Part shown: one piece after another, positions 1 through 64,000 of the stretch
Numbering within the stretch: the first letter of the stretch is position 1
How the letters are laid out: every line of letters begins with the position of its first letter
DNA from: Woeseiaceae bacterium
Lineage (GTDB): Bacteria; Pseudomonadota; Gammaproteobacteria; Steroidobacterales; Woeseiaceae
Reading direction: 5' to 3'
DNA length: 64,000 nt
Assembly: GCA_030066625.1 (NCBI GenBank)
Contig: JASJBG010000003.1
Coordinates: 1-64,000, forward strand
Notes under the pieces: model-generated
The model's input: only the letters and a program-made list of their open reading frames with translations
Database searches by the model: none
Told to the model about the DNA's origin: nothing
Made by a program: the position numbers and the translations under genes

Positions 1-2
1 GC

Positions 3-320
3 ATTGCCTGGTTCGACTTCGACGAACTGTGCGACGGGCCGCGCAGCCAGTCCGACTACATCGAACTCGCCCGCTGGTTCCCGACCGTGATCGTGTCGGC
101 CGTGCCCGTGTTCGACAAGCTTCTCGAGGACCAGGCTCGCCGCTTCATCGCCCTCGTCGACGAATTCTACGACCGCCGGGTCAAGCTGATCCTGTCGGCC
201 GAGCGCGAGGCGTCCGCCCTCTACGCCGGCAGACGCCTCGAATTCGAGTTCGACCGAACCTCGAGCCGGCTCATCGAAATGCAGTCCAGCGAGTACCTGG
301 CGGCGCCGCACCTCGCCTGA
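3..320 (+). CDS. zapE: Cell division protein ZapE (AFG1-like ATPase), C-terminal part; 5' end outside window
   Basis: Open frame from window edge: AWFDFDELCDGPRSQSDYIELARWFPTVIVSAVPVF...RFIALVDEFYDRRVKLILSAE...SRLIEMQSSEYL, typical ZapE/AFG1 C-terminus. Confidence 0.9.
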   Translation: MAWFDFDELCDGPRSQSDYIELARWFPTVIVSAVPVFDKLLEDQARRFIALVDEFYDRRVKLILSAEREASALYAGRRLEFEFDRTSSRLIEMQSSEYLAAPHLA

Positions 321-387
321 GAGTTGAACGCGGCCGTGACAGTCGTTACTGTTGAAAGGGTCCGCGCAGTGGCGAACAAGTCCAACA

Positions 388-828
388 ATGACCGACGACC
401 TGATTCTCGACGACTTCCTGCCCTACCGGCTTGCTCGGCTGTCGAGCACGGTGAGCACGACCATCGCGCGCGCGTACGATAAGGAATTCGGCCTGTCGAT
501 CCCTGAATGGCGTGTCATCGCCATTGTTGGCCGCACACCGGGCCTGTCCGCGGTCGAGGTTGCCGAACAGACCTTCCTCGACAAGGTCGCCGTCAGCCGC
601 GCCGTCACCAAGCTCATCAAGGCGGGCCGCATCGACCGCCAGTTCGCGGATGCCGACCGCCGGCGCTCAATCCTGAACCTGTCCGAGAAGGGCCAGGAAG
701 TTCACGACGGGGTGGCAAAGCTCGCGCTGGAGTTCGAGCGCAGCCTGGTCGAAGGCCTTAGCGACGAGGACGTCGCCCGCTTCAACCACGTGATGGACAG
801 GCTGCTCGAAAAGGTCCGCGACCTCTAG
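388..828 (+). CDS. MarR family transcriptional regulator
   Basis: ORF 352..828, likely start at 388 (MTDDLILDDFLPYRL); wHTH pattern VAEQTFLDKVAVSRAVTKLIKAGRIDRQFADADRRRSILNLSEKG. Confidence 0.9.
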   Translation: MTDDLILDDFLPYRLARLSSTVSTTIARAYDKEFGLSIPEWRVIAIVGRTPGLSAVEVAEQTFLDKVAVSRAVTKLIKAGRIDRQFADADRRRSILNLSEKGQEVHDGVAKLALEFERSLVEGLSDEDVARFNHVMDRLLEKVRDL

Positions 829-1670
829 TCTTCGCCAATCTGGGTTCGCACCTGGATGAGCTCCGGGAAGAACTCGATCTCAATCGCCTTCTGCAGGAAG
901 GACACACCCGACGAGCCCCCGCTGCCGCGCTTGTGACCGATGATCCGCTCCACCGTTTTCAGGTGGTGAAAGCGCCAGAACTGGAAGTTGTTGGCGATGT
1001 CCATGAGCGCTTCGCTGGTCTCGTATTCGACCCAGTACGTACGCGGGTCGTCGTAGATGGTTTTCAGCACCGCAACCACGTCTTCGTCGGGCTCGCGCAT
1101 CGTGCGGAAGTCGCGATCGATGGCATGCGCCGGCACAGGCAGTCCCTGCCGTGCGAGGTACATCAGGAATTCCTCGTAGAGGCTCGGAGAGGCGAGTACC
1201 TCGGACAATTTCGCGTGCCATTCGGGCTGGTGTTCGTACACCGACAGCATCGTCCGGCTCTTGTTGCCGAGCATGAACTCGAGGATCCGGTACTGGGCCG
1301 ACTGGAAGCCCGATGCTTTGCCGAAGACATGCCGGAACTGCACGTACTCGCTCGGCGTCAGGGTGTCGAGCACGCCCCACTGGTTGTACAGCTGGTTCTG
1401 AACGTGGCGGACGCGCGCCAGGTTTTTGACGGCAGGCGGCATCTCGTTCTTCTGCATGTAGGCGATCGCCTGGCCGATTTCGTGAATCAGGAGCTTCATC
1501 CAGAGCTCCGCAACCTGGTGCTGGATGATGAACAGCATCTCGTCGTGATGCGGCGGATCGCTGAGCGGCTTCTGGGCATCGAGGAGCGTATCGAGCTGCA
1601 GATAGCCCGTGTAGTCGTCGTCTCGCGACAGCTTTGTATGTATGGATTTTTCGAGTTTGCGCTTGAACAT
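825..1670 (-). CDS. kynA: Tryptophan 2,3-dioxygenase
   Basis: TGYLQLDTLLDAQKPLSDPPHHDEMLFIIQHQVAELWMKLLIHE...SGFQSAQYRILEFMLGNK, TDO family hallmarks. Confidence 0.95.
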   Translation of the reverse strand: MFKRKLEKSIHTKLSRDDDYTGYLQLDTLLDAQKPLSDPPHHDEMLFIIQHQVAELWMKLLIHEIGQAIAYMQKNEMPPAVKNLARVRHVQNQLYNQWGVLDTLTPSEYVQFRHVFGKASGFQSAQYRILEFMLGNKSRTMLSVYEHQPEWHAKLSEVLASPSLYEEFLMYLARQGLPVPAHAIDRDFRTMREPDEDVVAVLKTIYDDPRTYWVEYETSEALMDIANNFQFWRFHHLKTVERIIGHKRGSGGSSGVSFLQKAIEIEFFPELIQVRTQIGED

Positions 1671-1753
1671 GACGGCGCCCGCGAAGTGATGGTTTCAAGT
1701 GAACTTATTGTATAATGCCGGCGCGCGCCAGTTCGGCCGGAGCGAAGCCAATA

Positions 1754-4700
1754 ATGACAAGACAAGAACTACGCCGGGGAAGCGACACCAAGGAGCGCAT
1801 TCTCGACGCGATTGTTTCTTCTCGCGCCCGATCCGAGGTCCTGAGCAACCGGGCCCACATTCGGGAGTACCTCGCCGAGTACTATGCCCACGTCCCCGTC
1901 GACGATCTGCAGAGCCGGCCCGAACGCGCGATGGCGCGCATCGCGCTCGATCACCTCGCCTTCGCGAACAACCGCCGCCGGGGCCGGGCGAAGATTCGTA
2001 TCTTCAATCCGACTGAGCGCGAGCACGGTTACACGTCGCGCTACACGGTCGTCGAACTCGTCAACGACGACATGCCGTTCCTCGTCGACTCGGTGTCGGC
2101 GGCCGTCAGCCGTCAGGACCTGGCCGTGCACATCACGGTGCACCCGGTAGTCCGAATCGACCGAGACGGCCGCGGCAAGATCCGCGGTGTGCTGCCGTTA
2201 GACGACGAGTCCGGCCACAAGGAATCCTTCATTCGTCTTGCGATCGATCGTGAGACCGACCCGCAGCGGCTCAAGCTGCTCGAACAGGAAATCCAGCGCG
2301 TGCTCGGCGACGTTCGCACCGCCGTGCGCGACTGGAGGAAGATGCGCAAGAAGATGTCGGAGGCGCGCGAGGCACTGCAGTATGGCCCGGCCGGCGTCGA
2401 CGAAGACCTGCGTGACGAATCCAGCCACCTGCTCAAGTGGATGGTCGACGAACGCTTCACATTCCTCGGCTACCGCGAGTACCGGCTTTCCAGGCGCGGC
2501 GAGCGGGTGTTCCTGAAATCGGTGGACGGTTCGGGCCTCGGCCTGCTTGCGAACGAAGAGCGCGGCGGCAAGTCCATCGAACTGACGCCGGAGATGCGCC
2601 GGCTCACGCGCAGCAAGGACTGGCTGATCATCACGAAGGCCAACTCGCGTTCGACCGTGCACCGCCACGCATACCTCGACTACGTCGGCGTCAAGGTTTA
2701 CGACGAGCGCGGCAAGGTGACGGGCGAGCACCGCTTCATCGGCCTGTTCACGTCAGTCGCATACAGCGAGAGCCCGCGACACATCCCGCTGCTCCGGCAC
2801 AAGGTTCAGCGTGTCCTCGAGCGCAGCCAGGTCGATCCGTCCGGCCACCGCGGCAAGGCGCTGATGCACATCATCGAGACCTTCCCGCGCGACGAGCTGT
2901 TCCAGAGCAGCGTCTCCGACCTGACGCGAACGACGCTCGGCGTGCTCAACATCCAGGACCGGCAGGACGTTCGCTTCTTCCTGCGCCGCGATACCTTCCG
3001 GCGCTTTTACTCCTGTCTCGTCTACGTGCCCCGCGAGAAATACACGACCGCCGTCAGGCGCACGATGGAGAAAGTCCTGCTCGATGCCTTTGACGGCACC
3101 TCCGTCGACTCCAGCGTGCAGATATTCGAATCGCCACTCGCGCGCGTGCACTTCATCGTTCGTACGGCCCCGGGCGACCGGCCGAAAATCAGCATCAGCG
3201 ACATCGAGAAGCAGGTCGCCGAGGTAGTCGTCACGTGGACAGATCGCATTCGCGAAGAGCTGCGCGAAGCCTTCGGCGACGACGACAGCCCACGGCTGTT
3301 CCGCCAGTACGGCCACGTGTTCCCGGCCGGCTACCAGGAAGACACGGCGCCGCGCGATGCGTGCAGCGACATCAGCCGTATCGATCGGATGCGCGAAGCG
3401 GGCGTGCTGCAGACTGTAAACCTGTACCGGCCGAGCGGACTCGCACCGGGGCACATGCATTTCATCGTCTACTCGGACGAGGCACCGCTGTCCTTGAGCG
3501 AGGCAATGCCCGTACTGGAGAACATGGGCGTCGACGTCTACACGGAGCGCCCATACGAGCTCCGGCTGACGGAGGACGATGCGTTCTGGATCCAGGACTT
3601 CCACCTGCGCCACGAGAGCGGCGCCGAGATCGACGTGCACTCCGCGGCCGACCGCTTCGAGGAGTGCTTCATGCGCGTCCTCACCGGCGACGTAGAGGAC
3701 GACGGCCTCAACCGGCTCATCATCGCCGCCGACATCGACTGGCGCGAGACCGCCCTGCTGCGTTGCTACACGAAGTACCTGCAGCAGCTCGGCATGCCGT
3801 TCAGCCAGGACTACATGGAGGAGGTCCTGTATGCGCATGCGCCGCTGGTGCGACGGCTCATCGACCAGTTCCTGCTGCAGTTCGACCCGAAGATCGCTGC
3901 CTCGACCCGCAAGCGCAAACTGAAGACGGCGGTGGCCGCCGTCAAACGCGGCGTGAAGCGCGCGCGCGGCGTGGATGAGGACCGCATCCTCAGTACCTTC
4001 GCCGGCGCCGTGGACGCGACGCTCAGGACCAACTATTTCCAGGCGGATGCCGACGGCAACCCGAAGTCGTACATCTCCATCAAGCTGGATCCGACCCAGC
4101 TTCCCGAGGCGCCATTGCCGCGCCCGCGCTTCGAGATCTTCGTGTATTCGCCCGAGGTCGAGGGCGTGCACCTGCGCGGCGGCGACATTGCGCGCGGCGG
4201 GCTGCGCTGGTCGGATCGTCGCGAGGACTTCCGCACCGAGGTGCTGGGACTCATGAAGGCGCAGGTCGTCAAGAACACGGTCATCGTGCCGACCGGCGCG
4301 AAGGGCGGCTTCTACTGCAAGCAGCTGCCGACCGACGATCGCGACGCGATGATGGCCAAGGGCATCGAGTGCTACAAGACGTTCATCTCGGGCCTGCTCG
4401 ACATCACCGACAATGTCGTCGACGGCAAGGTCGTCGTGCCACCGAAAGTGGTTCGCCGCGACGGCGACGACCCCTACCTCGTCGTGGCCGCGGACAAGGG
4501 CACGGCAACGTTCTCGGACATCGCCAACGGCGTGTCCGCCGACTACGGCTTCTGGCTTGACGATGCTTTCGCATCGGGCGGCTCCGCCGGCTACGACCAC
4601 AAGAAGATGGGCATCACCGCCCGCGGCGCCTGGGAGGCTGTGAAGCGGCATTTCCGCGAGCAGGGGCTGAACACGCAGCGCGACCCGTTCACGGTCGCCG

Positions 4701-6583
4701 GCATCGGCGACATGTCGGGCGACGTGTTTGGCAACGGGATGCTGCTGTCGAAAAAGATCCAGCTCGTGGCCGCGTTCAACCACCTGCACATCTTCCTCGA
4801 TCCGGACCCCGACATGGCCGCGAGCTATCGCGAGCGCAACCGGCTGTTCAAGAAAGGCCGCTCGTCGTGGACGGACTACGACGAATCGCTCATATCGAAG
4901 GGTGGCGGCATATTCTCGCGACAGGCGAAGACGATCCGGATCAGCGCCGAGGTCCGGAATCTGCTCGGCGTCGAGGAGCAGTCAATGCAGCCGGACGAGC
5001 TGATCCGGGCGATACTCAGGGCGCCCGTCGACCTGCTCTGGAACGGCGGCATCGGCACCTACGTCAAGGCCGGCACCGAGAGCCATACCGACGTTGGCGA
5101 CCGCTCCAACGATACGGTGCGCGTCAATGCCGGTGAACTGCACTGCAAGGTCGTTGGCGAGGGCGGAAACCTGGGCCTGACTCAGCTTGCGCGGATCGAA
5201 TACAGCCAGGCCGGCGGCCGCATCAACACGGACTTCATCGACAACTCGGCGGGCGTCGACAGCTCCGACCGCGAGGTCAACATCAAAATCCTGCTGTCCG
5301 ACGTCGCCAAGGAACGCGGCATGACGCGCGGCAAGCGTGACCAGCTGCTCGCCTCGATGACGGACGACGTCGCGGCACTCGTGCTGCGCAACAACTATCT
5401 GCAGACGCAGGCCATCAGCATGAGCGAGATCCGCTCGCTCGAGCGCATCGATGAGACGGCGCGCCTGATCACCAACCTGGAACGCACAGGGCTCCTCGAC
5501 CGCGAACTCGAGTACCTGCCCGACGACGTCGAGATCGAGGAACGCCGCAAACGCAAGCAGGGCTTCACGCGACCGGAGCTCGCCGTCGTACTGAGCTACG
5601 CCAAGATCGACCTGTACGACGGCCTGATCGAGTCGAACCAGTCGCTCGAGGACTTCCTCAAGGCCGACCCGATGCGCTATTTCCCGGACGTATTGCGGCG
5701 CCGCTACGCGGACCTGCTGCCGGGCCATCGCCTGAGCCGGCAGATACTCGCGACGCTGATCGCGAACAACGTCGTGAATCGCATGGGACCGGCATTCGTC
5801 AAGCGCGCGCAGGTCGACACCGGCGCCGACATCGTGACAATTGCGCGTGCCTACGTCGTGGCGCGCCAGCTCTGCCGTGCAGGCAACCTGCTCAAGACCA
5901 TCGAGGAGCTCGACCACGAGATTCCGGCGAGCGCGCAGATGTCGATGATGTTCGAGGTTAGCCGGACGCTGCGGCACGTCTGCTACTGGCTCATCGAGCG
6001 TTTCGACGACGAGCTCGTCGTTGAAACGGCCGTCGAACGTCTCAAGGAACGCATGCAGACCATGTACACACGTACGGGCGCGGTCATCTCGACGTCGGCG
6101 CGGCTGCGTCACGAGAAAGCCCGCGACTGGTACATCGGCATGGGCGTGCCCGAGAAGCTCGCAAATCGCATGTCGTCGCTGCTGCTGACGCGGGCGGCGC
6201 TCGATATCGCCGACCTGTCCGCCGAGTACAATCGCGACGTCCTCGACGTCGCCAAGCTGTACTCGACGTTCAACGAAAACCTCGAGCTCTACTGGCTGCA
6301 CAACTCGGTCGAGGACCTCGAAGTCCAGGGCCGCTGGCAGGCAATGGCGCGCGGCCACCTGCGCGAGGAGTTTTACCGCCTGCGCCGCGAACTCGCGATC
6401 GAGCTGCTGCAGAAGCGGTCCAAGCGCGACATCCGGGTGCGCGTGAACGACTGGCTGGACGCACGCAGCGACGACGTCGGCCGTTTCAAATGGACGGTCG
6501 AAGAGATGAGGCTACGCGGCGACATCGACTTTGCTACGCTGACCGTTGCGGCGCAGGAGCTGCGCGAGCTCGTAGCCGACTGA
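1754..6583 (+). CDS. NAD-specific glutamate dehydrogenase, large (180 kDa) class
   Basis: 1609-aa ORF; VHLRGGDIARGGLRWSDRREDFRTEVLGLMKAQVVKNTVIVPTGAKGGF and GGGIFSRQAKTI motifs. Confidence 0.95.
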   Translation: MTRQELRRGSDTKERILDAIVSSRARSEVLSNRAHIREYLAEYYAHVPVDDLQSRPERAMARIALDHLAFANNRRRGRAKIRIFNPTEREHGYTSRYTVVELVNDDMPFLVDSVSAAVSRQDLAVHITVHPVVRIDRDGRGKIRGVLPLDDESGHKESFIRLAIDRETDPQRLKLLEQEIQRVLGDVRTAVRDWRKMRKKMSEAREALQYGPAGVDEDLRDESSHLLKWMVDERFTFLGYREYRLSRRGERVFLKSVDGSGLGLLANEERGGKSIELTPEMRRLTRSKDWLIITKANSRSTVHRHAYLDYVGVKVYDERGKVTGEHRFIGLFTSVAYSESPRHIPLLRHKVQRVLERSQVDPSGHRGKALMHIIETFPRDELFQSSVSDLTRTTLGVLNIQDRQDVRFFLRRDTFRRFYSCLVYVPREKYTTAVRRTMEKVLLDAFDGTSVDSSVQIFESPLARVHFIVRTAPGDRPKISISDIEKQVAEVVVTWTDRIREELREAFGDDDSPRLFRQYGHVFPAGYQEDTAPRDACSDISRIDRMREAGVLQTVNLYRPSGLAPGHMHFIVYSDEAPLSLSEAMPVLENMGVDVYTERPYELRLTEDDAFWIQDFHLRHESGAEIDVHSAADRFEECFMRVLTGDVEDDGLNRLIIAADIDWRETALLRCYTKYLQQLGMPFSQDYMEEVLYAHAPLVRRLIDQFLLQFDPKIAASTRKRKLKTAVAAVKRGVKRARGVDEDRILSTFAGAVDATLRTNYFQADADGNPKSYISIKLDPTQLPEAPLPRPRFEIFVYSPEVEGVHLRGGDIARGGLRWSDRREDFRTEVLGLMKAQVVKNTVIVPTGAKGGFYCKQLPTDDRDAMMAKGIECYKTFISGLLDITDNVVDGKVVVPPKVVRRDGDDPYLVVAADKGTATFSDIANGVSADYGFWLDDAFASGGSAGYDHKKMGITARGAWEAVKRHFREQGLNTQRDPFTVAGIGDMSGDVFGNGMLLSKKIQLVAAFNHLHIFLDPDPDMAASYRERNRLFKKGRSSWTDYDESLISKGGGIFSRQAKTIRISAEVRNLLGVEEQSMQPDELIRAILRAPVDLLWNGGIGTYVKAGTESHTDVGDRSNDTVRVNAGELHCKVVGEGGNLGLTQLARIEYSQAGGRINTDFIDNSAGVDSSDREVNIKILLSDVAKERGMTRGKRDQLLASMTDDVAALVLRNNYLQTQAISMSEIRSLERIDETARLITNLERTGLLDRELEYLPDDVEIEERRKRKQGFTRPELAVVLSYAKIDLYDGLIESNQSLEDFLKADPMRYFPDVLRRRYADLLPGHRLSRQILATLIANNVVNRMGPAFVKRAQVDTGADIVTIARAYVVARQLCRAGNLLKTIEELDHEIPASAQMSMMFEVSRTLRHVCYWLIERFDDELVVETAVERLKERMQTMYTRTGAVISTSARLRHEKARDWYIGMGVPEKLANRMSSLLLTRAALDIADLSAEYNRDVLDVAKLYSTFNENLELYWLHNSVEDLEVQGRWQAMARGHLREEFYRLRRELAIELLQKRSKRDIRVRVNDWLDARSDDVGRFKWTVEEMRLRGDIDFATLTVAAQELRELVAD

Positions 6584-6607
6584 CCTGACACTACTACGGA
6601 GACATTC

Positions 6608-7351
6608 ATGGCAGGCAAGCTTGTTCTCTGCCGGCACGGGCAGAGCGACTGGAATCTGAAGAACCTGTTCACCGGCTGGACCGACGTCGACCTGACTGAA
6701 AAAGGTCTTGCCGAGGCCAAGGAGGCCGGCCGGCTGCTCAAGGAGCTCGGCTATGACTTCGACGTCGCTTACACATCGGTGCTGACGCGCGCGATTCGGA
6801 CGCTGTGGATCGTGCTCGACGAGATGGACCTGATGTGGATTCCGGTCATCCGCGACTGGCGCCTCAACGAGCGCCACTACGGCGCCCTGCAGGGCCTCAA
6901 CAAGGCCGAGACCGCTGCGAAATACGGCGACGACCAGGTCCACATCTGGCGGCGCAGCTACGACATTCCGCCCCCGGAACTCGAAGCCGACGACGAGCGG
7001 CATCCGTCGCACGATCCGCGCTACGCGGGCATCGACGACCTGCCCTCCACCGAATCGCTGAAGCTCACGCTCGACCGGGTGCTGCCGTGCTGGAACGAGC
7101 GCATCGCGCCCGACCTCGCGGCCGGCAAAAACGTGCTGATCGCAGCGCACGGCAACAGCCTGCGTGCGCTGGTCAAGATGCTCGACGAGGTATCCGACGA
7201 CGAGATTACCGGCTTCAACATCCCGACCGGCGTGCCGCTGGACTACAAGCTGGATGACAACCTGAAGCCCCTGTCGCGCGAATTCCTCGGCGACCCTGAA
7301 GCGATCGCAAAAGCGGCCGCGGCGGTCGCGGCACAGGGCAAGGCCACTTGA
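6608..7351 (+). CDS. gpmA: 2,3-bisphosphoglycerate-dependent phosphoglycerate mutase
   Basis: [53 protein letters not shown]. Confidence 0.96.
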
Positions 7352-7872
7352 TCTACCGCCTCGGCGATCGCGAACCAGAGATTGTCGGTGACGGGCACTT
7401 CGTTGCCGACAACGCAAGCGTCATCGGCCGTGTGCGCCTGGAAGACAAGTCCTCCGTCTGGTTCAACGCGGTGCTGCGCGGCGACAACGAGCTGATCACG
7501 ATCGGCGAGCGTTCCAACGTGCAGGATGGCAGCGTGCTGCACACCGACCCCGGCATGCCGCTGACCTTGGGCGCGGGCGTCACCATCGGTCACAAGGTCA
7601 TGCTGCACGGCTGCACGATCGGCGACAACGCGCTCATCGGCATCGGCTCGACGATCCTGAACGGCGCGAAAATCGGTGCGAACTCCGTCGTCGGCGCGCA
7701 CGCGCTCGTCACCGAGGGCAAGGAATTCCCGGAAGGCGTGCTGATTCTCGGCGCGCCGGCGAAGGTCGCCCGCGAACTGAGCGCGGACGAAATCGCGCAA
7801 ATCGGTCTGTCGGCCGACGTCTACGTGAAGAATGCGGCGCGCTTCAGCGCCGAGCTCAAGTCCCTTTCCTGA
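7348..7872 (+). CDS. Gamma-carbonic anhydrase family protein (left-handed beta-helix hexapeptide repeats)
   Basis: TTG start overlapping gpmA stop; [51 protein letters not shown]. Confidence 0.9.
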
Positions 7873-7878
7873 TTTAGC

Positions 7879-8208
7879 TCAGTGTCGCCGGAATTTCGGC
7901 GGCAACAGCCACGCGAATACGATTAATGCTTCGCGGGCCGTCAGGGAACGGATGAAATAGGTTCCTTCGGACAAGTTGGCGTACTGGCCCGATTCCAGAC
8001 TGGCCTCACCGTCATTCGCACGAATATTTATGGCGCCGCCAACGACGAAGATCGACGCATCGCGGGTAATTTCCATCACCTCTTCACCGGCTGGGTAGCG
8101 CCGTTCCGCCAGCCGGTATTTCGCCGGCGACGCAAAGTGCTTCGCAATGGCCTGTAGAGAAATCGCGCCGAAGCGATCGGCGTCCCAGTCTGCAACACCC
8201 GTGATCAA
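7879..8208 (-). CDS. Small hypothetical protein, possibly cupin-like
   Basis: 109 aa, beta-rich pattern (YPAGEEVMEITRDASIFVVGGAINI..); no firm family recognised. Confidence 0.6.
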   Translation of the reverse strand: MITGVADWDADRFGAISLQAIAKHFASPAKYRLAERRYPAGEEVMEITRDASIFVVGGAINIRANDGEASLESGQYANLSEGTYFIRSLTAREALIVFAWLLPPKFRRH

Positions 8209-8222
8209 ATCGCGTCCGGGGA

Positions 8223-9122
8223 TCAGTCCTGGTGCTTCGGGTGCGAGCGCTTCTGCGCTGCCCCGGGGTCGATGACGCGCACGAGTCCTTCCTGCGAGGT
8301 CGAGGCAACGAGCTTCCCGTCCTGTGTGAAGATCTGCCCGCGTGACAGGCCGCGGGCGCCGCTGGCGTTCGGGCTTTCGAGCGAATACAGGTGCCAGTCG
8401 TCGATCTTGACGGGCCGGTGGAACCAGAGCGCATGGTCGAGACTCGCCATGATCACGTTGTCACGGATGAACGACAGGCCGTGCGGCAGCGTGCTCGCGC
8501 CGAGCAGCTCGTAGTCGGACACGTAGGCGAGCAGGTTCTGGTGCAGCGTCGGGTCGTCGGGCAGCTCATCGACCGCACGAATCCAGACGTGCGCAACCGG
8601 CGGCAGCTTCTCGCGCGCCTCGAAGTTGACTGGCCTGACATGTCGAAACTCGAACGGCCGTTTCTCGGTCAGGAAGCGACGCATCATCATAGGCACGCAG
8701 TCGGGCAGTTCGCGGGCAACCTCTTCGAAGCCCTTCAGCCCGTCGGGCCCGGCGACGTCGGGCATCTCCGCCTGATGTTCGAGGCCGTCCTCCGGTGTCT
8801 GGAACGACGCGGCCATGTTCAGGATCGGCCGGCCGTGCTGGATCGCGACCACGCGGCGGTTCGAAAAACTGCCGCCGTCGCGCGCCCGGTCGACCTCGTA
8901 GACGATGCGCGCGTTGATGTCGCCGCGCCGCAGGAAATACGCGTGCAGCGAGTGCGCGACGCGACCCTCGACGGTCAGCTGCGCAGCCGACAGTGCCTGG
9001 CCGAGGACCTGACCGCCAAACACCTGCGGGCTGCCTATGTCACGGCTCTCGCCGCGGAAGATGTTGTCCTCAATCTGCTCGAGCTTGAGCAGCGAGATGA
9101 GGTCCTCGAGAACGGGGTGCAT
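8223..9122 (-). CDS. tesB: Acyl-CoA thioesterase II
   Basis: LEQIEDNIFRGESRDIGSPQVFGGQVLGQALSAAQLTV...LHAYFLRRGD; TesB double hot-dog signature. Confidence 0.94.
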   Translation of the reverse strand: MHPVLEDLISLLKLEQIEDNIFRGESRDIGSPQVFGGQVLGQALSAAQLTVEGRVAHSLHAYFLRRGDINARIVYEVDRARDGGSFSNRRVVAIQHGRPILNMAASFQTPEDGLEHQAEMPDVAGPDGLKGFEEVARELPDCVPMMMRRFLTEKRPFEFRHVRPVNFEAREKLPPVAHVWIRAVDELPDDPTLHQNLLAYVSDYELLGASTLPHGLSFIRDNVIMASLDHALWFHRPVKIDDWHLYSLESPNASGARGLSRGQIFTQDGKLVASTSQEGLVRVIDPGAAQKRSHPKHQD

Positions 9123-9130
9123 CGAATCCC

Positions 9131-9880
9131 TTAGGTGTCGGTGCGCCCGCCGTCGACCGCGATGCCGCTGCCGTTGACGAACATGGCGTCGTCGCTGGCC
9201 AGGAACAGGACGACCTTGGCAACGTCAACGGGTTCGCCGAGGCGCCGTGCCGCCGAGTTGGCGATGCAGTAATCGCGAAGGTCCGTGTTGCGCCGAAACA
9301 CGTCGCGGCTCGAGGGCGTCATGATCGCGCCGGGTTGCACGTAGTTCGCGGTGATGCCGAACTCGCCGATCTCGGCCGCGAGCGCGCGGGTAATCGATGC
9401 GAGGTTCTGCTCGGCACGGCGACTCGCTGCGCCGGCCTCCGCGGAGAACACGCTGCGCAGGAAACCGATGTTGACGATCCGGCCCGACGGGCTCTTCTTG
9501 AGGTGCGGCAGTGCGGCACGGCAGATAGCCATCGTAAGTTCGGCACGCCGATCGAGCAGGCGATCGAGCGAATCGTCACCAACCGTTATCGGCGTCGAGG
9601 GCTGCAGCGGAAAGTCGCAAACGAGGATGTCGATGCCGTCGAGCTTGTCGATGGCCGTCTCGACCAGTGCCGTCAGCTTGCCGGTCTCACGCAGGCTCGT
9701 GGGCACGCCCTCGACGCCCTTCACCGATCGAAACAGCTGCTCGACGCCGGAGTTTTCCTCGTCGACCGCAAGCACGGTCGCACCGTGCTTGGCCAGCGTG
9801 CGCGCAACGGCCTCGCCGATGCCACTGCCCGCGCTGGTGACCACGGCCTTCAGACCGTACAGTCGCTTTGGATCAGCCAT
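9131..9880 (-). CDS. SDR family oxidoreductase
   Basis: LKAVVTSAGSGIGEAVARTLAKHGATV; C-terminal LFLASDDAMFVNGSGIAVDGG. Canonical active-site YxxxK not obvious (SRRAEQN region). Confidence 0.85.
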   Translation of the reverse strand: MADPKRLYGLKAVVTSAGSGIGEAVARTLAKHGATVLAVDEENSGVEQLFRSVKGVEGVPTSLRETGKLTALVETAIDKLDGIDILVCDFPLQPSTPITVGDDSLDRLLDRRAELTMAICRAALPHLKKSPSGRIVNIGFLRSVFSAEAGAASRRAEQNLASITRALAAEIGEFGITANYVQPGAIMTPSSRDVFRRNTDLRDYCIANSAARRLGEPVDVAKVVLFLASDDAMFVNGSGIAVDGGRTDT

Positions 9881-9919
9881 TCACGTTCCTCGCCGCGGTG
9901 ACGCGAATGTCACCTGCTC

Positions 9920-11539
9920 TCACTCAGGGAACGCATAGTCAGCGAATTGCTTACGCAATTCAATCTTCTTGATCTTGCCGGTTGCCGTGTGCGGCAGTTC
10001 GTCGACGAAAGCGACGTCGTTCGGAATCCACCAGGTCGCAACCTTACCGTCGAAATACTCGAGCATCTCCTCCTTGCTGATATCGGCTCCCTCGGCCTTG
10101 ACGATGATCAGAAGCGGCCGCTCGGTCCACTTCGGGTGTGCGACGCCGATGACGGCGGCCTCCGCCACCGCCGGATGACCGACGGCCGTATTCTCCAGTT
10201 CGATCGAACTGATCCACTCGCCGCCCGACTTGATCACGTCCTTGGTGCGGTCGGTGATCGCCATGTAACCGTTTTCGTCGATCGTCGCGACGTCGCCGGT
10301 ATCGAACCAGCCGTCGGGCGTGTGCGAGCCGGCGCTGCCGGCGAGCTTGAAATAGTCGCTGCAAATCCACGGCCCGCGCACCTGCAGCGCACCGTAGGCA
10401 ACGCCGTCCCACGGCAGCTCCTTGCCCTCGTCGTCGACGATCCGGAGCTCGCAGCCGTAAATGCCGCGGCCCGCCTTGGTCGCTAGATCCAGCTTCTCAT
10501 CGGGCGACAGCGACTCCAGCCCCGCCTTGAGCGTATTGGCCGTGCCCAGCGGGCTCATCTCGGTCATGCCCCAGCCCTGGATGACGACGACGTCGTGCTT
10601 GTCGCGGAACTCCTCGATCATCGAGCGCGGCACCGCGGCGCCGCCGATGACCGTCCGGTCGAGCTTGTCGAGCGTCACGCCGGCCGTGGCGCAATACTGC
10701 AGCAGCGCGAGCCATACGGTCGGCACGCCGAGCGCAAGGGAAGCCTCCTCTGCCTCGAGGAGCTTGTATAGCGTCTCGCCGTCACCCATCTTGGGGCCGG
10801 GCAAGACGAGCTTCGCGCCGGTCATGGCCGCGGAATACGGGATGCCCCAGGCGTTGACGTGAAACAGGGGCACGACCGGCAGGATCGTGTCGCTACTCGA
10901 CAGGTTCAGTGCGTCCGGTGCAATCGACGCAAACGCGTGCAGTACGCTCGAACGGTGGCTGTACAGCACGCCCTTCGGATCGCCCGTCGTGCCCGACGTG
11001 TAGCAGAGCGCAGCCGCGCTGTTCTCGTCGAGATCGGGCCAGTCGTAGTCGGGCGTTTCATTGCCGACCAGCGTCTCGTAGCAGTGCACGTTGTCGAGCG
11101 CCGTCTCAGGCATGTGCGCCTCGTCCGTCATGACGACGATGCCTTCTACGCCTTTGATGTGCTCGGCCAGCTTTTCAATCAGCGGCATGAACATCACGTC
11201 GACAAACAGCCAGCGATCGTCGGCGTGGTTGATGATGAAGATCAGCTGCTCGGGAAACAGCCGCGGGTTGATCGTATGGCAGACATAGCCGCCGCCGGAT
11301 ACGCCATAGTACACCTCGAGGTGACGGTAGTCGTTCCAGGCTATCGTTGCGACGCGATCGCCGCGCTCCAGACCGAGTCCGGCGAGCGCCTTGGCCAGCT
11401 GTTTCGACCGATCAATGCAGTCGCCCCAGGTGTAGCGATGAGCCGGGTTGTCGACGGTGACCGACATGATCTCGCGGCCCGCGTGGAATTTGCGAACATG
11501 CTCCGCGATCGACGAGATCGAGAGCGGCGTATCCATCAT
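9920..11539 (-). CDS. AMP-dependent long-chain acyl-CoA synthetase/ligase
   Basis: ALCYTSGTTGDPKGVLYSHRS; GWFDTGDVATID; TATGKIKKIELR. Start placed at ATG (MMDTPLSIS) inside longer ORF to 11764. Confidence 0.92.
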   Translation of the reverse strand: MMDTPLSISSIAEHVRKFHAGREIMSVTVDNPAHRYTWGDCIDRSKQLAKALAGLGLERGDRVATIAWNDYRHLEVYYGVSGGGYVCHTINPRLFPEQLIFIINHADDRWLFVDVMFMPLIEKLAEHIKGVEGIVVMTDEAHMPETALDNVHCYETLVGNETPDYDWPDLDENSAAALCYTSGTTGDPKGVLYSHRSSVLHAFASIAPDALNLSSSDTILPVVPLFHVNAWGIPYSAAMTGAKLVLPGPKMGDGETLYKLLEAEEASLALGVPTVWLALLQYCATAGVTLDKLDRTVIGGAAVPRSMIEEFRDKHDVVVIQGWGMTEMSPLGTANTLKAGLESLSPDEKLDLATKAGRGIYGCELRIVDDEGKELPWDGVAYGALQVRGPWICSDYFKLAGSAGSHTPDGWFDTGDVATIDENGYMAITDRTKDVIKSGGEWISSIELENTAVGHPAVAEAAVIGVAHPKWTERPLLIIVKAEGADISKEEMLEYFDGKVATWWIPNDVAFVDELPHTATGKIKKIELRKQFADYAFPE

Positions 11540-11782
11540 GAGTCCCTTCACGTTTCCCCCTTTTTTGTTGTCATTGTCTACGCGACGGTAATTTAACAGA
11601 AGCGCCCGCAGACCACCGCATTTTGGGGTGCAAGCGCGCCAAACCATGGTATCCTTGCGGCCAGCCAAAGGGTCTGAAGTTCTCGGCCAAAGCGACTGTT
11701 TCTTCTGGCAAATTCGCGGTCGTTTCGGCAAATCCGATCCACCGGCGGTTTGATGCTTGTGCAATTCCCAAGGGGGGGAGAC

Positions 11783-14368
11783 ATGGTCGCTAATTCTTCG
11801 CTCATCCGTGCCCGGATGAATCGTTTCCTGTGCGCACTCGGTGCTATTGCCGCGGCGCTGTCGGTGTCCTCGACTGCCAATGCGCAGGAAGAGAACGTCG
11901 TGCTCGAGGAAATCATCGTCGTATCGCAGAAACGCGAGCAGACGCTGCAGTCGCTGCCCGTCGCGGTATCGGTCGTTTCGTCCGCCACGCTCGACGAGGC
12001 GCAGATACTGGACGTCAAGGACCTGCAGTCGCTGGTACCGAGCCTCAGAATCAGCCAGCTGCAGACCAGCGCCAACACGAACTTCCTGATTCGCGGTTTC
12101 GGTAACGGCGCCAACAACGCCGGCATCGAGCCGTCGGTCGGCGTCTTCATCGACGGCGTTTACCGCTCGCGGTCCGCGTCCGCCCTCGCCGACTTCCCGA
12201 ACCTCGAGCGCATCGAGGTCATCAAGGGCCCGCAGAGCACGCTGTTCGGCAAGAACGCGTCGGCGGGCGTCATCAACGTCATCACGGAAAAGCCGAGTCT
12301 CGACAGCGTGTCGGGCTCCGTGTCGGTGACGGCGGGTGAGTACAGCCAGATCATCCTGAAAGGCGACGTCAACGGTCCGCTGAGCGACACGTTCGCTGTA
12401 TCGGTGTCGGGCAGCTACAACGAGCGTGACGGCTACTACGACAACCTCGAGACCGGCAACTCGCTCAACGAACTCAATCGCCAGGGCGTGCGCGGCCAGG
12501 CGCTGTGGGTACCGAACGAGACCTTCGAGGCGCGGCTCATCGCCGACTGGGACAAGCTCGACGAGGCCTGCTGCGGTGTCGCCAACCTTCAGAATGGCCC
12601 CACCGGCGCGGCGATCGCGCTCGTTGGCGGCCAGCTGGTGCCGAACGCGCCGTTTGCCTACGAGGGCTTCTACGACTTCGACCCGAACAACGAGATCGAA
12701 AACTCGGGCGTATCGCTGCAGCTCGACTGGGATCTCAACGAGAGCGTGACGCTGACGTCGATCACGGCGTTCCGCAGCCAGGAGCGCTTCGACAACGCCG
12801 ACGTCGACTTCACGAGTGCCGCGCTGATCAGCGACCAGACCGGCAACCTGACCGACACCAACATTGATACGTTTACGCAGGAACTGCGCCTCACTGGATC
12901 GGCCGAAAACTTCGACTGGGTCCTTGGCGGCTTCTTCTTTGACGAAGACGTCGACCAGAACAGCGGCATCATCTATGGCGACGCGTTCCGCCCGTACGCC
13001 GACATTCTCGCCATCCTGGGCGGTGGCGGCACACCGGGCATCGACCCGTCGCCTCTGTCGGTGCTCGAGGCTGGCCTCGGCCTTCCGGGCGGCACGTTTT
13101 TCGCCTCGGGTCAGGGCAACACCGAGGTCGCGACGCTGACCAACGACGCCTACTCGATCTTCGGCCAGGTCGACTTCGATCTCGGCGAGCGCACCACGAT
13201 TACGCTCGGCATCAACTACACGAACGACGAGAAGGATACGAGCGTCAACATCGCCGGCACGGACGTATTCTCGGCCGTCGATATGGTGTCCACCGGGTTC
13301 GGCCTCGCATTCCAGACCGCAACCGGTCTGCCGCCGACACCCGAGAACATCGCCAACGTCGGCATGATGAACCCGGGGCTCATCGCGCAGCTGCAGACGC
13401 TCAGCATGACGGAGTGCTCGGCGACCGCGCCGCCGCCGAACTGTAACCAGCTGCTCGCCCTGCAGCCGCTGCAGTTCCTGCCGCCGTTCGTCAACTACCC
13501 GAACTCGGTCGAGTCCGGCTCATCGTCGGATTCGCAGACGACGTGGACAGCGCGCATCGCGTTCGACGTGAACGATGACGTCAACATCTATGCAAGCGCC
13601 GGTACCGGCTTCAAGGCCACGTCCTGGAACCTGTCGCGTGACTCGCGGCCATTCGCAAGCGACATTGCGGCGCTCGAAGCTGCGGGCCTCTCGGTCAACA
13701 ACCTGGTCGCCGGCACGCGCAACGCGGGTCCCGAGGAATCGCAGCTGCTGGAGTTCGGCCTGAAGGGCCAGTGGGATAACTTCATCCTCAATGCCGCGAT
13801 CTTCGACCAGGAAATCGAAGGCTTCCAGTCGAACCTGTTCCTCGGCACGGGCTTCGCACTCGCCAACGCCGGCAAGCAGTCGACGACCGGCATCGAGGTC
13901 GACTTCCTGTGGCAGCCGATTCCGGACCTGCAGTTCAACTTCGCCAGCATGTTCCTGGATCCCGAGTACGACTCGTTCCCGGCGGGTAACGGCGTCGGCG
14001 GTCCGGCAGACCTGACCGGCCGGGCGCCGGCCGGCATCTCGGAAACCAGCATCACGACGTCGGCCCGCTACGCGTTCAACCTGCTGGGCGGCGACGCGTT
14101 CGTCCGTGCCGAGTACTGGTACGAGAGCGACGTACAGGTCAACGACAACGTTCCGGAGTCGGTTGCTTCACGTGAAGTCGGCACGATCAACGCCAGCGCC
14201 GGCGTCCAGTGGGACAACGGCTTCCAGGCAACGATCTGGGGTCGCAACATCAACGACGACAACTGGCTGCAGAGCTCGTTCCCGTCGGTCGCGCAGGCAG
14301 GCAGCTTCTCGGGCTACCCGAACACGCCGCGCACCTGGGGCGTGACGCTCAGGTACTTCTTCGACTAA
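11783..14368 (+). CDS. TonB-dependent receptor
   Basis: Signal peptide; EEIIVVSQKREQTLQSLPVAVSVVSSATL plug; C-terminal NTPRTWGVTLRYFFD; SD AAGGGGGGGAG before ATG. Confidence 0.94.
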   Translation: MVANSSLIRARMNRFLCALGAIAAALSVSSTANAQEENVVLEEIIVVSQKREQTLQSLPVAVSVVSSATLDEAQILDVKDLQSLVPSLRISQLQTSANTNFLIRGFGNGANNAGIEPSVGVFIDGVYRSRSASALADFPNLERIEVIKGPQSTLFGKNASAGVINVITEKPSLDSVSGSVSVTAGEYSQIILKGDVNGPLSDTFAVSVSGSYNERDGYYDNLETGNSLNELNRQGVRGQALWVPNETFEARLIADWDKLDEACCGVANLQNGPTGAAIALVGGQLVPNAPFAYEGFYDFDPNNEIENSGVSLQLDWDLNESVTLTSITAFRSQERFDNADVDFTSAALISDQTGNLTDTNIDTFTQELRLTGSAENFDWVLGGFFFDEDVDQNSGIIYGDAFRPYADILAILGGGGTPGIDPSPLSVLEAGLGLPGGTFFASGQGNTEVATLTNDAYSIFGQVDFDLGERTTITLGINYTNDEKDTSVNIAGTDVFSAVDMVSTGFGLAFQTATGLPPTPENIANVGMMNPGLIAQLQTLSMTECSATAPPPNCNQLLALQPLQFLPPFVNYPNSVESGSSSDSQTTWTARIAFDVNDDVNIYASAGTGFKATSWNLSRDSRPFASDIAALEAAGLSVNNLVAGTRNAGPEESQLLEFGLKGQWDNFILNAAIFDQEIEGFQSNLFLGTGFALANAGKQSTTGIEVDFLWQPIPDLQFNFASMFLDPEYDSFPAGNGVGGPADLTGRAPAGISETSITTSARYAFNLLGGDAFVRAEYWYESDVQVNDNVPESVASREVGTINASAGVQWDNGFQATIWGRNINDDNWLQSSFPSVAQAGSFSGYPNTPRTWGVTLRYFFD

Positions 14369-14392
14369 AGTCGAAGCGCCTGCAAGGCTCGT

Positions 14393-14426
14393 AAGGGCGG
14401 CAAGCACGGCTTGCCGCCCTTTTTTT
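14393..14426 (+). terminator. Intrinsic terminator downstream of TonB-dependent receptor
   Basis: Perfect 13-bp stem AAGGGCGGCAAGC/GCTTGCCGCCCTT, 3-nt loop, T tract. Confidence 0.92.
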
Positions 14427-14471
14427 GCGCTTCAATTTTCGCGTTCTTGTTCTCACACAGGGGGAGTCAAC

Positions 14472-15428
14472 ATGACCGGATCAACCATCAGCGTAGCCCT
14501 CGCCCAGATCGCGCCCGTGTGGCTCGACCGCGTCGCGACGACAGAGAAGATCGTCGACCGCATCATCGAGGCCGCGAACGGCGGGGCCGACCTCGTCGTG
14601 TTCGGCGAAGCGCTGCTGCCCGGCTACCCGTTCTGGGTTGAGCGCACCGACGGCGCACGCTTCAACTCGGAGCTGCAGAAGTCCCTTTACGCGCACTATG
14701 TCGAGCAGTCCGTCGTCATCGATCGCGGTGACCTCGATGCGATCTGCAGCGCCGCCGCCGAACACTCGATCGCCGTTTACGTCGGCACGATGGAACGCGC
14801 CAGCGACCGCGGCGGTCACAGCCTGTATTGCTCGATGGTCTATGTCGATCGCGCGGGCGAGATCGGTTCGGTCCACCGCAAGCTCATGCCGACCTACGAG
14901 GAGCGGCTGGTCTGGGCGAGCGGTGACGGCAACGGCCTGAGGACTCACCCGCTAGGCCCGTTCACGGTCGGCGGGCTCAACTGCTGGGAGAACTGGCTGC
15001 CACTGCCGCGCGCCGCGCTGTACGCGGCCGGCGAGGACCTGCACGTGGCCATCTGGCCCGGCAGCCGGCGCAACACCGAGGACATCACCCGCTTCATTGC
15101 GCTCGAGTCACGTTCCTTCGTCGTGTCCGTATCCGGCCTGATGCGTGAGAGCGACATCGGCGACGACGTGCCGCACGCAGATCTGCTCAAGGAAAACGCG
15201 GATGCGGTCATGGCGAACGGCGGCTCCTGCGTCGCGGCACCGACCGGCGAATGGCTGCTCGAGCCGGAAACAGAGGTGGAGTCGCTGCGCATCGTCGAAC
15301 TCGATCACCGGGTCGTACTCGAGGAGCGCCAGAATCTCGACGTCGTCGGCCACTACTCGCGCCCGGACGTCACGCGCCTGCTCGTCGACCGCACGCGCCA
15401 GGCGACGGCCGACTTTCTCGACGAATAG
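14472..15428 (+). CDS. Carbon-nitrogen hydrolase (nitrilase-like)
   Basis: VALAQIAPVWLDR; VVFGEALLPGYPFW (Glu); YVDRAGEIGSVHRKLMPTYEERLVW (Lys); GGLNCWENWLPLPR (Cys). Confidence 0.92.
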   Translation: MTGSTISVALAQIAPVWLDRVATTEKIVDRIIEAANGGADLVVFGEALLPGYPFWVERTDGARFNSELQKSLYAHYVEQSVVIDRGDLDAICSAAAEHSIAVYVGTMERASDRGGHSLYCSMVYVDRAGEIGSVHRKLMPTYEERLVWASGDGNGLRTHPLGPFTVGGLNCWENWLPLPRAALYAAGEDLHVAIWPGSRRNTEDITRFIALESRSFVVSVSGLMRESDIGDDVPHADLLKENADAVMANGGSCVAAPTGEWLLEPETEVESLRIVELDHRVVLEERQNLDVVGHYSRPDVTRLLVDRTRQATADFLDE

Positions 15429-15433
15429 GTCTC

Positions 15434-15898
15434 TTAAGCGCCTTCGAAGAAGTACATGCCCAGCGTCTCGGCGACGCAGGCCGGTTTGGTCTCCCCTTCG
15501 ACTTCGATGCGGACCTCCGAAGTCAGCATCAGGGCACCGGCCCGGCGCCGTGCCGACAACACGGTGGCGCGAGCGCGAACCCGCGCGCCGCTCGGCACCG
15601 GTGTGTAGAAGCGCACTTTGTTGACACCGAAATTTATCGCGCGCGTGAGCTTCTTGACGTCGACGAAGGAACCTGTGAGCGCGGGAATCAGCGACAGCGT
15701 CAGGTAGCCGTGCGCGATGGTCCGGCCCTCGGGCATCTCGCGCTCGGCACGCTCCGTATCGACGTGGATCCACTGGTAGTCGTTCGTCGCTTCGGCGAAC
15801 TGGTCAATCCGGTTTTGATCGATGACCACCCAGTCGGACAAACCAACCTCGGTGCCCTCGAGGGCCTTGGCATCCTCGATCGATTCAATTACGTGCAA
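15434..15898 (-). CDS. MaoC family hydratase/dehydratase
   Basis: IDQFAEATNDYQWIHVDTERAERE...TIAHGYLTLSLIPAL, R-hydratase motif. Confidence 0.93.
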   Translation of the reverse strand: MHVIESIEDAKALEGTEVGLSDWVVIDQNRIDQFAEATNDYQWIHVDTERAEREMPEGRTIAHGYLTLSLIPALTGSFVDVKKLTRAINFGVNKVRFYTPVPSGARVRARATVLSARRRAGALMLTSEVRIEVEGETKPACVAETLGMYFFEGA

Positions 15899-15988
15899 CG
15901 TGTATCCCCGTGCGCGCTTGCGCGTCTTCGTGCCCGCTACTGATACACATATACTGTGTCCGCCGCAAGTGTTGCCGGGGGTTCAAGC

Positions 15989-16609
15989 GTGTCATTGGAA
16001 ACCGATTCAGACGTGTCCAGGGTCTTCGCCGTCGTGCTCGCCGCCGGCGAGGCAACTCGGTTCGGTTCCGCGAAGCAACTCGCAACCGTCGATGGCGAGG
16101 CGCTGGTCAAACGTGCCGCGCGACTTGCACGCGAGCTTTGCGGACGCCGCTCGATGCTCGTTACCGGCTTCGAAAGTGCCGCTGTCGCGAGAGCCGCTGA
16201 CGGGCTGTGCGAGTTTATGGCGGTCAATGAACGCTACAGCGACGGAATGGGCACGTCGCTCGCGCTTGCCAGCCGCTGCCTTCGCGATTCCGCCAGCGCC
16301 ATGCTGCTGATACTCGCGGACCAGCCGCGCATCGACGCGACGCACCTGGCGAGCCTGCTGGCGACATGGTCAGGCGACCCGAATGAGATCGTTGCAACAG
16401 CGTACGACGGTATCGTCGGTGCGCCTGCCGTTCTGCCGCGAGGAACGTTTGCGGCGCTCGAAGCGCTTGACGGCGACCGCGGCGCGCGGGCGGTTTTTGA
16501 CGATCCCGCGTTTACCGTCCGGTCGATTCCGAACGTGGACGCGGCGATCGATGTTGATACACCCGAAGACCTCGAGCGACTGGCACGTATGAATCAGGCC
16601 GCCGAGTGA
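15989..16609 (+). CDS. MocA-like molybdenum cofactor nucleotidyltransferase
   Basis: VFAVVLAAGEATRFGSAKQL; MLLILADQPRIDATHL; GTG start likely at 15989 (ORF extends to 15956). Confidence 0.88.
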   Translation: MSLETDSDVSRVFAVVLAAGEATRFGSAKQLATVDGEALVKRAARLARELCGRRSMLVTGFESAAVARAADGLCEFMAVNERYSDGMGTSLALASRCLRDSASAMLLILADQPRIDATHLASLLATWSGDPNEIVATAYDGIVGAPAVLPRGTFAALEALDGDRGARAVFDDPAFTVRSIPNVDAAIDVDTPEDLERLARMNQAAE

Positions 16610-17034
16610 CCGTGCGCGGCGCAGCGCCCGCAGTTGACCCAGCCGGAGTCGCCGTTCACGTAGTGCTCTTTCTTCCAGATCGGCAGCCGTACCTTTAGTG
16701 CATCAATGATGAAGCGGCAGGCCAGGAAGGCTTCGTCGCGGTGCGGAGCGGATACTCCTACCCAGACCGCGCAGTCGCCGATCTCGAGCAGGCCCGTGCG
16801 GTGCACGCAGTGGGCATGCAGCGTTTTGAAACGCTCCCGCGCCTCGGCGAGAATCCGCTCGCCTTCCTTGATGGCGAGCGGCTCGTAAGCTTCGTATTCG
16901 AGCCGCTCTACCGCGTGGCCCTCGTTGACGTTGCGGACCCAGCCCTCGAAGGCGCAGTAGGCTCCGGCGCCGGGGTCGAACAGATTATCGCGTAGCTCAT
17001 CCGGAAGGATCGGATCCGTTGTCATCGTGATCAT
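16594..17034 (-). CDS. moaE: Molybdopterin synthase catalytic subunit MoaE
   Basis: GAYCAFEGWVRNVNEGHAVERLEYEAYEPLAIKEGERI; RDEAFLACRFIIDALKVRLPIWKKEHY. Confidence 0.95.
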   Translation of the reverse strand: MITMTTDPILPDELRDNLFDPGAGAYCAFEGWVRNVNEGHAVERLEYEAYEPLAIKEGERILAEARERFKTLHAHCVHRTGLLEIGDCAVWVGVSAPHRDEAFLACRFIIDALKVRLPIWKKEHYVNGDSGWVNCGRCAAHGHSAA

Positions 17035-17046
17035 TCGTTCAAACCC

Positions 17047-17289
17047 TCAGCCGCCGGCAACGGGCGGGAACAGGAAGACGGTGTCGCCGTCCGCGACCGG
17101 GGCGTCCCAGTCGGCCATGTCGTCGTTGATAGCCACCTTGCAGTGGCCCACAGGCTCGCTCGAGCGATGCCGCTCACGGGTTGCCGCGAACACGTCGGCG
17201 GCCGTTTGCACGTCGAGGGTCAGCGACTCCTCGCCGACACCCGCGTGTTCGCGAAACATCGCGAAGTAACGCACGGTAATTGTCTTCAT
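17047..17289 (-). CDS. moaD: Molybdopterin synthase sulfur carrier subunit MoaD
   Basis: MKTITVRYFAMFREHAG...DTVFLFPPVAGG, C-terminal GG. Confidence 0.94.
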   Translation of the reverse strand: MKTITVRYFAMFREHAGVGEESLTLDVQTAADVFAATRERHRSSEPVGHCKVAINDDMADWDAPVADGDTVFLFPPVAGG

Positions 17290-17879
17290 CCGTTTGCCTT
17301 CAGGACACTGCCGGCCAGGTCGTCCGGCGTATTGACGTTATCGAGGGCTGCCGGGTTTGGCTGCGCCAGCAGCTGCGTCTCGGAGCGGATCAGCATCTTG
17401 CGCGGGCACTTGAGCCCCTCGTCGACGAAGCCTCGCAGTATCGCGTGGCTCTCCGCCGGATAGATCGCACACAGCGGCTCCGGCAGCTCGTCGTAGCTGG
17501 AGCGATAGGCTGTGAACGGCGCATCTTCAGCCCGGCTGTCCACAAGCTCTGTGAGCGTCGCCTCGTCGAGATTCGGCAAGTCGCAGGCGACCACGAGCCA
17601 GTCAACCTCCGGGTACTCGTCCATCGCCGACAGCACACCGGCCACGGGACCGAGATCGTCGTAACGGTCGACGATCTGCGCGTAGCGGCTACGCTCGGCA
17701 TCCTCCTGCTGGTCGGCCCGTGTCGACACGAACTGGAGTTCCGTGACGCTGGCGACGGCTGACATTGCAAAAGCCAGCTGCGACTGGCCGTCACGGTCGA
17801 GCAGCGCCTTGTCCTGCCCCATGCGGCGGCTGCGTCCCCCGGCAAGCACCAGGCCGAACAAAGGTCGCTTACGGCTCAT
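17286..17879 (-). CDS. mobA: Molybdenum cofactor guanylyltransferase MobA
   Basis: LFGLVLAGGRSRRMGQDKALL; start chosen at MSRKRPLFGL. Confidence 0.92.
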   Translation of the reverse strand: MSRKRPLFGLVLAGGRSRRMGQDKALLDRDGQSQLAFAMSAVASVTELQFVSTRADQQEDAERSRYAQIVDRYDDLGPVAGVLSAMDEYPEVDWLVVACDLPNLDEATLTELVDSRAEDAPFTAYRSSYDELPEPLCAIYPAESHAILRGFVDEGLKCPRKMLIRSETQLLAQPNPAALDNVNTPDDLAGSVLKANG

Positions 17880-18357
17880 GCCGGTACTCGCTCTTGCCGC
17901 CGGATTTCGCCACCAGGCGAGTCTCGCTGATGACAATGTCGTGCGACAGCGCCTTGCACATGTCGTAGATCGTCAGCGCGGCAACCGACGCACCCGTCAG
18001 CGCCTCCATCTCGACACCGGTCTTGTGGTGCACGCGGCATCGACACTCCACGACCGCGTTGTCGCCGTCGAGGCTGATCGTGACGTCGCACTTCTCCAGC
18101 CCAAGCGGGTGACAGAACGGAATCAGCTCGTGTGTCTTCTTCGCCGCCATGACGCCCGCAATGATCGCGGTCGCGAACACGGGGCCCTTCTTGCTCTGGA
18201 TCTCGTCGCCGTCGATGGCGCTGCGCACCTCCGCGGGCAACCGGACCGTCGAGCGTGCAGTGGCTTCTCGTGCGGTCACGTCCTTGTTGCTCACGTCGAC
18301 CATGGTCGGCCGGTTGTGGTCATCGATATGGCTCAGCTTGCTCACGTCATCCACCAA
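17869..18357 (-). CDS. moaC: Cyclic pyranopterin monophosphate synthase MoaC
   Basis: MVDVSNKDVTAREATA; HELIPFCHPLGLEKCDV; VEMEALTGASVAALTIYDMCKA. Confidence 0.96.
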   Translation of the reverse strand: MVDDVSKLSHIDDHNRPTMVDVSNKDVTAREATARSTVRLPAEVRSAIDGDEIQSKKGPVFATAIIAGVMAAKKTHELIPFCHPLGLEKCDVTISLDGDNAVVECRCRVHHKTGVEMEALTGASVAALTIYDMCKALSHDIVISETRLVAKSGGKSEYRHEP

Positions 18358-19408
18358 TCCGGTACATTTCCACCTTCGACAGGGAATGATGCGCGGCGAC
18401 CTCCGGCTTTCTGAGCTCGGAGTATCGATCGGCCCGCTGCAGCCATATCTGCGAAAGGATGTCGGTCAGTTCCTCGTCGTCGGCGCCGTTTCGCAGCGGT
18501 TCCCGAAGATCGGTCCCGTGCGTGGCGAACAGGCAAGTGTACAGGGTTCCATCGGCCGACAGCCGTGCGCGCGAGCAGCTGCCGCAGAACGGCTCGGTCA
18601 CTGACGAAATGAAGCCGATCTCCCCTGCCCCGTCGACATACTCGTAGCGCCGCGCGACTTCACCCGGGTAGTTGCGTCCCACGGGCCGGAGCGGCCAGCG
18701 GGCACCTACCATCTTCAGGAGCTCGCGAGACGGCACGACCTGCTGCATCTGCCAGCCGTTGCGGTTGCCGACGTCCATGAACTCGATCAGCCGCACGATG
18801 TGGCCGCTGCCGCGGAAGTGCTCGAGCAGGTCGAGCACCGTGTGGTCGTTGACCCCGCGCTGCACGACGACGTTGATCTTGATCGGGCTGAGCCCGGCGG
18901 CCTCCGCTGCGGCAATGCCGTCGAGCACGGTGGCGAGATCGCCGCGGCCGCCGCTCATTGTCTTGAACACGTCCGGGTCGAGGCTGTCCAGACTGATCGT
19001 CACGCGATGCAGACCGGCCTGTTGCAGCGTCTCGGCGATCGGCGCGAGCAGCATCGCGTTGGTCGTCATCGCGAGGTCGTCGACACCCGGCAACGCCGCC
19101 AGGCCGGCGACGAGATCGGGGAGTTTCTTGTCGAGCAGCGGTTCGCCGCCGGTGATCCGGAGTTTCGATACGCCGAGCGACGTCGCGACCGACGCAACCT
19201 TGAGAATCTCGCCGTGGGTCAGCCGGTTGGCCCGCGTCAGGAACTCGTAGTCCGCGTGGAACTCCGACTCCGGCATGCAGTACGGGCAGCGGAAATTGCA
19301 GCGGTCGAGGAGCGAGATGCGCAGGTCATGCAGCGGCCGCTTCAGCGCGTCCTTCAAGGTCTCGCGCGCCGGCGCCGGTGATTCGTCAGGACTCAGGGGT
19401 GAACTCAT
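18347..19408 (-). CDS. moaA: GTP 3',8-cyclase MoaA (radical SAM)
   Basis: LRISLLDRCNFRCPYCMPE; ITGGEPLLDKKLPDLV; FCGSCSRARLSADGTLYTCLFA. Confidence 0.96.
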   Translation of the reverse strand: MSSPLSPDESPAPARETLKDALKRPLHDLRISLLDRCNFRCPYCMPESEFHADYEFLTRANRLTHGEILKVASVATSLGVSKLRITGGEPLLDKKLPDLVAGLAALPGVDDLAMTTNAMLLAPIAETLQQAGLHRVTISLDSLDPDVFKTMSGGRGDLATVLDGIAAAEAAGLSPIKINVVVQRGVNDHTVLDLLEHFRGSGHIVRLIEFMDVGNRNGWQMQQVVPSRELLKMVGARWPLRPVGRNYPGEVARRYEYVDGAGEIGFISSVTEPFCGSCSRARLSADGTLYTCLFATHGTDLREPLRNGADDEELTDILSQIWLQRADRYSELRKPEVAAHHSLSKVEMYRIGG

Positions 19409-19489
19409 TGCTTAATTCTGCCCGATTTCGCGCTTTATTTTCGATCCCAATGGCGGCATCCTGTCCCGCCGCCCAAAACAGGGACTCGC

Positions 19490-20689
19490 ATGAAAGTCAC
19501 CTTCTCCGCCGATGAACTCGCGTTCCGGGACGAAGTCCGGCAATTCTTCGCCGAAGCCTACCCCGCTGACATCCTCGACAAGAACAACCGCGGCATTCCT
19601 CTGACCCGCGACGACATGATCCGTTCCCAGAAAGCGCTCCACGACAAGGGCTGGGCGGGCGTCAACTGGCCGGTCGAGTACGGCGGAACGGGCTGGACGC
19701 CCGTACAGAAGTATATCTTCGCGATCGAGATGGCCGAGGCGAACGTTCCGGCCATGGTGCCGTTCGGGCTGAGCATGGTTGGCCCGGTCGTCTATACCTT
19801 CGGTGACGAGGCGCAGAAGGAGCGTTTCCTGCCTGACATCCTGGCCAGCGACGTCTGGTGGTGCCAGGGCTATTCGGAACCCGGCTCGGGCTCCGACCTC
19901 GCGTCGCTGAAAACCCGCGCCGATCTCGCCGGCGACCACTACATCGTTAACGGCACCAAGACCTGGACGACGCTCGGCCAATACGCCGACTGGATTTTCA
20001 TCCTCGCCCGCACGAACACGGACGTCGCGCGACGCCAGGAGGGCATCAGCTTCCTGCTTGTCGACATGTCCACACCGGGCGTCAGCGTCAAACCGATCAT
20101 AACGATCGAAGGCGACCACGAGGTCAACGAGGTGCATTTCGAAAACGTGAAGGTGCCGATCGGGAACCTGGTCGGCGAGGAAGGCAAGGGCTGGACCTAT
20201 GGCAAGGTGCTGCTGCAGCACGAGCGCGCCAACATCGCCGGCGTCGCCGAATCCTGGTACCGGCTGCGCAAGCTAAAGGAACAGGCAGGGCGGTCGGTGC
20301 GCGGTGCCGAGCCGCTGTCAGCCGACCGAAATTTCATGCGCAAGCTTGCCGAGGTCGAAGTCGAGCTGCGGGCACTCGAGTACACCGAACTGCGCACGCT
20401 CGCGGCCGTCGCTTCCGGCAAGGCGCCCGGACCGGAATCGTCGATCCTCAAGATCAAGGGCACAGAGGTACAACAGGCCATTGATGCGCTGTACATGGAA
20501 GCCGCGGGCTACTATGCCCTGCCCTTCGTCCAGGCACAGTACGAGCCGGACTTCGCCGGCGAGCCGGTCGGCGAAGGCGCCGAGACACAGACGTCGCTGA
20601 AGTACTTCAACTTCCGCAAGGCGTCGATCTACGGCGGCTCGAACGAAATCCAGAAGAACATCATCTCGAAGCACGTACTCGGACTCTAG
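19490..20689 (+). CDS. Acyl-CoA dehydrogenase family protein
   Basis: CQGYSEPGSGSDLASLKTRADLAGDHYIVNGTKTWTTLGQYADWIFILART; SIYGGSNEIQKNIISKHVLGL. Confidence 0.94.
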   Translation: MKVTFSADELAFRDEVRQFFAEAYPADILDKNNRGIPLTRDDMIRSQKALHDKGWAGVNWPVEYGGTGWTPVQKYIFAIEMAEANVPAMVPFGLSMVGPVVYTFGDEAQKERFLPDILASDVWWCQGYSEPGSGSDLASLKTRADLAGDHYIVNGTKTWTTLGQYADWIFILARTNTDVARRQEGISFLLVDMSTPGVSVKPIITIEGDHEVNEVHFENVKVPIGNLVGEEGKGWTYGKVLLQHERANIAGVAESWYRLRKLKEQAGRSVRGAEPLSADRNFMRKLAEVEVELRALEYTELRTLAAVASGKAPGPESSILKIKGTEVQQAIDALYMEAAGYYALPFVQAQYEPDFAGEPVGEGAETQTSLKYFNFRKASIYGGSNEIQKNIISKHVLGL

Positions 20690-20699
20690 GGGCGGCCGA

Positions 20700-21815
20700 A
20701 TGGACTTTTCACTCAACGAAATCCAGCTGATGCTGGCCGACAGCATCGACAAATTCCTCGAGAACGACTACGACTTCGATACGCGCCAGGAACATGCTGG
20801 CAGCGATCGTGGTTACAGCACCGAGGTGTGGCAGACGTTCGCCGAGCTCGGCTGGACGGCCGTGCCGTTCAGCGAGGAAGACGGCGGATTCGACGGCGGC
20901 CCGATCGACCTGATGGTGGTCATGGAGCGCTTCGGCCGTGGACTCGTCGTAGAGCCTTACCTCGCGAACATCGTTCTGGCAGGCGGCATCCTGAAGCGTG
21001 CCGCCAGCGCAGAGCAAAAAGCCGACTGGCTTACCAGCATCATAGGCGGCGAGCTGCAGGCCGCGCTCGCGTTCGTCGAGCCGCAGGGCCGCTACGACCT
21101 CAGCGATATTACGACGACCGCGGCTAAAGACGGTGACGACTGGGTGCTGTCGGGTCACAAGGGCTACGTGCTCAACGGCCGCAATGCCGACCTGATCGTC
21201 GTTCCTGCCCGCACGTCAGGCGATCGTCGCGACGAGGACGGCATCAGCCTGTTCGCCGTTCGCGCCGACAGCGATGGCCTCAAGGTTCGGGATTACCCGA
21301 CTGTCGATGGTCACCAGGCGGCCGAGCTCGAGCTCGAAGGCGTATCCGCCGACATCATCGGTGCCGAAGGTGAAGGCTTCGCTGCACTGCAGGCTACGAT
21401 CGACGAGGCGACACTAGCCGTGTGCGCGGAAGCCGTGGGCATTATGCAGGTCATGAAGGACAAGACCATCGAATACTCTAAAAACCGCGTGCAGTTCGGG
21501 GTCCCGATCGGCAGCTTCCAGGCGCTGCAGCATCGGATGGTCGACATGCTGACCGACTGCGAGCAGGCCCGTTCACTGCTCATGTGGGCAACGATGGTCA
21601 ACGCCGCGGAGCAGGACGATGCGCGCCGGGCGATCAGCGCCATCAAGTACAAGATCGGCACCACCGGGCGCAGAGTCGGTGAAGAGGCCGTGCAGCTGCA
21701 TGGCGGCATGGGCGTCACCTGGGAGCTCGACATCGCGCACTACTTCAAAAGGCTGATCGCGATCGGCCAGATCTTCGGCAACGCGGACTGGCACCTGGAC
21801 ATCCTCGCCGCCTGA
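20700..21815 (+). CDS. Acyl-CoA dehydrogenase family protein (second subunit/partner)
   Basis: C-terminal EEAVQLHGGMGVTWELDIAHYFKRL; 10 bp after preceding ACAD. Confidence 0.93.
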   Translation: MDFSLNEIQLMLADSIDKFLENDYDFDTRQEHAGSDRGYSTEVWQTFAELGWTAVPFSEEDGGFDGGPIDLMVVMERFGRGLVVEPYLANIVLAGGILKRAASAEQKADWLTSIIGGELQAALAFVEPQGRYDLSDITTTAAKDGDDWVLSGHKGYVLNGRNADLIVVPARTSGDRRDEDGISLFAVRADSDGLKVRDYPTVDGHQAAELELEGVSADIIGAEGEGFAALQATIDEATLAVCAEAVGIMQVMKDKTIEYSKNRVQFGVPIGSFQALQHRMVDMLTDCEQARSLLMWATMVNAAEQDDARRAISAIKYKIGTTGRRVGEEAVQLHGGMGVTWELDIAHYFKRLIAIGQIFGNADWHLDILAA

Positions 21816-21822
21816 CGCGCGC

Positions 21823-22578
21823 ATGATCCCTGACGGCATCGTGGCCTTCTATGCCTCCAACCAGGAGGCACTGTGGCTGACGACCCTGCTGCTCGACCTC
21901 GCCGGTACGGTCATGCTGTACCGGCTGTTCGGCAAGGTCGGGCTGCAGGTGGCAATTGCCGTCGCGATTGTGCTTGCCAACCTGCAGGGGCCCAAGCTCA
22001 CGATCATCTTCGGCCTCGAGACGAGCCTCGGGGTCATCTTCTACTCCAGCATCTTCTTCGCGACCGACGTATTGTCGGAAAACTACGGCAAAGATGAGGC
22101 AGCGAAAGCCGTCTGGATGGGCTTCACGGTCAGCGTCATTGTGCTGGTCATGATGAGCCTCGCCCTGCTTTACCAGCCGAGCACGAACCCGAAAACGGCC
22201 GGCTTTTCGAATGACGTACACGACGCGTTCAACACGATCCTGAACTTCACGCCGCGATTCGTGATCGGTTCGCTCATCGCCTACCTGATTAGCCAGCGTT
22301 TCGACGTATGGGCCTTTCACAAGATTCGCAGCATGACGGGCGAACGCTGGCTCTGGCTGCGCAATAACGGCTCGACGATGGCATCCCAGGCGGTGGATAC
22401 AGCAATCTACTCGCTGATTGTCTGGTGGGGCACGGTGGACCTGCAGACGGCGCTCGCGCTCGGCGCCGCCAAGTACGTGTTCAAGATTGCGATCGCCGCC
22501 ATCGACACGCTGTTCATCTACTGGGCGAAGCATACGTTCATGAAACGGCACCCGGCCGAGGCATCTCGCAGCTTGTAG
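21823..22578 (+). CDS. VUT family protein, probable queuosine precursor transporter (YhhQ-like)
   Basis: Multi-TM; FATDVLSENYGKDEAAKAVWMGF and STMASQAVDTAIYSLI motifs of YhhQ/VUT family. Confidence 0.87.
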   Translation: MIPDGIVAFYASNQEALWLTTLLLDLAGTVMLYRLFGKVGLQVAIAVAIVLANLQGPKLTIIFGLETSLGVIFYSSIFFATDVLSENYGKDEAAKAVWMGFTVSVIVLVMMSLALLYQPSTNPKTAGFSNDVHDAFNTILNFTPRFVIGSLIAYLISQRFDVWAFHKIRSMTGERWLWLRNNGSTMASQAVDTAIYSLIVWWGTVDLQTALALGAAKYVFKIAIAAIDTLFIYWAKHTFMKRHPAEASRSL

Positions 22579-22581
22579 AGC

Positions 22582-22965
22582 ATGAAGCGGAGCACACTCA
22601 ATCATCAGCTGTTCGCTTACTACGCGGCCACGGTGCTGTTTGTCGTGCTGGATGTTCTGCTCGATATCAACATCCGCCTGTCGTTTCTCGCGGATGCGCC
22701 TGTATGGCGAGGCGTGTACTACGCATTCTGCATCGCCTGCGCCGTCGTTATGCGCTGGCGACCCGACCTGAGCGTCTTCATTGGCGCTGTCGAGGGGCTG
22801 ATCACGATCATCGGGCTGATTTTCAGCATGTATCTCGGCCACACGCTCGCCGGCGCAAAAGACATGGGTGACGTCGCCCAGCTGGTCCTGAACTACGCGA
22901 TCTCGGGCTACTTCGCGTATATGAGCTGGCGGCGGGGACTGATGGCGCTGGGGGCCCACTCGTAG
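22582..22965 (+). CDS. Hypothetical membrane protein
   Basis: 127 aa, about four hydrophobic segments, 3 nt after YhhQ-like gene. Confidence 0.65.
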   Translation: MKRSTLNHQLFAYYAATVLFVVLDVLLDINIRLSFLADAPVWRGVYYAFCIACAVVMRWRPDLSVFIGAVEGLITIIGLIFSMYLGHTLAGAKDMGDVAQLVLNYAISGYFAYMSWRRGLMALGAHS

Positions 22966-23043
22966 TCCGCGCTGGCGAACAAGCCCGCCAACCTCCTCGT
23001 GTCCGTTAGAATGATGGCTCGTGCCGGCTCAGCGGGAGCGAAG

Positions 23044-23454
23044 ATGAAAAAGCTTATTCCTGTCCTATGTCTCGTCGTAGTTGGCGTAGCAGCGTACGCG
23101 GACTCTGTGTCAATCGATTCCGCAAAGGCTGCGGCCGCTGGTTTTCTTTCGCTGGTGGACGAACGAGAGTACGACAAGTCGTACTCGGAAGCCTCGGCCG
23201 TATTGCGCGACGAGGTCTCGCAGGAAGACTGGGGGGCGCATCTCAGGGACCTGCGCGATCCACTCGGGAAGCTCCATAAGCGATCACAAAGCTCGTCGGA
23301 ATATCACGAGTCACTTCCCGACGCTCCGCCCGGCGAGTACGTCATCTTCACGTTCGACAGCGCCTACGAAAACAACCAGCACGCCGCGGAAGTCGTCGCC
23401 GTCGCAAAGGGAAGCGATGGCGTGTGGCGGGTCATTGGGTACTACTTCGGGTGA
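23044..23454 (+). CDS. DUF4019-like secreted protein
   Basis: Signal peptide MKKLIPVLCLVVVGVAAYA; AAAGFLSLVDEREYDKSYSEAS...VWRVIGYYFG. Confidence 0.75.
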   Translation: MKKLIPVLCLVVVGVAAYADSVSIDSAKAAAAGFLSLVDEREYDKSYSEASAVLRDEVSQEDWGAHLRDLRDPLGKLHKRSQSSSEYHESLPDAPPGEYVIFTFDSAYENNQHAAEVVAVAKGSDGVWRVIGYYFG

Positions 23455-23578
23455 TCTCGGCAATCAGGCGCTCCCCGATCTTCGGTTGATCGAAAACTAG
23501 ACGCACGTCCGGCCATCGCCTGCAAAGCCGGCTACGCTGGTGTTTTGTTGTAGCTGTCGACTGCCAGGGAGAGATCCA

Positions 23579-23917
23579 GTGGAAATCCTGATTGCAATCT
23601 CGGTTCTCGCCGGGGTTCTTGTCGTGCCCGTCATGATCGGCGCGAAAATCGTCAACGCGAGGAACACGGGCTTCGGCTCCGCGCTGGTCGCCGTGATCAT
23701 CATGGCGATATTCTCCGCGGGAATCGGTGGATTCGTGGGCAATGACATTATCGCGTTTGTCGCTTCAGCCGCTATAGGTGCGATGGTGTTGGCCGGCGTG
23801 CTGGGTACTACTTTCTTTGGTGGCCTCGCGATCAGCGTGATTGCGACGCTCATCCAGCTTGCCGTGTTGTTCGTTCTCGCCGGATCGGTGCTTGCGGGCG
23901 TCACGCCCGCTGGCTAG
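23579..23917 (+). CDS. Small hypothetical membrane protein
   Basis: GTG start after AGGGAGAG SD; four hydrophobic segments. Confidence 0.55.
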   Translation: MEILIAISVLAGVLVVPVMIGAKIVNARNTGFGSALVAVIIMAIFSAGIGGFVGNDIIAFVASAAIGAMVLAGVLGTTFFGGLAISVIATLIQLAVLFVLAGSVLAGVTPAG

Positions 23918-23937
23918 CGAAGGTGACAATCGACCAC

Positions 23938-23970
23938 GCTCCGTAGGAGCGGCTTCCAGCCGCGATCCGG
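23938..23970 (+). repeat. REP-like palindrome, GTAG head on + strand, upstream of RAYT
   Basis: GCTCCGTAGGAGCGGCTTCCAGCCGCGATCCGG; 33 nt identical to 58463..58495. Confidence 0.9.
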
Positions 23971-24046
23971 GGATACGGTTACTGATCGAATCTCGCGGAT
24001 TCTCAAAGAAAGCGGCAAAGCGTTCGTACAGCAAGGACGCGAGAAT

Positions 24047-24523
24047 ATGCGGGTGCCACGCCAAAACCCGCACGCCAGGACCTTGCGCAAGGGCCGATAC
24101 TCACGACCGGGCCTGCACTACTTTCTGACCACGTCCGTCGCTAAACGTCGAAGAATCTTCATCCGGCACGAGTACGCATCGGTCGTCCTCGACTCGATTC
24201 GCTGGCTCCATCGAACACGCCGGCTAACTGTCGATGCCGCGGTTGTGATGCCCGATCATGTCCACCTGGCTGGTCAGCTGGGCGAACGCTCTCTGTCGCG
24301 TGTCATGCATTCTCTCAAAAGCTACACGGCCAATCGTCTTGCCCACCTGGGCGTCGCTGCTCCGATTTGGCAGCCGGGCTTTCATGATCACGCGCTTCGC
24401 GACGATGAGGATTACTCTGTTCGAATCCGGTACCTCATCGACAACCCGGTCAGGGCAGGACTGGTGGAGCGGATCGAGGACTATCCTTACGTCATACTGC
24501 CAACCTGGTGGCGTATTCGCTGA
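24047..24523 (+). mobile_element. REP-associated tyrosine transposase (RAYT, Y1/HUH family)
   Basis: RPGLHYFLTTSVAKRRRIF; HUH motif MPDHVHL; catalytic Tyr region LKSYTANRL; IWQPGFHDHALRDDEDY; RYLIDNPVRAGLV. Confidence 0.94.
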
Positions 24524-24713
24524 TCGCGGCTGGAAGCCGCTCCTACGGTGCCGCGATTGCGCGGAGCACGTCGTCTCCTTTGAGACGCCGATCGCGGCTG
24601 GAAGCCGCTCCTACGATGGCGCGATTCGCGGCTGGAAGCCGCTCCTACGGTGGCGCGATGGCGCGGAGCACGTCTCCTTTGAGTCGCTGATTGCGGCTGG
24701 AAGCCGCTCCTAC
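24522..24713 (-). repeat. Tandem array of four REP-like palindromes (GTAG head on - strand)
   Basis: Copies at 24522-24546, 24590-24614, 24623-24648, 24689-24713 of GATCGCGGCTGGAAGCCGCTCCTAC; composite unit of about 67 nt repeated twice. Confidence 0.92.
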
Positions 24714-24809
24714 GGGGCCCCGCTCGGTGTTTTCGGGCAATCACCGTCAGCAGAGCCCGGGGCCCCCTGCTACCATTTCCGCTCTTGCTCGTAACACGAA
24801 CAACAAAAC

Positions 24810-25600
24810 ATGCAGCGCTCCGGCATCATCACGTTCACGACCGACTTCGGACACAAGGGACCGTTCGCTGCCGTCATGAAGGGCGTCGTACTCGGCCGCT
24901 TTCCGGCCGCACGGGTCGTCGACCTGGCTCACGACATCCCCGCGCAGTGGCCGCCGGAAGCCGGGTTCTGGGTTATGCGCGCTTACTCCTATTTTCCGGC
25001 CGGCACTGTACACGTTGCCATTGTCGATCCGGGCGTCGGCACCGAGCGAAGGATCCTGGCCGTCGACTACGACGGGCACGTCTTCATCGCGCCGGACAAC
25101 GGCCTGCTGGGCTGGCTGCTCGATCGGGCCGAGGGCGCGGCCGTCTATCATCTCGACGCCGACAAGCTGGAGACGCTCGGCATCCGCGAACCGAGCGCCA
25201 CGTTTCACGGTCGCGACATTTTCGCCCCGGTTGCCGCCGAGATTGCCGCGGGCCGCGTGACACCCGCCGACGTTGGCACACCGACGCAAGACTGGGTGCC
25301 GGCCTGGCTCGACGAGCCCGATGTCGGCAGCGGCCGGGTCAGCGGCAGCATCGTCACGGTCGATACCTTCGGCAACCTGATCAGCAACATCGATTCGGAA
25401 TTGATCGAGACCTTCGAACAGCCCGTGATTCACATCGCCGGCCACAACCTCGACATGAAATACACCTACGGCCGGGCACAGCCGGGTGACTACCTGGCAC
25501 TCATCAATTCGTTCGATGTCGTCGAGGTGGCGCGCGCGGAAGGCAACGCCGCCGAGGGGCTCGGCCTCGAGCGCGGCGCGCCGTTAACGGTGACCGACGG

Positions 25601-25604
<4 letters not shown>
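24810..25604 (+). CDS. SAM hydrolase / SAM hydroxide adenosyltransferase (DUF62 family)
   Basis: [71 protein letters not shown]. Confidence 0.93.
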
Positions 25605-27283
<1,679 letters not shown>

Positions 27284-27398
27284 TGAAAGGCCGTGATGCG
27301 CAAAGGAGCCGTATTGTAGAGACCCGCAAGAATTAGGCCAAGCGGCGATTTCCTGCTGTACAATAGCGCGCTTCGTTTAGCGCCACCCACTACCCAGA

Positions 27399-29321
27399 TT
27401 GACGCAAATGCCGAACATCACGCTACCCGACGGATCCGTCCGCGAATACGACGCCGCGACCAGCGGCGCGGAGATTGCCGAGAGCATTGGCAAGGGGCTC
27501 GCCAAGAGCGCCGTTGCTGTGCGCGTTGACGGTGAGCTCTGGGACCTCACGCGTGATATCGACGCCGACGCCGCCATCGAGATCGTCACCCGCGACTCCG
27601 ACGACGGCCTCGAACTGCTGCGCCACGATGCGGCACACGTGCTCGCCGAGGCGGTCAAGGAGATCTGGCCCGAGACACAGGTGACGATCGGCCCGGCAAT
27701 CGAGAACGGCTTCTACTATGACTTTTCGCGCGAGGAGCCGTTTACCGAGGATGACCTCGAGACCATCGAAGCGCGCATGAAAGACATCGTCGATCGTAAC
27801 GAGACGATCGTGCGCGAGGTCTGGGACCGCGACGAGGCGGTCAAGTTCTTCCGATCCATCGGCGAGGAGTACAAGGCCGAGATCATAGCGGCGATCCCGA
27901 GCGACGAGCCGATCACGCTGTACCGACAGGGCGAGTTCATCGACCTGTGCCGCGGCCCGCACCTGCCGGCGACCGGTAAGCTCGGCAAGTCGTTCAAGCT
28001 GACGCATGTCTCCGGCGCGTACTGGCGCGGCGACTCGGCCAACGAGATGCTGCAACGCGTCTACGGTACCGCGTGGGCGAACGACAAGCAGCTCCGCCAG
28101 TACCTGCACATGCTCGAGGAAGCCGAAAAGCGCGACCACCGCCGCCTCGGCCGCATCATGGACCTGTTCCACTTCCAGGAAGAAGCCCCCGGCGCCGTCT
28201 TCTGGCACCCGAAAGGCTGGGCGCTGTTTCAGACGCTGATCGCGTTCATGCGCGAGCAGCAAAACGCCGCTGGCTATCGCGAGATCAACACGCCCGAGCT
28301 CGTCGATCGCTCGCTGTGGGAGGCGTCCGGCCACTGGGACTCGTTCGGCGACAACATGTTCACGTCCGAGACCGTCGACGGCCGCCACTACGCGATCAAG
28401 CCGATGAACTGTCCCGGTCACGTGCAGGTCTTCAAGCAGGGCATCACGAGTTATCGCGACCTGCCCGTCCGGCTTGCCGAGTTCGGCAAGTGCCATCGCT
28501 ACGAGCCGTCGGGCGCGCTGCACGGCATGATGCGCGTGCGTGCGTTCACGCAGGACGATGCACATGTCTTCTGCACGCCGGAACAGATCACTGACGAATC
28601 GATCGCGGTTTGCAACCTGATTCTGAATATCTACCGCAGCTTCGGCTTCGAAGACGTTCGCATCAAGTTCGCCGACCGACCGGAAGTCCGGGTCGGCGAG
28701 GACGCGGTGTGGGACCAGGCCGAGAGTGCGCTCTTGAAAGCGCTCGAGGTCGCCGGCCTCGAGTACACGCACAATCCGGGCGAAGGCGCGTTCTACGGAC
28801 CGAAGCTCGAGTTCGTCCTGCGCGATGCCATCGGCCGTGACTGGCAGTGCGGCACGCTGCAGGTCGACCTGAACATGCCGGGACGACTTGGCGCGACCTA
28901 CATCGGCGAAGACGGCGAAAAGCACCTGCCGGTCATGCTGCACCGGGCGATCTTCGGCTCGCTCGAGCGCTTCATCGGCATCCTGATCGAACACCACGCC
29001 GGCAACCTGCCGCTGTGGCTCGCACCCGTGCAGGTCAAGGTCCTGACGATTACCTCCGAGGCGGACGGATTCGCCCACGAAGTCGTAGAAACTTTGCGTG
29101 CAGCAGGGCTGCGCGCCGAAGCGGATCTTCGCAACGAGAAAATTTCCTACAAGGTCCGCGAACACTCGGTCGCGAAGGTACCCGTGCTGCTCGCAATCGG
29201 CGGGCGCGAAGTCGAGATGAAGAGCGTGGCGGTGCGCCGCCTCGGCTCGAAGGAACAGCGCGTCGTCAGCCTCGACGACGCGGTCGAAACGCTGGTTGCC
29301 GAAGTAACGAATCGAGCCTGA
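27399..29321 (+). CDS. thrS: Threonyl-tRNA synthetase
   Basis: [27 protein letters not shown] (TGS); [21 protein letters not shown]; alternative ATG at 27408. Confidence 0.97.
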
Positions 29322-29491
29322 TCGGCCCTCCACAGGCAAACGTGACGCGGCCTGCACTTCGACTGTGCGGCGCGTCACAGATTCCGAAGTCAGTTGGCCA
29401 CTCCGGTCAATTCTCCATAACGCTGTGCATATACTGCGCCCACGCAGGGACTGCGTAAGCGATTAGACATAAAGCGAGTGGAGACGACGAC

Positions 29492-32386
29492 GTGGCGTTT
29501 GACCAAGTCAAGACACAGGTATTGCTACTGCATAGCGAGCAGACCACGCTGGACAACCTGAGTGCCAGCATCGACGATCGCTATACGGTGCACCACGCCA
29601 CGAGCGGTATCGAGGCGTTGAATACCCTGGGCGCCACGCCGATTCACGTCATCATTTCCGCCAAAGACCTCCCGGGTATGAGCGGTGTCGACGCGCTCCG
29701 CGAAGCGAAAAAGCGTTCGCCCGAAACGATCGGGATCCTGCTCGCCAACAACGACGACGATGATGTCGAAGCACTGGTCGGCGAGAAGGAAGTTTTCCAG
29801 ATCGTCCGCGGTCTGGCGCCCGAAGACCTGGGATCGATCATCGATAACGCGACCCAGCAGATGCGCCTGCTGGCGCTAGCCGAATCAGCCAACGACACGG
29901 CGGCGAATCCCGACGAACCGGTCACCGAACACATCATTATGGAGACGGCCGAGAACGGCTCGACCATCATCAGTGACGGCACCGGGACGGTGCCTATACT
30001 CGACCCCAAGAAAATATCCTCGGCAGTTGCGGCAGGCTCCAACGCCGTCGACGTACTGGTCCTGACCAAGGACGAGGAATTCCTGACGACGGTCAAGGAC
30101 TCGTCGCGCGGCATGCACAACGTTCGCTACGCCAGCACGCTGGCACAGGCCGAGGAAGCCCTCGCCAAGCACACGGTCGGTGTCGCCGTCGTTGATGCGG
30201 CCATGGTCGGCCCGAACGTTGAAAAACTGACGCAGCACCTTCGTCACAAGTCCGATCGCCTGGTCAACATCGTGGCCGGCCGTCGCGACGACGGCGAGAT
30301 GCTGATGGACCTGATCAACCGCGGCAAGGTCTACCGCTTCCTGCTGAAGCCGGTATCGCCGGGCCGCGCGCGACTCGCCATCGAAGCCTCGGTCAAGCAT
30401 CACCTCGAGGCACCCGACTCGGCGTTCAAGGTGACTGGCGAGGCACCGCAAACGCAGCCACGACCCAAGCCCAAGCCGGTTCCCGCTGCAGAAGCACCGA
30501 AACCCCAGCCAAAGCCCAAACCGAAGGCAGAAGCGAAACCCAAGCCAAAGCCGAAGCCGAAGCCGAAGCCAAAGGCAGCAGCCAAAGCCAAGCCGAAACC
30601 CGCGGCCAAGCCGAAGCCCACGCCGAAGCCGAAGCAGGAACCGCAGATCGAGATCGTGCCGTCGGCGACGGACGACCGCCTGTCCGGCGCGTTCGATGGG
30701 GACGACTCGAGCTTCACCGAGACGATGACCGGCATTGTCGCGAAAGTCGGCAAGAGCCTCTCATCGAAACCGGAGGAGCCCAGGACGGCGCCGGAAATCC
30801 CGTCGGCACTGTCGATCGACAGCGAAGGCGAAGGCTCACCGTTCCTGAACCCGAAAGTGCTGGGCATTGCGGCGGCCGTGGTCATCGTCGCAGTCCTCGG
30901 CATATTCATGTTTACGGGCTCCGACGAACCCGCCGAGCAGCCGGTAGCGCAGCAGCCCGCTGCCGATGGCGAGGCTGTCGACGCCCGATCGGAACAGCCA
31001 CGCCCGGCACCGGCGCCTCGCTCGGCCAACCTGCTGCAGTCCGCCCGTGACGCACGGACGTCCGGCCGTCTGTTCAGCCCGGCCGGCAACAACGCGCTCG
31101 AACTCTATGCAGCGGCGCTTGCGGCAGAGCCAGGCAACACCACGATCGCCGCGGAACTCGACCAGACCATCGCCGAAGCACTGACGATGACTGAGGCGGC
31201 ATTGCTCGACCGCCGGACCTCGCAGGCCGCTACGGCACTCAATCGCATCGCGCTGGCGCAGCCCGACAACGCGCGCCTGCCGTTCCTCCGGGCACAGCTT
31301 GCGCAGATCCAGCTGCGCGACTACCTGGACGGCGCCCGCGCAGCCATTCGGGACGGCCGTCTCGAGGACGCGGCAAACGCCATTGCTTCGGCGAACTCGC
31401 TAAACGTCAGCGATCCTTCGGAAATCGACGCCGTGAGCGCGGAACTCGCGGCGGCAAGAAGCGAGCAGCGCGTCGACGACGTGCTCGCTCGTGCGGCTAG
31501 CCGTTTCGACAGCGGCGCGCTAATCGAGCCCGCGAACGACAACGCGCGTTATTACTACGAGCTCGTGCTGAGCAGTGATCCGAACAACCCGGCGGCGCAA
31601 CAGGGCCTCAAGGCGATCGCCGGTATGCTGGTACTACAGGCCCGCACGGAGATAGATGGTGGTCGCTTCGACAGCGCGCAGGCGCTGCTCGACGACGCGC
31701 GGGCGCTCGACCCCGGCAGCAGCGAGCTCGACGCCTCGTCGCGCGCGCTCGCCGACGCACGCCAGCGCGTCGTTGACGACCAGGCGCGACAGGAACAGGC
31801 AAGGCAGACGCAGGCTCGCCAGCAGGCTGCCGATCGTGCCGACGCCGAAGCCGATCGCATTGCCGAACTGCAGCGTCAGGAAGACCGACGCCAGGCCGAA
31901 GCTGCGGCTGCACTCGCGGCTGCAGCGGCGGCGAACAATGCTTCTGCAGCAGGTACGACCGGCACGGTTCCGGCCGATACCGGTGATTCACAGGCGGCAG
32001 CCGGGACGACGGGCCAGGCTGCGGTCACGCCGGCGCCAACGCCGACGCCGACGCCGCAGGCGGCGACCATGACGACACCGCCGCCGCAGGCCGCGGTCGA
32101 CACCACGCCGGTACCGATCAGCTCACTGACTCGAACCCGCTACGTTGCACCGAAATACCCGCGTTCGGCCGAGCGCCGCAACCTGTCGGGCTGGGTCGAC
32201 GTCGTGTTCACCGTGACGCTCGATGGCACGACCGCCGGCATCGAGGTTCGCGATTCCGATCCCGGTGACACCTTCGTCAATGCCGCAATCAAGGCGGTCG
32301 AGAGGTGGGAATTCGAGCCGGTGTTCGAGAACGGTGTCGCGGTCGAGAAGCGCGCAGGCGTGCGCCTGATGTTTGCGCTCGAGTAG
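29492..32386 (+). CDS. Hybrid protein: two degenerate receiver domains, Lys-Pro repeat, TM helix, repeat region, TonB C-terminal domain
   Basis: 964 aa; REC-like ~29510-29870 and ~30044-30406; KPKPKPK region ~30458-30646; TM KVLGIAAAVVIVAVLGIFMF; C-terminal RYVAPKYPRSAERRNLSGWVDVVFTVTLDG..WEFEPV (TonB_C). Confidence 0.85.
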   Translation: MAFDQVKTQVLLLHSEQTTLDNLSASIDDRYTVHHATSGIEALNTLGATPIHVIISAKDLPGMSGVDALREAKKRSPETIGILLANNDDDDVEALVGEKEVFQIVRGLAPEDLGSIIDNATQQMRLLALAESANDTAANPDEPVTEHIIMETAENGSTIISDGTGTVPILDPKKISSAVAAGSNAVDVLVLTKDEEFLTTVKDSSRGMHNVRYASTLAQAEEALAKHTVGVAVVDAAMVGPNVEKLTQHLRHKSDRLVNIVAGRRDDGEMLMDLINRGKVYRFLLKPVSPGRARLAIEASVKHHLEAPDSAFKVTGEAPQTQPRPKPKPVPAAEAPKPQPKPKPKAEAKPKPKPKPKPKPKAAAKAKPKPAAKPKPTPKPKQEPQIEIVPSATDDRLSGAFDGDDSSFTETMTGIVAKVGKSLSSKPEEPRTAPEIPSALSIDSEGEGSPFLNPKVLGIAAAVVIVAVLGIFMFTGSDEPAEQPVAQQPAADGEAVDARSEQPRPAPAPRSANLLQSARDARTSGRLFSPAGNNALELYAAALAAEPGNTTIAAELDQTIAEALTMTEAALLDRRTSQAATALNRIALAQPDNARLPFLRAQLAQIQLRDYLDGARAAIRDGRLEDAANAIASANSLNVSDPSEIDAVSAELAAARSEQRVDDVLARAASRFDSGALIEPANDNARYYYELVLSSDPNNPAAQQGLKAIAGMLVLQARTEIDGGRFDSAQALLDDARALDPGSSELDASSRALADARQRVVDDQARQEQARQTQARQQAADRADAEADRIAELQRQEDRRQAEAAAALAAAAAANNASAAGTTGTVPADTGDSQAAAGTTGQAAVTPAPTPTPTPQAATMTTPPPQAAVDTTPVPISSLTRTRYVAPKYPRSAERRNLSGWVDVVFTVTLDGTTAGIEVRDSDPGDTFVNAAIKAVERWEFEPVFENGVAVEKRAGVRLMFALE

Positions 32387-32472
32387 CCCGACCCCGCTTA
32401 ATCCTTCCGATCTGGACAAATTCATACCGTAACGCTACCCTTTCGACTCGCTTTGGGTCAGGGGAAGTGCAC

Positions 32473-33135
32473 GTGTCGGAAGCAGTTGCGGCCACCGAGG
32501 CCGAGAAACCCGCGCGCAAGCAGCAGCAGCGCAGCCTGGTAACGCAGCACAAGCTGCTCGACGCCGCGACCGAGGCGTTTTCCGAGAACGGTTTCAAGGG
32601 CACCTCGACCCGCGATATCGCGGAGCGTGCCGGCGTCCACCACCCGCTGATCACCTACCACTTCAAGAACAAGGACCAGCTCTGGCGGGCCGCGACCGAC
32701 CGTATCTTTCGCGAGTTCAACATCTCGCTGGTCAAGGCGATGGCCGAAGTCTCGGAGGCCGACCCGCGCGCCCGCGCCGAAGCCTTCGTGCGGACTTACG
32801 TGCGCTATGCCTACCAGCGCCCTGCCCTGCACAAGATCATCCTGCAGGAGTCGTCGAAACCGAGCGACCGGCTGGACTGGCTCGTCGAAAACCACCTGCG
32901 GCCGCTGTTCGACGAGGTCGTCAAATCGCTGAAGGTTCTGCAGGAAATGGGCATCGCGCCGGCGGGCAACCCGGCGCTGCTATTCAACATGATCCGTGTC
33001 TCGGCTGGCGGCCTGCTCGCGCTGTCGCTCGAGATCAAGGGCACCAGCGATATCGATTTCGACGATGAAGGCGAACTCGACAAGCTCGCCGACATGATCA
33101 TCCGCGTCTTCTTCCCGAGCAGCGCCGGCGACTAG
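32473..33135 (+). CDS. TetR family transcriptional regulator
   Basis: LLDAATEAFSENGFKGTSTRDIAERAGVHHPLITYHFKNKDQLW; GTG start after GGGGAA SD. Confidence 0.92.
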   Translation: MSEAVAATEAEKPARKQQQRSLVTQHKLLDAATEAFSENGFKGTSTRDIAERAGVHHPLITYHFKNKDQLWRAATDRIFREFNISLVKAMAEVSEADPRARAEAFVRTYVRYAYQRPALHKIILQESSKPSDRLDWLVENHLRPLFDEVVKSLKVLQEMGIAPAGNPALLFNMIRVSAGGLLALSLEIKGTSDIDFDDEGELDKLADMIIRVFFPSSAGD

Positions 33136-34190
33136 GTTTTGCCGGCGAGCTGCATCTGCATCGCCGCGACAATCGACAGCGCGATCGCACCGGGGCCGCG
33201 CCCACCGATATCGAGTCCTGCCGGACCGTGTAGCCGGCCTTCGAGCCGTTCGGCCGCAGCGCCGATTGCGCCAACGAGACGTTCACGGCGTGCTATCGGC
33301 CCCAGCAGTCCAACGTAGCCGACGGCGGAATCCGCCAGCGCTTCGAGGTAGGCCTGGTCGCTGACCAGGTGATGGCTCATGACGATCGCGAGATCGTAAT
33401 CGTCGAGATCGAGCGTCGCGGCGAGCTCTGCCGCGGGTGCGCAGACCGTCTGCTCGGCAGACTCGAATCCGCCGCGCTCGAGATAGCCCGGCCGATGGTC
33501 GGCGACCGTGCAAACCCAGCCGAGCTCATTACCAAAGCGCAGCACCGGCTCCGCGTCGAGACCCGCGCCGAGAATCAGCAGGCGGGGTACCGGCCGCAGC
33601 AATGCGATCATGACGTCGACGCTGTCCTCGCCGAGGGTTGCCGATTCGACGCCGCTCGATCCCTTGTCGCGGGCGGTAGCGGCAACGCGTGACAGCGCCT
33701 CCAATTCAGCGGACGCCAGACCAAAGGGGCGGGTCTCGTTGCCGACGACGATCACGCCCGCGCCAGCGGGCAGCCCGGCCTTGTCTTCGAGCATAGTCGC
33801 GACGGCGAAGGGCTCGCGGCCGTTCTGCAGTGACGCGACGCTCGCGTACGGCTCGTAGCCGTCGCGCGCATCCAGCGGCTGCAGGAACACACGCAGCAGG
33901 CCGTCGCAGCCGACGCCGAGACCCCAGAGATCGTCGTTTTCGTCGGAGAGATCATAGGTCACCGACTGCGGTATGCCGGATTCGAGGACGGCTGCGGCAC
34001 GAATGGCGAGATCCCCCTCGAGGCAGCCGCCAGACAACATGCCCTGGAAGATGCCGTCGCGGCCGATAAGCATGTGCGCGCCGGCCTTCGAATAGGTCGA
34101 TCCGCGCGTTTCGGTCACGGTAGCGAGGACCAGCGGCTCGCCGCGATCGCTGCGCTCGCGATAGAAGGCCTCGAGCCGGCGCGGATTCAC
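33132..34190 (-). CDS. XdhC family protein (molybdoenzyme maturation)
   Basis: VLATVTETRGSTYSKAGAHMLIGRDGIFQGMLSGGCLEGDLAIRA; C-terminal Rossmann region LLILGAGLDAEPVLRF. Confidence 0.92.
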   Translation of the reverse strand: MNPRRLEAFYRERSDRGEPLVLATVTETRGSTYSKAGAHMLIGRDGIFQGMLSGGCLEGDLAIRAAAVLESGIPQSVTYDLSDENDDLWGLGVGCDGLLRVFLQPLDARDGYEPYASVASLQNGREPFAVATMLEDKAGLPAGAGVIVVGNETRPFGLASAELEALSRVAATARDKGSSGVESATLGEDSVDVMIALLRPVPRLLILGAGLDAEPVLRFGNELGWVCTVADHRPGYLERGGFESAEQTVCAPAAELAATLDLDDYDLAIVMSHHLVSDQAYLEALADSAVGYVGLLGPIARRERLVGAIGAAAERLEGRLHGPAGLDIGGRGPGAIALSIVAAMQMQLAGKT

Positions 34191-34309
34191 GCGCCGCTCC
34201 GGCCCGAAGGCGCTGTAAGGAGATGAAACATATCAGGTGTCGGGGGGTCCTACTTGAAACCCTGCGCACACGTACCCAGATCGGCGCGCAGGTTGAGTGT
34301 TTTGCCAGG

Positions 34310-34339
34310 CGCGGCCCAAGACGGGCAACCGCGTTTTTT
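34310..34339 (+). promoter_or_regulatory. Terminator-like hairpin in trxA leader (possible attenuator)
   Basis: CGCGGCCC-AAGAC-GGG-CAA-CCGCG followed by TTTTTT, ending 15 nt before trxA ATG. Confidence 0.5.
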
Positions 34340-34354
34340 CAAGGAGAACGGATT

Positions 34355-34690
34355 ATGAACGAAACGGCAAGCCGTCCGGTAGCAGTAACTGACCGGGATT
34401 TCGCCAAACAGGTACTTTCGTCGGAGCAGCCGGTGCTGGTCGACTTCTGGGCGGAATGGTGTGCGCCGTGCCGCGCGCTCGGCCCGGTCATCGAATCGCT
34501 CGCGGACGACTACGACGGCCGCGCGAAGATCGCCAAGGTCGATATCGACGCGAACCAGGAGGTCGCGCTCCAGTTCGGTATTCGTTCGATCCCTACCGTG
34601 ATTCTGTTCGCAAATGGCCAGATCGTCGACACGTTCGTCGGCGTCCGCCCGAAGAACGACTACGCCGCGAGTCTCGACAAGGTCGTCTGA
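34355..34690 (+). CDS. trxA: Thioredoxin
   Basis: VLVDFWAEWCAPCRALGPVIESLA; FGIRSIPTVILFANGQ; SD AAGGAGAA. Confidence 0.95.
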   Translation: MNETASRPVAVTDRDFAKQVLSSEQPVLVDFWAEWCAPCRALGPVIESLADDYDGRAKIAKVDIDANQEVALQFGIRSIPTVILFANGQIVDTFVGVRPKNDYAASLDKVV

Positions 34691-34699
34691 AGCCGCCGC

Positions 34700-35647
34700 C
34701 TAGGCCTTGCGGCAGGCATAGAGGTAGAGCATCTCCATGGCGATATGCACCGCCGCAAGCGACGTGATCTCTGATATGTCGTATTGCGGCGCGACCTCGA
34801 CCACGTCCATACCAACCACGTTGATGCCGACCAGTCCGCGCAGGATCGACATCGCCTGGTGCGTCGTCAGTCCGCCGCAGACCGGCGTCCCGGTACCCGG
34901 TGCGCAACTCGGATCGAGGCAGTCGATGTCGAAGGTCAGGTAGACCGGCCGGTCGCCGAGTTTTCCGCGTACTGCCTCGACGACGGCGTCGATGCCGTTG
35001 GCGTGCACCCTCGGCGCGTCGATCACGTTGAAGCCGAGCGTGTCCGGGTTCGTCGTGCGCAGGCCGATCTGCACAGAAGCGGCCGGGTCGACGAATCCGT
35101 ACTTTGCCGCCCAGTAGAACATCGTGCCGTGATCGATGCGGTCGTTCTCGTCAGCCCAGGTATCGCTGTGCGCATCGAAATGCAGCAGCGCAAGCGGCTT
35201 GCCGTGTTTGACGGCATGAGCCTTCAGGAGCGGATAGGAGACAAAATGGTCACCGCCCAGCGATAGCAGCGCCGGACCCTGTTCGATTATGCCGCGCGCA
35301 TAGGCCTCAATGCTGTCGGGCACTGTCTGCGGCGTGCCGTGATCGAACATGCAGTCGCCACTGTCCACGACGGCGATCTTGTTGAAGGGATCGAAGTCCA
35401 TCCCGTACGGACGCTCCCAGGCCATGATCGATGACGCCGCGCGGATCGAGCGAGGCCCGAAGCGGGCGCCGGGACGGTTGGTCGTCGCGGTGTCGAACGG
35501 AACGCCCATGACGGCCACATCGACTCCATCGTAGTCGCGTGTGTACCTGCGACGCATGAACGACGCGATGCCACCATAGGTAGGCTCTGGCGTGGTGCCG
35601 TACAGGCTCTCGCGCGTAAGTGCGTAGTCGTTGCCGAACTTGTCCAT
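34700..35647 (-). CDS. speB: Agmatinase / ureohydrolase family
   Basis: GVPFDTATTNRPGARFGPRSIR; LSLGGDHFVSYPLL; LLHFDAHSDTW; YLTFDIDCLDPSCAPGTGTPVCGGLT. Confidence 0.93.
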   Translation of the reverse strand: MDKFGNDYALTRESLYGTTPEPTYGGIASFMRRRYTRDYDGVDVAVMGVPFDTATTNRPGARFGPRSIRAASSIMAWERPYGMDFDPFNKIAVVDSGDCMFDHGTPQTVPDSIEAYARGIIEQGPALLSLGGDHFVSYPLLKAHAVKHGKPLALLHFDAHSDTWADENDRIDHGTMFYWAAKYGFVDPAASVQIGLRTTNPDTLGFNVIDAPRVHANGIDAVVEAVRGKLGDRPVYLTFDIDCLDPSCAPGTGTPVCGGLTTHQAMSILRGLVGINVVGMDVVEVAPQYDISEITSLAAVHIAMEMLYLYACRKA

Positions 35648-35666
35648 AGCGAATCTCCGTCCAGGC

Positions 35667-36455
35667 TCAACCGCCAAATTCCCGATGCTGCAACCCGGAA
35701 CTCTGTCGAAGGGCTACATGCTGACGGCACGCATCGCCGAACGCCCGGTAAATCTCCATCGAGAACGGGTTGTCGGTCACCTTCCATTCCGGATGCCACT
35801 GCACGGCAAGCGCGAATCCGTCAGCCGCATCGACCGAGAACGCCTCAATGAGCCCGTCATCGGCAACAGCTTCCACGCTCAGGCCATCGGCGAGCCTGCG
35901 CACGCCCTGCCCGTGCAGGGAGTTGACGGTCGCGGTCGCGGCGCCGTGCAATCGATGCAACAAGCCGCCTTCGATCAACGTGACCGTGTGCGATGGGCCG
36001 TATTGAACATCGAGTGGATCATCCGGATTCTCGCGGTGGTCATGGTAGCCGGGTACCTCCTCGACGTGCTGGTGGAGTGAACCGCCGAGCGCCACGTTGA
36101 GTTCCTGGAAACCGCGGCAGACCGCGAGTACGGGTATCGCGCGTTCAACCGCACGCTTGAGCAGCGGCAGCGTCAGCGCGTCCCGGTGCGTATCGTGTAA
36201 CGTGCCTTCCCGCGACGGATCGCCGGCATAGTGATGCGGCTCGATATTGGACTGGCTGCCGGGCAGCATGATGCCGTCCACCGTGTCCAGCAGGGCGTCG
36301 AGATCGAAGTGCTCGGCCATGACGGGCACGACGAGTGGCAATGCGTCCGCGCCATCGATCAGTGCCTGCAGGTACTTTTCACCCACCATGTGATACGGAT
36401 GAGGGTCGACGATCTTTCGATCAGCCGGCACGCCGATTACGGGTTTTGAGCACAC
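35667..36455 (-). CDS. Gamma-glutamyl-gamma-aminobutyrate hydrolase-like class I glutamine amidotransferase (PuuD-like)
   Basis: IGVPADRK; GIMLPGSQSNIEPHHYAG; IPVLAVCRGFQELNVALGGSLHQ; VQWHPEWK. Confidence 0.92.
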   Translation of the reverse strand: MCSKPVIGVPADRKIVDPHPYHMVGEKYLQALIDGADALPLVVPVMAEHFDLDALLDTVDGIMLPGSQSNIEPHHYAGDPSREGTLHDTHRDALTLPLLKRAVERAIPVLAVCRGFQELNVALGGSLHQHVEEVPGYHDHRENPDDPLDVQYGPSHTVTLIEGGLLHRLHGAATATVNSLHGQGVRRLADGLSVEAVADDGLIEAFSVDAADGFALAVQWHPEWKVTDNPFSMEIYRAFGDACRQHVALRQSSGLQHREFGG

Positions 36456-36498
36456 CCCGCGTCTCCTGTGTCGCGCACTCCCGGTGAGAATACCGGGC

Positions 36499-38271
36499 TT
36501 ACGATTGCGAGGCCAAGCTGTCCGCGCTCCTGCCGAGGAAGCGCAGCAGGAAGAACAGCACGAACAAGCCTACGAGGATCGAAATCCACGGCGGCAGACC
36601 GTATCCAGCCGGTATCGTACCGAGCATGATCGCGACGACGCCGGCCAGCAGCGCGTACGGTATCTGTGTGCGCACGTGCTCGATGTGATTACAGCCGCTG
36701 GCCACCGACGACAGCACGGTCGTATCGGAAATCGGCGAGCAGTGGTCGCCCCAGACCGCGCCCGCAAGGCTGCAGGAAATCGCGGAGAACATGATGTGCA
36801 TGCCGGAGTCGTCCGCCATTCCGTTGACGGCCATCACGGCCCAGGTGAGCGGCACGACGAGTGGCACGAGTATCGCCATCGCGCCCCAGCTCGTGCCCGT
36901 CGTGAACGCCGTAAACGCGGCGAGGATGAATACGATGGCCGGTACCAGCGCCACCGGCAGCGAGTCGGCCAGGATGGTCACGAGATAGCGCGCGGTTTCG
37001 AGATCGCGGGTCACGTCCGACAGCGACCAGGCAAGCACAAGGATGATCATGCCAAACAGCGTCGCGCGGACGCCGCCGTACCAGGCGTCGACCGTCTCGT
37101 GCATCGACAGGATTCGCTGGCCGATCGTCATCGCGGCCGCCACGAGTACGGCAACGAACGACGCGTACATCATCGCCTTGTATGGATCTGTCGATCCCAG
37201 GATATCCCTTACCGTGCTGCCCTCACCCAGTACGAACAGGCTGACCCCGAGTGCGAGTATCAGGACGATGATCGGCACAAAGGCATTCAAGGCGCGCAGC
37301 GGAATATTGTCTTTCGGCTTCAGGTCCTCGCCTTCGATTGACGGCAGGGCGTCCACCGACTCGGGCTTGGTCTTGCCATTACGTGCCCTGACCTCGGCTT
37401 TGAGCATCGGGCCGAAGTCGAGCCCCGTCGACGAGATCATAAAGACGAACGCAATCGCGAACCACGGATAGAAGGCGTACGGAAGCGTATCGATGAACAC
37501 GCCGTAGCCCGTCAGGTGAGAGAGTTCGGCCACCGCGCTGACGGCCTCGTCGATCAGGCCGACCTGGTAGCCAATCCACGTCGTGATGATTGCGACACAG
37601 GCAACTGGAGCCGCGGTCGAGTCGACGATATAGGCGAGCTTCTCGCGCGAGATCTTCAACTGGTCCGTGAGCGAGCGCGCCGTGTTGCCGACGACCAGCG
37701 TATTCGAGTAGTCATCGAAAAAGATCATCAGGCCCATGAGCCACACGGAGATCTGTCCTCCGATTGCCGTCTTCGCACGGCTGACGATCATGCGTACGAC
37801 GCTCGCCATGCCACCATTGCGCGTAATGATGCCGACCATGCCGCCGATCATCATCGTGAACAGGATAATTGCCGCGTGGTCTTCGTCCGCGACGGCGCCG
37901 GCCGTGTAGACCTGGAAAGCGTCGAGCAGCCCCCTGACCGCACCGTCGACGCTGAACGAACGCATTGCCGTCGCACCGAGCCACATACCGATCAACAAGG
38001 CGGGTATGACGTTGCGGAACAGCAGCGCGATTGCGATGGCCGTAAGCGGAGGCAGTATCGAGACCCAGCCGGGGATCGCGCGAACCTCGGCGGATGCTGT
38101 CGCACCGTCGGCACTCACGGACAGCGCAACCACGCCTGTCGCGTCGTGCACGAGTTCGCTGAATACCGCTGAACCGGCGGCGTCGGCGACCGCCTCGACG
38201 TCGGCACCGATGCCGGACAGCGTGACCAGAGCACCGGGTTCGGCGCCGCTGACAACGACCTCTGTGGGCAC
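36499..38271 (-). CDS. NhaC-type Na+/H+ antiporter family protein with N-terminal extracytoplasmic domain
   Basis: GWVSILPPLTAIAIALLFRNVIPALLIGMWLGA; FDDYSNTLVVGNTARSLTD; TGTSWGAMAILVPL; GDHCSPISDTTVLSS. In-frame signal peptide continues upstream to about 38403. Confidence 0.87.
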   Translation of the reverse strand: MPTEVVVSGAEPGALVTLSGIGADVEAVADAAGSAVFSELVHDATGVVALSVSADGATASAEVRAIPGWVSILPPLTAIAIALLFRNVIPALLIGMWLGATAMRSFSVDGAVRGLLDAFQVYTAGAVADEDHAAIILFTMMIGGMVGIITRNGGMASVVRMIVSRAKTAIGGQISVWLMGLMIFFDDYSNTLVVGNTARSLTDQLKISREKLAYIVDSTAAPVACVAIITTWIGYQVGLIDEAVSAVAELSHLTGYGVFIDTLPYAFYPWFAIAFVFMISSTGLDFGPMLKAEVRARNGKTKPESVDALPSIEGEDLKPKDNIPLRALNAFVPIIVLILALGVSLFVLGEGSTVRDILGSTDPYKAMMYASFVAVLVAAAMTIGQRILSMHETVDAWYGGVRATLFGMIILVLAWSLSDVTRDLETARYLVTILADSLPVALVPAIVFILAAFTAFTTGTSWGAMAILVPLVVPLTWAVMAVNGMADDSGMHIMFSAISCSLAGAVWGDHCSPISDTTVLSSVASGCNHIEHVRTQIPYALLAGVVAIMLGTIPAGYGLPPWISILVGLFVLFFLLRFLGRSADSLASQS

Positions 38272-38484
38272 ACCGGTCAGGATGATGCCAGGAGGCTCGA
38301 TTTCGATCGCCGACGCTGAAGCTGCAAATGCCAGCGTCGCGAGAACAAGTATCGGTGTGAGTGCCCGGGATACGCTGCGGGCAGCGAGTTTGCGTGGTTT
38401 GATGTTCTTGTTCCTGCCGCAAATACTGCCGCAATGTTACCACGCTGGTGCTGCGGATTTGGGAACCAGCGGACGACCTGCGGC

Positions 38485-39756
38485 CTAGTCGTGCTCCGCG
38501 GCGCGGGCAAGATCCGCTTCGATCGTCGCGCCCGCGCGCCAGTAATGAAACGCGGCCCACGGCAGCATCACGGTGCCGACGATCAACAGCGAGTAGCGCA
38601 TGGACTCATTGCCGTAGCTCCCCGCGAGCGCGTCGCTTAGCGCGCCGGCGGTCGGCGGTCCCAGGGCGAGACCGATGATGTTGATCAACAGCAGAATCAG
38701 CGACGATGCGACGGCACGCATGCGCAGGCTGACAAGGCTCTGCGCCTGCGCCAGCACGGGCGCGAGGTAAAAATTCGATATCGCGGCAGGCAGAACGAAC
38801 ATAGCGAGGCACCACGCTGCCGACTGCACGAGGAACACGGCCGCGTAGAACGCGACTGACACGAGCATCGCGAACATCAAAAACACGAAGGCCCGCTGCT
38901 GACCCTGCCTGCCGACCCGATCAGCGATGTAGCCGCCTGCGAAAAAACCGAAACCGCCGGCGATGCCGAGGATGATGCCGAGCCAGAATCCGGTTTGCTG
39001 GAAATCCATTCCGTGGCTGCGATACATGAAGGTCGGCATGAAGTTGATGACGGCATAGCCCACGAACGAGGACAGGCCGGCCGCGACGCCCATGTGCAGG
39101 AACGAGCGGCGCTTCGCGACGAACGCGATGACTTCGCCGAGCGACGCCTGCCGACCGCTGTCGACCCGCGCCTCAGAGGCACCGCGCTCCGGCTCGACCA
39201 GCGTGAAGCGCACGATAAGCGCAAGCACGAGGCCGGGAATTCCGACGATGAACAGCGCCTCGCGCCAGCCGATGTTCTGCACGACCCAGCCACCGGCGAG
39301 GTACGCCAGCATGATGCCGGCGGAGATGCCGAGCGTGTACACGCCCATCGCGGTCGAACGATGCTCCGGCGGGTAATAGTCGGAAATAATGGAATGCGCG
39401 GGCGGGCTGCAGCCCGCTTCGCCGATGCCGACGCCGATGCGGGCGAGCGTCAGGTGCACGACGTTCTGGGCGAGACCGGAGATGGCCGTCATGCCGCTCC
39501 AGAGCGCAAGCGCCAGCGCGATGAGGTTGCGCCGGTTCCAGCGGTCGGCCAGCCGCGCGATCGGCACGCCCAGGGTGACATAGAACAGCGCGAATGCCGT
39601 GCCCACCAGGAAACCGAGCGTCGCGTCGGTGACCCCGAACTCCGCCTTGATGGCCGGCAGCAGTATCGCGAGGATCTGCCGGTCCACGAAGTTGAACATG
39701 TACACGATGGCCAGCAGCGCGAGGCCATAGCGACGGGTGAATGGCGTCAGCGTCAA
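38485..39756 (-). CDS. MFS transporter
   Basis: 12-TM pattern; FNFVDRQILAILLPAIKAEFGVTDATLGFLVGTAFALFYVTLGVPIARLADRWNRR. Confidence 0.92.
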   Translation of the reverse strand: MTLTPFTRRYGLALLAIVYMFNFVDRQILAILLPAIKAEFGVTDATLGFLVGTAFALFYVTLGVPIARLADRWNRRNLIALALALWSGMTAISGLAQNVVHLTLARIGVGIGEAGCSPPAHSIISDYYPPEHRSTAMGVYTLGISAGIMLAYLAGGWVVQNIGWREALFIVGIPGLVLALIVRFTLVEPERGASEARVDSGRQASLGEVIAFVAKRRSFLHMGVAAGLSSFVGYAVINFMPTFMYRSHGMDFQQTGFWLGIILGIAGGFGFFAGGYIADRVGRQGQQRAFVFLMFAMLVSVAFYAAVFLVQSAAWCLAMFVLPAAISNFYLAPVLAQAQSLVSLRMRAVASSLILLLINIIGLALGPPTAGALSDALAGSYGNESMRYSLLIVGTVMLPWAAFHYWRAGATIEADLARAAEHD

Positions 39757-41003
39757 GGCAGGATGACGCGGAAAGTGAAGAAGAAGGCGATCGCGAGAAT
39801 CGCGCCCGCCGGAATCGTAACGACCCAGGACACGAAGATGTTGGTCACAACGCGCAGGTCGATGGCCTCGATGCCGCGCGCGAGGCCGACCCCGAGTACG
39901 GCACCGACGAGCGTGTGCGTCGTCGATATCGGTATGCCCGTACCTGACGCAATGACGATGGTCGTTGCCGCAGCGAGCTCGGCTGCGAACCCCCGGCTCG
40001 GCGTCAGGTGAGTGATCTTCTCACCGACCGTCGCGATGACGTGGCGGCCGAAGGTCGCGAGACCGATCACGATGCCGGTGCCGCCGAGCAGCAGGATCCA
40101 GATCGGCAGCGCCGACTGCGCCGAGATGACGCCGGACTGCGCGACGCTAACGACCGCGGCCAGCGGCCCGATCGCGTTGGCAACGTCATTGGAACCATGG
40201 GCGAACGCCATTGCACAGGCCGTGATGATCATCAGGATGCCGAACACGCGCTCGACCGTGTGGAAGTGCTGGTCTTTCTCGGCGTCCGGGTCAGCCTCGA
40301 TCCGGTTGATGAAAAACGCACCGACCAACGCGATGAGCACGGCGATACCGGCCGCCATCAGGTAGCTGTCGCGCGTGCTGATTTCGAGGCCGACATGACT
40401 CAGGCCTTTGAGGATCGTCACCAGCGTAATCGTGAAGGCGGCGAGGAAGATGTAGATCGGTACCCAGCGCTTGGCCCGTTCGAGTGGATTCGCGTGCTGC
40501 AAGACGAGATACAGCACCGTCTGGTAGATCAGGAACGCGATGAAACCGGCGGTCAGCGGCGACACGACCCAGCTCATGACGATGGTGCCCACCTGCCCCC
40601 ACCTGACGGCCTCGACGCCAATGCCCACCGCGGCGAAACCGACAATCGCGCCGACGATCGAGTGCGTGGTGGACACGGGCCAGCCTTTTCTCGAGGCGAT
40701 GAGCAGCCAGGTGCCGGCGGCGAGCAGGGCCGACAACATGCCGTAGATCAAGAGCTCCGGCGAGCCTTCGAGCAGGCTCGAATCGACGATGCCCTTGCGA
40801 ATGGTGGAGGTTACGGCGCCACCCGCAAGCACGGCGCCGAGGAACTCGAAAATGGCCGCGACGAATATCGCCTGCTTGATCGTCAGGGCCTTCGAGCCAA
40901 CGGACGTGGCCATAGCGTTGGCGACATCGTTGGCGCCGATACCCCAGGCCATGAAGATGCCGAACAGGGCCGCAAGGCCGATGTAAATGAGTTCAGCTTC
41001 CAT
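39753..41003 (-). CDS. Inorganic phosphate transporter, PiT family
   Basis: GANDVANAMATSVGSKALT; KGWPVSTTHSIVGAIVGFA; AHGSNDVANAIGPLAAV; IPISTTHTLVGAVLGVG. Confidence 0.95.
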   Translation of the reverse strand: MEAELIYIGLAALFGIFMAWGIGANDVANAMATSVGSKALTIKQAIFVAAIFEFLGAVLAGGAVTSTIRKGIVDSSLLEGSPELLIYGMLSALLAAGTWLLIASRKGWPVSTTHSIVGAIVGFAAVGIGVEAVRWGQVGTIVMSWVVSPLTAGFIAFLIYQTVLYLVLQHANPLERAKRWVPIYIFLAAFTITLVTILKGLSHVGLEISTRDSYLMAAGIAVLIALVGAFFINRIEADPDAEKDQHFHTVERVFGILMIITACAMAFAHGSNDVANAIGPLAAVVSVAQSGVISAQSALPIWILLLGGTGIVIGLATFGRHVIATVGEKITHLTPSRGFAAELAAATTIVIASGTGIPISTTHTLVGAVLGVGLARGIEAIDLRVVTNIFVSWVVTIPAGAILAIAFFFTFRVILP

Positions 41004-41036
41004 TACGTCGAATCGGCGCGTGCGTCTGAGGCGGGA

Positions 41037-41711
41037 TCAGTGGGACAGCAGCAGTTCGAGCCGTCGGCCGACGCGTTCGGCCATGTCGGCGACGTCGCCG
41101 GTCTGCTCGATGACGCGATACAGGAACACGGCGTGCACGGGATCGAGCGTGCCCTCGATGTCATAGAGCGCCCGGTGCAGGGACACCTGGCGAGCGTCCG
41201 TGTCGGTCTCGATACGGTCGAGCTCCTCGATCATGCTCTCGACGAGGTCGGCTTCCGCACCGCGAAAGCCACTCGTGAACAGCTCGTCGAGCTCGCGAAC
41301 GCTCTTCTGCGCCTGCATCGCCGCGTCGACGACTCGGTCGACGAACTCGAGAAACTCGGTCGTGATCGCAGACGGGATCTCGAGCCGTCGCACGATGACG
41401 ATACCGGACACGTCTCGTGCGCAATTCGCGATCTTGTCCTGCACGAGCAGCAGTTCGAGAATGTCCTGGCGCGCGACGGGCATGAACAGGCTGCGAGGCA
41501 GGTGCAGGCGAATTTGCTTCTTCAGCTCGTCTGCTTCGTGTTCGAGCCGCTCGATCTCCGCATGCACCTTGTCGGCCGCCGACCAGTCGCCCGAGACCGC
41601 CGCCGCAAACAGCGGCTTCAACTGTGCCGCGCAGTCGCAGGCCAGGGCGATGTGCTTTTCGAGCGGTTGAACGGGCGATGAGCCAAAGATATTGGCCAGC
41701 ACGTTGGTCAT
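41037..41711 (-). CDS. DUF47 / PhoU-like phosphate transport regulator (TIGR00153 family)
   Basis: FGSSPVQPLEKHIALACDCAAQL; HEADELKKQIRLHLPRSLFMPVARQDILELLLVQDKIAN; adjacent to PiT. Confidence 0.92.
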   Translation of the reverse strand: MTNVLANIFGSSPVQPLEKHIALACDCAAQLKPLFAAAVSGDWSAADKVHAEIERLEHEADELKKQIRLHLPRSLFMPVARQDILELLLVQDKIANCARDVSGIVIVRRLEIPSAITTEFLEFVDRVVDAAMQAQKSVRELDELFTSGFRGAEADLVESMIEELDRIETDTDARQVSLHRALYDIEGTLDPVHAVFLYRVIEQTGDVADMAERVGRRLELLLSH

Positions 41712-41868
41712 CCGGGGGCTCCGGTAGGTCTTTTTGGCAATGCTAACACAGGGGTTTCGCGAAACCGTCATCCTCAGCCGCGCGGAAGATACCTATTTCC
41801 GCGGCTCAATCCAGAGCCTGCGTGATAAACTTTGCGGCCTTTTTAGTATCCAATTCTTGAAGGACAGG

Positions 41869-42321
41869 ATGGCTTACTGGCTGATGAAATCCGAGCCGGA
41901 CGCGTACGGCATCGACGACCTGAAACGTGACCGGCGAGAGCCGTGGGACGGCATTCGCAACTACCAGGCGCGCAACATGATGCGCGACGACATGAAAGTT
42001 GGCGACAAGGTGTTTTTCTATCACTCGAACTGCAAGGAACCGGGCGTGGTCGGCATCATGAAGATCGCCAGCAAGCCCTACCCGGACCCGACGCAGTTCG
42101 ACCCGGACAGCAAGTACTACGACTCGAAGAGCGACCCGGAGAACCCCCGCTGGATCCTGGTCGACGTTCAGTACGTGAAGAAGCTCAAGCGAACGATCAC
42201 GCTGGCGGAGATCAAGGCCCACCCGGGGCTCGACGACATGATCCTGACGCGCAAGGGCAATCGCCTGTCGATCATGCCCGTCAGCGACGCACACTGGGAC
42301 ATCATTCTCGGGATGGAATAG
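41869..42321 (+). CDS. EVE domain-containing protein
   Basis: MAYWLMKSEPDAYGIDDLKRDRREPWDGIRNYQARNMMRDDMKVGDKVFFYHSNCKEPGVVGIMKI. Confidence 0.94.
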   Translation: MAYWLMKSEPDAYGIDDLKRDRREPWDGIRNYQARNMMRDDMKVGDKVFFYHSNCKEPGVVGIMKIASKPYPDPTQFDPDSKYYDSKSDPENPRWILVDVQYVKKLKRTITLAEIKAHPGLDDMILTRKGNRLSIMPVSDAHWDIILGME

Positions 42322-42323
42322 AC

Positions 42324-43289
42324 GTGCGCCGCGCTCTGAAAGTGGGTTTCGCCATAGTGGTTACGCTGGCCGCGCTCTGGATCGCTACGCCGTCGAGTAT
42401 CGGCGGCTACGCGACGGTAGCGGCGCCGGGCGACGACCTCGATGGCTGGATAGCAGAGCGCGAGCGACTGGTTGACGCCGCCTACCGGCTCGTCCCGGGC
42501 ACCGAGGCGCGGATTCGCTGGCAGAGTCCGGGCGAACGCAGCGAGTACGCGGTCGTACACCTGCATGGTTTCTCTGCATCCCGCCAGGAAACGGCGCCGC
42601 TGGCAGAGCGCCTCGCGGACCGGCTCGAGGCGAATCTCTTCGAAGCACGGCTCGACGGCCACGGGCAGCTGTCATGGCCAATGGCTGACGTAAGTGCCGA
42701 GGACTGGCTGCAGGACGCCGCGACGGCGTTCGCGATTGGCGAGGCGATCGGCGACAAACTCGTCGTCATTACAACGTCGACGGGCGGCACGCTGGCGCTC
42801 GCGATGATCGGTCATCCACGCATGCAGAGCGTCGACACGCTCGTGCTGATAGCACCGAACATGATGCCGGCCGACCCGGCCGCGCAGTGGCTGACCCGCC
42901 CGGGCGGCCCGCTCATCGCCCGGCTGCTCGTCGGCGAGACGCGCTCCTGGCTCGCGCACAATGCGAAGCAGGCGACCTACTGGACGACCACCTATCCGAC
43001 CGAAGCCATCGTCGAGGTGATGCGGCTCGTCGATTTCGCCAACGGCAAGCTGCCGGCGGCGATCGATCAGAACCTGCTGGTGTTCCAGTCACCCGACGAC
43101 ATCATCGTCTCGCCGGCGGCGGCGCGCGCGGCCTATGACGCGATCGACGCACCGCGCAAGCGCTGGGTGGACGTTAGCGAAGCCGGCGACCCAAGCAATC
43201 ACGTGCTCGCCGGCGACATCCTGTCGCCTGGCAACACGCAGCCGTTCATTGACGAGATTGTAAGCTTCGTGCGCAGCGAAGCCCGCTAG
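42324..43289 (+). CDS. Membrane-anchored alpha/beta hydrolase
   Basis: GTG start, N-terminal hydrophobic anchor; VVHLHGFSASRQE; nucleophile region VITTSTGGTLAL; GDPSNHVLAGD. Confidence 0.85.
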   Translation: MRRALKVGFAIVVTLAALWIATPSSIGGYATVAAPGDDLDGWIAERERLVDAAYRLVPGTEARIRWQSPGERSEYAVVHLHGFSASRQETAPLAERLADRLEANLFEARLDGHGQLSWPMADVSAEDWLQDAATAFAIGEAIGDKLVVITTSTGGTLALAMIGHPRMQSVDTLVLIAPNMMPADPAAQWLTRPGGPLIARLLVGETRSWLAHNAKQATYWTTTYPTEAIVEVMRLVDFANGKLPAAIDQNLLVFQSPDDIIVSPAAARAAYDAIDAPRKRWVDVSEAGDPSNHVLAGDILSPGNTQPFIDEIVSFVRSEAR

Positions 43290-43292
43290 CGC

Positions 43293-44156
43293 ATGCAGGA
43301 CGTCGAGCAACGCATCAAGGCGGTCGTGCTCCGCGGCGTGCGCGGCCCGAATCCCGAAGGAACGATCGTCTGCAAATCCGCGGATGGCATGGTCGGTGTC
43401 TCCGGGGGCTACGAGTACGGGCGTTTCTTTCGCAAATCTGCCGACTTCGCGACGGCGTTTCCCTTCAACCACAAAAACCCCGAAGCGGACCTGTCCTGGA
43501 TGCTCCAGGAGCTGCGGGAAGCCTCGAAATCCGCGCCGGAAGGGCCCTGGTACCGACTGAACATTCACGTCCGTGGCAAGGACCGCTGCGAGTTTGAGTA
43601 TTTCTGGGAGGGCACGCCCGTCGACCGACTGGCGGACCTCGAGCGGGACACGCACGGCCAACTGCCCACGTTTCCGTTTCGGACACGCTTCGACGCCGCG
43701 TTGATCAGCCAGCTCGATGCGAGCCAGGTACACGACGCGGTAACCACTTACGCGGAACTGCCGAGACCGCTCGCCGAGTGGTTTGCCGTGTACGACTGGA
43801 TGGCCGACACCGCCAACGGTGCAATGAACCAGTTCTTCGCGCGCGAGGGCACGTACATGGGCGGCAGCGCGCAGCGCACCGACCTTTTCCCGCTCATCCT
43901 GGCCGGCCTCGAGCGCGCCGGGCTCGACGACGCAGCGGCGCTGTACCGCGAGAGCATCGCGCTGTACGCACACTTCTACGAGCGCGTCGAAGCCGCGCGC
44001 GAGGCGCTGGGCATCCCGGCGGTCGAGCGCCAGGAAGAAAGCGACATCATGGATCGCTATTACGCGATGGACCGGCACATCCAGGAAAGACTTGGCGACT
44101 ACTTCGTCGCCAACAGCGGGTCGTTCGCCGTGCCTAGCGAGCCCCGAGACGCCTGA
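43293..44156 (+). CDS. Hypothetical two-domain protein: YezG-like N-terminus and DMP19/DUF4375-like C-terminus
   Basis: SWMLQELREASKSAPEGPWYRLNIHVRGKDRCEFEYFWEG; AVYDWMADTANGAMNQFFAREGTYM..LAGLERAGLDDAAALY. Confidence 0.6.
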   Translation: MQDVEQRIKAVVLRGVRGPNPEGTIVCKSADGMVGVSGGYEYGRFFRKSADFATAFPFNHKNPEADLSWMLQELREASKSAPEGPWYRLNIHVRGKDRCEFEYFWEGTPVDRLADLERDTHGQLPTFPFRTRFDAALISQLDASQVHDAVTTYAELPRPLAEWFAVYDWMADTANGAMNQFFAREGTYMGGSAQRTDLFPLILAGLERAGLDDAAALYRESIALYAHFYERVEAAREALGIPAVERQEESDIMDRYYAMDRHIQERLGDYFVANSGSFAVPSEPRDA

Positions 44157-45816
44157 GCTGTTCCTGGATCGGCGCGGCGCCGCCGAGGGCCAGCATGATG
44201 ACGAGATCGCCCGGCTCTGCCCAGGCCATGGCGGCCGCCAGCGACTCGGTTTCCTGCTCGTGGTGTTCCACCTGCGCAGGTTCGGCACCAATGCGGACAA
44301 GCTCGTCGCGTATGAGGCGATAGACGTCGCCGTGTTCGCGGCCGCGATGGTATTTCTCGAGCTCCGAAACGACGACGAGGTCGAGGCCGATTTCCCAGGC
44401 ATCGCGGGCGAGCTCGCGAATCAGGTCGTCCGGTCGGTCGCCGGCCTGGCCGAAACACAGTGCGCGCCGTTTTGCCGGCAGTGCGCGGGCCATGTCGAAC
44501 AGCGCGCCCATCGCCGCCGGGTTGTGCGCAAAGTCGATGAGCACCTTGCAGCCGTCAACGTCGTAGATGTTGCAGCGCCCGGGGTTGTCGTCCTGCGACA
44601 TCGTCACCAGACCCTCGCGGATCTGCGCGATCGGCACGCCGAGGCACCAGCTCATCGCCGCGGCCGCAAGCGCGTTCGCCGTGTTGTGGTGCGCGGCGCC
44701 GCCCATGGTGATCGGAATGTCGCTGTCGCGACAGATCAGCTCGCGATCGCCGTTCTCGATCTTTTCGAGGTGGCCGTCGTTGAGTACGAACAGAAGGCCG
44801 CCGGACTCGGCCTGCGCGGCCGCCACCGGGCTGCCCGCCTCGAGACTGAACCAGCAGATCCGCCCCGGGTGTTCCGCGGCCTTGCGTACGAGCCGGTGGT
44901 CGTCCGCGTTCAGTATCAGGGTGCCTTCTTCGCGGACGGCGCGACTCACGATCCATTTGACGTCGAGCAGCTCGTCGAGATTGTGCGAGCCGAAATCCCC
45001 CAGGTGGTCCTCGGAGATGTTGGTGATCAGCGAGGCAGTTGCCCGGTCGACGCCGAGACCGCGCCGGAGCAGGCCGCCGCGCGCGGATTCCAGCACGCCG
45101 ACATCGACGTCGGATTCGCGCAGCACGGCACGCGCCCCGCCAGGGCCGGACCAGTCGCCGCGATCGATGATCCGGTCGTTGACGGCGATCCAGTCGGTCG
45201 AGCTGAGGCCTACGTTGAGGTCTGCGCCGCGGAGAATGTGGTCGACGAGCCGCACGGTTGTCGTCTTGCCGTTGGTGCCCGTGACCAGGCCGATGGGAAC
45301 GTCCTCGTAGCCATCCCAGTCGAGTGAGTCAGGATCGGGCAGTTCCCGCGCCGGCCAGGTCTGCGATGTCCGACCCAGGCCGAGAGAGACCTCGTCATCG
45401 TCCCAGAGAAACGTGACGCCGTGTTCGCGCGCGCGGTCCTGAAGCTCGATGAGCGCCGCATTGCTCTCCTCGGCGGCAGAGGCCGTGAGCGCCGCTCGTG
45501 CCTCGTCGAATGCCGGTCGCTCGGCGCCGTTAAACTCCGCGTCGATAACCGCCCAGGCCCATTCGTTGAGCTCCGACGCTGCGTACAGCCTGTCGATGGC
45601 GACGGTGAACGCAAAGCTGACTCCACCCTCGAGGTCCTTGCGGCTGTAATCCGGTGCCGGCCAGCCCAGTGCGCCGGTCATGCGCGCGACCTGTGCTTCC
45701 CAGACTGGCGCGATCTTGTCGGCCTCCTCGCGCGTGCACTCGATATCGAGGATCGCAGCCGGGCCGTCGAACAGCAGGCTCGGGCCGGTCAGTCTGCGTG
45801 CGTCCAGGAACTGCAT
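44134..45816 (-). CDS. CphA-like Mur ligase lacking ATP-grasp domain
   Basis: MQFLDARRLTGPSLLF; VSLGLGRTSQTW; GLVTGTNGKTTTVRLVDHIL; VLIDFAHNPAAMGALF; ORF extends to 45846. Confidence 0.85.
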   Translation of the reverse strand: MQFLDARRLTGPSLLFDGPAAILDIECTREEADKIAPVWEAQVARMTGALGWPAPDYSRKDLEGGVSFAFTVAIDRLYAASELNEWAWAVIDAEFNGAERPAFDEARAALTASAAEESNAALIELQDRAREHGVTFLWDDDEVSLGLGRTSQTWPARELPDPDSLDWDGYEDVPIGLVTGTNGKTTTVRLVDHILRGADLNVGLSSTDWIAVNDRIIDRGDWSGPGGARAVLRESDVDVGVLESARGGLLRRGLGVDRATASLITNISEDHLGDFGSHNLDELLDVKWIVSRAVREEGTLILNADDHRLVRKAAEHPGRICWFSLEAGSPVAAAQAESGGLLFVLNDGHLEKIENGDRELICRDSDIPITMGGAAHHNTANALAAAAMSWCLGVPIAQIREGLVTMSQDDNPGRCNIYDVDGCKVLIDFAHNPAAMGALFDMARALPAKRRALCFGQAGDRPDDLIRELARDAWEIGLDLVVVSELEKYHRGREHGDVYRLIRDELVRIGAEPAQVEHHEQETESLAAAMAWAEPGDLVIMLALGGAAPIQEQLRRLGAR

Positions 45817-45826
45817 GGCCGTTCGA

Positions 45827-48619
45827 TCAGTCGGCTTCTTCGTCAAGGCGGGCGATACGCACGCCGCGTTCGTCGCTGATGATCTCCAGGCTGTCGTCGA
45901 GCGAGAAACCCTCGACGTCGGGCAACTCTATCGATAGCGGTGCCTTCGTGTCGGTACCTTCGACCTTTGCGCCGGAATTGAAATAGATGATCTGCTTCCA
46001 GGTGCGCTTGATGTTGTCGCCCAGGATCAGTACGAGATCGCCGATGCCCGCGGTTTCGAGCGCGCGTGTCGTCGCCTCCTGCTCGTCCGGAATCACCTCG
46101 ATACGATCGGCACTGATGCCGAGTTCCAGCAGGCGATTCTTCTGCAGGACCGCAATCTCGTCTTCGCCGCGGCCACGGCGGTTGTCGTCGCAGCGCAGGA
46201 TGAAGTGATCGAAGTGATCGGCCGCGATCTCGGCGATTTCGCGGACGTCTTCGTCGCGCCGGTCGCCGGGCGCGGACAGTACGACCGTCTTCTTGCCGTC
46301 GACGTCGAAGCGATCGACGAGCGCGCACATCACGCGCACGGCCGCCGGGTTGTGCGCGTAATCGAGAATCACGCGGAAGGGATGTTCGTCGTAGATGTTC
46401 ATCCGGCCCGGCGCCTGGAAGAACGTCGAGTCGAACGTGCGCAGCCCGTGGCGGATGTCCTCGAGGCTTATGTTCATGTTGTAGGCGAGCGCGGCGGCAA
46501 ACATCGCGTTCTGGACGTTGTGCATCGCCCGGCCCTCGATGGTCGCGGGAATCAGGTGCGTCCAGAGCAGCGGCGTATGCGATTCGTTGTCGTAGACCGT
46601 GATCATGTGTCCGTTCATGCCCTGTTCGAGCACGAAGGCCTGGCCGCCCGCACGGATGTGCTTTTTCACGAGCGGGTGCGACGGGTTCATCGTCACGTAG
46701 CAGAGCTTCTCGGCCTCGGTGTAGTCGGCCATCTGCAGGCAGTTTGCATCGTCGGCGTTGAGAACGGCCGCATCGCGGGCGATCTCGATCGGCACACGCT
46801 TGACGACCGCAAGCTGCTCAAGCGTATCGATGCCCTTCATGCCGAGGTGGTCGGCCGACACATTGAGGCAGCAGGCAACGTCCGCTTCCTGGAAACCGAG
46901 GCCCGACCGCAGCATGCCGCCGCGCGCGACCTCCATGACCGCTGCGTCGACCGACGGATCACGCAGGATCATCTGCGCGGATACCGGACCGGTCATGTCG
47001 CCGGGCACGCTCAGGTTGCCGTCGATGTAGACGCCGTCCGTCGAGGTCAGACCCACGGTCTTGCCGCTGAGCTTCAGGATATGGGCGAGCATGCGCGAGG
47101 TCGTGGTCTTGCCGTTCGTGCCCGTGATCGCCGCGATCGGAATCCGGCTGGGCGCTTCCGGCGGGAACAGCATGTCGAGGACGGCGCCGCCGACGTCGCG
47201 CGGTGCACCCTCGCTCGGCGCGACGTGCATGCGGAATCCGGGGCCCGCGTTGACCTCGCAGATGCCGCCGCCAGCCTCGCGGTACGACTCGGTGATGTCC
47301 TTGCACAGGAAGTCGACGCCGCCGATATCGAGGCCGATAGCCTTGATCGCTCGTATGGCCATCTCGCGATTGTCGGGATGGATCGTGTCGGTCACGTCGA
47401 TCGCGGTGCCGCCCGTTGACAGGTTGGCGGTCGATCGCAGGTAGACCATCTCGCCGTCAGCGGGCACCGTGTCCTTGTCGTAGCCGAGCTTCTTGAGCAG
47501 CCGTTCCGCCTGGTGGTCAAATTCGAGGCGCGTGAGAACCTTCTCATGGCCAACGCCGCGTCGCGGGTCCTCGTTCACGATGTCCACGAGCTGTTCGATC
47601 GTGTGCTTGCCGTCGCCAACGACGTGCCCCGGCACCCGCTTGGCGGCCGCAACGAGTTCACCATTGATGACAAGCAATCGATGGTCGAATCCATCGATGT
47701 AACTTTCGACGATGATCGTGCGGCCGTGGTCGTGCGCCTTCTCGTACGCGACCTCAACTTCCTCGGGGGTCTTCAGGTTGATCGAGACGCCGCGGCCGTG
47801 ATTGCCGGCCAGCGGCTTGACGACCACCGGGTAGCCGATGCGCTGCGCCGCGCGCTTTGCCTGCGAAGAGCTGCGCACGATGAGCTGCTTCGGAACGGGA
47901 AGCCCGAGGTCGCGCAGGATGCCGTTGGTTTCTTCCTTGTCGCCGGCGAGTTCGACGGCGATGTTGCTCGTATTACCGGTCGTCGTGGCCTGGATGCGCT
48001 GCTGGTAGCGGCCGTAGCCGAACTGCACGAGGCTGTACTGGTTGAGTCGCAGCCACGGAATGTTGCGCTCCTCGGCAGCCGCAACCAGCGACGCGGTACT
48101 CGGGCCGAGAGCACGACGCTGCGCGTAGCGAATGAAACTGTCGCGCTCCTCGGCGAAGTCCCAGTCGTCGGCAGGCGCGCCGTCGGGCTTGATGTCCTCG
48201 GGCAGCAGGCTATGGATGAGCTTGAGTGCGAGCTCGCTGGCCCCGCGTCCGACTGCCTTGTCCTTGTACTGGAACCACATGTTGTAGTGACCGGGCTGAC
48301 CCTCGAGGGAGCGCGTGCGCCCGTAGGTCACATGCGAGCCCGCGACATTCTGCAGCTCGATCGTAATGTGCTCCATGACGTGCCCGAGCCAGGTGCCCTC
48401 GTCTTCGCGCATTCGGCGAACGAAACCGCCGTGCTGCCCATAAGAACAACCGTGCTCCTCAAGTCCGGGCAGGCACTCGAGCAGTGCGTCGACGTACGCC
48501 GCGCCGAGCTTCCCGGTCGGCCATTCCTCGAGGTGCTCGAGGTCCAGGACATGACGAATGACCGGCATGTGGGCGTAGACGCTTGGCCCGATGTAAACAT
48601 TGGTGCTCAGGATTTTCAT
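45827..48619 (-). CDS. cphA: Cyanophycin synthetase
   Basis: RSLEGQPGHYNMWFQYKDKAVGR; FGYGRYQQRIQATTTGNTSNIAVELAGDKEETN; PVVVKPLAGNHGRGVSINL; AAITGTNGKTTTSRMLAHIL. Confidence 0.97.
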   Translation of the reverse strand: MKILSTNVYIGPSVYAHMPVIRHVLDLEHLEEWPTGKLGAAYVDALLECLPGLEEHGCSYGQHGGFVRRMREDEGTWLGHVMEHITIELQNVAGSHVTYGRTRSLEGQPGHYNMWFQYKDKAVGRGASELALKLIHSLLPEDIKPDGAPADDWDFAEERDSFIRYAQRRALGPSTASLVAAAEERNIPWLRLNQYSLVQFGYGRYQQRIQATTTGNTSNIAVELAGDKEETNGILRDLGLPVPKQLIVRSSSQAKRAAQRIGYPVVVKPLAGNHGRGVSINLKTPEEVEVAYEKAHDHGRTIIVESYIDGFDHRLLVINGELVAAAKRVPGHVVGDGKHTIEQLVDIVNEDPRRGVGHEKVLTRLEFDHQAERLLKKLGYDKDTVPADGEMVYLRSTANLSTGGTAIDVTDTIHPDNREMAIRAIKAIGLDIGGVDFLCKDITESYREAGGGICEVNAGPGFRMHVAPSEGAPRDVGGAVLDMLFPPEAPSRIPIAAITGTNGKTTTSRMLAHILKLSGKTVGLTSTDGVYIDGNLSVPGDMTGPVSAQMILRDPSVDAAVMEVARGGMLRSGLGFQEADVACCLNVSADHLGMKGIDTLEQLAVVKRVPIEIARDAAVLNADDANCLQMADYTEAEKLCYVTMNPSHPLVKKHIRAGGQAFVLEQGMNGHMITVYDNESHTPLLWTHLIPATIEGRAMHNVQNAMFAAALAYNMNISLEDIRHGLRTFDSTFFQAPGRMNIYDEHPFRVILDYAHNPAAVRVMCALVDRFDVDGKKTVVLSAPGDRRDEDVREIAEIAADHFDHFILRCDDNRRGRGEDEIAVLQKNRLLELGISADRIEVIPDEQEATTRALETAGIGDLVLILGDNIKRTWKQIIYFNSGAKVEGTDTKAPLSIELPDVEGFSLDDSLEIISDERGVRIARLDEEAD

Positions 48620-48671
48620 GACTGGTTCCGTCCGACTTTCTGCGTGTCGCTTTTAAGTCGTGTCTTATTTC

Positions 48672-49496
48672 TTATTCCACCGCATGCGCGTTGCGGGTCT
48701 CTATCTCGAAGCGCCCGCCCGAGACGAGGATGTGCAGCTTGACACCGATCAGGCTGACGGGCTCCCCGCGGCGCGCCCGATCCATCGAACTGTAACTCAG
48801 ATCGGTCGGGTCGATCACGGTAATTCCGCCGCTGCCGACGACTTCCAGGTCGTCGCCGGGCCGGATGAATGCCGCCGTATCCTCATCGAGCCCCAGGCCG
48901 ACCGCGAACGGGTTATAGGCCAGCGCCGTGAGCAGGCGCCCGAGCCGGTCGCGCTGGCGAAAGTGCTGGTCGATGATGAACTTGTTGGTCAGCCCGAGAC
49001 CCGGTGCCATCGTGACCATGTCAGGCATGGGCGTGCTGCCTTCCGAGCCGCCCGCAATCATGTGCTCGGGCATGAATGCCGCGCCCGCCGAGGTGCCGGC
49101 AACGTGCATACCGACGGCATTGCGGCGCCGGATGCGCTGCGCGACTTCGGTGCCGCCAAGCGTCGTCGACAGCCGCAGCTGATTGCCGCCGGTCATGAAG
49201 ACACCGTCAGACTTGTCGATGTAGTCGAGGTACTCGCTGGTCTGGCAGTCCTCGCGCGTCTCGAACGGCAGCACCATCGCGTGCGGCACGCCGAGCCGGC
49301 GAAACAGCTTTTCGTAGTTACGCCCGGTGTCCTCGAGCTCGGATGCCGTCGGGATAATGCTGATCCGCGCACTCTTGCCGCCGCAAATCTCGACGAAGCG
49401 GTCGAGGATTTCCGGGTCGTGGAGTTTTTCTTCGGCGCCGCCGATGGGAATGATGTAGCCGCGCTGGCTTTCGTCAACGCTGTCTGCCGGACTCAT
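48672..49496 (-). CDS. cphB: Cyanophycinase
   Basis: GYIIPIGGAEEKLHDPEIL; GVFMTGGNQLRLSTTLGGT; VAGTSAGAAFMPEHMI. Confidence 0.96.
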   Translation of the reverse strand: MSPADSVDESQRGYIIPIGGAEEKLHDPEILDRFVEICGGKSARISIIPTASELEDTGRNYEKLFRRLGVPHAMVLPFETREDCQTSEYLDYIDKSDGVFMTGGNQLRLSTTLGGTEVAQRIRRRNAVGMHVAGTSAGAAFMPEHMIAGGSEGSTPMPDMVTMAPGLGLTNKFIIDQHFRQRDRLGRLLTALAYNPFAVGLGLDEDTAAFIRPGDDLEVVGSGGITVIDPTDLSYSSMDRARRGEPVSLIGVKLHILVSGGRFEIETRNAHAVE

Positions 49497-50668
49497 TAAC
49501 TCTTATCTTCCTGTTCGAATTGTCCAAATACCAGCTGCTCGCCGTCCTTCACCTGCCATCGTCCGCCGAGCATGACATCGGCGATGGCGTTGTCCTCGCC
49601 GAGTACGACGAAGTCTGCGGCCCCGCCGATAATGACGCGACCGCGATCGTGAAAACGCAGCAGCCGCGCCGGGTTCTCGGTGAAGGCAGGCAGCACGCGT
49701 TCCAGCGGTGCGCCGGCATCGAGCAGATCTTTCAGCGTGTCGGCGAGGCAGCGCGGCGCGCCGATGTCCATCGACAGCATTTCGCCCTGTGCATTGAACA
49801 CAGGCAGGCAACCGCCGCCGTCGGAGCTTATGGAAACGTTCGTCGCCGGGGCGCCGGCATCGAGATAGCGAATCAGCGCGACGTCCGCCGCCCACGCGTC
49901 TTCGCCCTCCTCGACCGGAAACGCTGTAATGTCGACGACCGATCCCCGTTTCGCGACATCGACCGCTTCCTCGAACAGCGCCTTCTTGCGGTTGACGTGC
50001 GTCGGGTTGAAGACGCGCGCCGGCAGCTCCGTGTCCGCCAGCGCCGCGCGCAGCATCTCGAGACCGCGCTCGCCGTCGCCGAGATGCAGGTGCAGGATCC
50101 CGGCCTTGCCGGTGATCAGTCCCGCAACGTGCGCGTCGCTGGCGATGCGCAAAAGCTCGTCCTGCGTCGGCTGGCTGGAGCGATGATCGCTGATGGCGAG
50201 CTCCCCGACACCGATGATCGGCTCGACGAACACGATGTCGTCACGAACGCTGCCGGTCAGCGTGACCGGCGGCACGTGATAGCCGCCGGTGTGGCAGTAG
50301 GCGTGCAGACCCTGTTCGCGAAGTGCGTACGCCTGCGCGACGATCGACCGGGTGTCGCGAGTCGTGTCATCGGTACCGAGCACGCCGACAACGGTGGTGA
50401 CGCCGGCGCTCGTGAACCTCGACAGGGGCACGGGTGGCACCCGGCTCGCGAACCCTGATTCGCCGCCGCCGCCCGTGATGTGCGCGTGGCCATCGATGAA
50501 CCCCGGCACGAGCCGGCGGCCGTCGAGGTCGGTGACCTTCAGACCCGGCACCGACACGTCGTCGGGATCGTTGACGATCGCGAGCAGACGGCCGCCGCCG
50601 ATCAGCAGGTGGCGAACGCCCAGGTCCTGCGGATCGAAGACGTGTGCGTTGGCGAGGAGTTGCAGCAT
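49496..50668 (-). CDS. iadA: Isoaspartyl (beta-aspartyl) dipeptidase
   Basis: LVPGFIDGHAHITGGGGESGFASRVPPVPLSRFTSAGVTTVVGVLGTD; GKAGILHLHLGDGERGL; SDGGGCLP. Confidence 0.95.
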   Translation of the reverse strand: MLQLLANAHVFDPQDLGVRHLLIGGGRLLAIVNDPDDVSVPGLKVTDLDGRRLVPGFIDGHAHITGGGGESGFASRVPPVPLSRFTSAGVTTVVGVLGTDDTTRDTRSIVAQAYALREQGLHAYCHTGGYHVPPVTLTGSVRDDIVFVEPIIGVGELAISDHRSSQPTQDELLRIASDAHVAGLITGKAGILHLHLGDGERGLEMLRAALADTELPARVFNPTHVNRKKALFEEAVDVAKRGSVVDITAFPVEEGEDAWAADVALIRYLDAGAPATNVSISSDGGGCLPVFNAQGEMLSMDIGAPRCLADTLKDLLDAGAPLERVLPAFTENPARLLRFHDRGRVIIGGAADFVVLGEDNAIADVMLGGRWQVKDGEQLVFGQFEQEDKS

Positions 50669-50736
50669 GAATCGGGACGCAAAAAAAGGCGGCTATTGTA
50701 CACTGCCCGGCTAGCACGAACATGTGAGAAACCCGT

Positions 50737-51549
50737 ATGAGCAAGGACCTGCCGCTCGGTCGCGAGACCGACTATCCCGACCAATACGCGCCGGAGCTCT
50801 TGTTCCCGATCGCGCGCGATGACAGCCGCGTGTGGGCCGAGCGCGGCAAGTGGCCGCCGTTCTCGGGAGTCGACATCTGGAACGCGTGGGAGCTGACCTG
50901 GCTCGATAGACGCGGCAAGCCGCGGGTGGCGAGCGCCGAGATTCGCGTGCCCGCGGAGAGCCCCAATATTGTCGAGTCGAAGTCCCTGAAGCTGTACCTG
51001 AATTCCTTTTCGATGAGCCACTTCGCGTCCAGCCACGAGGTCGGCGAACGGATACGCGCCGACCTTGGTAAAGCAGCCGGCGCTGCCGTCGAAGTCTCAC
51101 TAATGAGCCCCGCCCAAACCGAAGGCGGCACGACCGCGGTCCTGCCGGGACACTGCATCGACGATCTGAATATCGACTGTGACAGCTACGAGGCGCATCC
51201 GGACTACCTGCAGTCTGGCGACGACATCGTCGAGGAGACCCTGCACACCCACCTGCTGCGCAGCCTGTGTCCCGTCACCGCGCAGCCCGACACGGGCAGC
51301 CTGCTGATTCGCTACCGCGGGCCCGCTATCGACCACGAGGGTCTGCTTCGCTACGTCGTCTCGTTCCGCCGTCACAGCGACTTCCACGAAGCCTGCGTCG
51401 AACGGATCTTCATCGATCTCAAGTATCGCTGCGTCACCGAATCGCTGACCGTCTATGCGCGTTACCAGCGACGAGGGGGTATCGACATCAACCCGTATCG
51501 GAGCGACACGGCGGACGATGTCCAGAACCTGAGGCTCTGGCGCCAGTAA
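50737..51549 (+). CDS. queF: NADPH-dependent 7-cyano-7-deazaguanine reductase
   Basis: DIWNAWELTWLDRRGKPRVA; ESKSLKLYLNSFSMSHF; LRSLCPVTAQPDTGSLLIRYRGPAID; SFRRHSDFHEACVERIFIDL. Confidence 0.96.
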   Translation: MSKDLPLGRETDYPDQYAPELLFPIARDDSRVWAERGKWPPFSGVDIWNAWELTWLDRRGKPRVASAEIRVPAESPNIVESKSLKLYLNSFSMSHFASSHEVGERIRADLGKAAGAAVEVSLMSPAQTEGGTTAVLPGHCIDDLNIDCDSYEAHPDYLQSGDDIVEETLHTHLLRSLCPVTAQPDTGSLLIRYRGPAIDHEGLLRYVVSFRRHSDFHEACVERIFIDLKYRCVTESLTVYARYQRRGGIDINPYRSDTADDVQNLRLWRQ

Positions 51550-51555
51550 GTCTCG

Positions 51556-52377
51556 TTAATCCGTATCGCCGATGTCGGCGTCGTCCAGCCGGTGACCCCA
51601 GCCTTTTTTTGCTTCGAGGTAGCCGCGGTTCGCGTCGCCGACGCCGTGCACGTGCTTGACGCGCGTGACATTGGTGACGCCGTGTTCGGCCAGGTCGTCG
51701 ATTTTTTTCGGGTTATTGGTCATGAGCCGAATTGGCTTGTCGCCGACGAAGTGCTGCAGGAGCGCCGCTGCATCCGAGAAATCGCGGCTGTCGTCCGGCA
51801 AACCGAGCGAGCGGTTCGCCTGGTACGTGTCCTCACCCGAATCCTGTAGCAGGTAGGTCGCGGCTTTCGCCCACAGCCCGATGCCGCGGCCTTCGTGGCC
51901 GGACATGTACACGAGCACCCCACCCTGTTCGTCGTCGTCGATGCGCTCGAGCGCCGTCCTTAGCTGCGGTCCGCATTCGCAGCGTTCGGAGCCGAATACG
52001 TCGCCGGTCAGGCAGCTCGAGTGCACGCGCACCAGTGGCTCGCGCCAGCCCTCGGGATCGCCGATCAGAAGCACGCTGTTGACCGCCATTGCTGAGGCGA
52101 GCGATGCGAACGACTGCTGGGCCTTCTGCGCGCGCAGTTCGTCGGCGAGTTCCTGGACCCGCGCGAGTTCGGTGTTGCGTACGCACGCGAACCACTGCAC
52201 CTCGATTCGCCGCGCGCCGATATCGAGCGGCAGCGGAATCGGCCCGAGGATGCTGATGGTCTTGCCCGTGCCGGTTGGCGCGTCCTTTGGCAGGCGCCGT
52301 CCCTGCTCGTCGATGCGAAACAGCGTTCCCGCCTCGAGCAGGCGTTCGCGAACCGTGGGGTCGATGTAGCTGAACAT
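51556..52377 (-). CDS. ribA: GTP cyclohydrolase II
   Basis: VRVHSSCLTGDVFGSERCECGPQL; VYMSGHEGRGIGLWAK; IRLMTNNPKKIDDL. Confidence 0.95.
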   Translation of the reverse strand: MFSYIDPTVRERLLEAGTLFRIDEQGRRLPKDAPTGTGKTISILGPIPLPLDIGARRIEVQWFACVRNTELARVQELADELRAQKAQQSFASLASAMAVNSVLLIGDPEGWREPLVRVHSSCLTGDVFGSERCECGPQLRTALERIDDDEQGGVLVYMSGHEGRGIGLWAKAATYLLQDSGEDTYQANRSLGLPDDSRDFSDAAALLQHFVGDKPIRLMTNNPKKIDDLAEHGVTNVTRVKHVHGVGDANRGYLEAKKGWGHRLDDADIGDTD

Positions 52378-52410
52378 GGCGCGGATTATGCCGTAATCCA
52401 CGAAAATCGC

Positions 52411-52453
52411 TTGCTGACCGAAAAGTCAGCAAGTAATATTGCTGACCAGTCAG
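52411..52453. promoter_or_regulatory. Two inverted-repeat operators in ribA/tetR divergent region
   Basis: TTGCTGAC-CGAAAA-GTCAGCAA (52411-52432) and CTGAC-CA-GTCAG (52442-52453), 17 nt before tetR start. Confidence 0.75.
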
Positions 52454-52469
52454 TCATTAAGGATCCGGC

Positions 52470-53078
52470 ATGGCCGAACCGCGCTACCAGCGCCGCAAGG
52501 AAGACCGTCCTCGAGAGATCGCCGAGGCCGCGTTCGAGGTGTTCGCCGAGAAGGGCTACCAGGCGGCGCGCATCGACGAAGTGGCGCAGCGCGCGGGCGT
52601 CAGCAAAGGGCTGACCTACCTGTACTTCAAGACCAAGGAAGAGCTGTTCAAAGCCGTCATTCGCGGTGTCGTCATCCGCCGGGTCGACCGGCTGCTGGAT
52701 GCAGTCGAGTCCACCGAGCTTTCCTCGGAGGAGTTCCTGCGCGGGCCGATGCTCGAGTTCATGAAGGGCATCCCGGGCTCCCGCGTTTCCGTGGTAATCC
52801 GCCTGCTCATGGCGGAGGGCCACCGCCATCCCGACCTCGTCGAGTACTACTACGACAACGTCGTTGCCAAGGGCATTCGCACGATCTCCCATTTCGTCGA
52901 ACGCGGCGTCGAACGCGGCGAGTTCCGGAAGACGGCGGTCAACGACTTCCCGCAGCTGTTTATCGCGCCAATGATGCTCTCGGCGATCTGGAAGATGCTG
53001 TTCGAGACGCGGTCACTGGATACCGACAGGCTCATGGAGACCCAGGTCGACATGATCCTCGCCCACATCAAGGCCTGA
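52470..53078 (+). CDS. TetR/AcrR family regulator
   Basis: IAEAAFEVFAEKGYQAARIDEVAQRAGVSKGLTYLYFKTKEELF. Confidence 0.95.
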   Translation: MAEPRYQRRKEDRPREIAEAAFEVFAEKGYQAARIDEVAQRAGVSKGLTYLYFKTKEELFKAVIRGVVIRRVDRLLDAVESTELSSEEFLRGPMLEFMKGIPGSRVSVVIRLLMAEGHRHPDLVEYYYDNVVAKGIRTISHFVERGVERGEFRKTAVNDFPQLFIAPMMLSAIWKMLFETRSLDTDRLMETQVDMILAHIKA

Positions 53079-53092
53079 AAGGAAGCCATCCC

Positions 53093-54058
53093 ATGCAAGC
53101 GAATCGTTCAGTGCTCCTTGCCGCCCTCGCCTTCACGATTGCGGGCTGTAACGGCGGCGAAGACCCCGGTCGCGTCGTGGGCGAACTTGCGTCCGACCGG
53201 ATCGAACTCACGGCTGAGGTCGCCGAACCGATCACGGAAATCGCCGTCGACGAGGGCGTCGAGGTCAGTGCCGGCACCCCGCTCGTCTACCAGGACGCAG
53301 AACGTGCGCGAGCGCGCCTGTCGGAGGCCGAGGCTGCGCTCGCGCAGGCGACGGCACGTCTCGACGAGCTCGTGCGCGGACCGCGGCGCGAACAAATCGA
53401 CGCGGCGCGCGCGAATCTGGACGGCGCCGAACGCGATCTGGTGTTTCGCCAGGCCGAATTCGAGCGTGCTCGCGAGGTGCATGCGCGCGAGCTGGCATCG
53501 CCGGAGTCGCTGGACCGGGCTCGCGCGCTGCTCGACAGCGCAGAGGCCAACGTCGACCTGCGCCATGCGCAGCTCCAGGAGATGCTTGCGGGGACAACCG
53601 TCGAGGAACTCGCGCAGGCGGAGAACGCGGTCCGACAGGCCGCCGCGCGCCGTGACAGCACGCTGGTCGACGTGGACCGGCATACGATCCGCGCGCCGAC
53701 CGATGGCATCACCGACGTGCGCCTGTTCGAGCTCGGTGAACGGCCCAATCCCGGCCAGCCCATCATGGTCATGCTTGGTGGCAGGCAGCCGTTCGCACGA
53801 GTGTATGTGCCGGAGAGCATGCGGGTCCGCGTGAGCACGGGCCTGGCGGCTCGTGTCTACGTCGACGGCCTCGACGAAGCCATCGACGGCCGCGTGCGCT
53901 GGGTCGCGGCCGAGGCCGCATTCACCCCCTACTTCGCACTGACCGAGCGCGACCGCAGCCGGCTGAGCTTCGTCGCCAAGGTCGACCTCGTCGGCGTCGA
54001 GGAGCGTCTTCCCGACGGCGTACCCGTCGAGGTCGAATTCCTGTTCGGAAGCCAGTAA
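53093..54058 (+). CDS. HlyD family periplasmic adaptor (probable lipoprotein)
   Basis: AALAFTIAGCNGG lipobox-like; lipoyl and long alpha-hairpin; HTIRAPTDGITDVRLFELGERPNPGQPIMVM. Confidence 0.9.
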   Translation: MQANRSVLLAALAFTIAGCNGGEDPGRVVGELASDRIELTAEVAEPITEIAVDEGVEVSAGTPLVYQDAERARARLSEAEAALAQATARLDELVRGPRREQIDAARANLDGAERDLVFRQAEFERAREVHARELASPESLDRARALLDSAEANVDLRHAQLQEMLAGTTVEELAQAENAVRQAAARRDSTLVDVDRHTIRAPTDGITDVRLFELGERPNPGQPIMVMLGGRQPFARVYVPESMRVRVSTGLAARVYVDGLDEAIDGRVRWVAAEAAFTPYFALTERDRSRLSFVAKVDLVGVEERLPDGVPVEVEFLFGSQ

Positions 54059-55005
54059 TGGAGACTGCCGGCAACTATGCGATCCAGGCGCGCGGACTGA
54101 CGAAGCAGTTCGGCAGCCTGCGCGCGGTCTCGAGTCTCGACCTCGACGTGCCGCGCGGCCAGATCTACGGCTTCCTCGGCCCGAACGGTTCGGGCAAGTC
54201 GACCACGATTCGCATGCTCTGCGGCCTGCTCGTGCCGACCGAAGGCACCGCCGAGGTGCTCGGTACGACCGTGCCCGGCGACTCGCACTCCCTGAAGGCG
54301 AAGATCGGTTACATGACACAGAAGTTCTCCCTGTTCAGCGACATGACGGTACTCGAAAACCTGCAGTTCATCGCCGAGATCTACTCGTATCCGTCCGCTG
54401 AGCGCAAAACCCGTATCGCCAATTTGCTCGACCGCTACGACCTCAACGACCAGGCAAAACAGCTCGCCGGGACAATGTCGGGCGGCCAGAAGCAGCGCCT
54501 CGCCCTCGCCTGCTCGGTGCTGCACCACCCGGAGCTCCTGCTGCTTGATGAGCCGACCAGCGCGGTCGACCCCCAGAGCCGCCGCGACTTCTGGGCCAAC
54601 CTGTTCCGGCTCGCCGAGGGCGGCACGACGATCATGGTCTCGACGCACTACATGGACGAGGCCGAGCGCTGTCATCGCCTCGCGATTCTCGATCGCGGCG
54701 TCAAGGTAGCGGACGGAACGCCGCAGCGGCTGCAGGCCAGTACGGGCATGCACGTCGTCGAGGTCACGGCCAGCGATCCTTATGCCGCCCAGGCGGCGCT
54801 CGACGGCGTGGACGCGATTGCCAGCGTCACCCAGCTCGGCGTGCGGCTGCGCGTGCTCATCCCGGACGACGTCGACAACCCTGTCGGGCTGGTCAAGCGC
54901 GCACTCGATGCCGCCGGTGTCAGCGCCGAAGCCGGTGCGAGCGAGGCGTCACTGGAGGACGTTTTCGTGGCCGTCACGATGCAGAACCCGGACCACGTCG
55001 CATGA
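54058..55005 (+). CDS. ABC transporter ATP-binding protein
   Basis: GFLGPNGSGKSTTIRMLCGLL; TMSGGQKQRLALACSVLHHPELLLLDEPTSAVD. Confidence 0.96.
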   Translation: METAGNYAIQARGLTKQFGSLRAVSSLDLDVPRGQIYGFLGPNGSGKSTTIRMLCGLLVPTEGTAEVLGTTVPGDSHSLKAKIGYMTQKFSLFSDMTVLENLQFIAEIYSYPSAERKTRIANLLDRYDLNDQAKQLAGTMSGGQKQRLALACSVLHHPELLLLDEPTSAVDPQSRRDFWANLFRLAEGGTTIMVSTHYMDEAERCHRLAILDRGVKVADGTPQRLQASTGMHVVEVTASDPYAAQAALDGVDAIASVTQLGVRLRVLIPDDVDNPVGLVKRALDAAGVSAEAGASEASLEDVFVAVTMQNPDHVA

Positions 55006-56102
55006 AGTCGCTTTCCCGGCTGTTGGCCATCGTCAAGAAAGAAGTCCGTCAGCTCAGGCGCGACCGGCTGACCTTCGGCATGGTCGTAGGATTGCCGATC
55101 ATCCAGATCCTGCTGTTCGGCTACGCGATCAACACCGACGTTCGCAACCTGAGAACCGCCATCGCCAACGAGGCCGACACACACCTGTCGCGCGAGTTCA
55201 TCGCCGACCTCGGCCAGACGCAGGTCGTCGACATCGTCGCCAGCGTGTCCCGCCCCGCAGAACTCGAGGCCTTGCTGCGGGAAGGCGCGATCTCGATTGG
55301 CGTGCACATACCACCGGACTTCGACCGGCGAACCGTCGACGCGTCACGCGCGGCCGTGCACCTGCTCGTCGACGGCAGCGATCCGACGATACTCGGCGTC
55401 GCCAACCAGCTGCGCTCGATGCCGCTGGGCTTCGACACGATGCGGGCCGCCGCAAACGACGTGGGCAACATCGAGGTCCGCGCCTACTACAACCCGGAGC
55501 GGCGCACGCCGGTGAACATCGTGCCAGGCCTGATGGGCGTCATCCTGACAATGACGATGATGCTGTTCACGGCCGTCGCTATCGTACGCGAGCGCGAACG
55601 CGGCAATCTCGAACTGCTGATCAACACGCCGGTGAGTTCCGCGGAGCTCATGATCGGCAAGGTGATCCCCTACATCGTCATCGGACTGCTGCAGCTTGCG
55701 CTGATCCTGGTCGTCGGCAGGCTGCTTTTCGACGTTCCCGTGCGCGGCAGTATCGTGGACCTCTATCTCGCCGCGGCGCTGTTCATTGCCGCCAACCTGT
55801 CGCTCGGCCTGTTCATCTCGACGGCGGTCAGTACGCAGTTCCAGGCCATGCAGATGACTGTGTTCATCCTGCTGCCGTCGATCCTGCTTTCCGGCTTCAT
55901 GTTTCCCTTCGACGGCATGCCGCGTTTCGCGCAGTATCTGGGCGAGATTCTGCCCAATACCCACTTTATCCGGCTCACGCGCGGCATCATGCTTCGTGAG
56001 GCGCCGCTCGGTGAATTATTGCCCGATGTGATCTATCTGGCCGGTTTCACGGTCGTGGCCATGACGGCTGCCGCGATGCGCTTTACCAAGCGCCTCGATT
56101 AG
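55002..56102 (+). CDS. ABC-2 type transporter permease
   Basis: LLAIVKKEVRQLRRDRLTFGMVVGLPIIQILLFGYAINTDVRNL; 5-6 TM C-terminal half. Confidence 0.94.
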   Translation: MKSLSRLLAIVKKEVRQLRRDRLTFGMVVGLPIIQILLFGYAINTDVRNLRTAIANEADTHLSREFIADLGQTQVVDIVASVSRPAELEALLREGAISIGVHIPPDFDRRTVDASRAAVHLLVDGSDPTILGVANQLRSMPLGFDTMRAAANDVGNIEVRAYYNPERRTPVNIVPGLMGVILTMTMMLFTAVAIVRERERGNLELLINTPVSSAELMIGKVIPYIVIGLLQLALILVVGRLLFDVPVRGSIVDLYLAAALFIAANLSLGLFISTAVSTQFQAMQMTVFILLPSILLSGFMFPFDGMPRFAQYLGEILPNTHFIRLTRGIMLREAPLGELLPDVIYLAGFTVVAMTAAAMRFTKRLD

Positions 56103-56172
56103 GCGCGGTCATCCGGCATGTCAGCGCCGCTTTGCTCGCAAATTGACAGGTTTTTTGTTCAAATCGACGCCG

Positions 56173-56784
56173 ATGACCAAGCCAGCCGATACGCCGACGG
56201 TGTTTATCGTCGACGACGACCCCGCAATCCGATTCGCCATGCAGGCGCTGATGGACTCTGTAAACCTCCCGCACGAAATATTCGGCTCGGGTGACGAGTT
56301 TCTCGAGCGTATCAGCGACGACCGGCCAGGCTGCCTCGTGCTCGACATTCGCATGCCCGGGCTCGGCGGCCTGGAGCTGCAGGAAGAACTGCTCAATCGC
56401 GGCAACACGCTGCCGGTGATTTTCATCACCGGCCACGGCGATGTGCCAATGGCCGTCGAGGCCATGCAGAAAGGCGCCGTCGACTTCATCCAGAAACCGT
56501 TCCGCGATCAGGACCTGCTGGACCGCATCGGCGAGGCGCTCAAAACCGATAGAGAGCGCCGCGAGGAACAGCACGCGCACGCCGAAGTTGCCGATCGCGT
56601 CGCCAAGCTGACCAACCGCGAGCGCGAGGTTTTTGACCTCGTCGTAACGGGCAAACCCAACAAAGTGATTGCCTACGAACTAGGCGTGAGCCAGCGAACG
56701 GTCGAGATCCACCGGGCGAGGGTCATGGAAAAGATGCAGGCCCGCTCGCTTGCCGACCTCGTCAAGATGCATATGACCGCTTAG
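56173..56784 (+). CDS. FixJ/LuxR-type response regulator
   Basis: VFIVDDDPAIRFAM; CLVLDIRMPGLGGLELQ; FIQKPFRDQDLL; LTNREREVFDLVVTGKPNKVIAYELGVSQRTVEIHRARVMEKM. Confidence 0.94.
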   Translation: MTKPADTPTVFIVDDDPAIRFAMQALMDSVNLPHEIFGSGDEFLERISDDRPGCLVLDIRMPGLGGLELQEELLNRGNTLPVIFITGHGDVPMAVEAMQKGAVDFIQKPFRDQDLLDRIGEALKTDRERREEQHAHAEVADRVAKLTNREREVFDLVVTGKPNKVIAYELGVSQRTVEIHRARVMEKMQARSLADLVKMHMTA

Positions 56785-57137
56785 GCGCCCTGGCGCTCGC
56801 GCCGCTGTTCATCGAGGCGCGCACAGTCAATGCACTCATCAGCATACGGATAGGCCTTCAGGCGGGCCTCGTCAATGGCACCGCCGCACTCCGTGCAGTA
56901 GCCGTAGTCACCGGAATCCATGCGTCGAAGTGCGGCCGATATCTTCGCAATCTCTTCTCGCGCTTCGTTGCCCAATGCGTCGACGACCTCGCTGTCTTCG
57001 AGCTCCTTGGCCATCTCTTTCGAGTCCGTGTTGTATCGCCGCCGCACATTCGCGGTAATGCGCTCCAGGCGCGACTCCAGTTCGCGCTTCTTTTCCTGCA
57101 TTTCGAGCTTCAGCGATTCGTAAAAATCGGCAGCCAT
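56781..57137 (-). CDS. TraR/DksA family zinc finger protein
   Basis: ALRRMDSGDYGYCTECGGAIDEARLKAYPYADECIDCARLDEQR. Confidence 0.92.
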   Translation of the reverse strand: MAADFYESLKLEMQEKKRELESRLERITANVRRRYNTDSKEMAKELEDSEVVDALGNEAREEIAKISAALRRMDSGDYGYCTECGGAIDEARLKAYPYADECIDCARLDEQRRERQGA

Positions 57138-57363
57138 TCCGGACTCCGTTTGATTTCTCCCGAACGACTGTAACCTCATACACTGACAAGGAAAAATCGG
57201 TAATACCACCTACGCTCGCGACGCATCGGGAACGGTACGTACAAACCGAGACATCCTAAGCAACTCGCCTTATGGAAAACTTTCAAGGCGAGTCCTATTT
57301 TGGAGCCATCCCGAAGACCCCCCTTATTCGTCCACTGCAACGCATCTAGAACAGGAATTACTA

Positions 57364-58326
57364 ATGCAGCGCATCTCGAAAGTTCTTGCCGTTATCGACC
57401 CGACCGTACACGAACAGCCGGCACTGCATCGTGCAGCCTGGCTCGCCAAGAAGAGCGAGGCAGAGCTCGAACTGCTCGTCTGCTACTACAACGAATACCT
57501 GAGCGGCGATCGGTTGTTCGATTCGCCGTCGCTCGAAAAGGCGCGCGGCGAGCTGATGGGCGGCCAGTCGAAGCACCTCGAGGAAATTGCCGAACCGTTC
57601 CGCAAGGATGGCATCGTCGTGACCACGTCGGCGATCTGGGACCACCCGCTGCATGAGGGGGTCGTCCGGCATGCGGTCGCTATCGGCGCAGACGTCGTAT
57701 TCAAGGACACGCATCATCACACCGCTGTATCCCGAGCGCTGCTGACGAACACGGACTGGAATCTCATCCGAACCTGCCCGATGCCGCTGTGGCTCGTTAA
57801 ACCGCAAGACCTGGAGCGGGTACCGCGTTTCATTGCCGCAATCGACCCGATGAACCAGCACGACAAACCCGCCGCACTCGACGACGAGATCCTACAGCTC
57901 GCGAAGACGCTGGCCGAGAACGTCGGCGGCGAAGTACACGCCTTTCACTCCTATGACCCGCGCATCGCAGTGGCAACCGCAACGGCCAATGCCTATATAC
58001 CGGTGTCGCTGCCGTTCGACGAGATCGAACAGCAGATGCACGAGGAGCACGAGAAGCGTTTCGTCGAGATCACGTCATTCCATGGCATCGAGGACGATCA
58101 CGCGCACCTGATCGCGGGACTGACGCACGAGGAACTGCCCGAGATCGCAGAGAAACTCGACGCCGACGTCGTCGTTATGGGCGCCGTGGCGCGAAACCGC
58201 TGGAAGCGACTGTTCATCGGTGCGACGGCCGAGCGCACGCTCGAACACCTGCCCTGCGACCTGCTGATCGTGAAGCCGGATTGGTTCCAGACGCCGGTGG
58301 ACCTCGAAGGTCACGAAGCCGCTTGA
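57364..58326 (+). CDS. Universal stress protein (tandem UspA domains)
   Basis: ISKVLAVIDPTVHEQPALHRAAWLAKKSEAELELLVCYY; ADVVVMGAVARNRWKRLFIGATAERTLEHLPCDLLIVKP. Confidence 0.92.
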   Translation: MQRISKVLAVIDPTVHEQPALHRAAWLAKKSEAELELLVCYYNEYLSGDRLFDSPSLEKARGELMGGQSKHLEEIAEPFRKDGIVVTTSAIWDHPLHEGVVRHAVAIGADVVFKDTHHHTAVSRALLTNTDWNLIRTCPMPLWLVKPQDLERVPRFIAAIDPMNQHDKPAALDDEILQLAKTLAENVGGEVHAFHSYDPRIAVATATANAYIPVSLPFDEIEQQMHEEHEKRFVEITSFHGIEDDHAHLIAGLTHEELPEIAEKLDADVVVMGAVARNRWKRLFIGATAERTLEHLPCDLLIVKPDWFQTPVDLEGHEAA

Positions 58327-58381
58327 GGTCGGCCTGGTTTTAGCGGTCTCTACGCGATTACGTTTTCAGCTTCGTTTCGCA

Positions 58382-58426
58382 CGGTTTCAAACACCGGTGG
58401 ATCTCGAAGGTCACGAGGCCGCGTAG
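58382..58426 (+). pseudogene. Remnant of the 3' end of a second usp gene
   Basis: RFQTPVDLEGHEAA-stop, exactly 100 nt downstream of WFQTPVDLEGHEAA-stop of the intact gene; differences after F are synonymous. Confidence 0.8.
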
Positions 58427-58462
58427 GCCGGCCGGGCTATCAATACTCACGTCCAGTGATCT

Positions 58463-58535
58463 GCTCCGTAGGAGCGGCTTCCAGCCGCGATCCGGCGTGC
58501 GCAGGTTCGCTATCGCGGCTGGAAGCCGCTCCTAC
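58463..58535. repeat. Inverted REP pair (BIME-like)
   Basis: GTAGGAGCGGCTTCCAGCCGCGATC 58468-58492 and inverse ATCGCGGCTGGAAGCCGCTCCTAC 58512-58535; same REP family as at RAYT locus. Confidence 0.92.
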
Positions 58536-58600
58536 AAAAGTGCGTAGTGCCACCGATGTAGCGGCCGCGCGTCACCGCGCGACCGCTATGCGTGTCTGTC

Positions 58601-59314
58601 TTACCTCCACGGTTTGCGCAACAAGCGTATGGTGACCTCATCTTCCGCACCCTGATCGGTGAATTGCCACTTGAGCCAGAATTTGCCCCCGCCCTCGAGG
58701 GTGCCTTCAGACCGCAGTGTTATGCCCGGAATGTCTGCCGTTCCGTTCGGATACAGGGCTTCCTCGTACCAGTAGGCGCTGCCGCGCACCAGGGAAGGCA
58801 AGCCGGCAATGTCACCAATGAACACCTGTCCCGACTCGAGGATCGGTTTCAGTTCGTTCCATGACACGAACCAGATGGGCAGGTTGGGAACGGCATTCCG
58901 CGTTCGCACATAGATCGGCGCGAGATCGGCTTCCGGCCCGTTCCGCCAGATTTCGTGGCCTTCGACCAGCAGCGGACAGGCGAATGCGCCAAGCCCCTGG
59001 GGTCCCGGCACGTCGAAAAACCGGCCCAGGTTGAAGTCGTCAGGTACGCACGCGGGGTCCCGGTAAAACACGATCGCCGCCCAGCGCTTGTTATTGGGCA
59101 CATCGAAGTTGGGCACGAGCAGTTCGAGACGCGCGTAAGCCGGTACGCCCGGGGATTGCGCCGGAAAATCGAGCTGCAGACCCGGCTGGCCCGGAAGCTG
59201 TTGCGCCTGTGACGCTGTCCACGGCAACATGCCGAAGATGAGCGCCGCCGCCAGCACCGCGGGCCGGAACCGCTTGCTGAACAGAGTCCTGGATGGATGA
59301 TTGGTAAAGAACAT
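58601..59314 (-). CDS. Hypothetical secreted protein
   Basis: Signal peptide RFRPAVLAAALIFGMLPWTASQAQQ; no family recognised. Confidence 0.7.
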   Translation of the reverse strand: MFFTNHPSRTLFSKRFRPAVLAAALIFGMLPWTASQAQQLPGQPGLQLDFPAQSPGVPAYARLELLVPNFDVPNNKRWAAIVFYRDPACVPDDFNLGRFFDVPGPQGLGAFACPLLVEGHEIWRNGPEADLAPIYVRTRNAVPNLPIWFVSWNELKPILESGQVFIGDIAGLPSLVRGSAYWYEEALYPNGTADIPGITLRSEGTLEGGGKFWLKWQFTDQGAEDEVTIRLLRKPWR

Positions 59315-59457
59315 ATTGGTCTCCTCTGTGTAGCCGTTGATCTGGCACCTCGAGTGGTCGAGGGCACGGAGACAGCCTGCATCTGCCGCGATCGCGACAC
59401 TTCAGGGTTTTCTCAGCAGAACATCAGCGGCTGCCGCAATCGGGTGAGGATCTTTAG

Positions 59458-61173
59458 TTGAACAGCTTTCAGTTCGGCAGCTTCGTCCTTGAAGGTCGGC
59501 TGCAACGGCTGCTTCACGATGGCCAGATCGTCCCCCTAAAGCCCAAGGCCTATGATTTGTTGTGCAAGCTGCTGGCTGAACCGGATCGGGTTGTGAGCAA
59601 GGATGAGCTGCTCGACTATCTCTGGCCGAGGCAGGATGTCGGCGAGGCCAACCTGACCCAGACCATCTACGAATTGCGACAGGCACTTGGTGAAACGGCG
59701 CGGGATGCCAGCTGGATCGAGACGGTTCCACGACGCGGCTACCGCTTCAAGGGTGGCGTCTCCGTGCTGACGGACAGCCTTCCCACCGCCGCGCATAAGT
59801 CCATCGCAGTGCTGCCGTTCCGCGCGCTCACGTCCCAGCCCGAAATGCAGGACCTCGGGCTGGGCATTACCGACGCGGTCATCCTGTCCTTGAGCTCAGC
59901 GGGTCGTTTGGTCGTGCGATCGTTGAGTGCCGTGCTGCCGTATGTCGATACCGCAGAGGATTCGGCGGCGATCGGGCAGAGGCTGGAGGTGGATACGGTC
60001 CTCGAGGGCACGGTGCAGAAGTACGGCGACCAGGTGCGAATGAACGCGCGCCTGCTGGCTTGCTCGGATCGCGCAGACCTGTGGACCGGCAAGCTGGAAA
60101 CCAGCACGCAGGATCTGTTCGCGATCCAGGATCAGATTGCACAGCAGGCTGCGAACGCAGTGACCGAGAGTCTCGGCGACCAGGTGAGTGCGCCCCGACA
60201 CGAGTCGCATGGCTCGCATTCGGATGCGCATCCGCTTTATCTCAAGGCGCGATACTGCTGGCAACGGTGGGTACCTGAAGCGTTGCGCCAGGCGCTTCAA
60301 TATCTCGACGAAGCGATCGCGCTCGATCCGAGCCACGCACCATCGCATGCCTGGCGGTCTGCGGCATGGTCGACGCTGGGCATCCTCGGTGAGGTCACGC
60401 CAACGGACGCCGCGAATGAAGCCCGCCAGTCGGCACAACGCGCCATAGAACTCGACGGCCAGTACTCCCAGGGACACGAGATGCTGGGCGCCGTGCAGCT
60501 CTTTTTCGACTGGGACTTGAGCGCCGCGGCACAGAGCTTCGACGCTGCGATCGACCTTGACCCGACGTCGGCAAACGCCCGCCATCTGCGCGCCATCTCA
60601 CTGGCGCTCGGTGGTCACGACCAGGCCGCTCTCGCCGAGATGGAACGCGCGTTACGAGAGGACCCGTCCTCCGTCATTGCGAATTGCGATATGGGCATGG
60701 TTCATTACTGGGGGCGACGTTTCGATGAGGCCAGGCGCTGGTACGAGCTCACGCTTGAGCAGGACCCGGGCTTTGCCCATGCCCGGTCGGGGCTTGCCTT
60801 TGCTTTGCTTGAACTCGGCGAGGAAGATGCCGCCGTTCGTGAGATCCAGCGCGCTTCAGAAAACCGCGGTCGCATTGCGGCCGGGGAGCTGGCCTACGTT
60901 CTCGGCAGAGCCGGACAGGCATCGGAAGCCAGCGCCCTCCTGGACCAACTCTCTTCATCGGAAAAGGTCGACCCGTATCAGCAGGTATTGGCTCACCTGG
61001 GAATGAAAGACTATGAAAAGACGTTCGAGTGGCTGGACCGGGCACTCGAACACCGCAGCCGGGACCTCGTGCTGCTCGGAGTAAGCCCCATTGTTGACCC
61101 CATTCGCGGCAGCGATCGCTTCCGGGCTTTCATGCAACGAGCGGCGCTACCCAAGGTGGCCGACGCATCATGA
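59458..61173 (+). CDS. OmpR-type winged-helix regulator with FlgO/TolB-like and TPR regions (CadC-like, no TM)
   Basis: TTG start; VPLKPKAYDLLCKLLAEPDRVVSKDELLDYLWPRQDVGEANLTQTIYELRQALGE..WIETVPRRGYRF; KSIAVLPFRAL. Confidence 0.9.
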   Translation: MNSFQFGSFVLEGRLQRLLHDGQIVPLKPKAYDLLCKLLAEPDRVVSKDELLDYLWPRQDVGEANLTQTIYELRQALGETARDASWIETVPRRGYRFKGGVSVLTDSLPTAAHKSIAVLPFRALTSQPEMQDLGLGITDAVILSLSSAGRLVVRSLSAVLPYVDTAEDSAAIGQRLEVDTVLEGTVQKYGDQVRMNARLLACSDRADLWTGKLETSTQDLFAIQDQIAQQAANAVTESLGDQVSAPRHESHGSHSDAHPLYLKARYCWQRWVPEALRQALQYLDEAIALDPSHAPSHAWRSAAWSTLGILGEVTPTDAANEARQSAQRAIELDGQYSQGHEMLGAVQLFFDWDLSAAAQSFDAAIDLDPTSANARHLRAISLALGGHDQAALAEMERALREDPSSVIANCDMGMVHYWGRRFDEARRWYELTLEQDPGFAHARSGLAFALLELGEEDAAVREIQRASENRGRIAAGELAYVLGRAGQASEASALLDQLSSSEKVDPYQQVLAHLGMKDYEKTFEWLDRALEHRSRDLVLLGVSPIVDPIRGSDRFRAFMQRAALPKVADAS

Positions 61174-61213
61174 GGGTATCCTCTGCTCATCATCCCAATG
61201 ACAAAGGACTGCG

Positions 61214-61978
61214 ATGAAACGTGTAGTCGTGACCCTTGGATTATTCCTGGCATGCCTGACTGGGGAGGTCTCGGCCAACCCCGTGATCGCAGGTTCCGCC
61301 GCGAACGGAGACGCAACACTACTTGCATCCTACGAGTTCCCCGCCAGCCTGAAGGACGAATTCGAGTCTGCGTCCAGATCTGCAGCTGCTTATGCCGTGG
61401 AAAACGGACACGGCATGTGGCTCATGTATGAGCAAGCCTCGAATATTGATTCCTCGAATACGATTGCGTATTTCACCGTTCATTTTCCGGACAACCTCGA
61501 TGAGTTGACAGAGCCTGCCTCCACTACATCCGGGCTTATCGCTGAATTCGGCAAGTATCGCGTTCGCGCCGAGTTGACGCGTCAGGTACCTGACTGGTGC
61601 AGTACCGTTTCAATTGACGCCGAGAAGCTCGAGTACGGCTACGTCGAATACCTGTGGCTCGAGCCGAATTCACTGGATGACGTCGGGCTGTTGCTGGCCG
61701 AGCGAGGCGAAATCCTGAGATCGGTCTATGGTTCGGAATCGGACGGAAACCTGGCAACCGAGGGCTTTGTTTCGATGGTCGCGCCTTTTCAAGTAATGTT
61801 GGTTCTCTTCAGTTCGGAGTCGAGCCGGGCGGCCGCCGCCAAGCAGCTCGAAAAAGACCTTGAAGCCGGCGGTCATTCCGATGACTGGGATCGCATGCGA
61901 AACAAACTCGACGCTTACGTCTCAAAGCGCGAGACCCTGTCAGGTAGATTCCGGCGCGAACTGAGCGCGTACTGGTAA
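61214..61978 (+). CDS. Hypothetical secreted protein
   Basis: MKRVVVTLGLFLACLTGEVSA signal peptide; no family recognised. Confidence 0.65.
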   Translation: MKRVVVTLGLFLACLTGEVSANPVIAGSAANGDATLLASYEFPASLKDEFESASRSAAAYAVENGHGMWLMYEQASNIDSSNTIAYFTVHFPDNLDELTEPASTTSGLIAEFGKYRVRAELTRQVPDWCSTVSIDAEKLEYGYVEYLWLEPNSLDDVGLLLAERGEILRSVYGSESDGNLATEGFVSMVAPFQVMLVLFSSESSRAAAAKQLEKDLEAGGHSDDWDRMRNKLDAYVSKRETLSGRFRRELSAYW

Positions 61979-61986
61979 CAATTCGC

Positions 61987-62508
61987 ATGGTTGAACTGAG
62001 TCCGTGGATCATCAAGATTGGCCTGGTAACAGGCGTCTGTCTCTTCGGGTATTTTGTGGTGAAGATCATCGCCAGCTTACTGGCTGATGTCGTTACCTGG
62101 TCGAGCCAGGAGAACCGGGAGAAAGACGACCAACCAACGGATGCCGAAAAGCAAACCGGCATACATATCGAGAGTACTCCCGGGCTGCACTTGTTGTCGG
62201 ATTACGGCGCCGAACACAGGCTGGTCGACAAGCGGCCTAGCGAGCGAACGATCCGGACAACGATTCGAAGTCTCGACTGGCTCGGCGGTTTTCACCAGGT
62301 TTTGCTGGTTACTCCCACCGGCGATGTCTTTGAGGTTGGCGGCAGCCTGGATCCGTCTGACGGGCTGTCTTCTGCATACGGCAACTCGAAGAAGGGCACA
62401 ATCAGAGTCATCGACAAACCACCACGATCGGTCGAACACATGGAAGAGTTGATGATCTCCTTTTATCGAGGAGACGGTCAGTGGGAACGCTTGAACGTCT
62501 ATGACTAG
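61987..62508 (+). CDS. Hypothetical protein with N-terminal TM
   Basis: IIKIGLVTGVCLFGYFVVKIIASLLADVV hydrophobic N-terminus; 8 nt after preceding gene. Confidence 0.65.
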   Translation: MVELSPWIIKIGLVTGVCLFGYFVVKIIASLLADVVTWSSQENREKDDQPTDAEKQTGIHIESTPGLHLLSDYGAEHRLVDKRPSERTIRTTIRSLDWLGGFHQVLLVTPTGDVFEVGGSLDPSDGLSSAYGNSKKGTIRVIDKPPRSVEHMEELMISFYRGDGQWERLNVYD

Positions 62509-62518
62509 CTCGCAGAGC

Positions 62519-64000
<1,482 letters not shown>

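Follow-up and report, generated by a model that had tools for sequence, protein, structure and literature searches.

A Woeseiaceae protein that joins two pseudo-receivers to a TonB-like C-terminal arm, and its split two-component counterpart

The output end of a response regulator is normally a cytoplasmic domain with a DNA-binding, enzymatic or binding role, and TonB proteins are best known for their part as energised arms in transport. A single gene in the stretch of DNA analysed here, from a marine bacterium of the Woeseiaceae (64,000 nucleotides, hereafter the window), encodes a protein that begins with two receiver-like domains and ends in a TonB-like domain. What might such a protein control, and does it still respond to phosphorylation? 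An initial annotation of this DNA, made from the letters alone, described the product as a double pseudo-receiver with a KP-repeat tract, a transmembrane (TM) helix and a TonB_C-like end. On re-reading the sequence, the open reading frame, its coordinates and all of the motifs quoted in that annotation proved to be correct. A search of the open-licence literature for a published receiver-TonB fusion found nothing relevant, and the main texts of PMC12632262 and PMC4395418 mention no TonB output for pseudo-receivers.

Table 1. Features of the fused gene and its conserved neighbors, in window coordinates.
Feature	Position	Strand	Basis or remarks
Fused gene: pseudo-REC1, pseudo-REC2, Lys/Pro linker, TM, TPR rod, long helix, P/T linker, TonB_C	29492..32386	+	964 aa, GTG start
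REC1, aa 8-133, receiver fold	29513..29890	+	Alignment, AlphaFold2, Foldseek
Inter-receiver segment, conserved, aa 134-183; model confidence low	29891..30040	+	Top-residue frequency mean 0.77
REC2, aa 187-306	30050..30409	+	Alignment, AlphaFold2
Pro/Lys/Ala linker including (KP)n, disordered, predicted cytoplasmic, aa 317-455	30440..30856	+	AlphaFold2, orthologue comparison
TM helix, single, aa 455-474; no His, no SxxxH motif	30854..30913	+	AlphaFold2, TM prediction
TPR-type helical domain, predicted periplasmic, aa 511-740	31022..31711	+	Pfam, AlphaFold2, BamD-like TPR Foldseek match
Long single helix, aa 744-814, 71 residues, about 10.6 nm	31721..31933	+	AlphaFold2
Disordered linker with PTPTPTP, aa 816-869, 54 residues	31937..32098	+	Translation, AlphaFold2
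TonB C-terminal domain, aa 875-963	32114..32380	+	Pfam, AlphaFold2, Foldseek
thrS, conserved upstream neighbor, same strand as fused gene	27399..29321	+	Locus comparison
TetR-family regulator gene, conserved downstream neighbor, ~80 bp gap	32467..33135	+	Locus comparison

Architecture, distribution and predicted topology

The receiver and TonB_C assignments are upheld by Pfam, wherein Response_reg (PF00072) matches two stretches of the protein (E=1.8e-12) and TonB_C matches its end (2.2e-15); the TPR match is weak. An AlphaFold2 model built from an alignment of 61 homologues gives pLDDT values around 90 or above for the folded domains, and both receivers adopt a (beta-alpha)5 fold (pLDDT ~90 and ~95). 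In Foldseek comparisons, the receivers match PleD at the top and many single receiver domains besides, the latter with TM-scores of 0.80-0.85 (about 0.8 on the target). The TPR part matches BamD, and the C-terminus superimposes on the P. aeruginosa TonB C-terminal domain (6i97) with a TM-score of 0.91, an rmsd of 1.0 A and 35% identity. Receiver-like folding of the N-terminal domains, which had been set beforehand as a point on which the annotation could fail, is thus borne out, as are the TonB fold and the order of single TM helix, TPR domain and long helix after the KP tract. We regard this domain anatomy as secure; the mechanism considered below is one that we infer.

The combination of domains is family-wide. 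Orthologues are present in 34 of 37 genomes of the nearest relatives and in 29 of 31 Woeseiaceae genomes from an order-wide sample, the two exceptions having reduced genomes (1.5-1.8 Mb). The named contigs that carry orthologues are mostly Woeseiaceae MAGs. Gene order is almost fixed as glnS(-) thrS(+) fused gene(+) tetR(+), with tetR next downstream in 60 of the 64 loci that have a called following gene, and the survey of architecture and neighbors proposed initially found the thrS and tetR flanks kept. In the window, glnS, thrS, tetR and metabolic genes surround the fused gene in an order shared with other loci. Beyond glnS, thrS and tetR no neighbor is conserved, these give no clear indication of function, and no histidine kinase lies beside the fused gene in the window or the compared loci. 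One orthologue (L024, G001:C30:23088-25967) carries an in-frame TGA, possibly from a sequencing error or because it is a pseudogene. The fused gene is also found in a single-contig family genome of 4.06 Mb (G274), which suggests that a cultured model organism may exist.

The Pro/Lys/Ala-rich linker is free to vary. It spans about 50-165 aa in most orthologues and includes from 0 to 17 "KP" units, and we consequently rejected the (KP)n tract, which had figured in the initial description, as a conserved or defining feature. At two loci (L101:4264-8295 and L089:5866-9168) the Pro/Lys linker is replaced by longer Lys/Glu-rich segments, leaving roughly 210-335 aa before the TM helix. One TM helix is predicted in 68 of 77 sequences, and several of the remainder are fragments. 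Among orthologues, the 30 residues flanking this helix carry a mean net charge of -0.3 on the N-terminal side and -4.6 on the C-terminal side. Because of this bias (the positive-inside rule), the Lys-rich basic linker on the N-terminal side and the lack of an N-terminal hydrophobic signal in the window protein, an N-in, C-out topology is predicted. Thus we infer, in agreement with the initial proposal, that the receivers and KP linker are cytoplasmic, and that the TPR-TonB_C portion is periplasmic. The further proposal that the protein spans the envelope is plausible by predicted length, given the ~10.6-nm helix of 71 residues, the TPR rod and the 54-residue linker.

Relationship to energised TonB proteins

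The window protein resembles members of the TonB family (PF03544), such as the E. coli and P. aeruginosa TonB proteins, in its C-terminal fold and sequence, its single TM helix, its N-in topology and its Pro-rich linkers. Unlike TonB, whose TM helix is near the N-terminus after a short cytoplasmic stub, it has two receivers and a linker, about 450 cytoplasmic residues in all, ahead of the TM helix at 455-474. Its Lys/Pro linker is predicted to be cytoplasmic and its periplasmic part holds a TPR rod; exbBD linkage and the SxxxH motif, both features of TonB, are missing.

Could the protein nevertheless be a true energy-transducing TonB, whose TM helix is driven by ExbB/ExbD encoded elsewhere and whose receivers only gate the choice of TonB? 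Consistent with this possibility are the genuine TonB_C fold, near to that of P. aeruginosa TonB, and the several ExbB-family genes found elsewhere in the genome. A relative with a single pseudo-receiver (573-575 aa; family f148, elsewhere in the class) also has its gene within a few genes of an exbBD-tonB2-type cluster and of thrS, its receiver-like part being recognised by eye and through relatives rather than by Pfam. However, a genome search placed every ExbB match on other contigs and no exb genes on that of the window, which extends the earlier remark that exbB/exbD are not nearby. One of these other contigs holds a separate exbB-exbB-exbD-tonB set with its own TonB, and so the window protein is not needed for ordinary TonB function. 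The TM helix is poorly conserved, and the S-x3-H motif occurs in none of the 68 orthologues with a predicted helix. This motif argument is weak, since the exb-linked TonB of the same genome also lacks His in its TM helix; absence of the His does not discriminate, and we rejected it as proof against ExbB coupling. An ExbB-driven TonB appears unlikely.

A TonB_C domain fused to another signalling-type domain also occurs in the proteins at L206, L207 and L209, which we take, from their motifs, to be BlaR1/M56-like. These have a multi-TM metalloprotease-type N-terminus and, unlike the window protein, lack receivers and a TPR rod. Some apparent class-level TonB_C matches were discarded as M56-like TonB_C or ordinary TonB proteins, and a search of plasmids for such fusions returned only ordinary receivers and TonB domains.

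Pseudo-receivers and a split two-component counterpart

REC1 retains none of the five catalytic residues (D12>H14, D13>S15, D57>A57, T87>A85, K109>G107), and in an alignment of 77 sequences the corresponding columns read H, S, A, A and G with almost no exception. The initial annotation had pointed to Ala at the phospho-Asp site and to a replaced acidic pair, and alignment does not restore the Asp, as 67 of 70 orthologues have Ala at this position. In REC2 the same columns read T, K/Q/R, D, A and K, such that only the D57 and K109 positions (2 of 5) are kept. The window protein accordingly has D235 and K286, the candidate Asp and Lys noted earlier, along with T192-K193 in place of the acidic pair and A262 in place of Thr. 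The Thr column differs by one residue between two alignments, but holds Ala or Gly either way and never Thr or Ser. Pseudo-receivers (PsR) are defined by the loss of any of D, DD, T or K (PMC12632262), a class to which both receivers belong; REC1 is also Asp-less (ALR).

These losses are accompanied by strong conservation. The mean top-residue frequency among orthologues is 0.82 for REC1 and 0.84 for REC2, compared with 0.75 for TonB_C and 0.68 for the TPR domain, making the receivers the best conserved domains of the protein. Within REC2, alpha4, beta5 and alpha5 reach 0.98, 0.99 and 0.95, whereas alpha1, beta2, alpha2 and alpha3 range from 0.63 to 0.74. The alpha4-beta5-alpha5 face, a surface that mediates dimerisation and partner contacts in response regulators generally (see PMC12632262), is conserved more strongly than any other part of the protein. 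Since the catalytic replacements are invariant in about 70 orthologues and the receivers are the best conserved domains, these are maintained pseudo-receivers rather than products of decay. The loss of every REC1 catalytic residue might be expected of a functionless, decaying relic of a two-component paralogue, but the frame is open, and synteny and residues are kept throughout the family, which makes such a relic scarcely credible.

The initial annotation also proposed phosphorylation-independent control. For REC1, phosphorylation independence is well supported by the residues present; for REC2, which has the invariant D235 and K286, it is likely. If these two residues, together with the acidic D194 that is invariant in the 61-sequence alignment, allowed REC2 to be phosphorylated by a noncanonical route, then control would be by phosphorylation after all. 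This seems quite improbable, because the acidic pair and Thr are replaced invariantly, and because among 10 single-receiver relatives D57 is Asn in three and the Lys is lost in seven (kept in three).

Receiver folds without catalytic residues are also seen in FrzS, NblR, ChxR and the ShkA REC1 domain, and the documented examples bind proteins (FrzS) or c-di-GMP (ShkA) (PMC12632262, PMC7010744). The Caulobacter ShkA REC1 precedent (PMC7010744), with ShkA among the Foldseek matches, raises the idea that the window pseudo-receivers sense a ligand such as a cyclic dinucleotide. We consider this improbable, as the resemblance to ShkA is one generic to receivers.

A counterpart with intact phosphorylation chemistry is present in the same genome. 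On contig C132 (L008:6218-10833), three abutting genes encode a histidine kinase (HisKA and HATPase_c domains), a soluble response regulator with a Pro-rich linker between its two receivers, and a TM-TPR-TonB_C protein. This triplet is colinear at 16 loci, which belong to Woeseiaceae and to three further families in the order, and no other conserved genes surround it among 15 loci compared. Its REC1 carries the full DD, D, T and K set in all 16, and its REC2 keeps D and K and lacks the acidic pair. Like PleD-type regulators, these proteins have tandem receivers, and the split regulator follows PleD in pairing a canonical first receiver with a degenerate second (PMC12632262). Unlike PleD, the output is a membrane TM-TPR-TonB_C arm in place of a C-terminal GGDEF, and both of the fused receivers are degenerate.

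In a receiver tree, to which its long branches lend moderate weight, the fused REC1 joins the operon REC1 (99/99) and the fused REC2 falls with its operon equivalent and with most single receivers. The split response regulator and its TonB_C neighbor have in the window gene a fused counterpart that lacks the phosphorylation site. Gene-fusion logic predicts that, in the split system, the regulator works together with the TonB_C protein. A TonB_C tree lacked the strength to give the direction, fusion or fission. The earlier reading of the single open reading frame was largely right, but it missed the three-gene HK-RR-TonB_C system of which this protein is the fused form.

The shared receiver ancestry with two-component systems, the strongly conserved REC2 interaction face and the conserved tetR neighbor would also suit signalling from the outside in, wherein the TPR/TonB_C portion senses the state of the outer membrane or peptidoglycan and a partner in the cytoplasm, such as the RR/HK of the split paralogue or TetR, is recruited by the receivers. 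We judge this unlikely. The split operon was found in about 11 of the 37 nearest genomes and the fused protein in 34, so that its RR/HK is not a general partner, and the link to TetR is one of adjacency only.

Signalling relatives and a possible route to the outer membrane

The same TM-TPR-TonB_C chassis carries other N-terminal domains. Other families of the order encode 600-680 aa proteins with one pseudo-receiver, a TM helix, TPR and TonB_C. A model of the one at L111 includes both the receiver and TonB_C folds, and L210 too has a single pseudo-receiver on this chassis. Genes for single-receiver proteins sit in differing places, for example behind rpoD in family f9, and their neighbors offer no clue to function. 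A variant of the single-pseudo-receiver protein without TonB_C occurs in family f8; the products of L132:5957-7696 and L134:9330-11078 consist of a pseudo-receiver (D57 to Asn), a TM helix and TPR, and lack TonB_C. In another family of the class, a single-pseudo-receiver TonB_C gene (L237:7725-9443, L238:9100-10818, L239:12133-13857) lies between a thrS-pyrC group and gap/pgi with an exbB-exbD-tonB2/TPR cluster. A Ser/Thr kinase on the same plan is encoded at L136:5579-8128 (Pkinase 8.3e-38, TonB_C 6.7e-13; Pfam), and TPR-TonB_C proteins with long N-termini at L137:1475-3955 and L138:6568-8901. The receiver, single pseudo-receiver and Ser/Thr kinase versions indicate that different cytoplasmic signalling domains have been placed on one periplasmic output arm.

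The best explanation, to which we give even confidence, is that the window protein crosses the inner membrane once and serves as a signalling adaptor between control in the cytoplasm and the outer membrane. Its cytoplasmic pseudo-receivers would offer a platform for docking or dimerisation, by way of the invariant alpha4-beta5-alpha5 face of REC2, and where the protein sits or clusters would depend on a partner or on the oligomeric state, and not on Asp phosphorylation. The arm of TPR domain and helix in the periplasm may then present TonB_C to an outer-membrane partner with a TonB box, which could be a TonB-dependent receptor or a beta-barrel. For the split paralogue, we would expect the histidine kinase to control the same arm through phosphorylation of the canonical REC1. 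The genome encodes 31 TonB-receptor plug domains, one of which is in the window at 11750-14365; the TonB-dependent receptor there (plug and barrel, 11750-14368) is on the same contig, about 15 kb upstream of the fused gene.

The overall working may resemble that of GltG/GltJ (AgmX) of the Myxococcus gliding machine. GltG is an FHA...TonB protein (PMC3169522), and GltG/GltJ have a single TM helix, a periplasmic helical domain and TonB_C (PMC5349195). The likeness lies in the modular plan, in which a cytoplasmic signalling or interaction domain precedes these parts. GltG has FHA where the window protein has receivers, and the genes around the window gene and in the compared loci (glnS, thrS, tetR and metabolic genes) include no Glt/Agl genes. 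The case of SjdR in Anabaena, a former TonB assignment, shows that such a protein can have a role in the structure of the envelope and not in transport (PMC8262864).

A bolder reading, which we offer tentatively and lean somewhat against, is that this lineage has two-component systems with a mechanical, non-transcriptional output, in which a histidine kinase and tandem-receiver regulator act on a periplasm-spanning TonB_C arm. The window protein would then be a fused, kinase-independent version with pseudo-receivers in control. If true, signals would have a direct route from the cytoplasm to the outer membrane.

Receivers that are fused or operon-linked to a TonB arm constitute a defined, testable case of such signalling. 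The family supplies natural matched pairs, wherein an active (DD/D/T/K) and a silenced receiver share the same output, and these pairs bear on the question of how pseudo-receivers exert control (PMC12632262). The window protein is one member of a signalling family that shares the TonB_C arm and has an intact two-component operon as its sister, a relationship visible only beyond the single open reading frame. This sister split version suggests that bacteria wire two-component signalling directly to the outer membrane.
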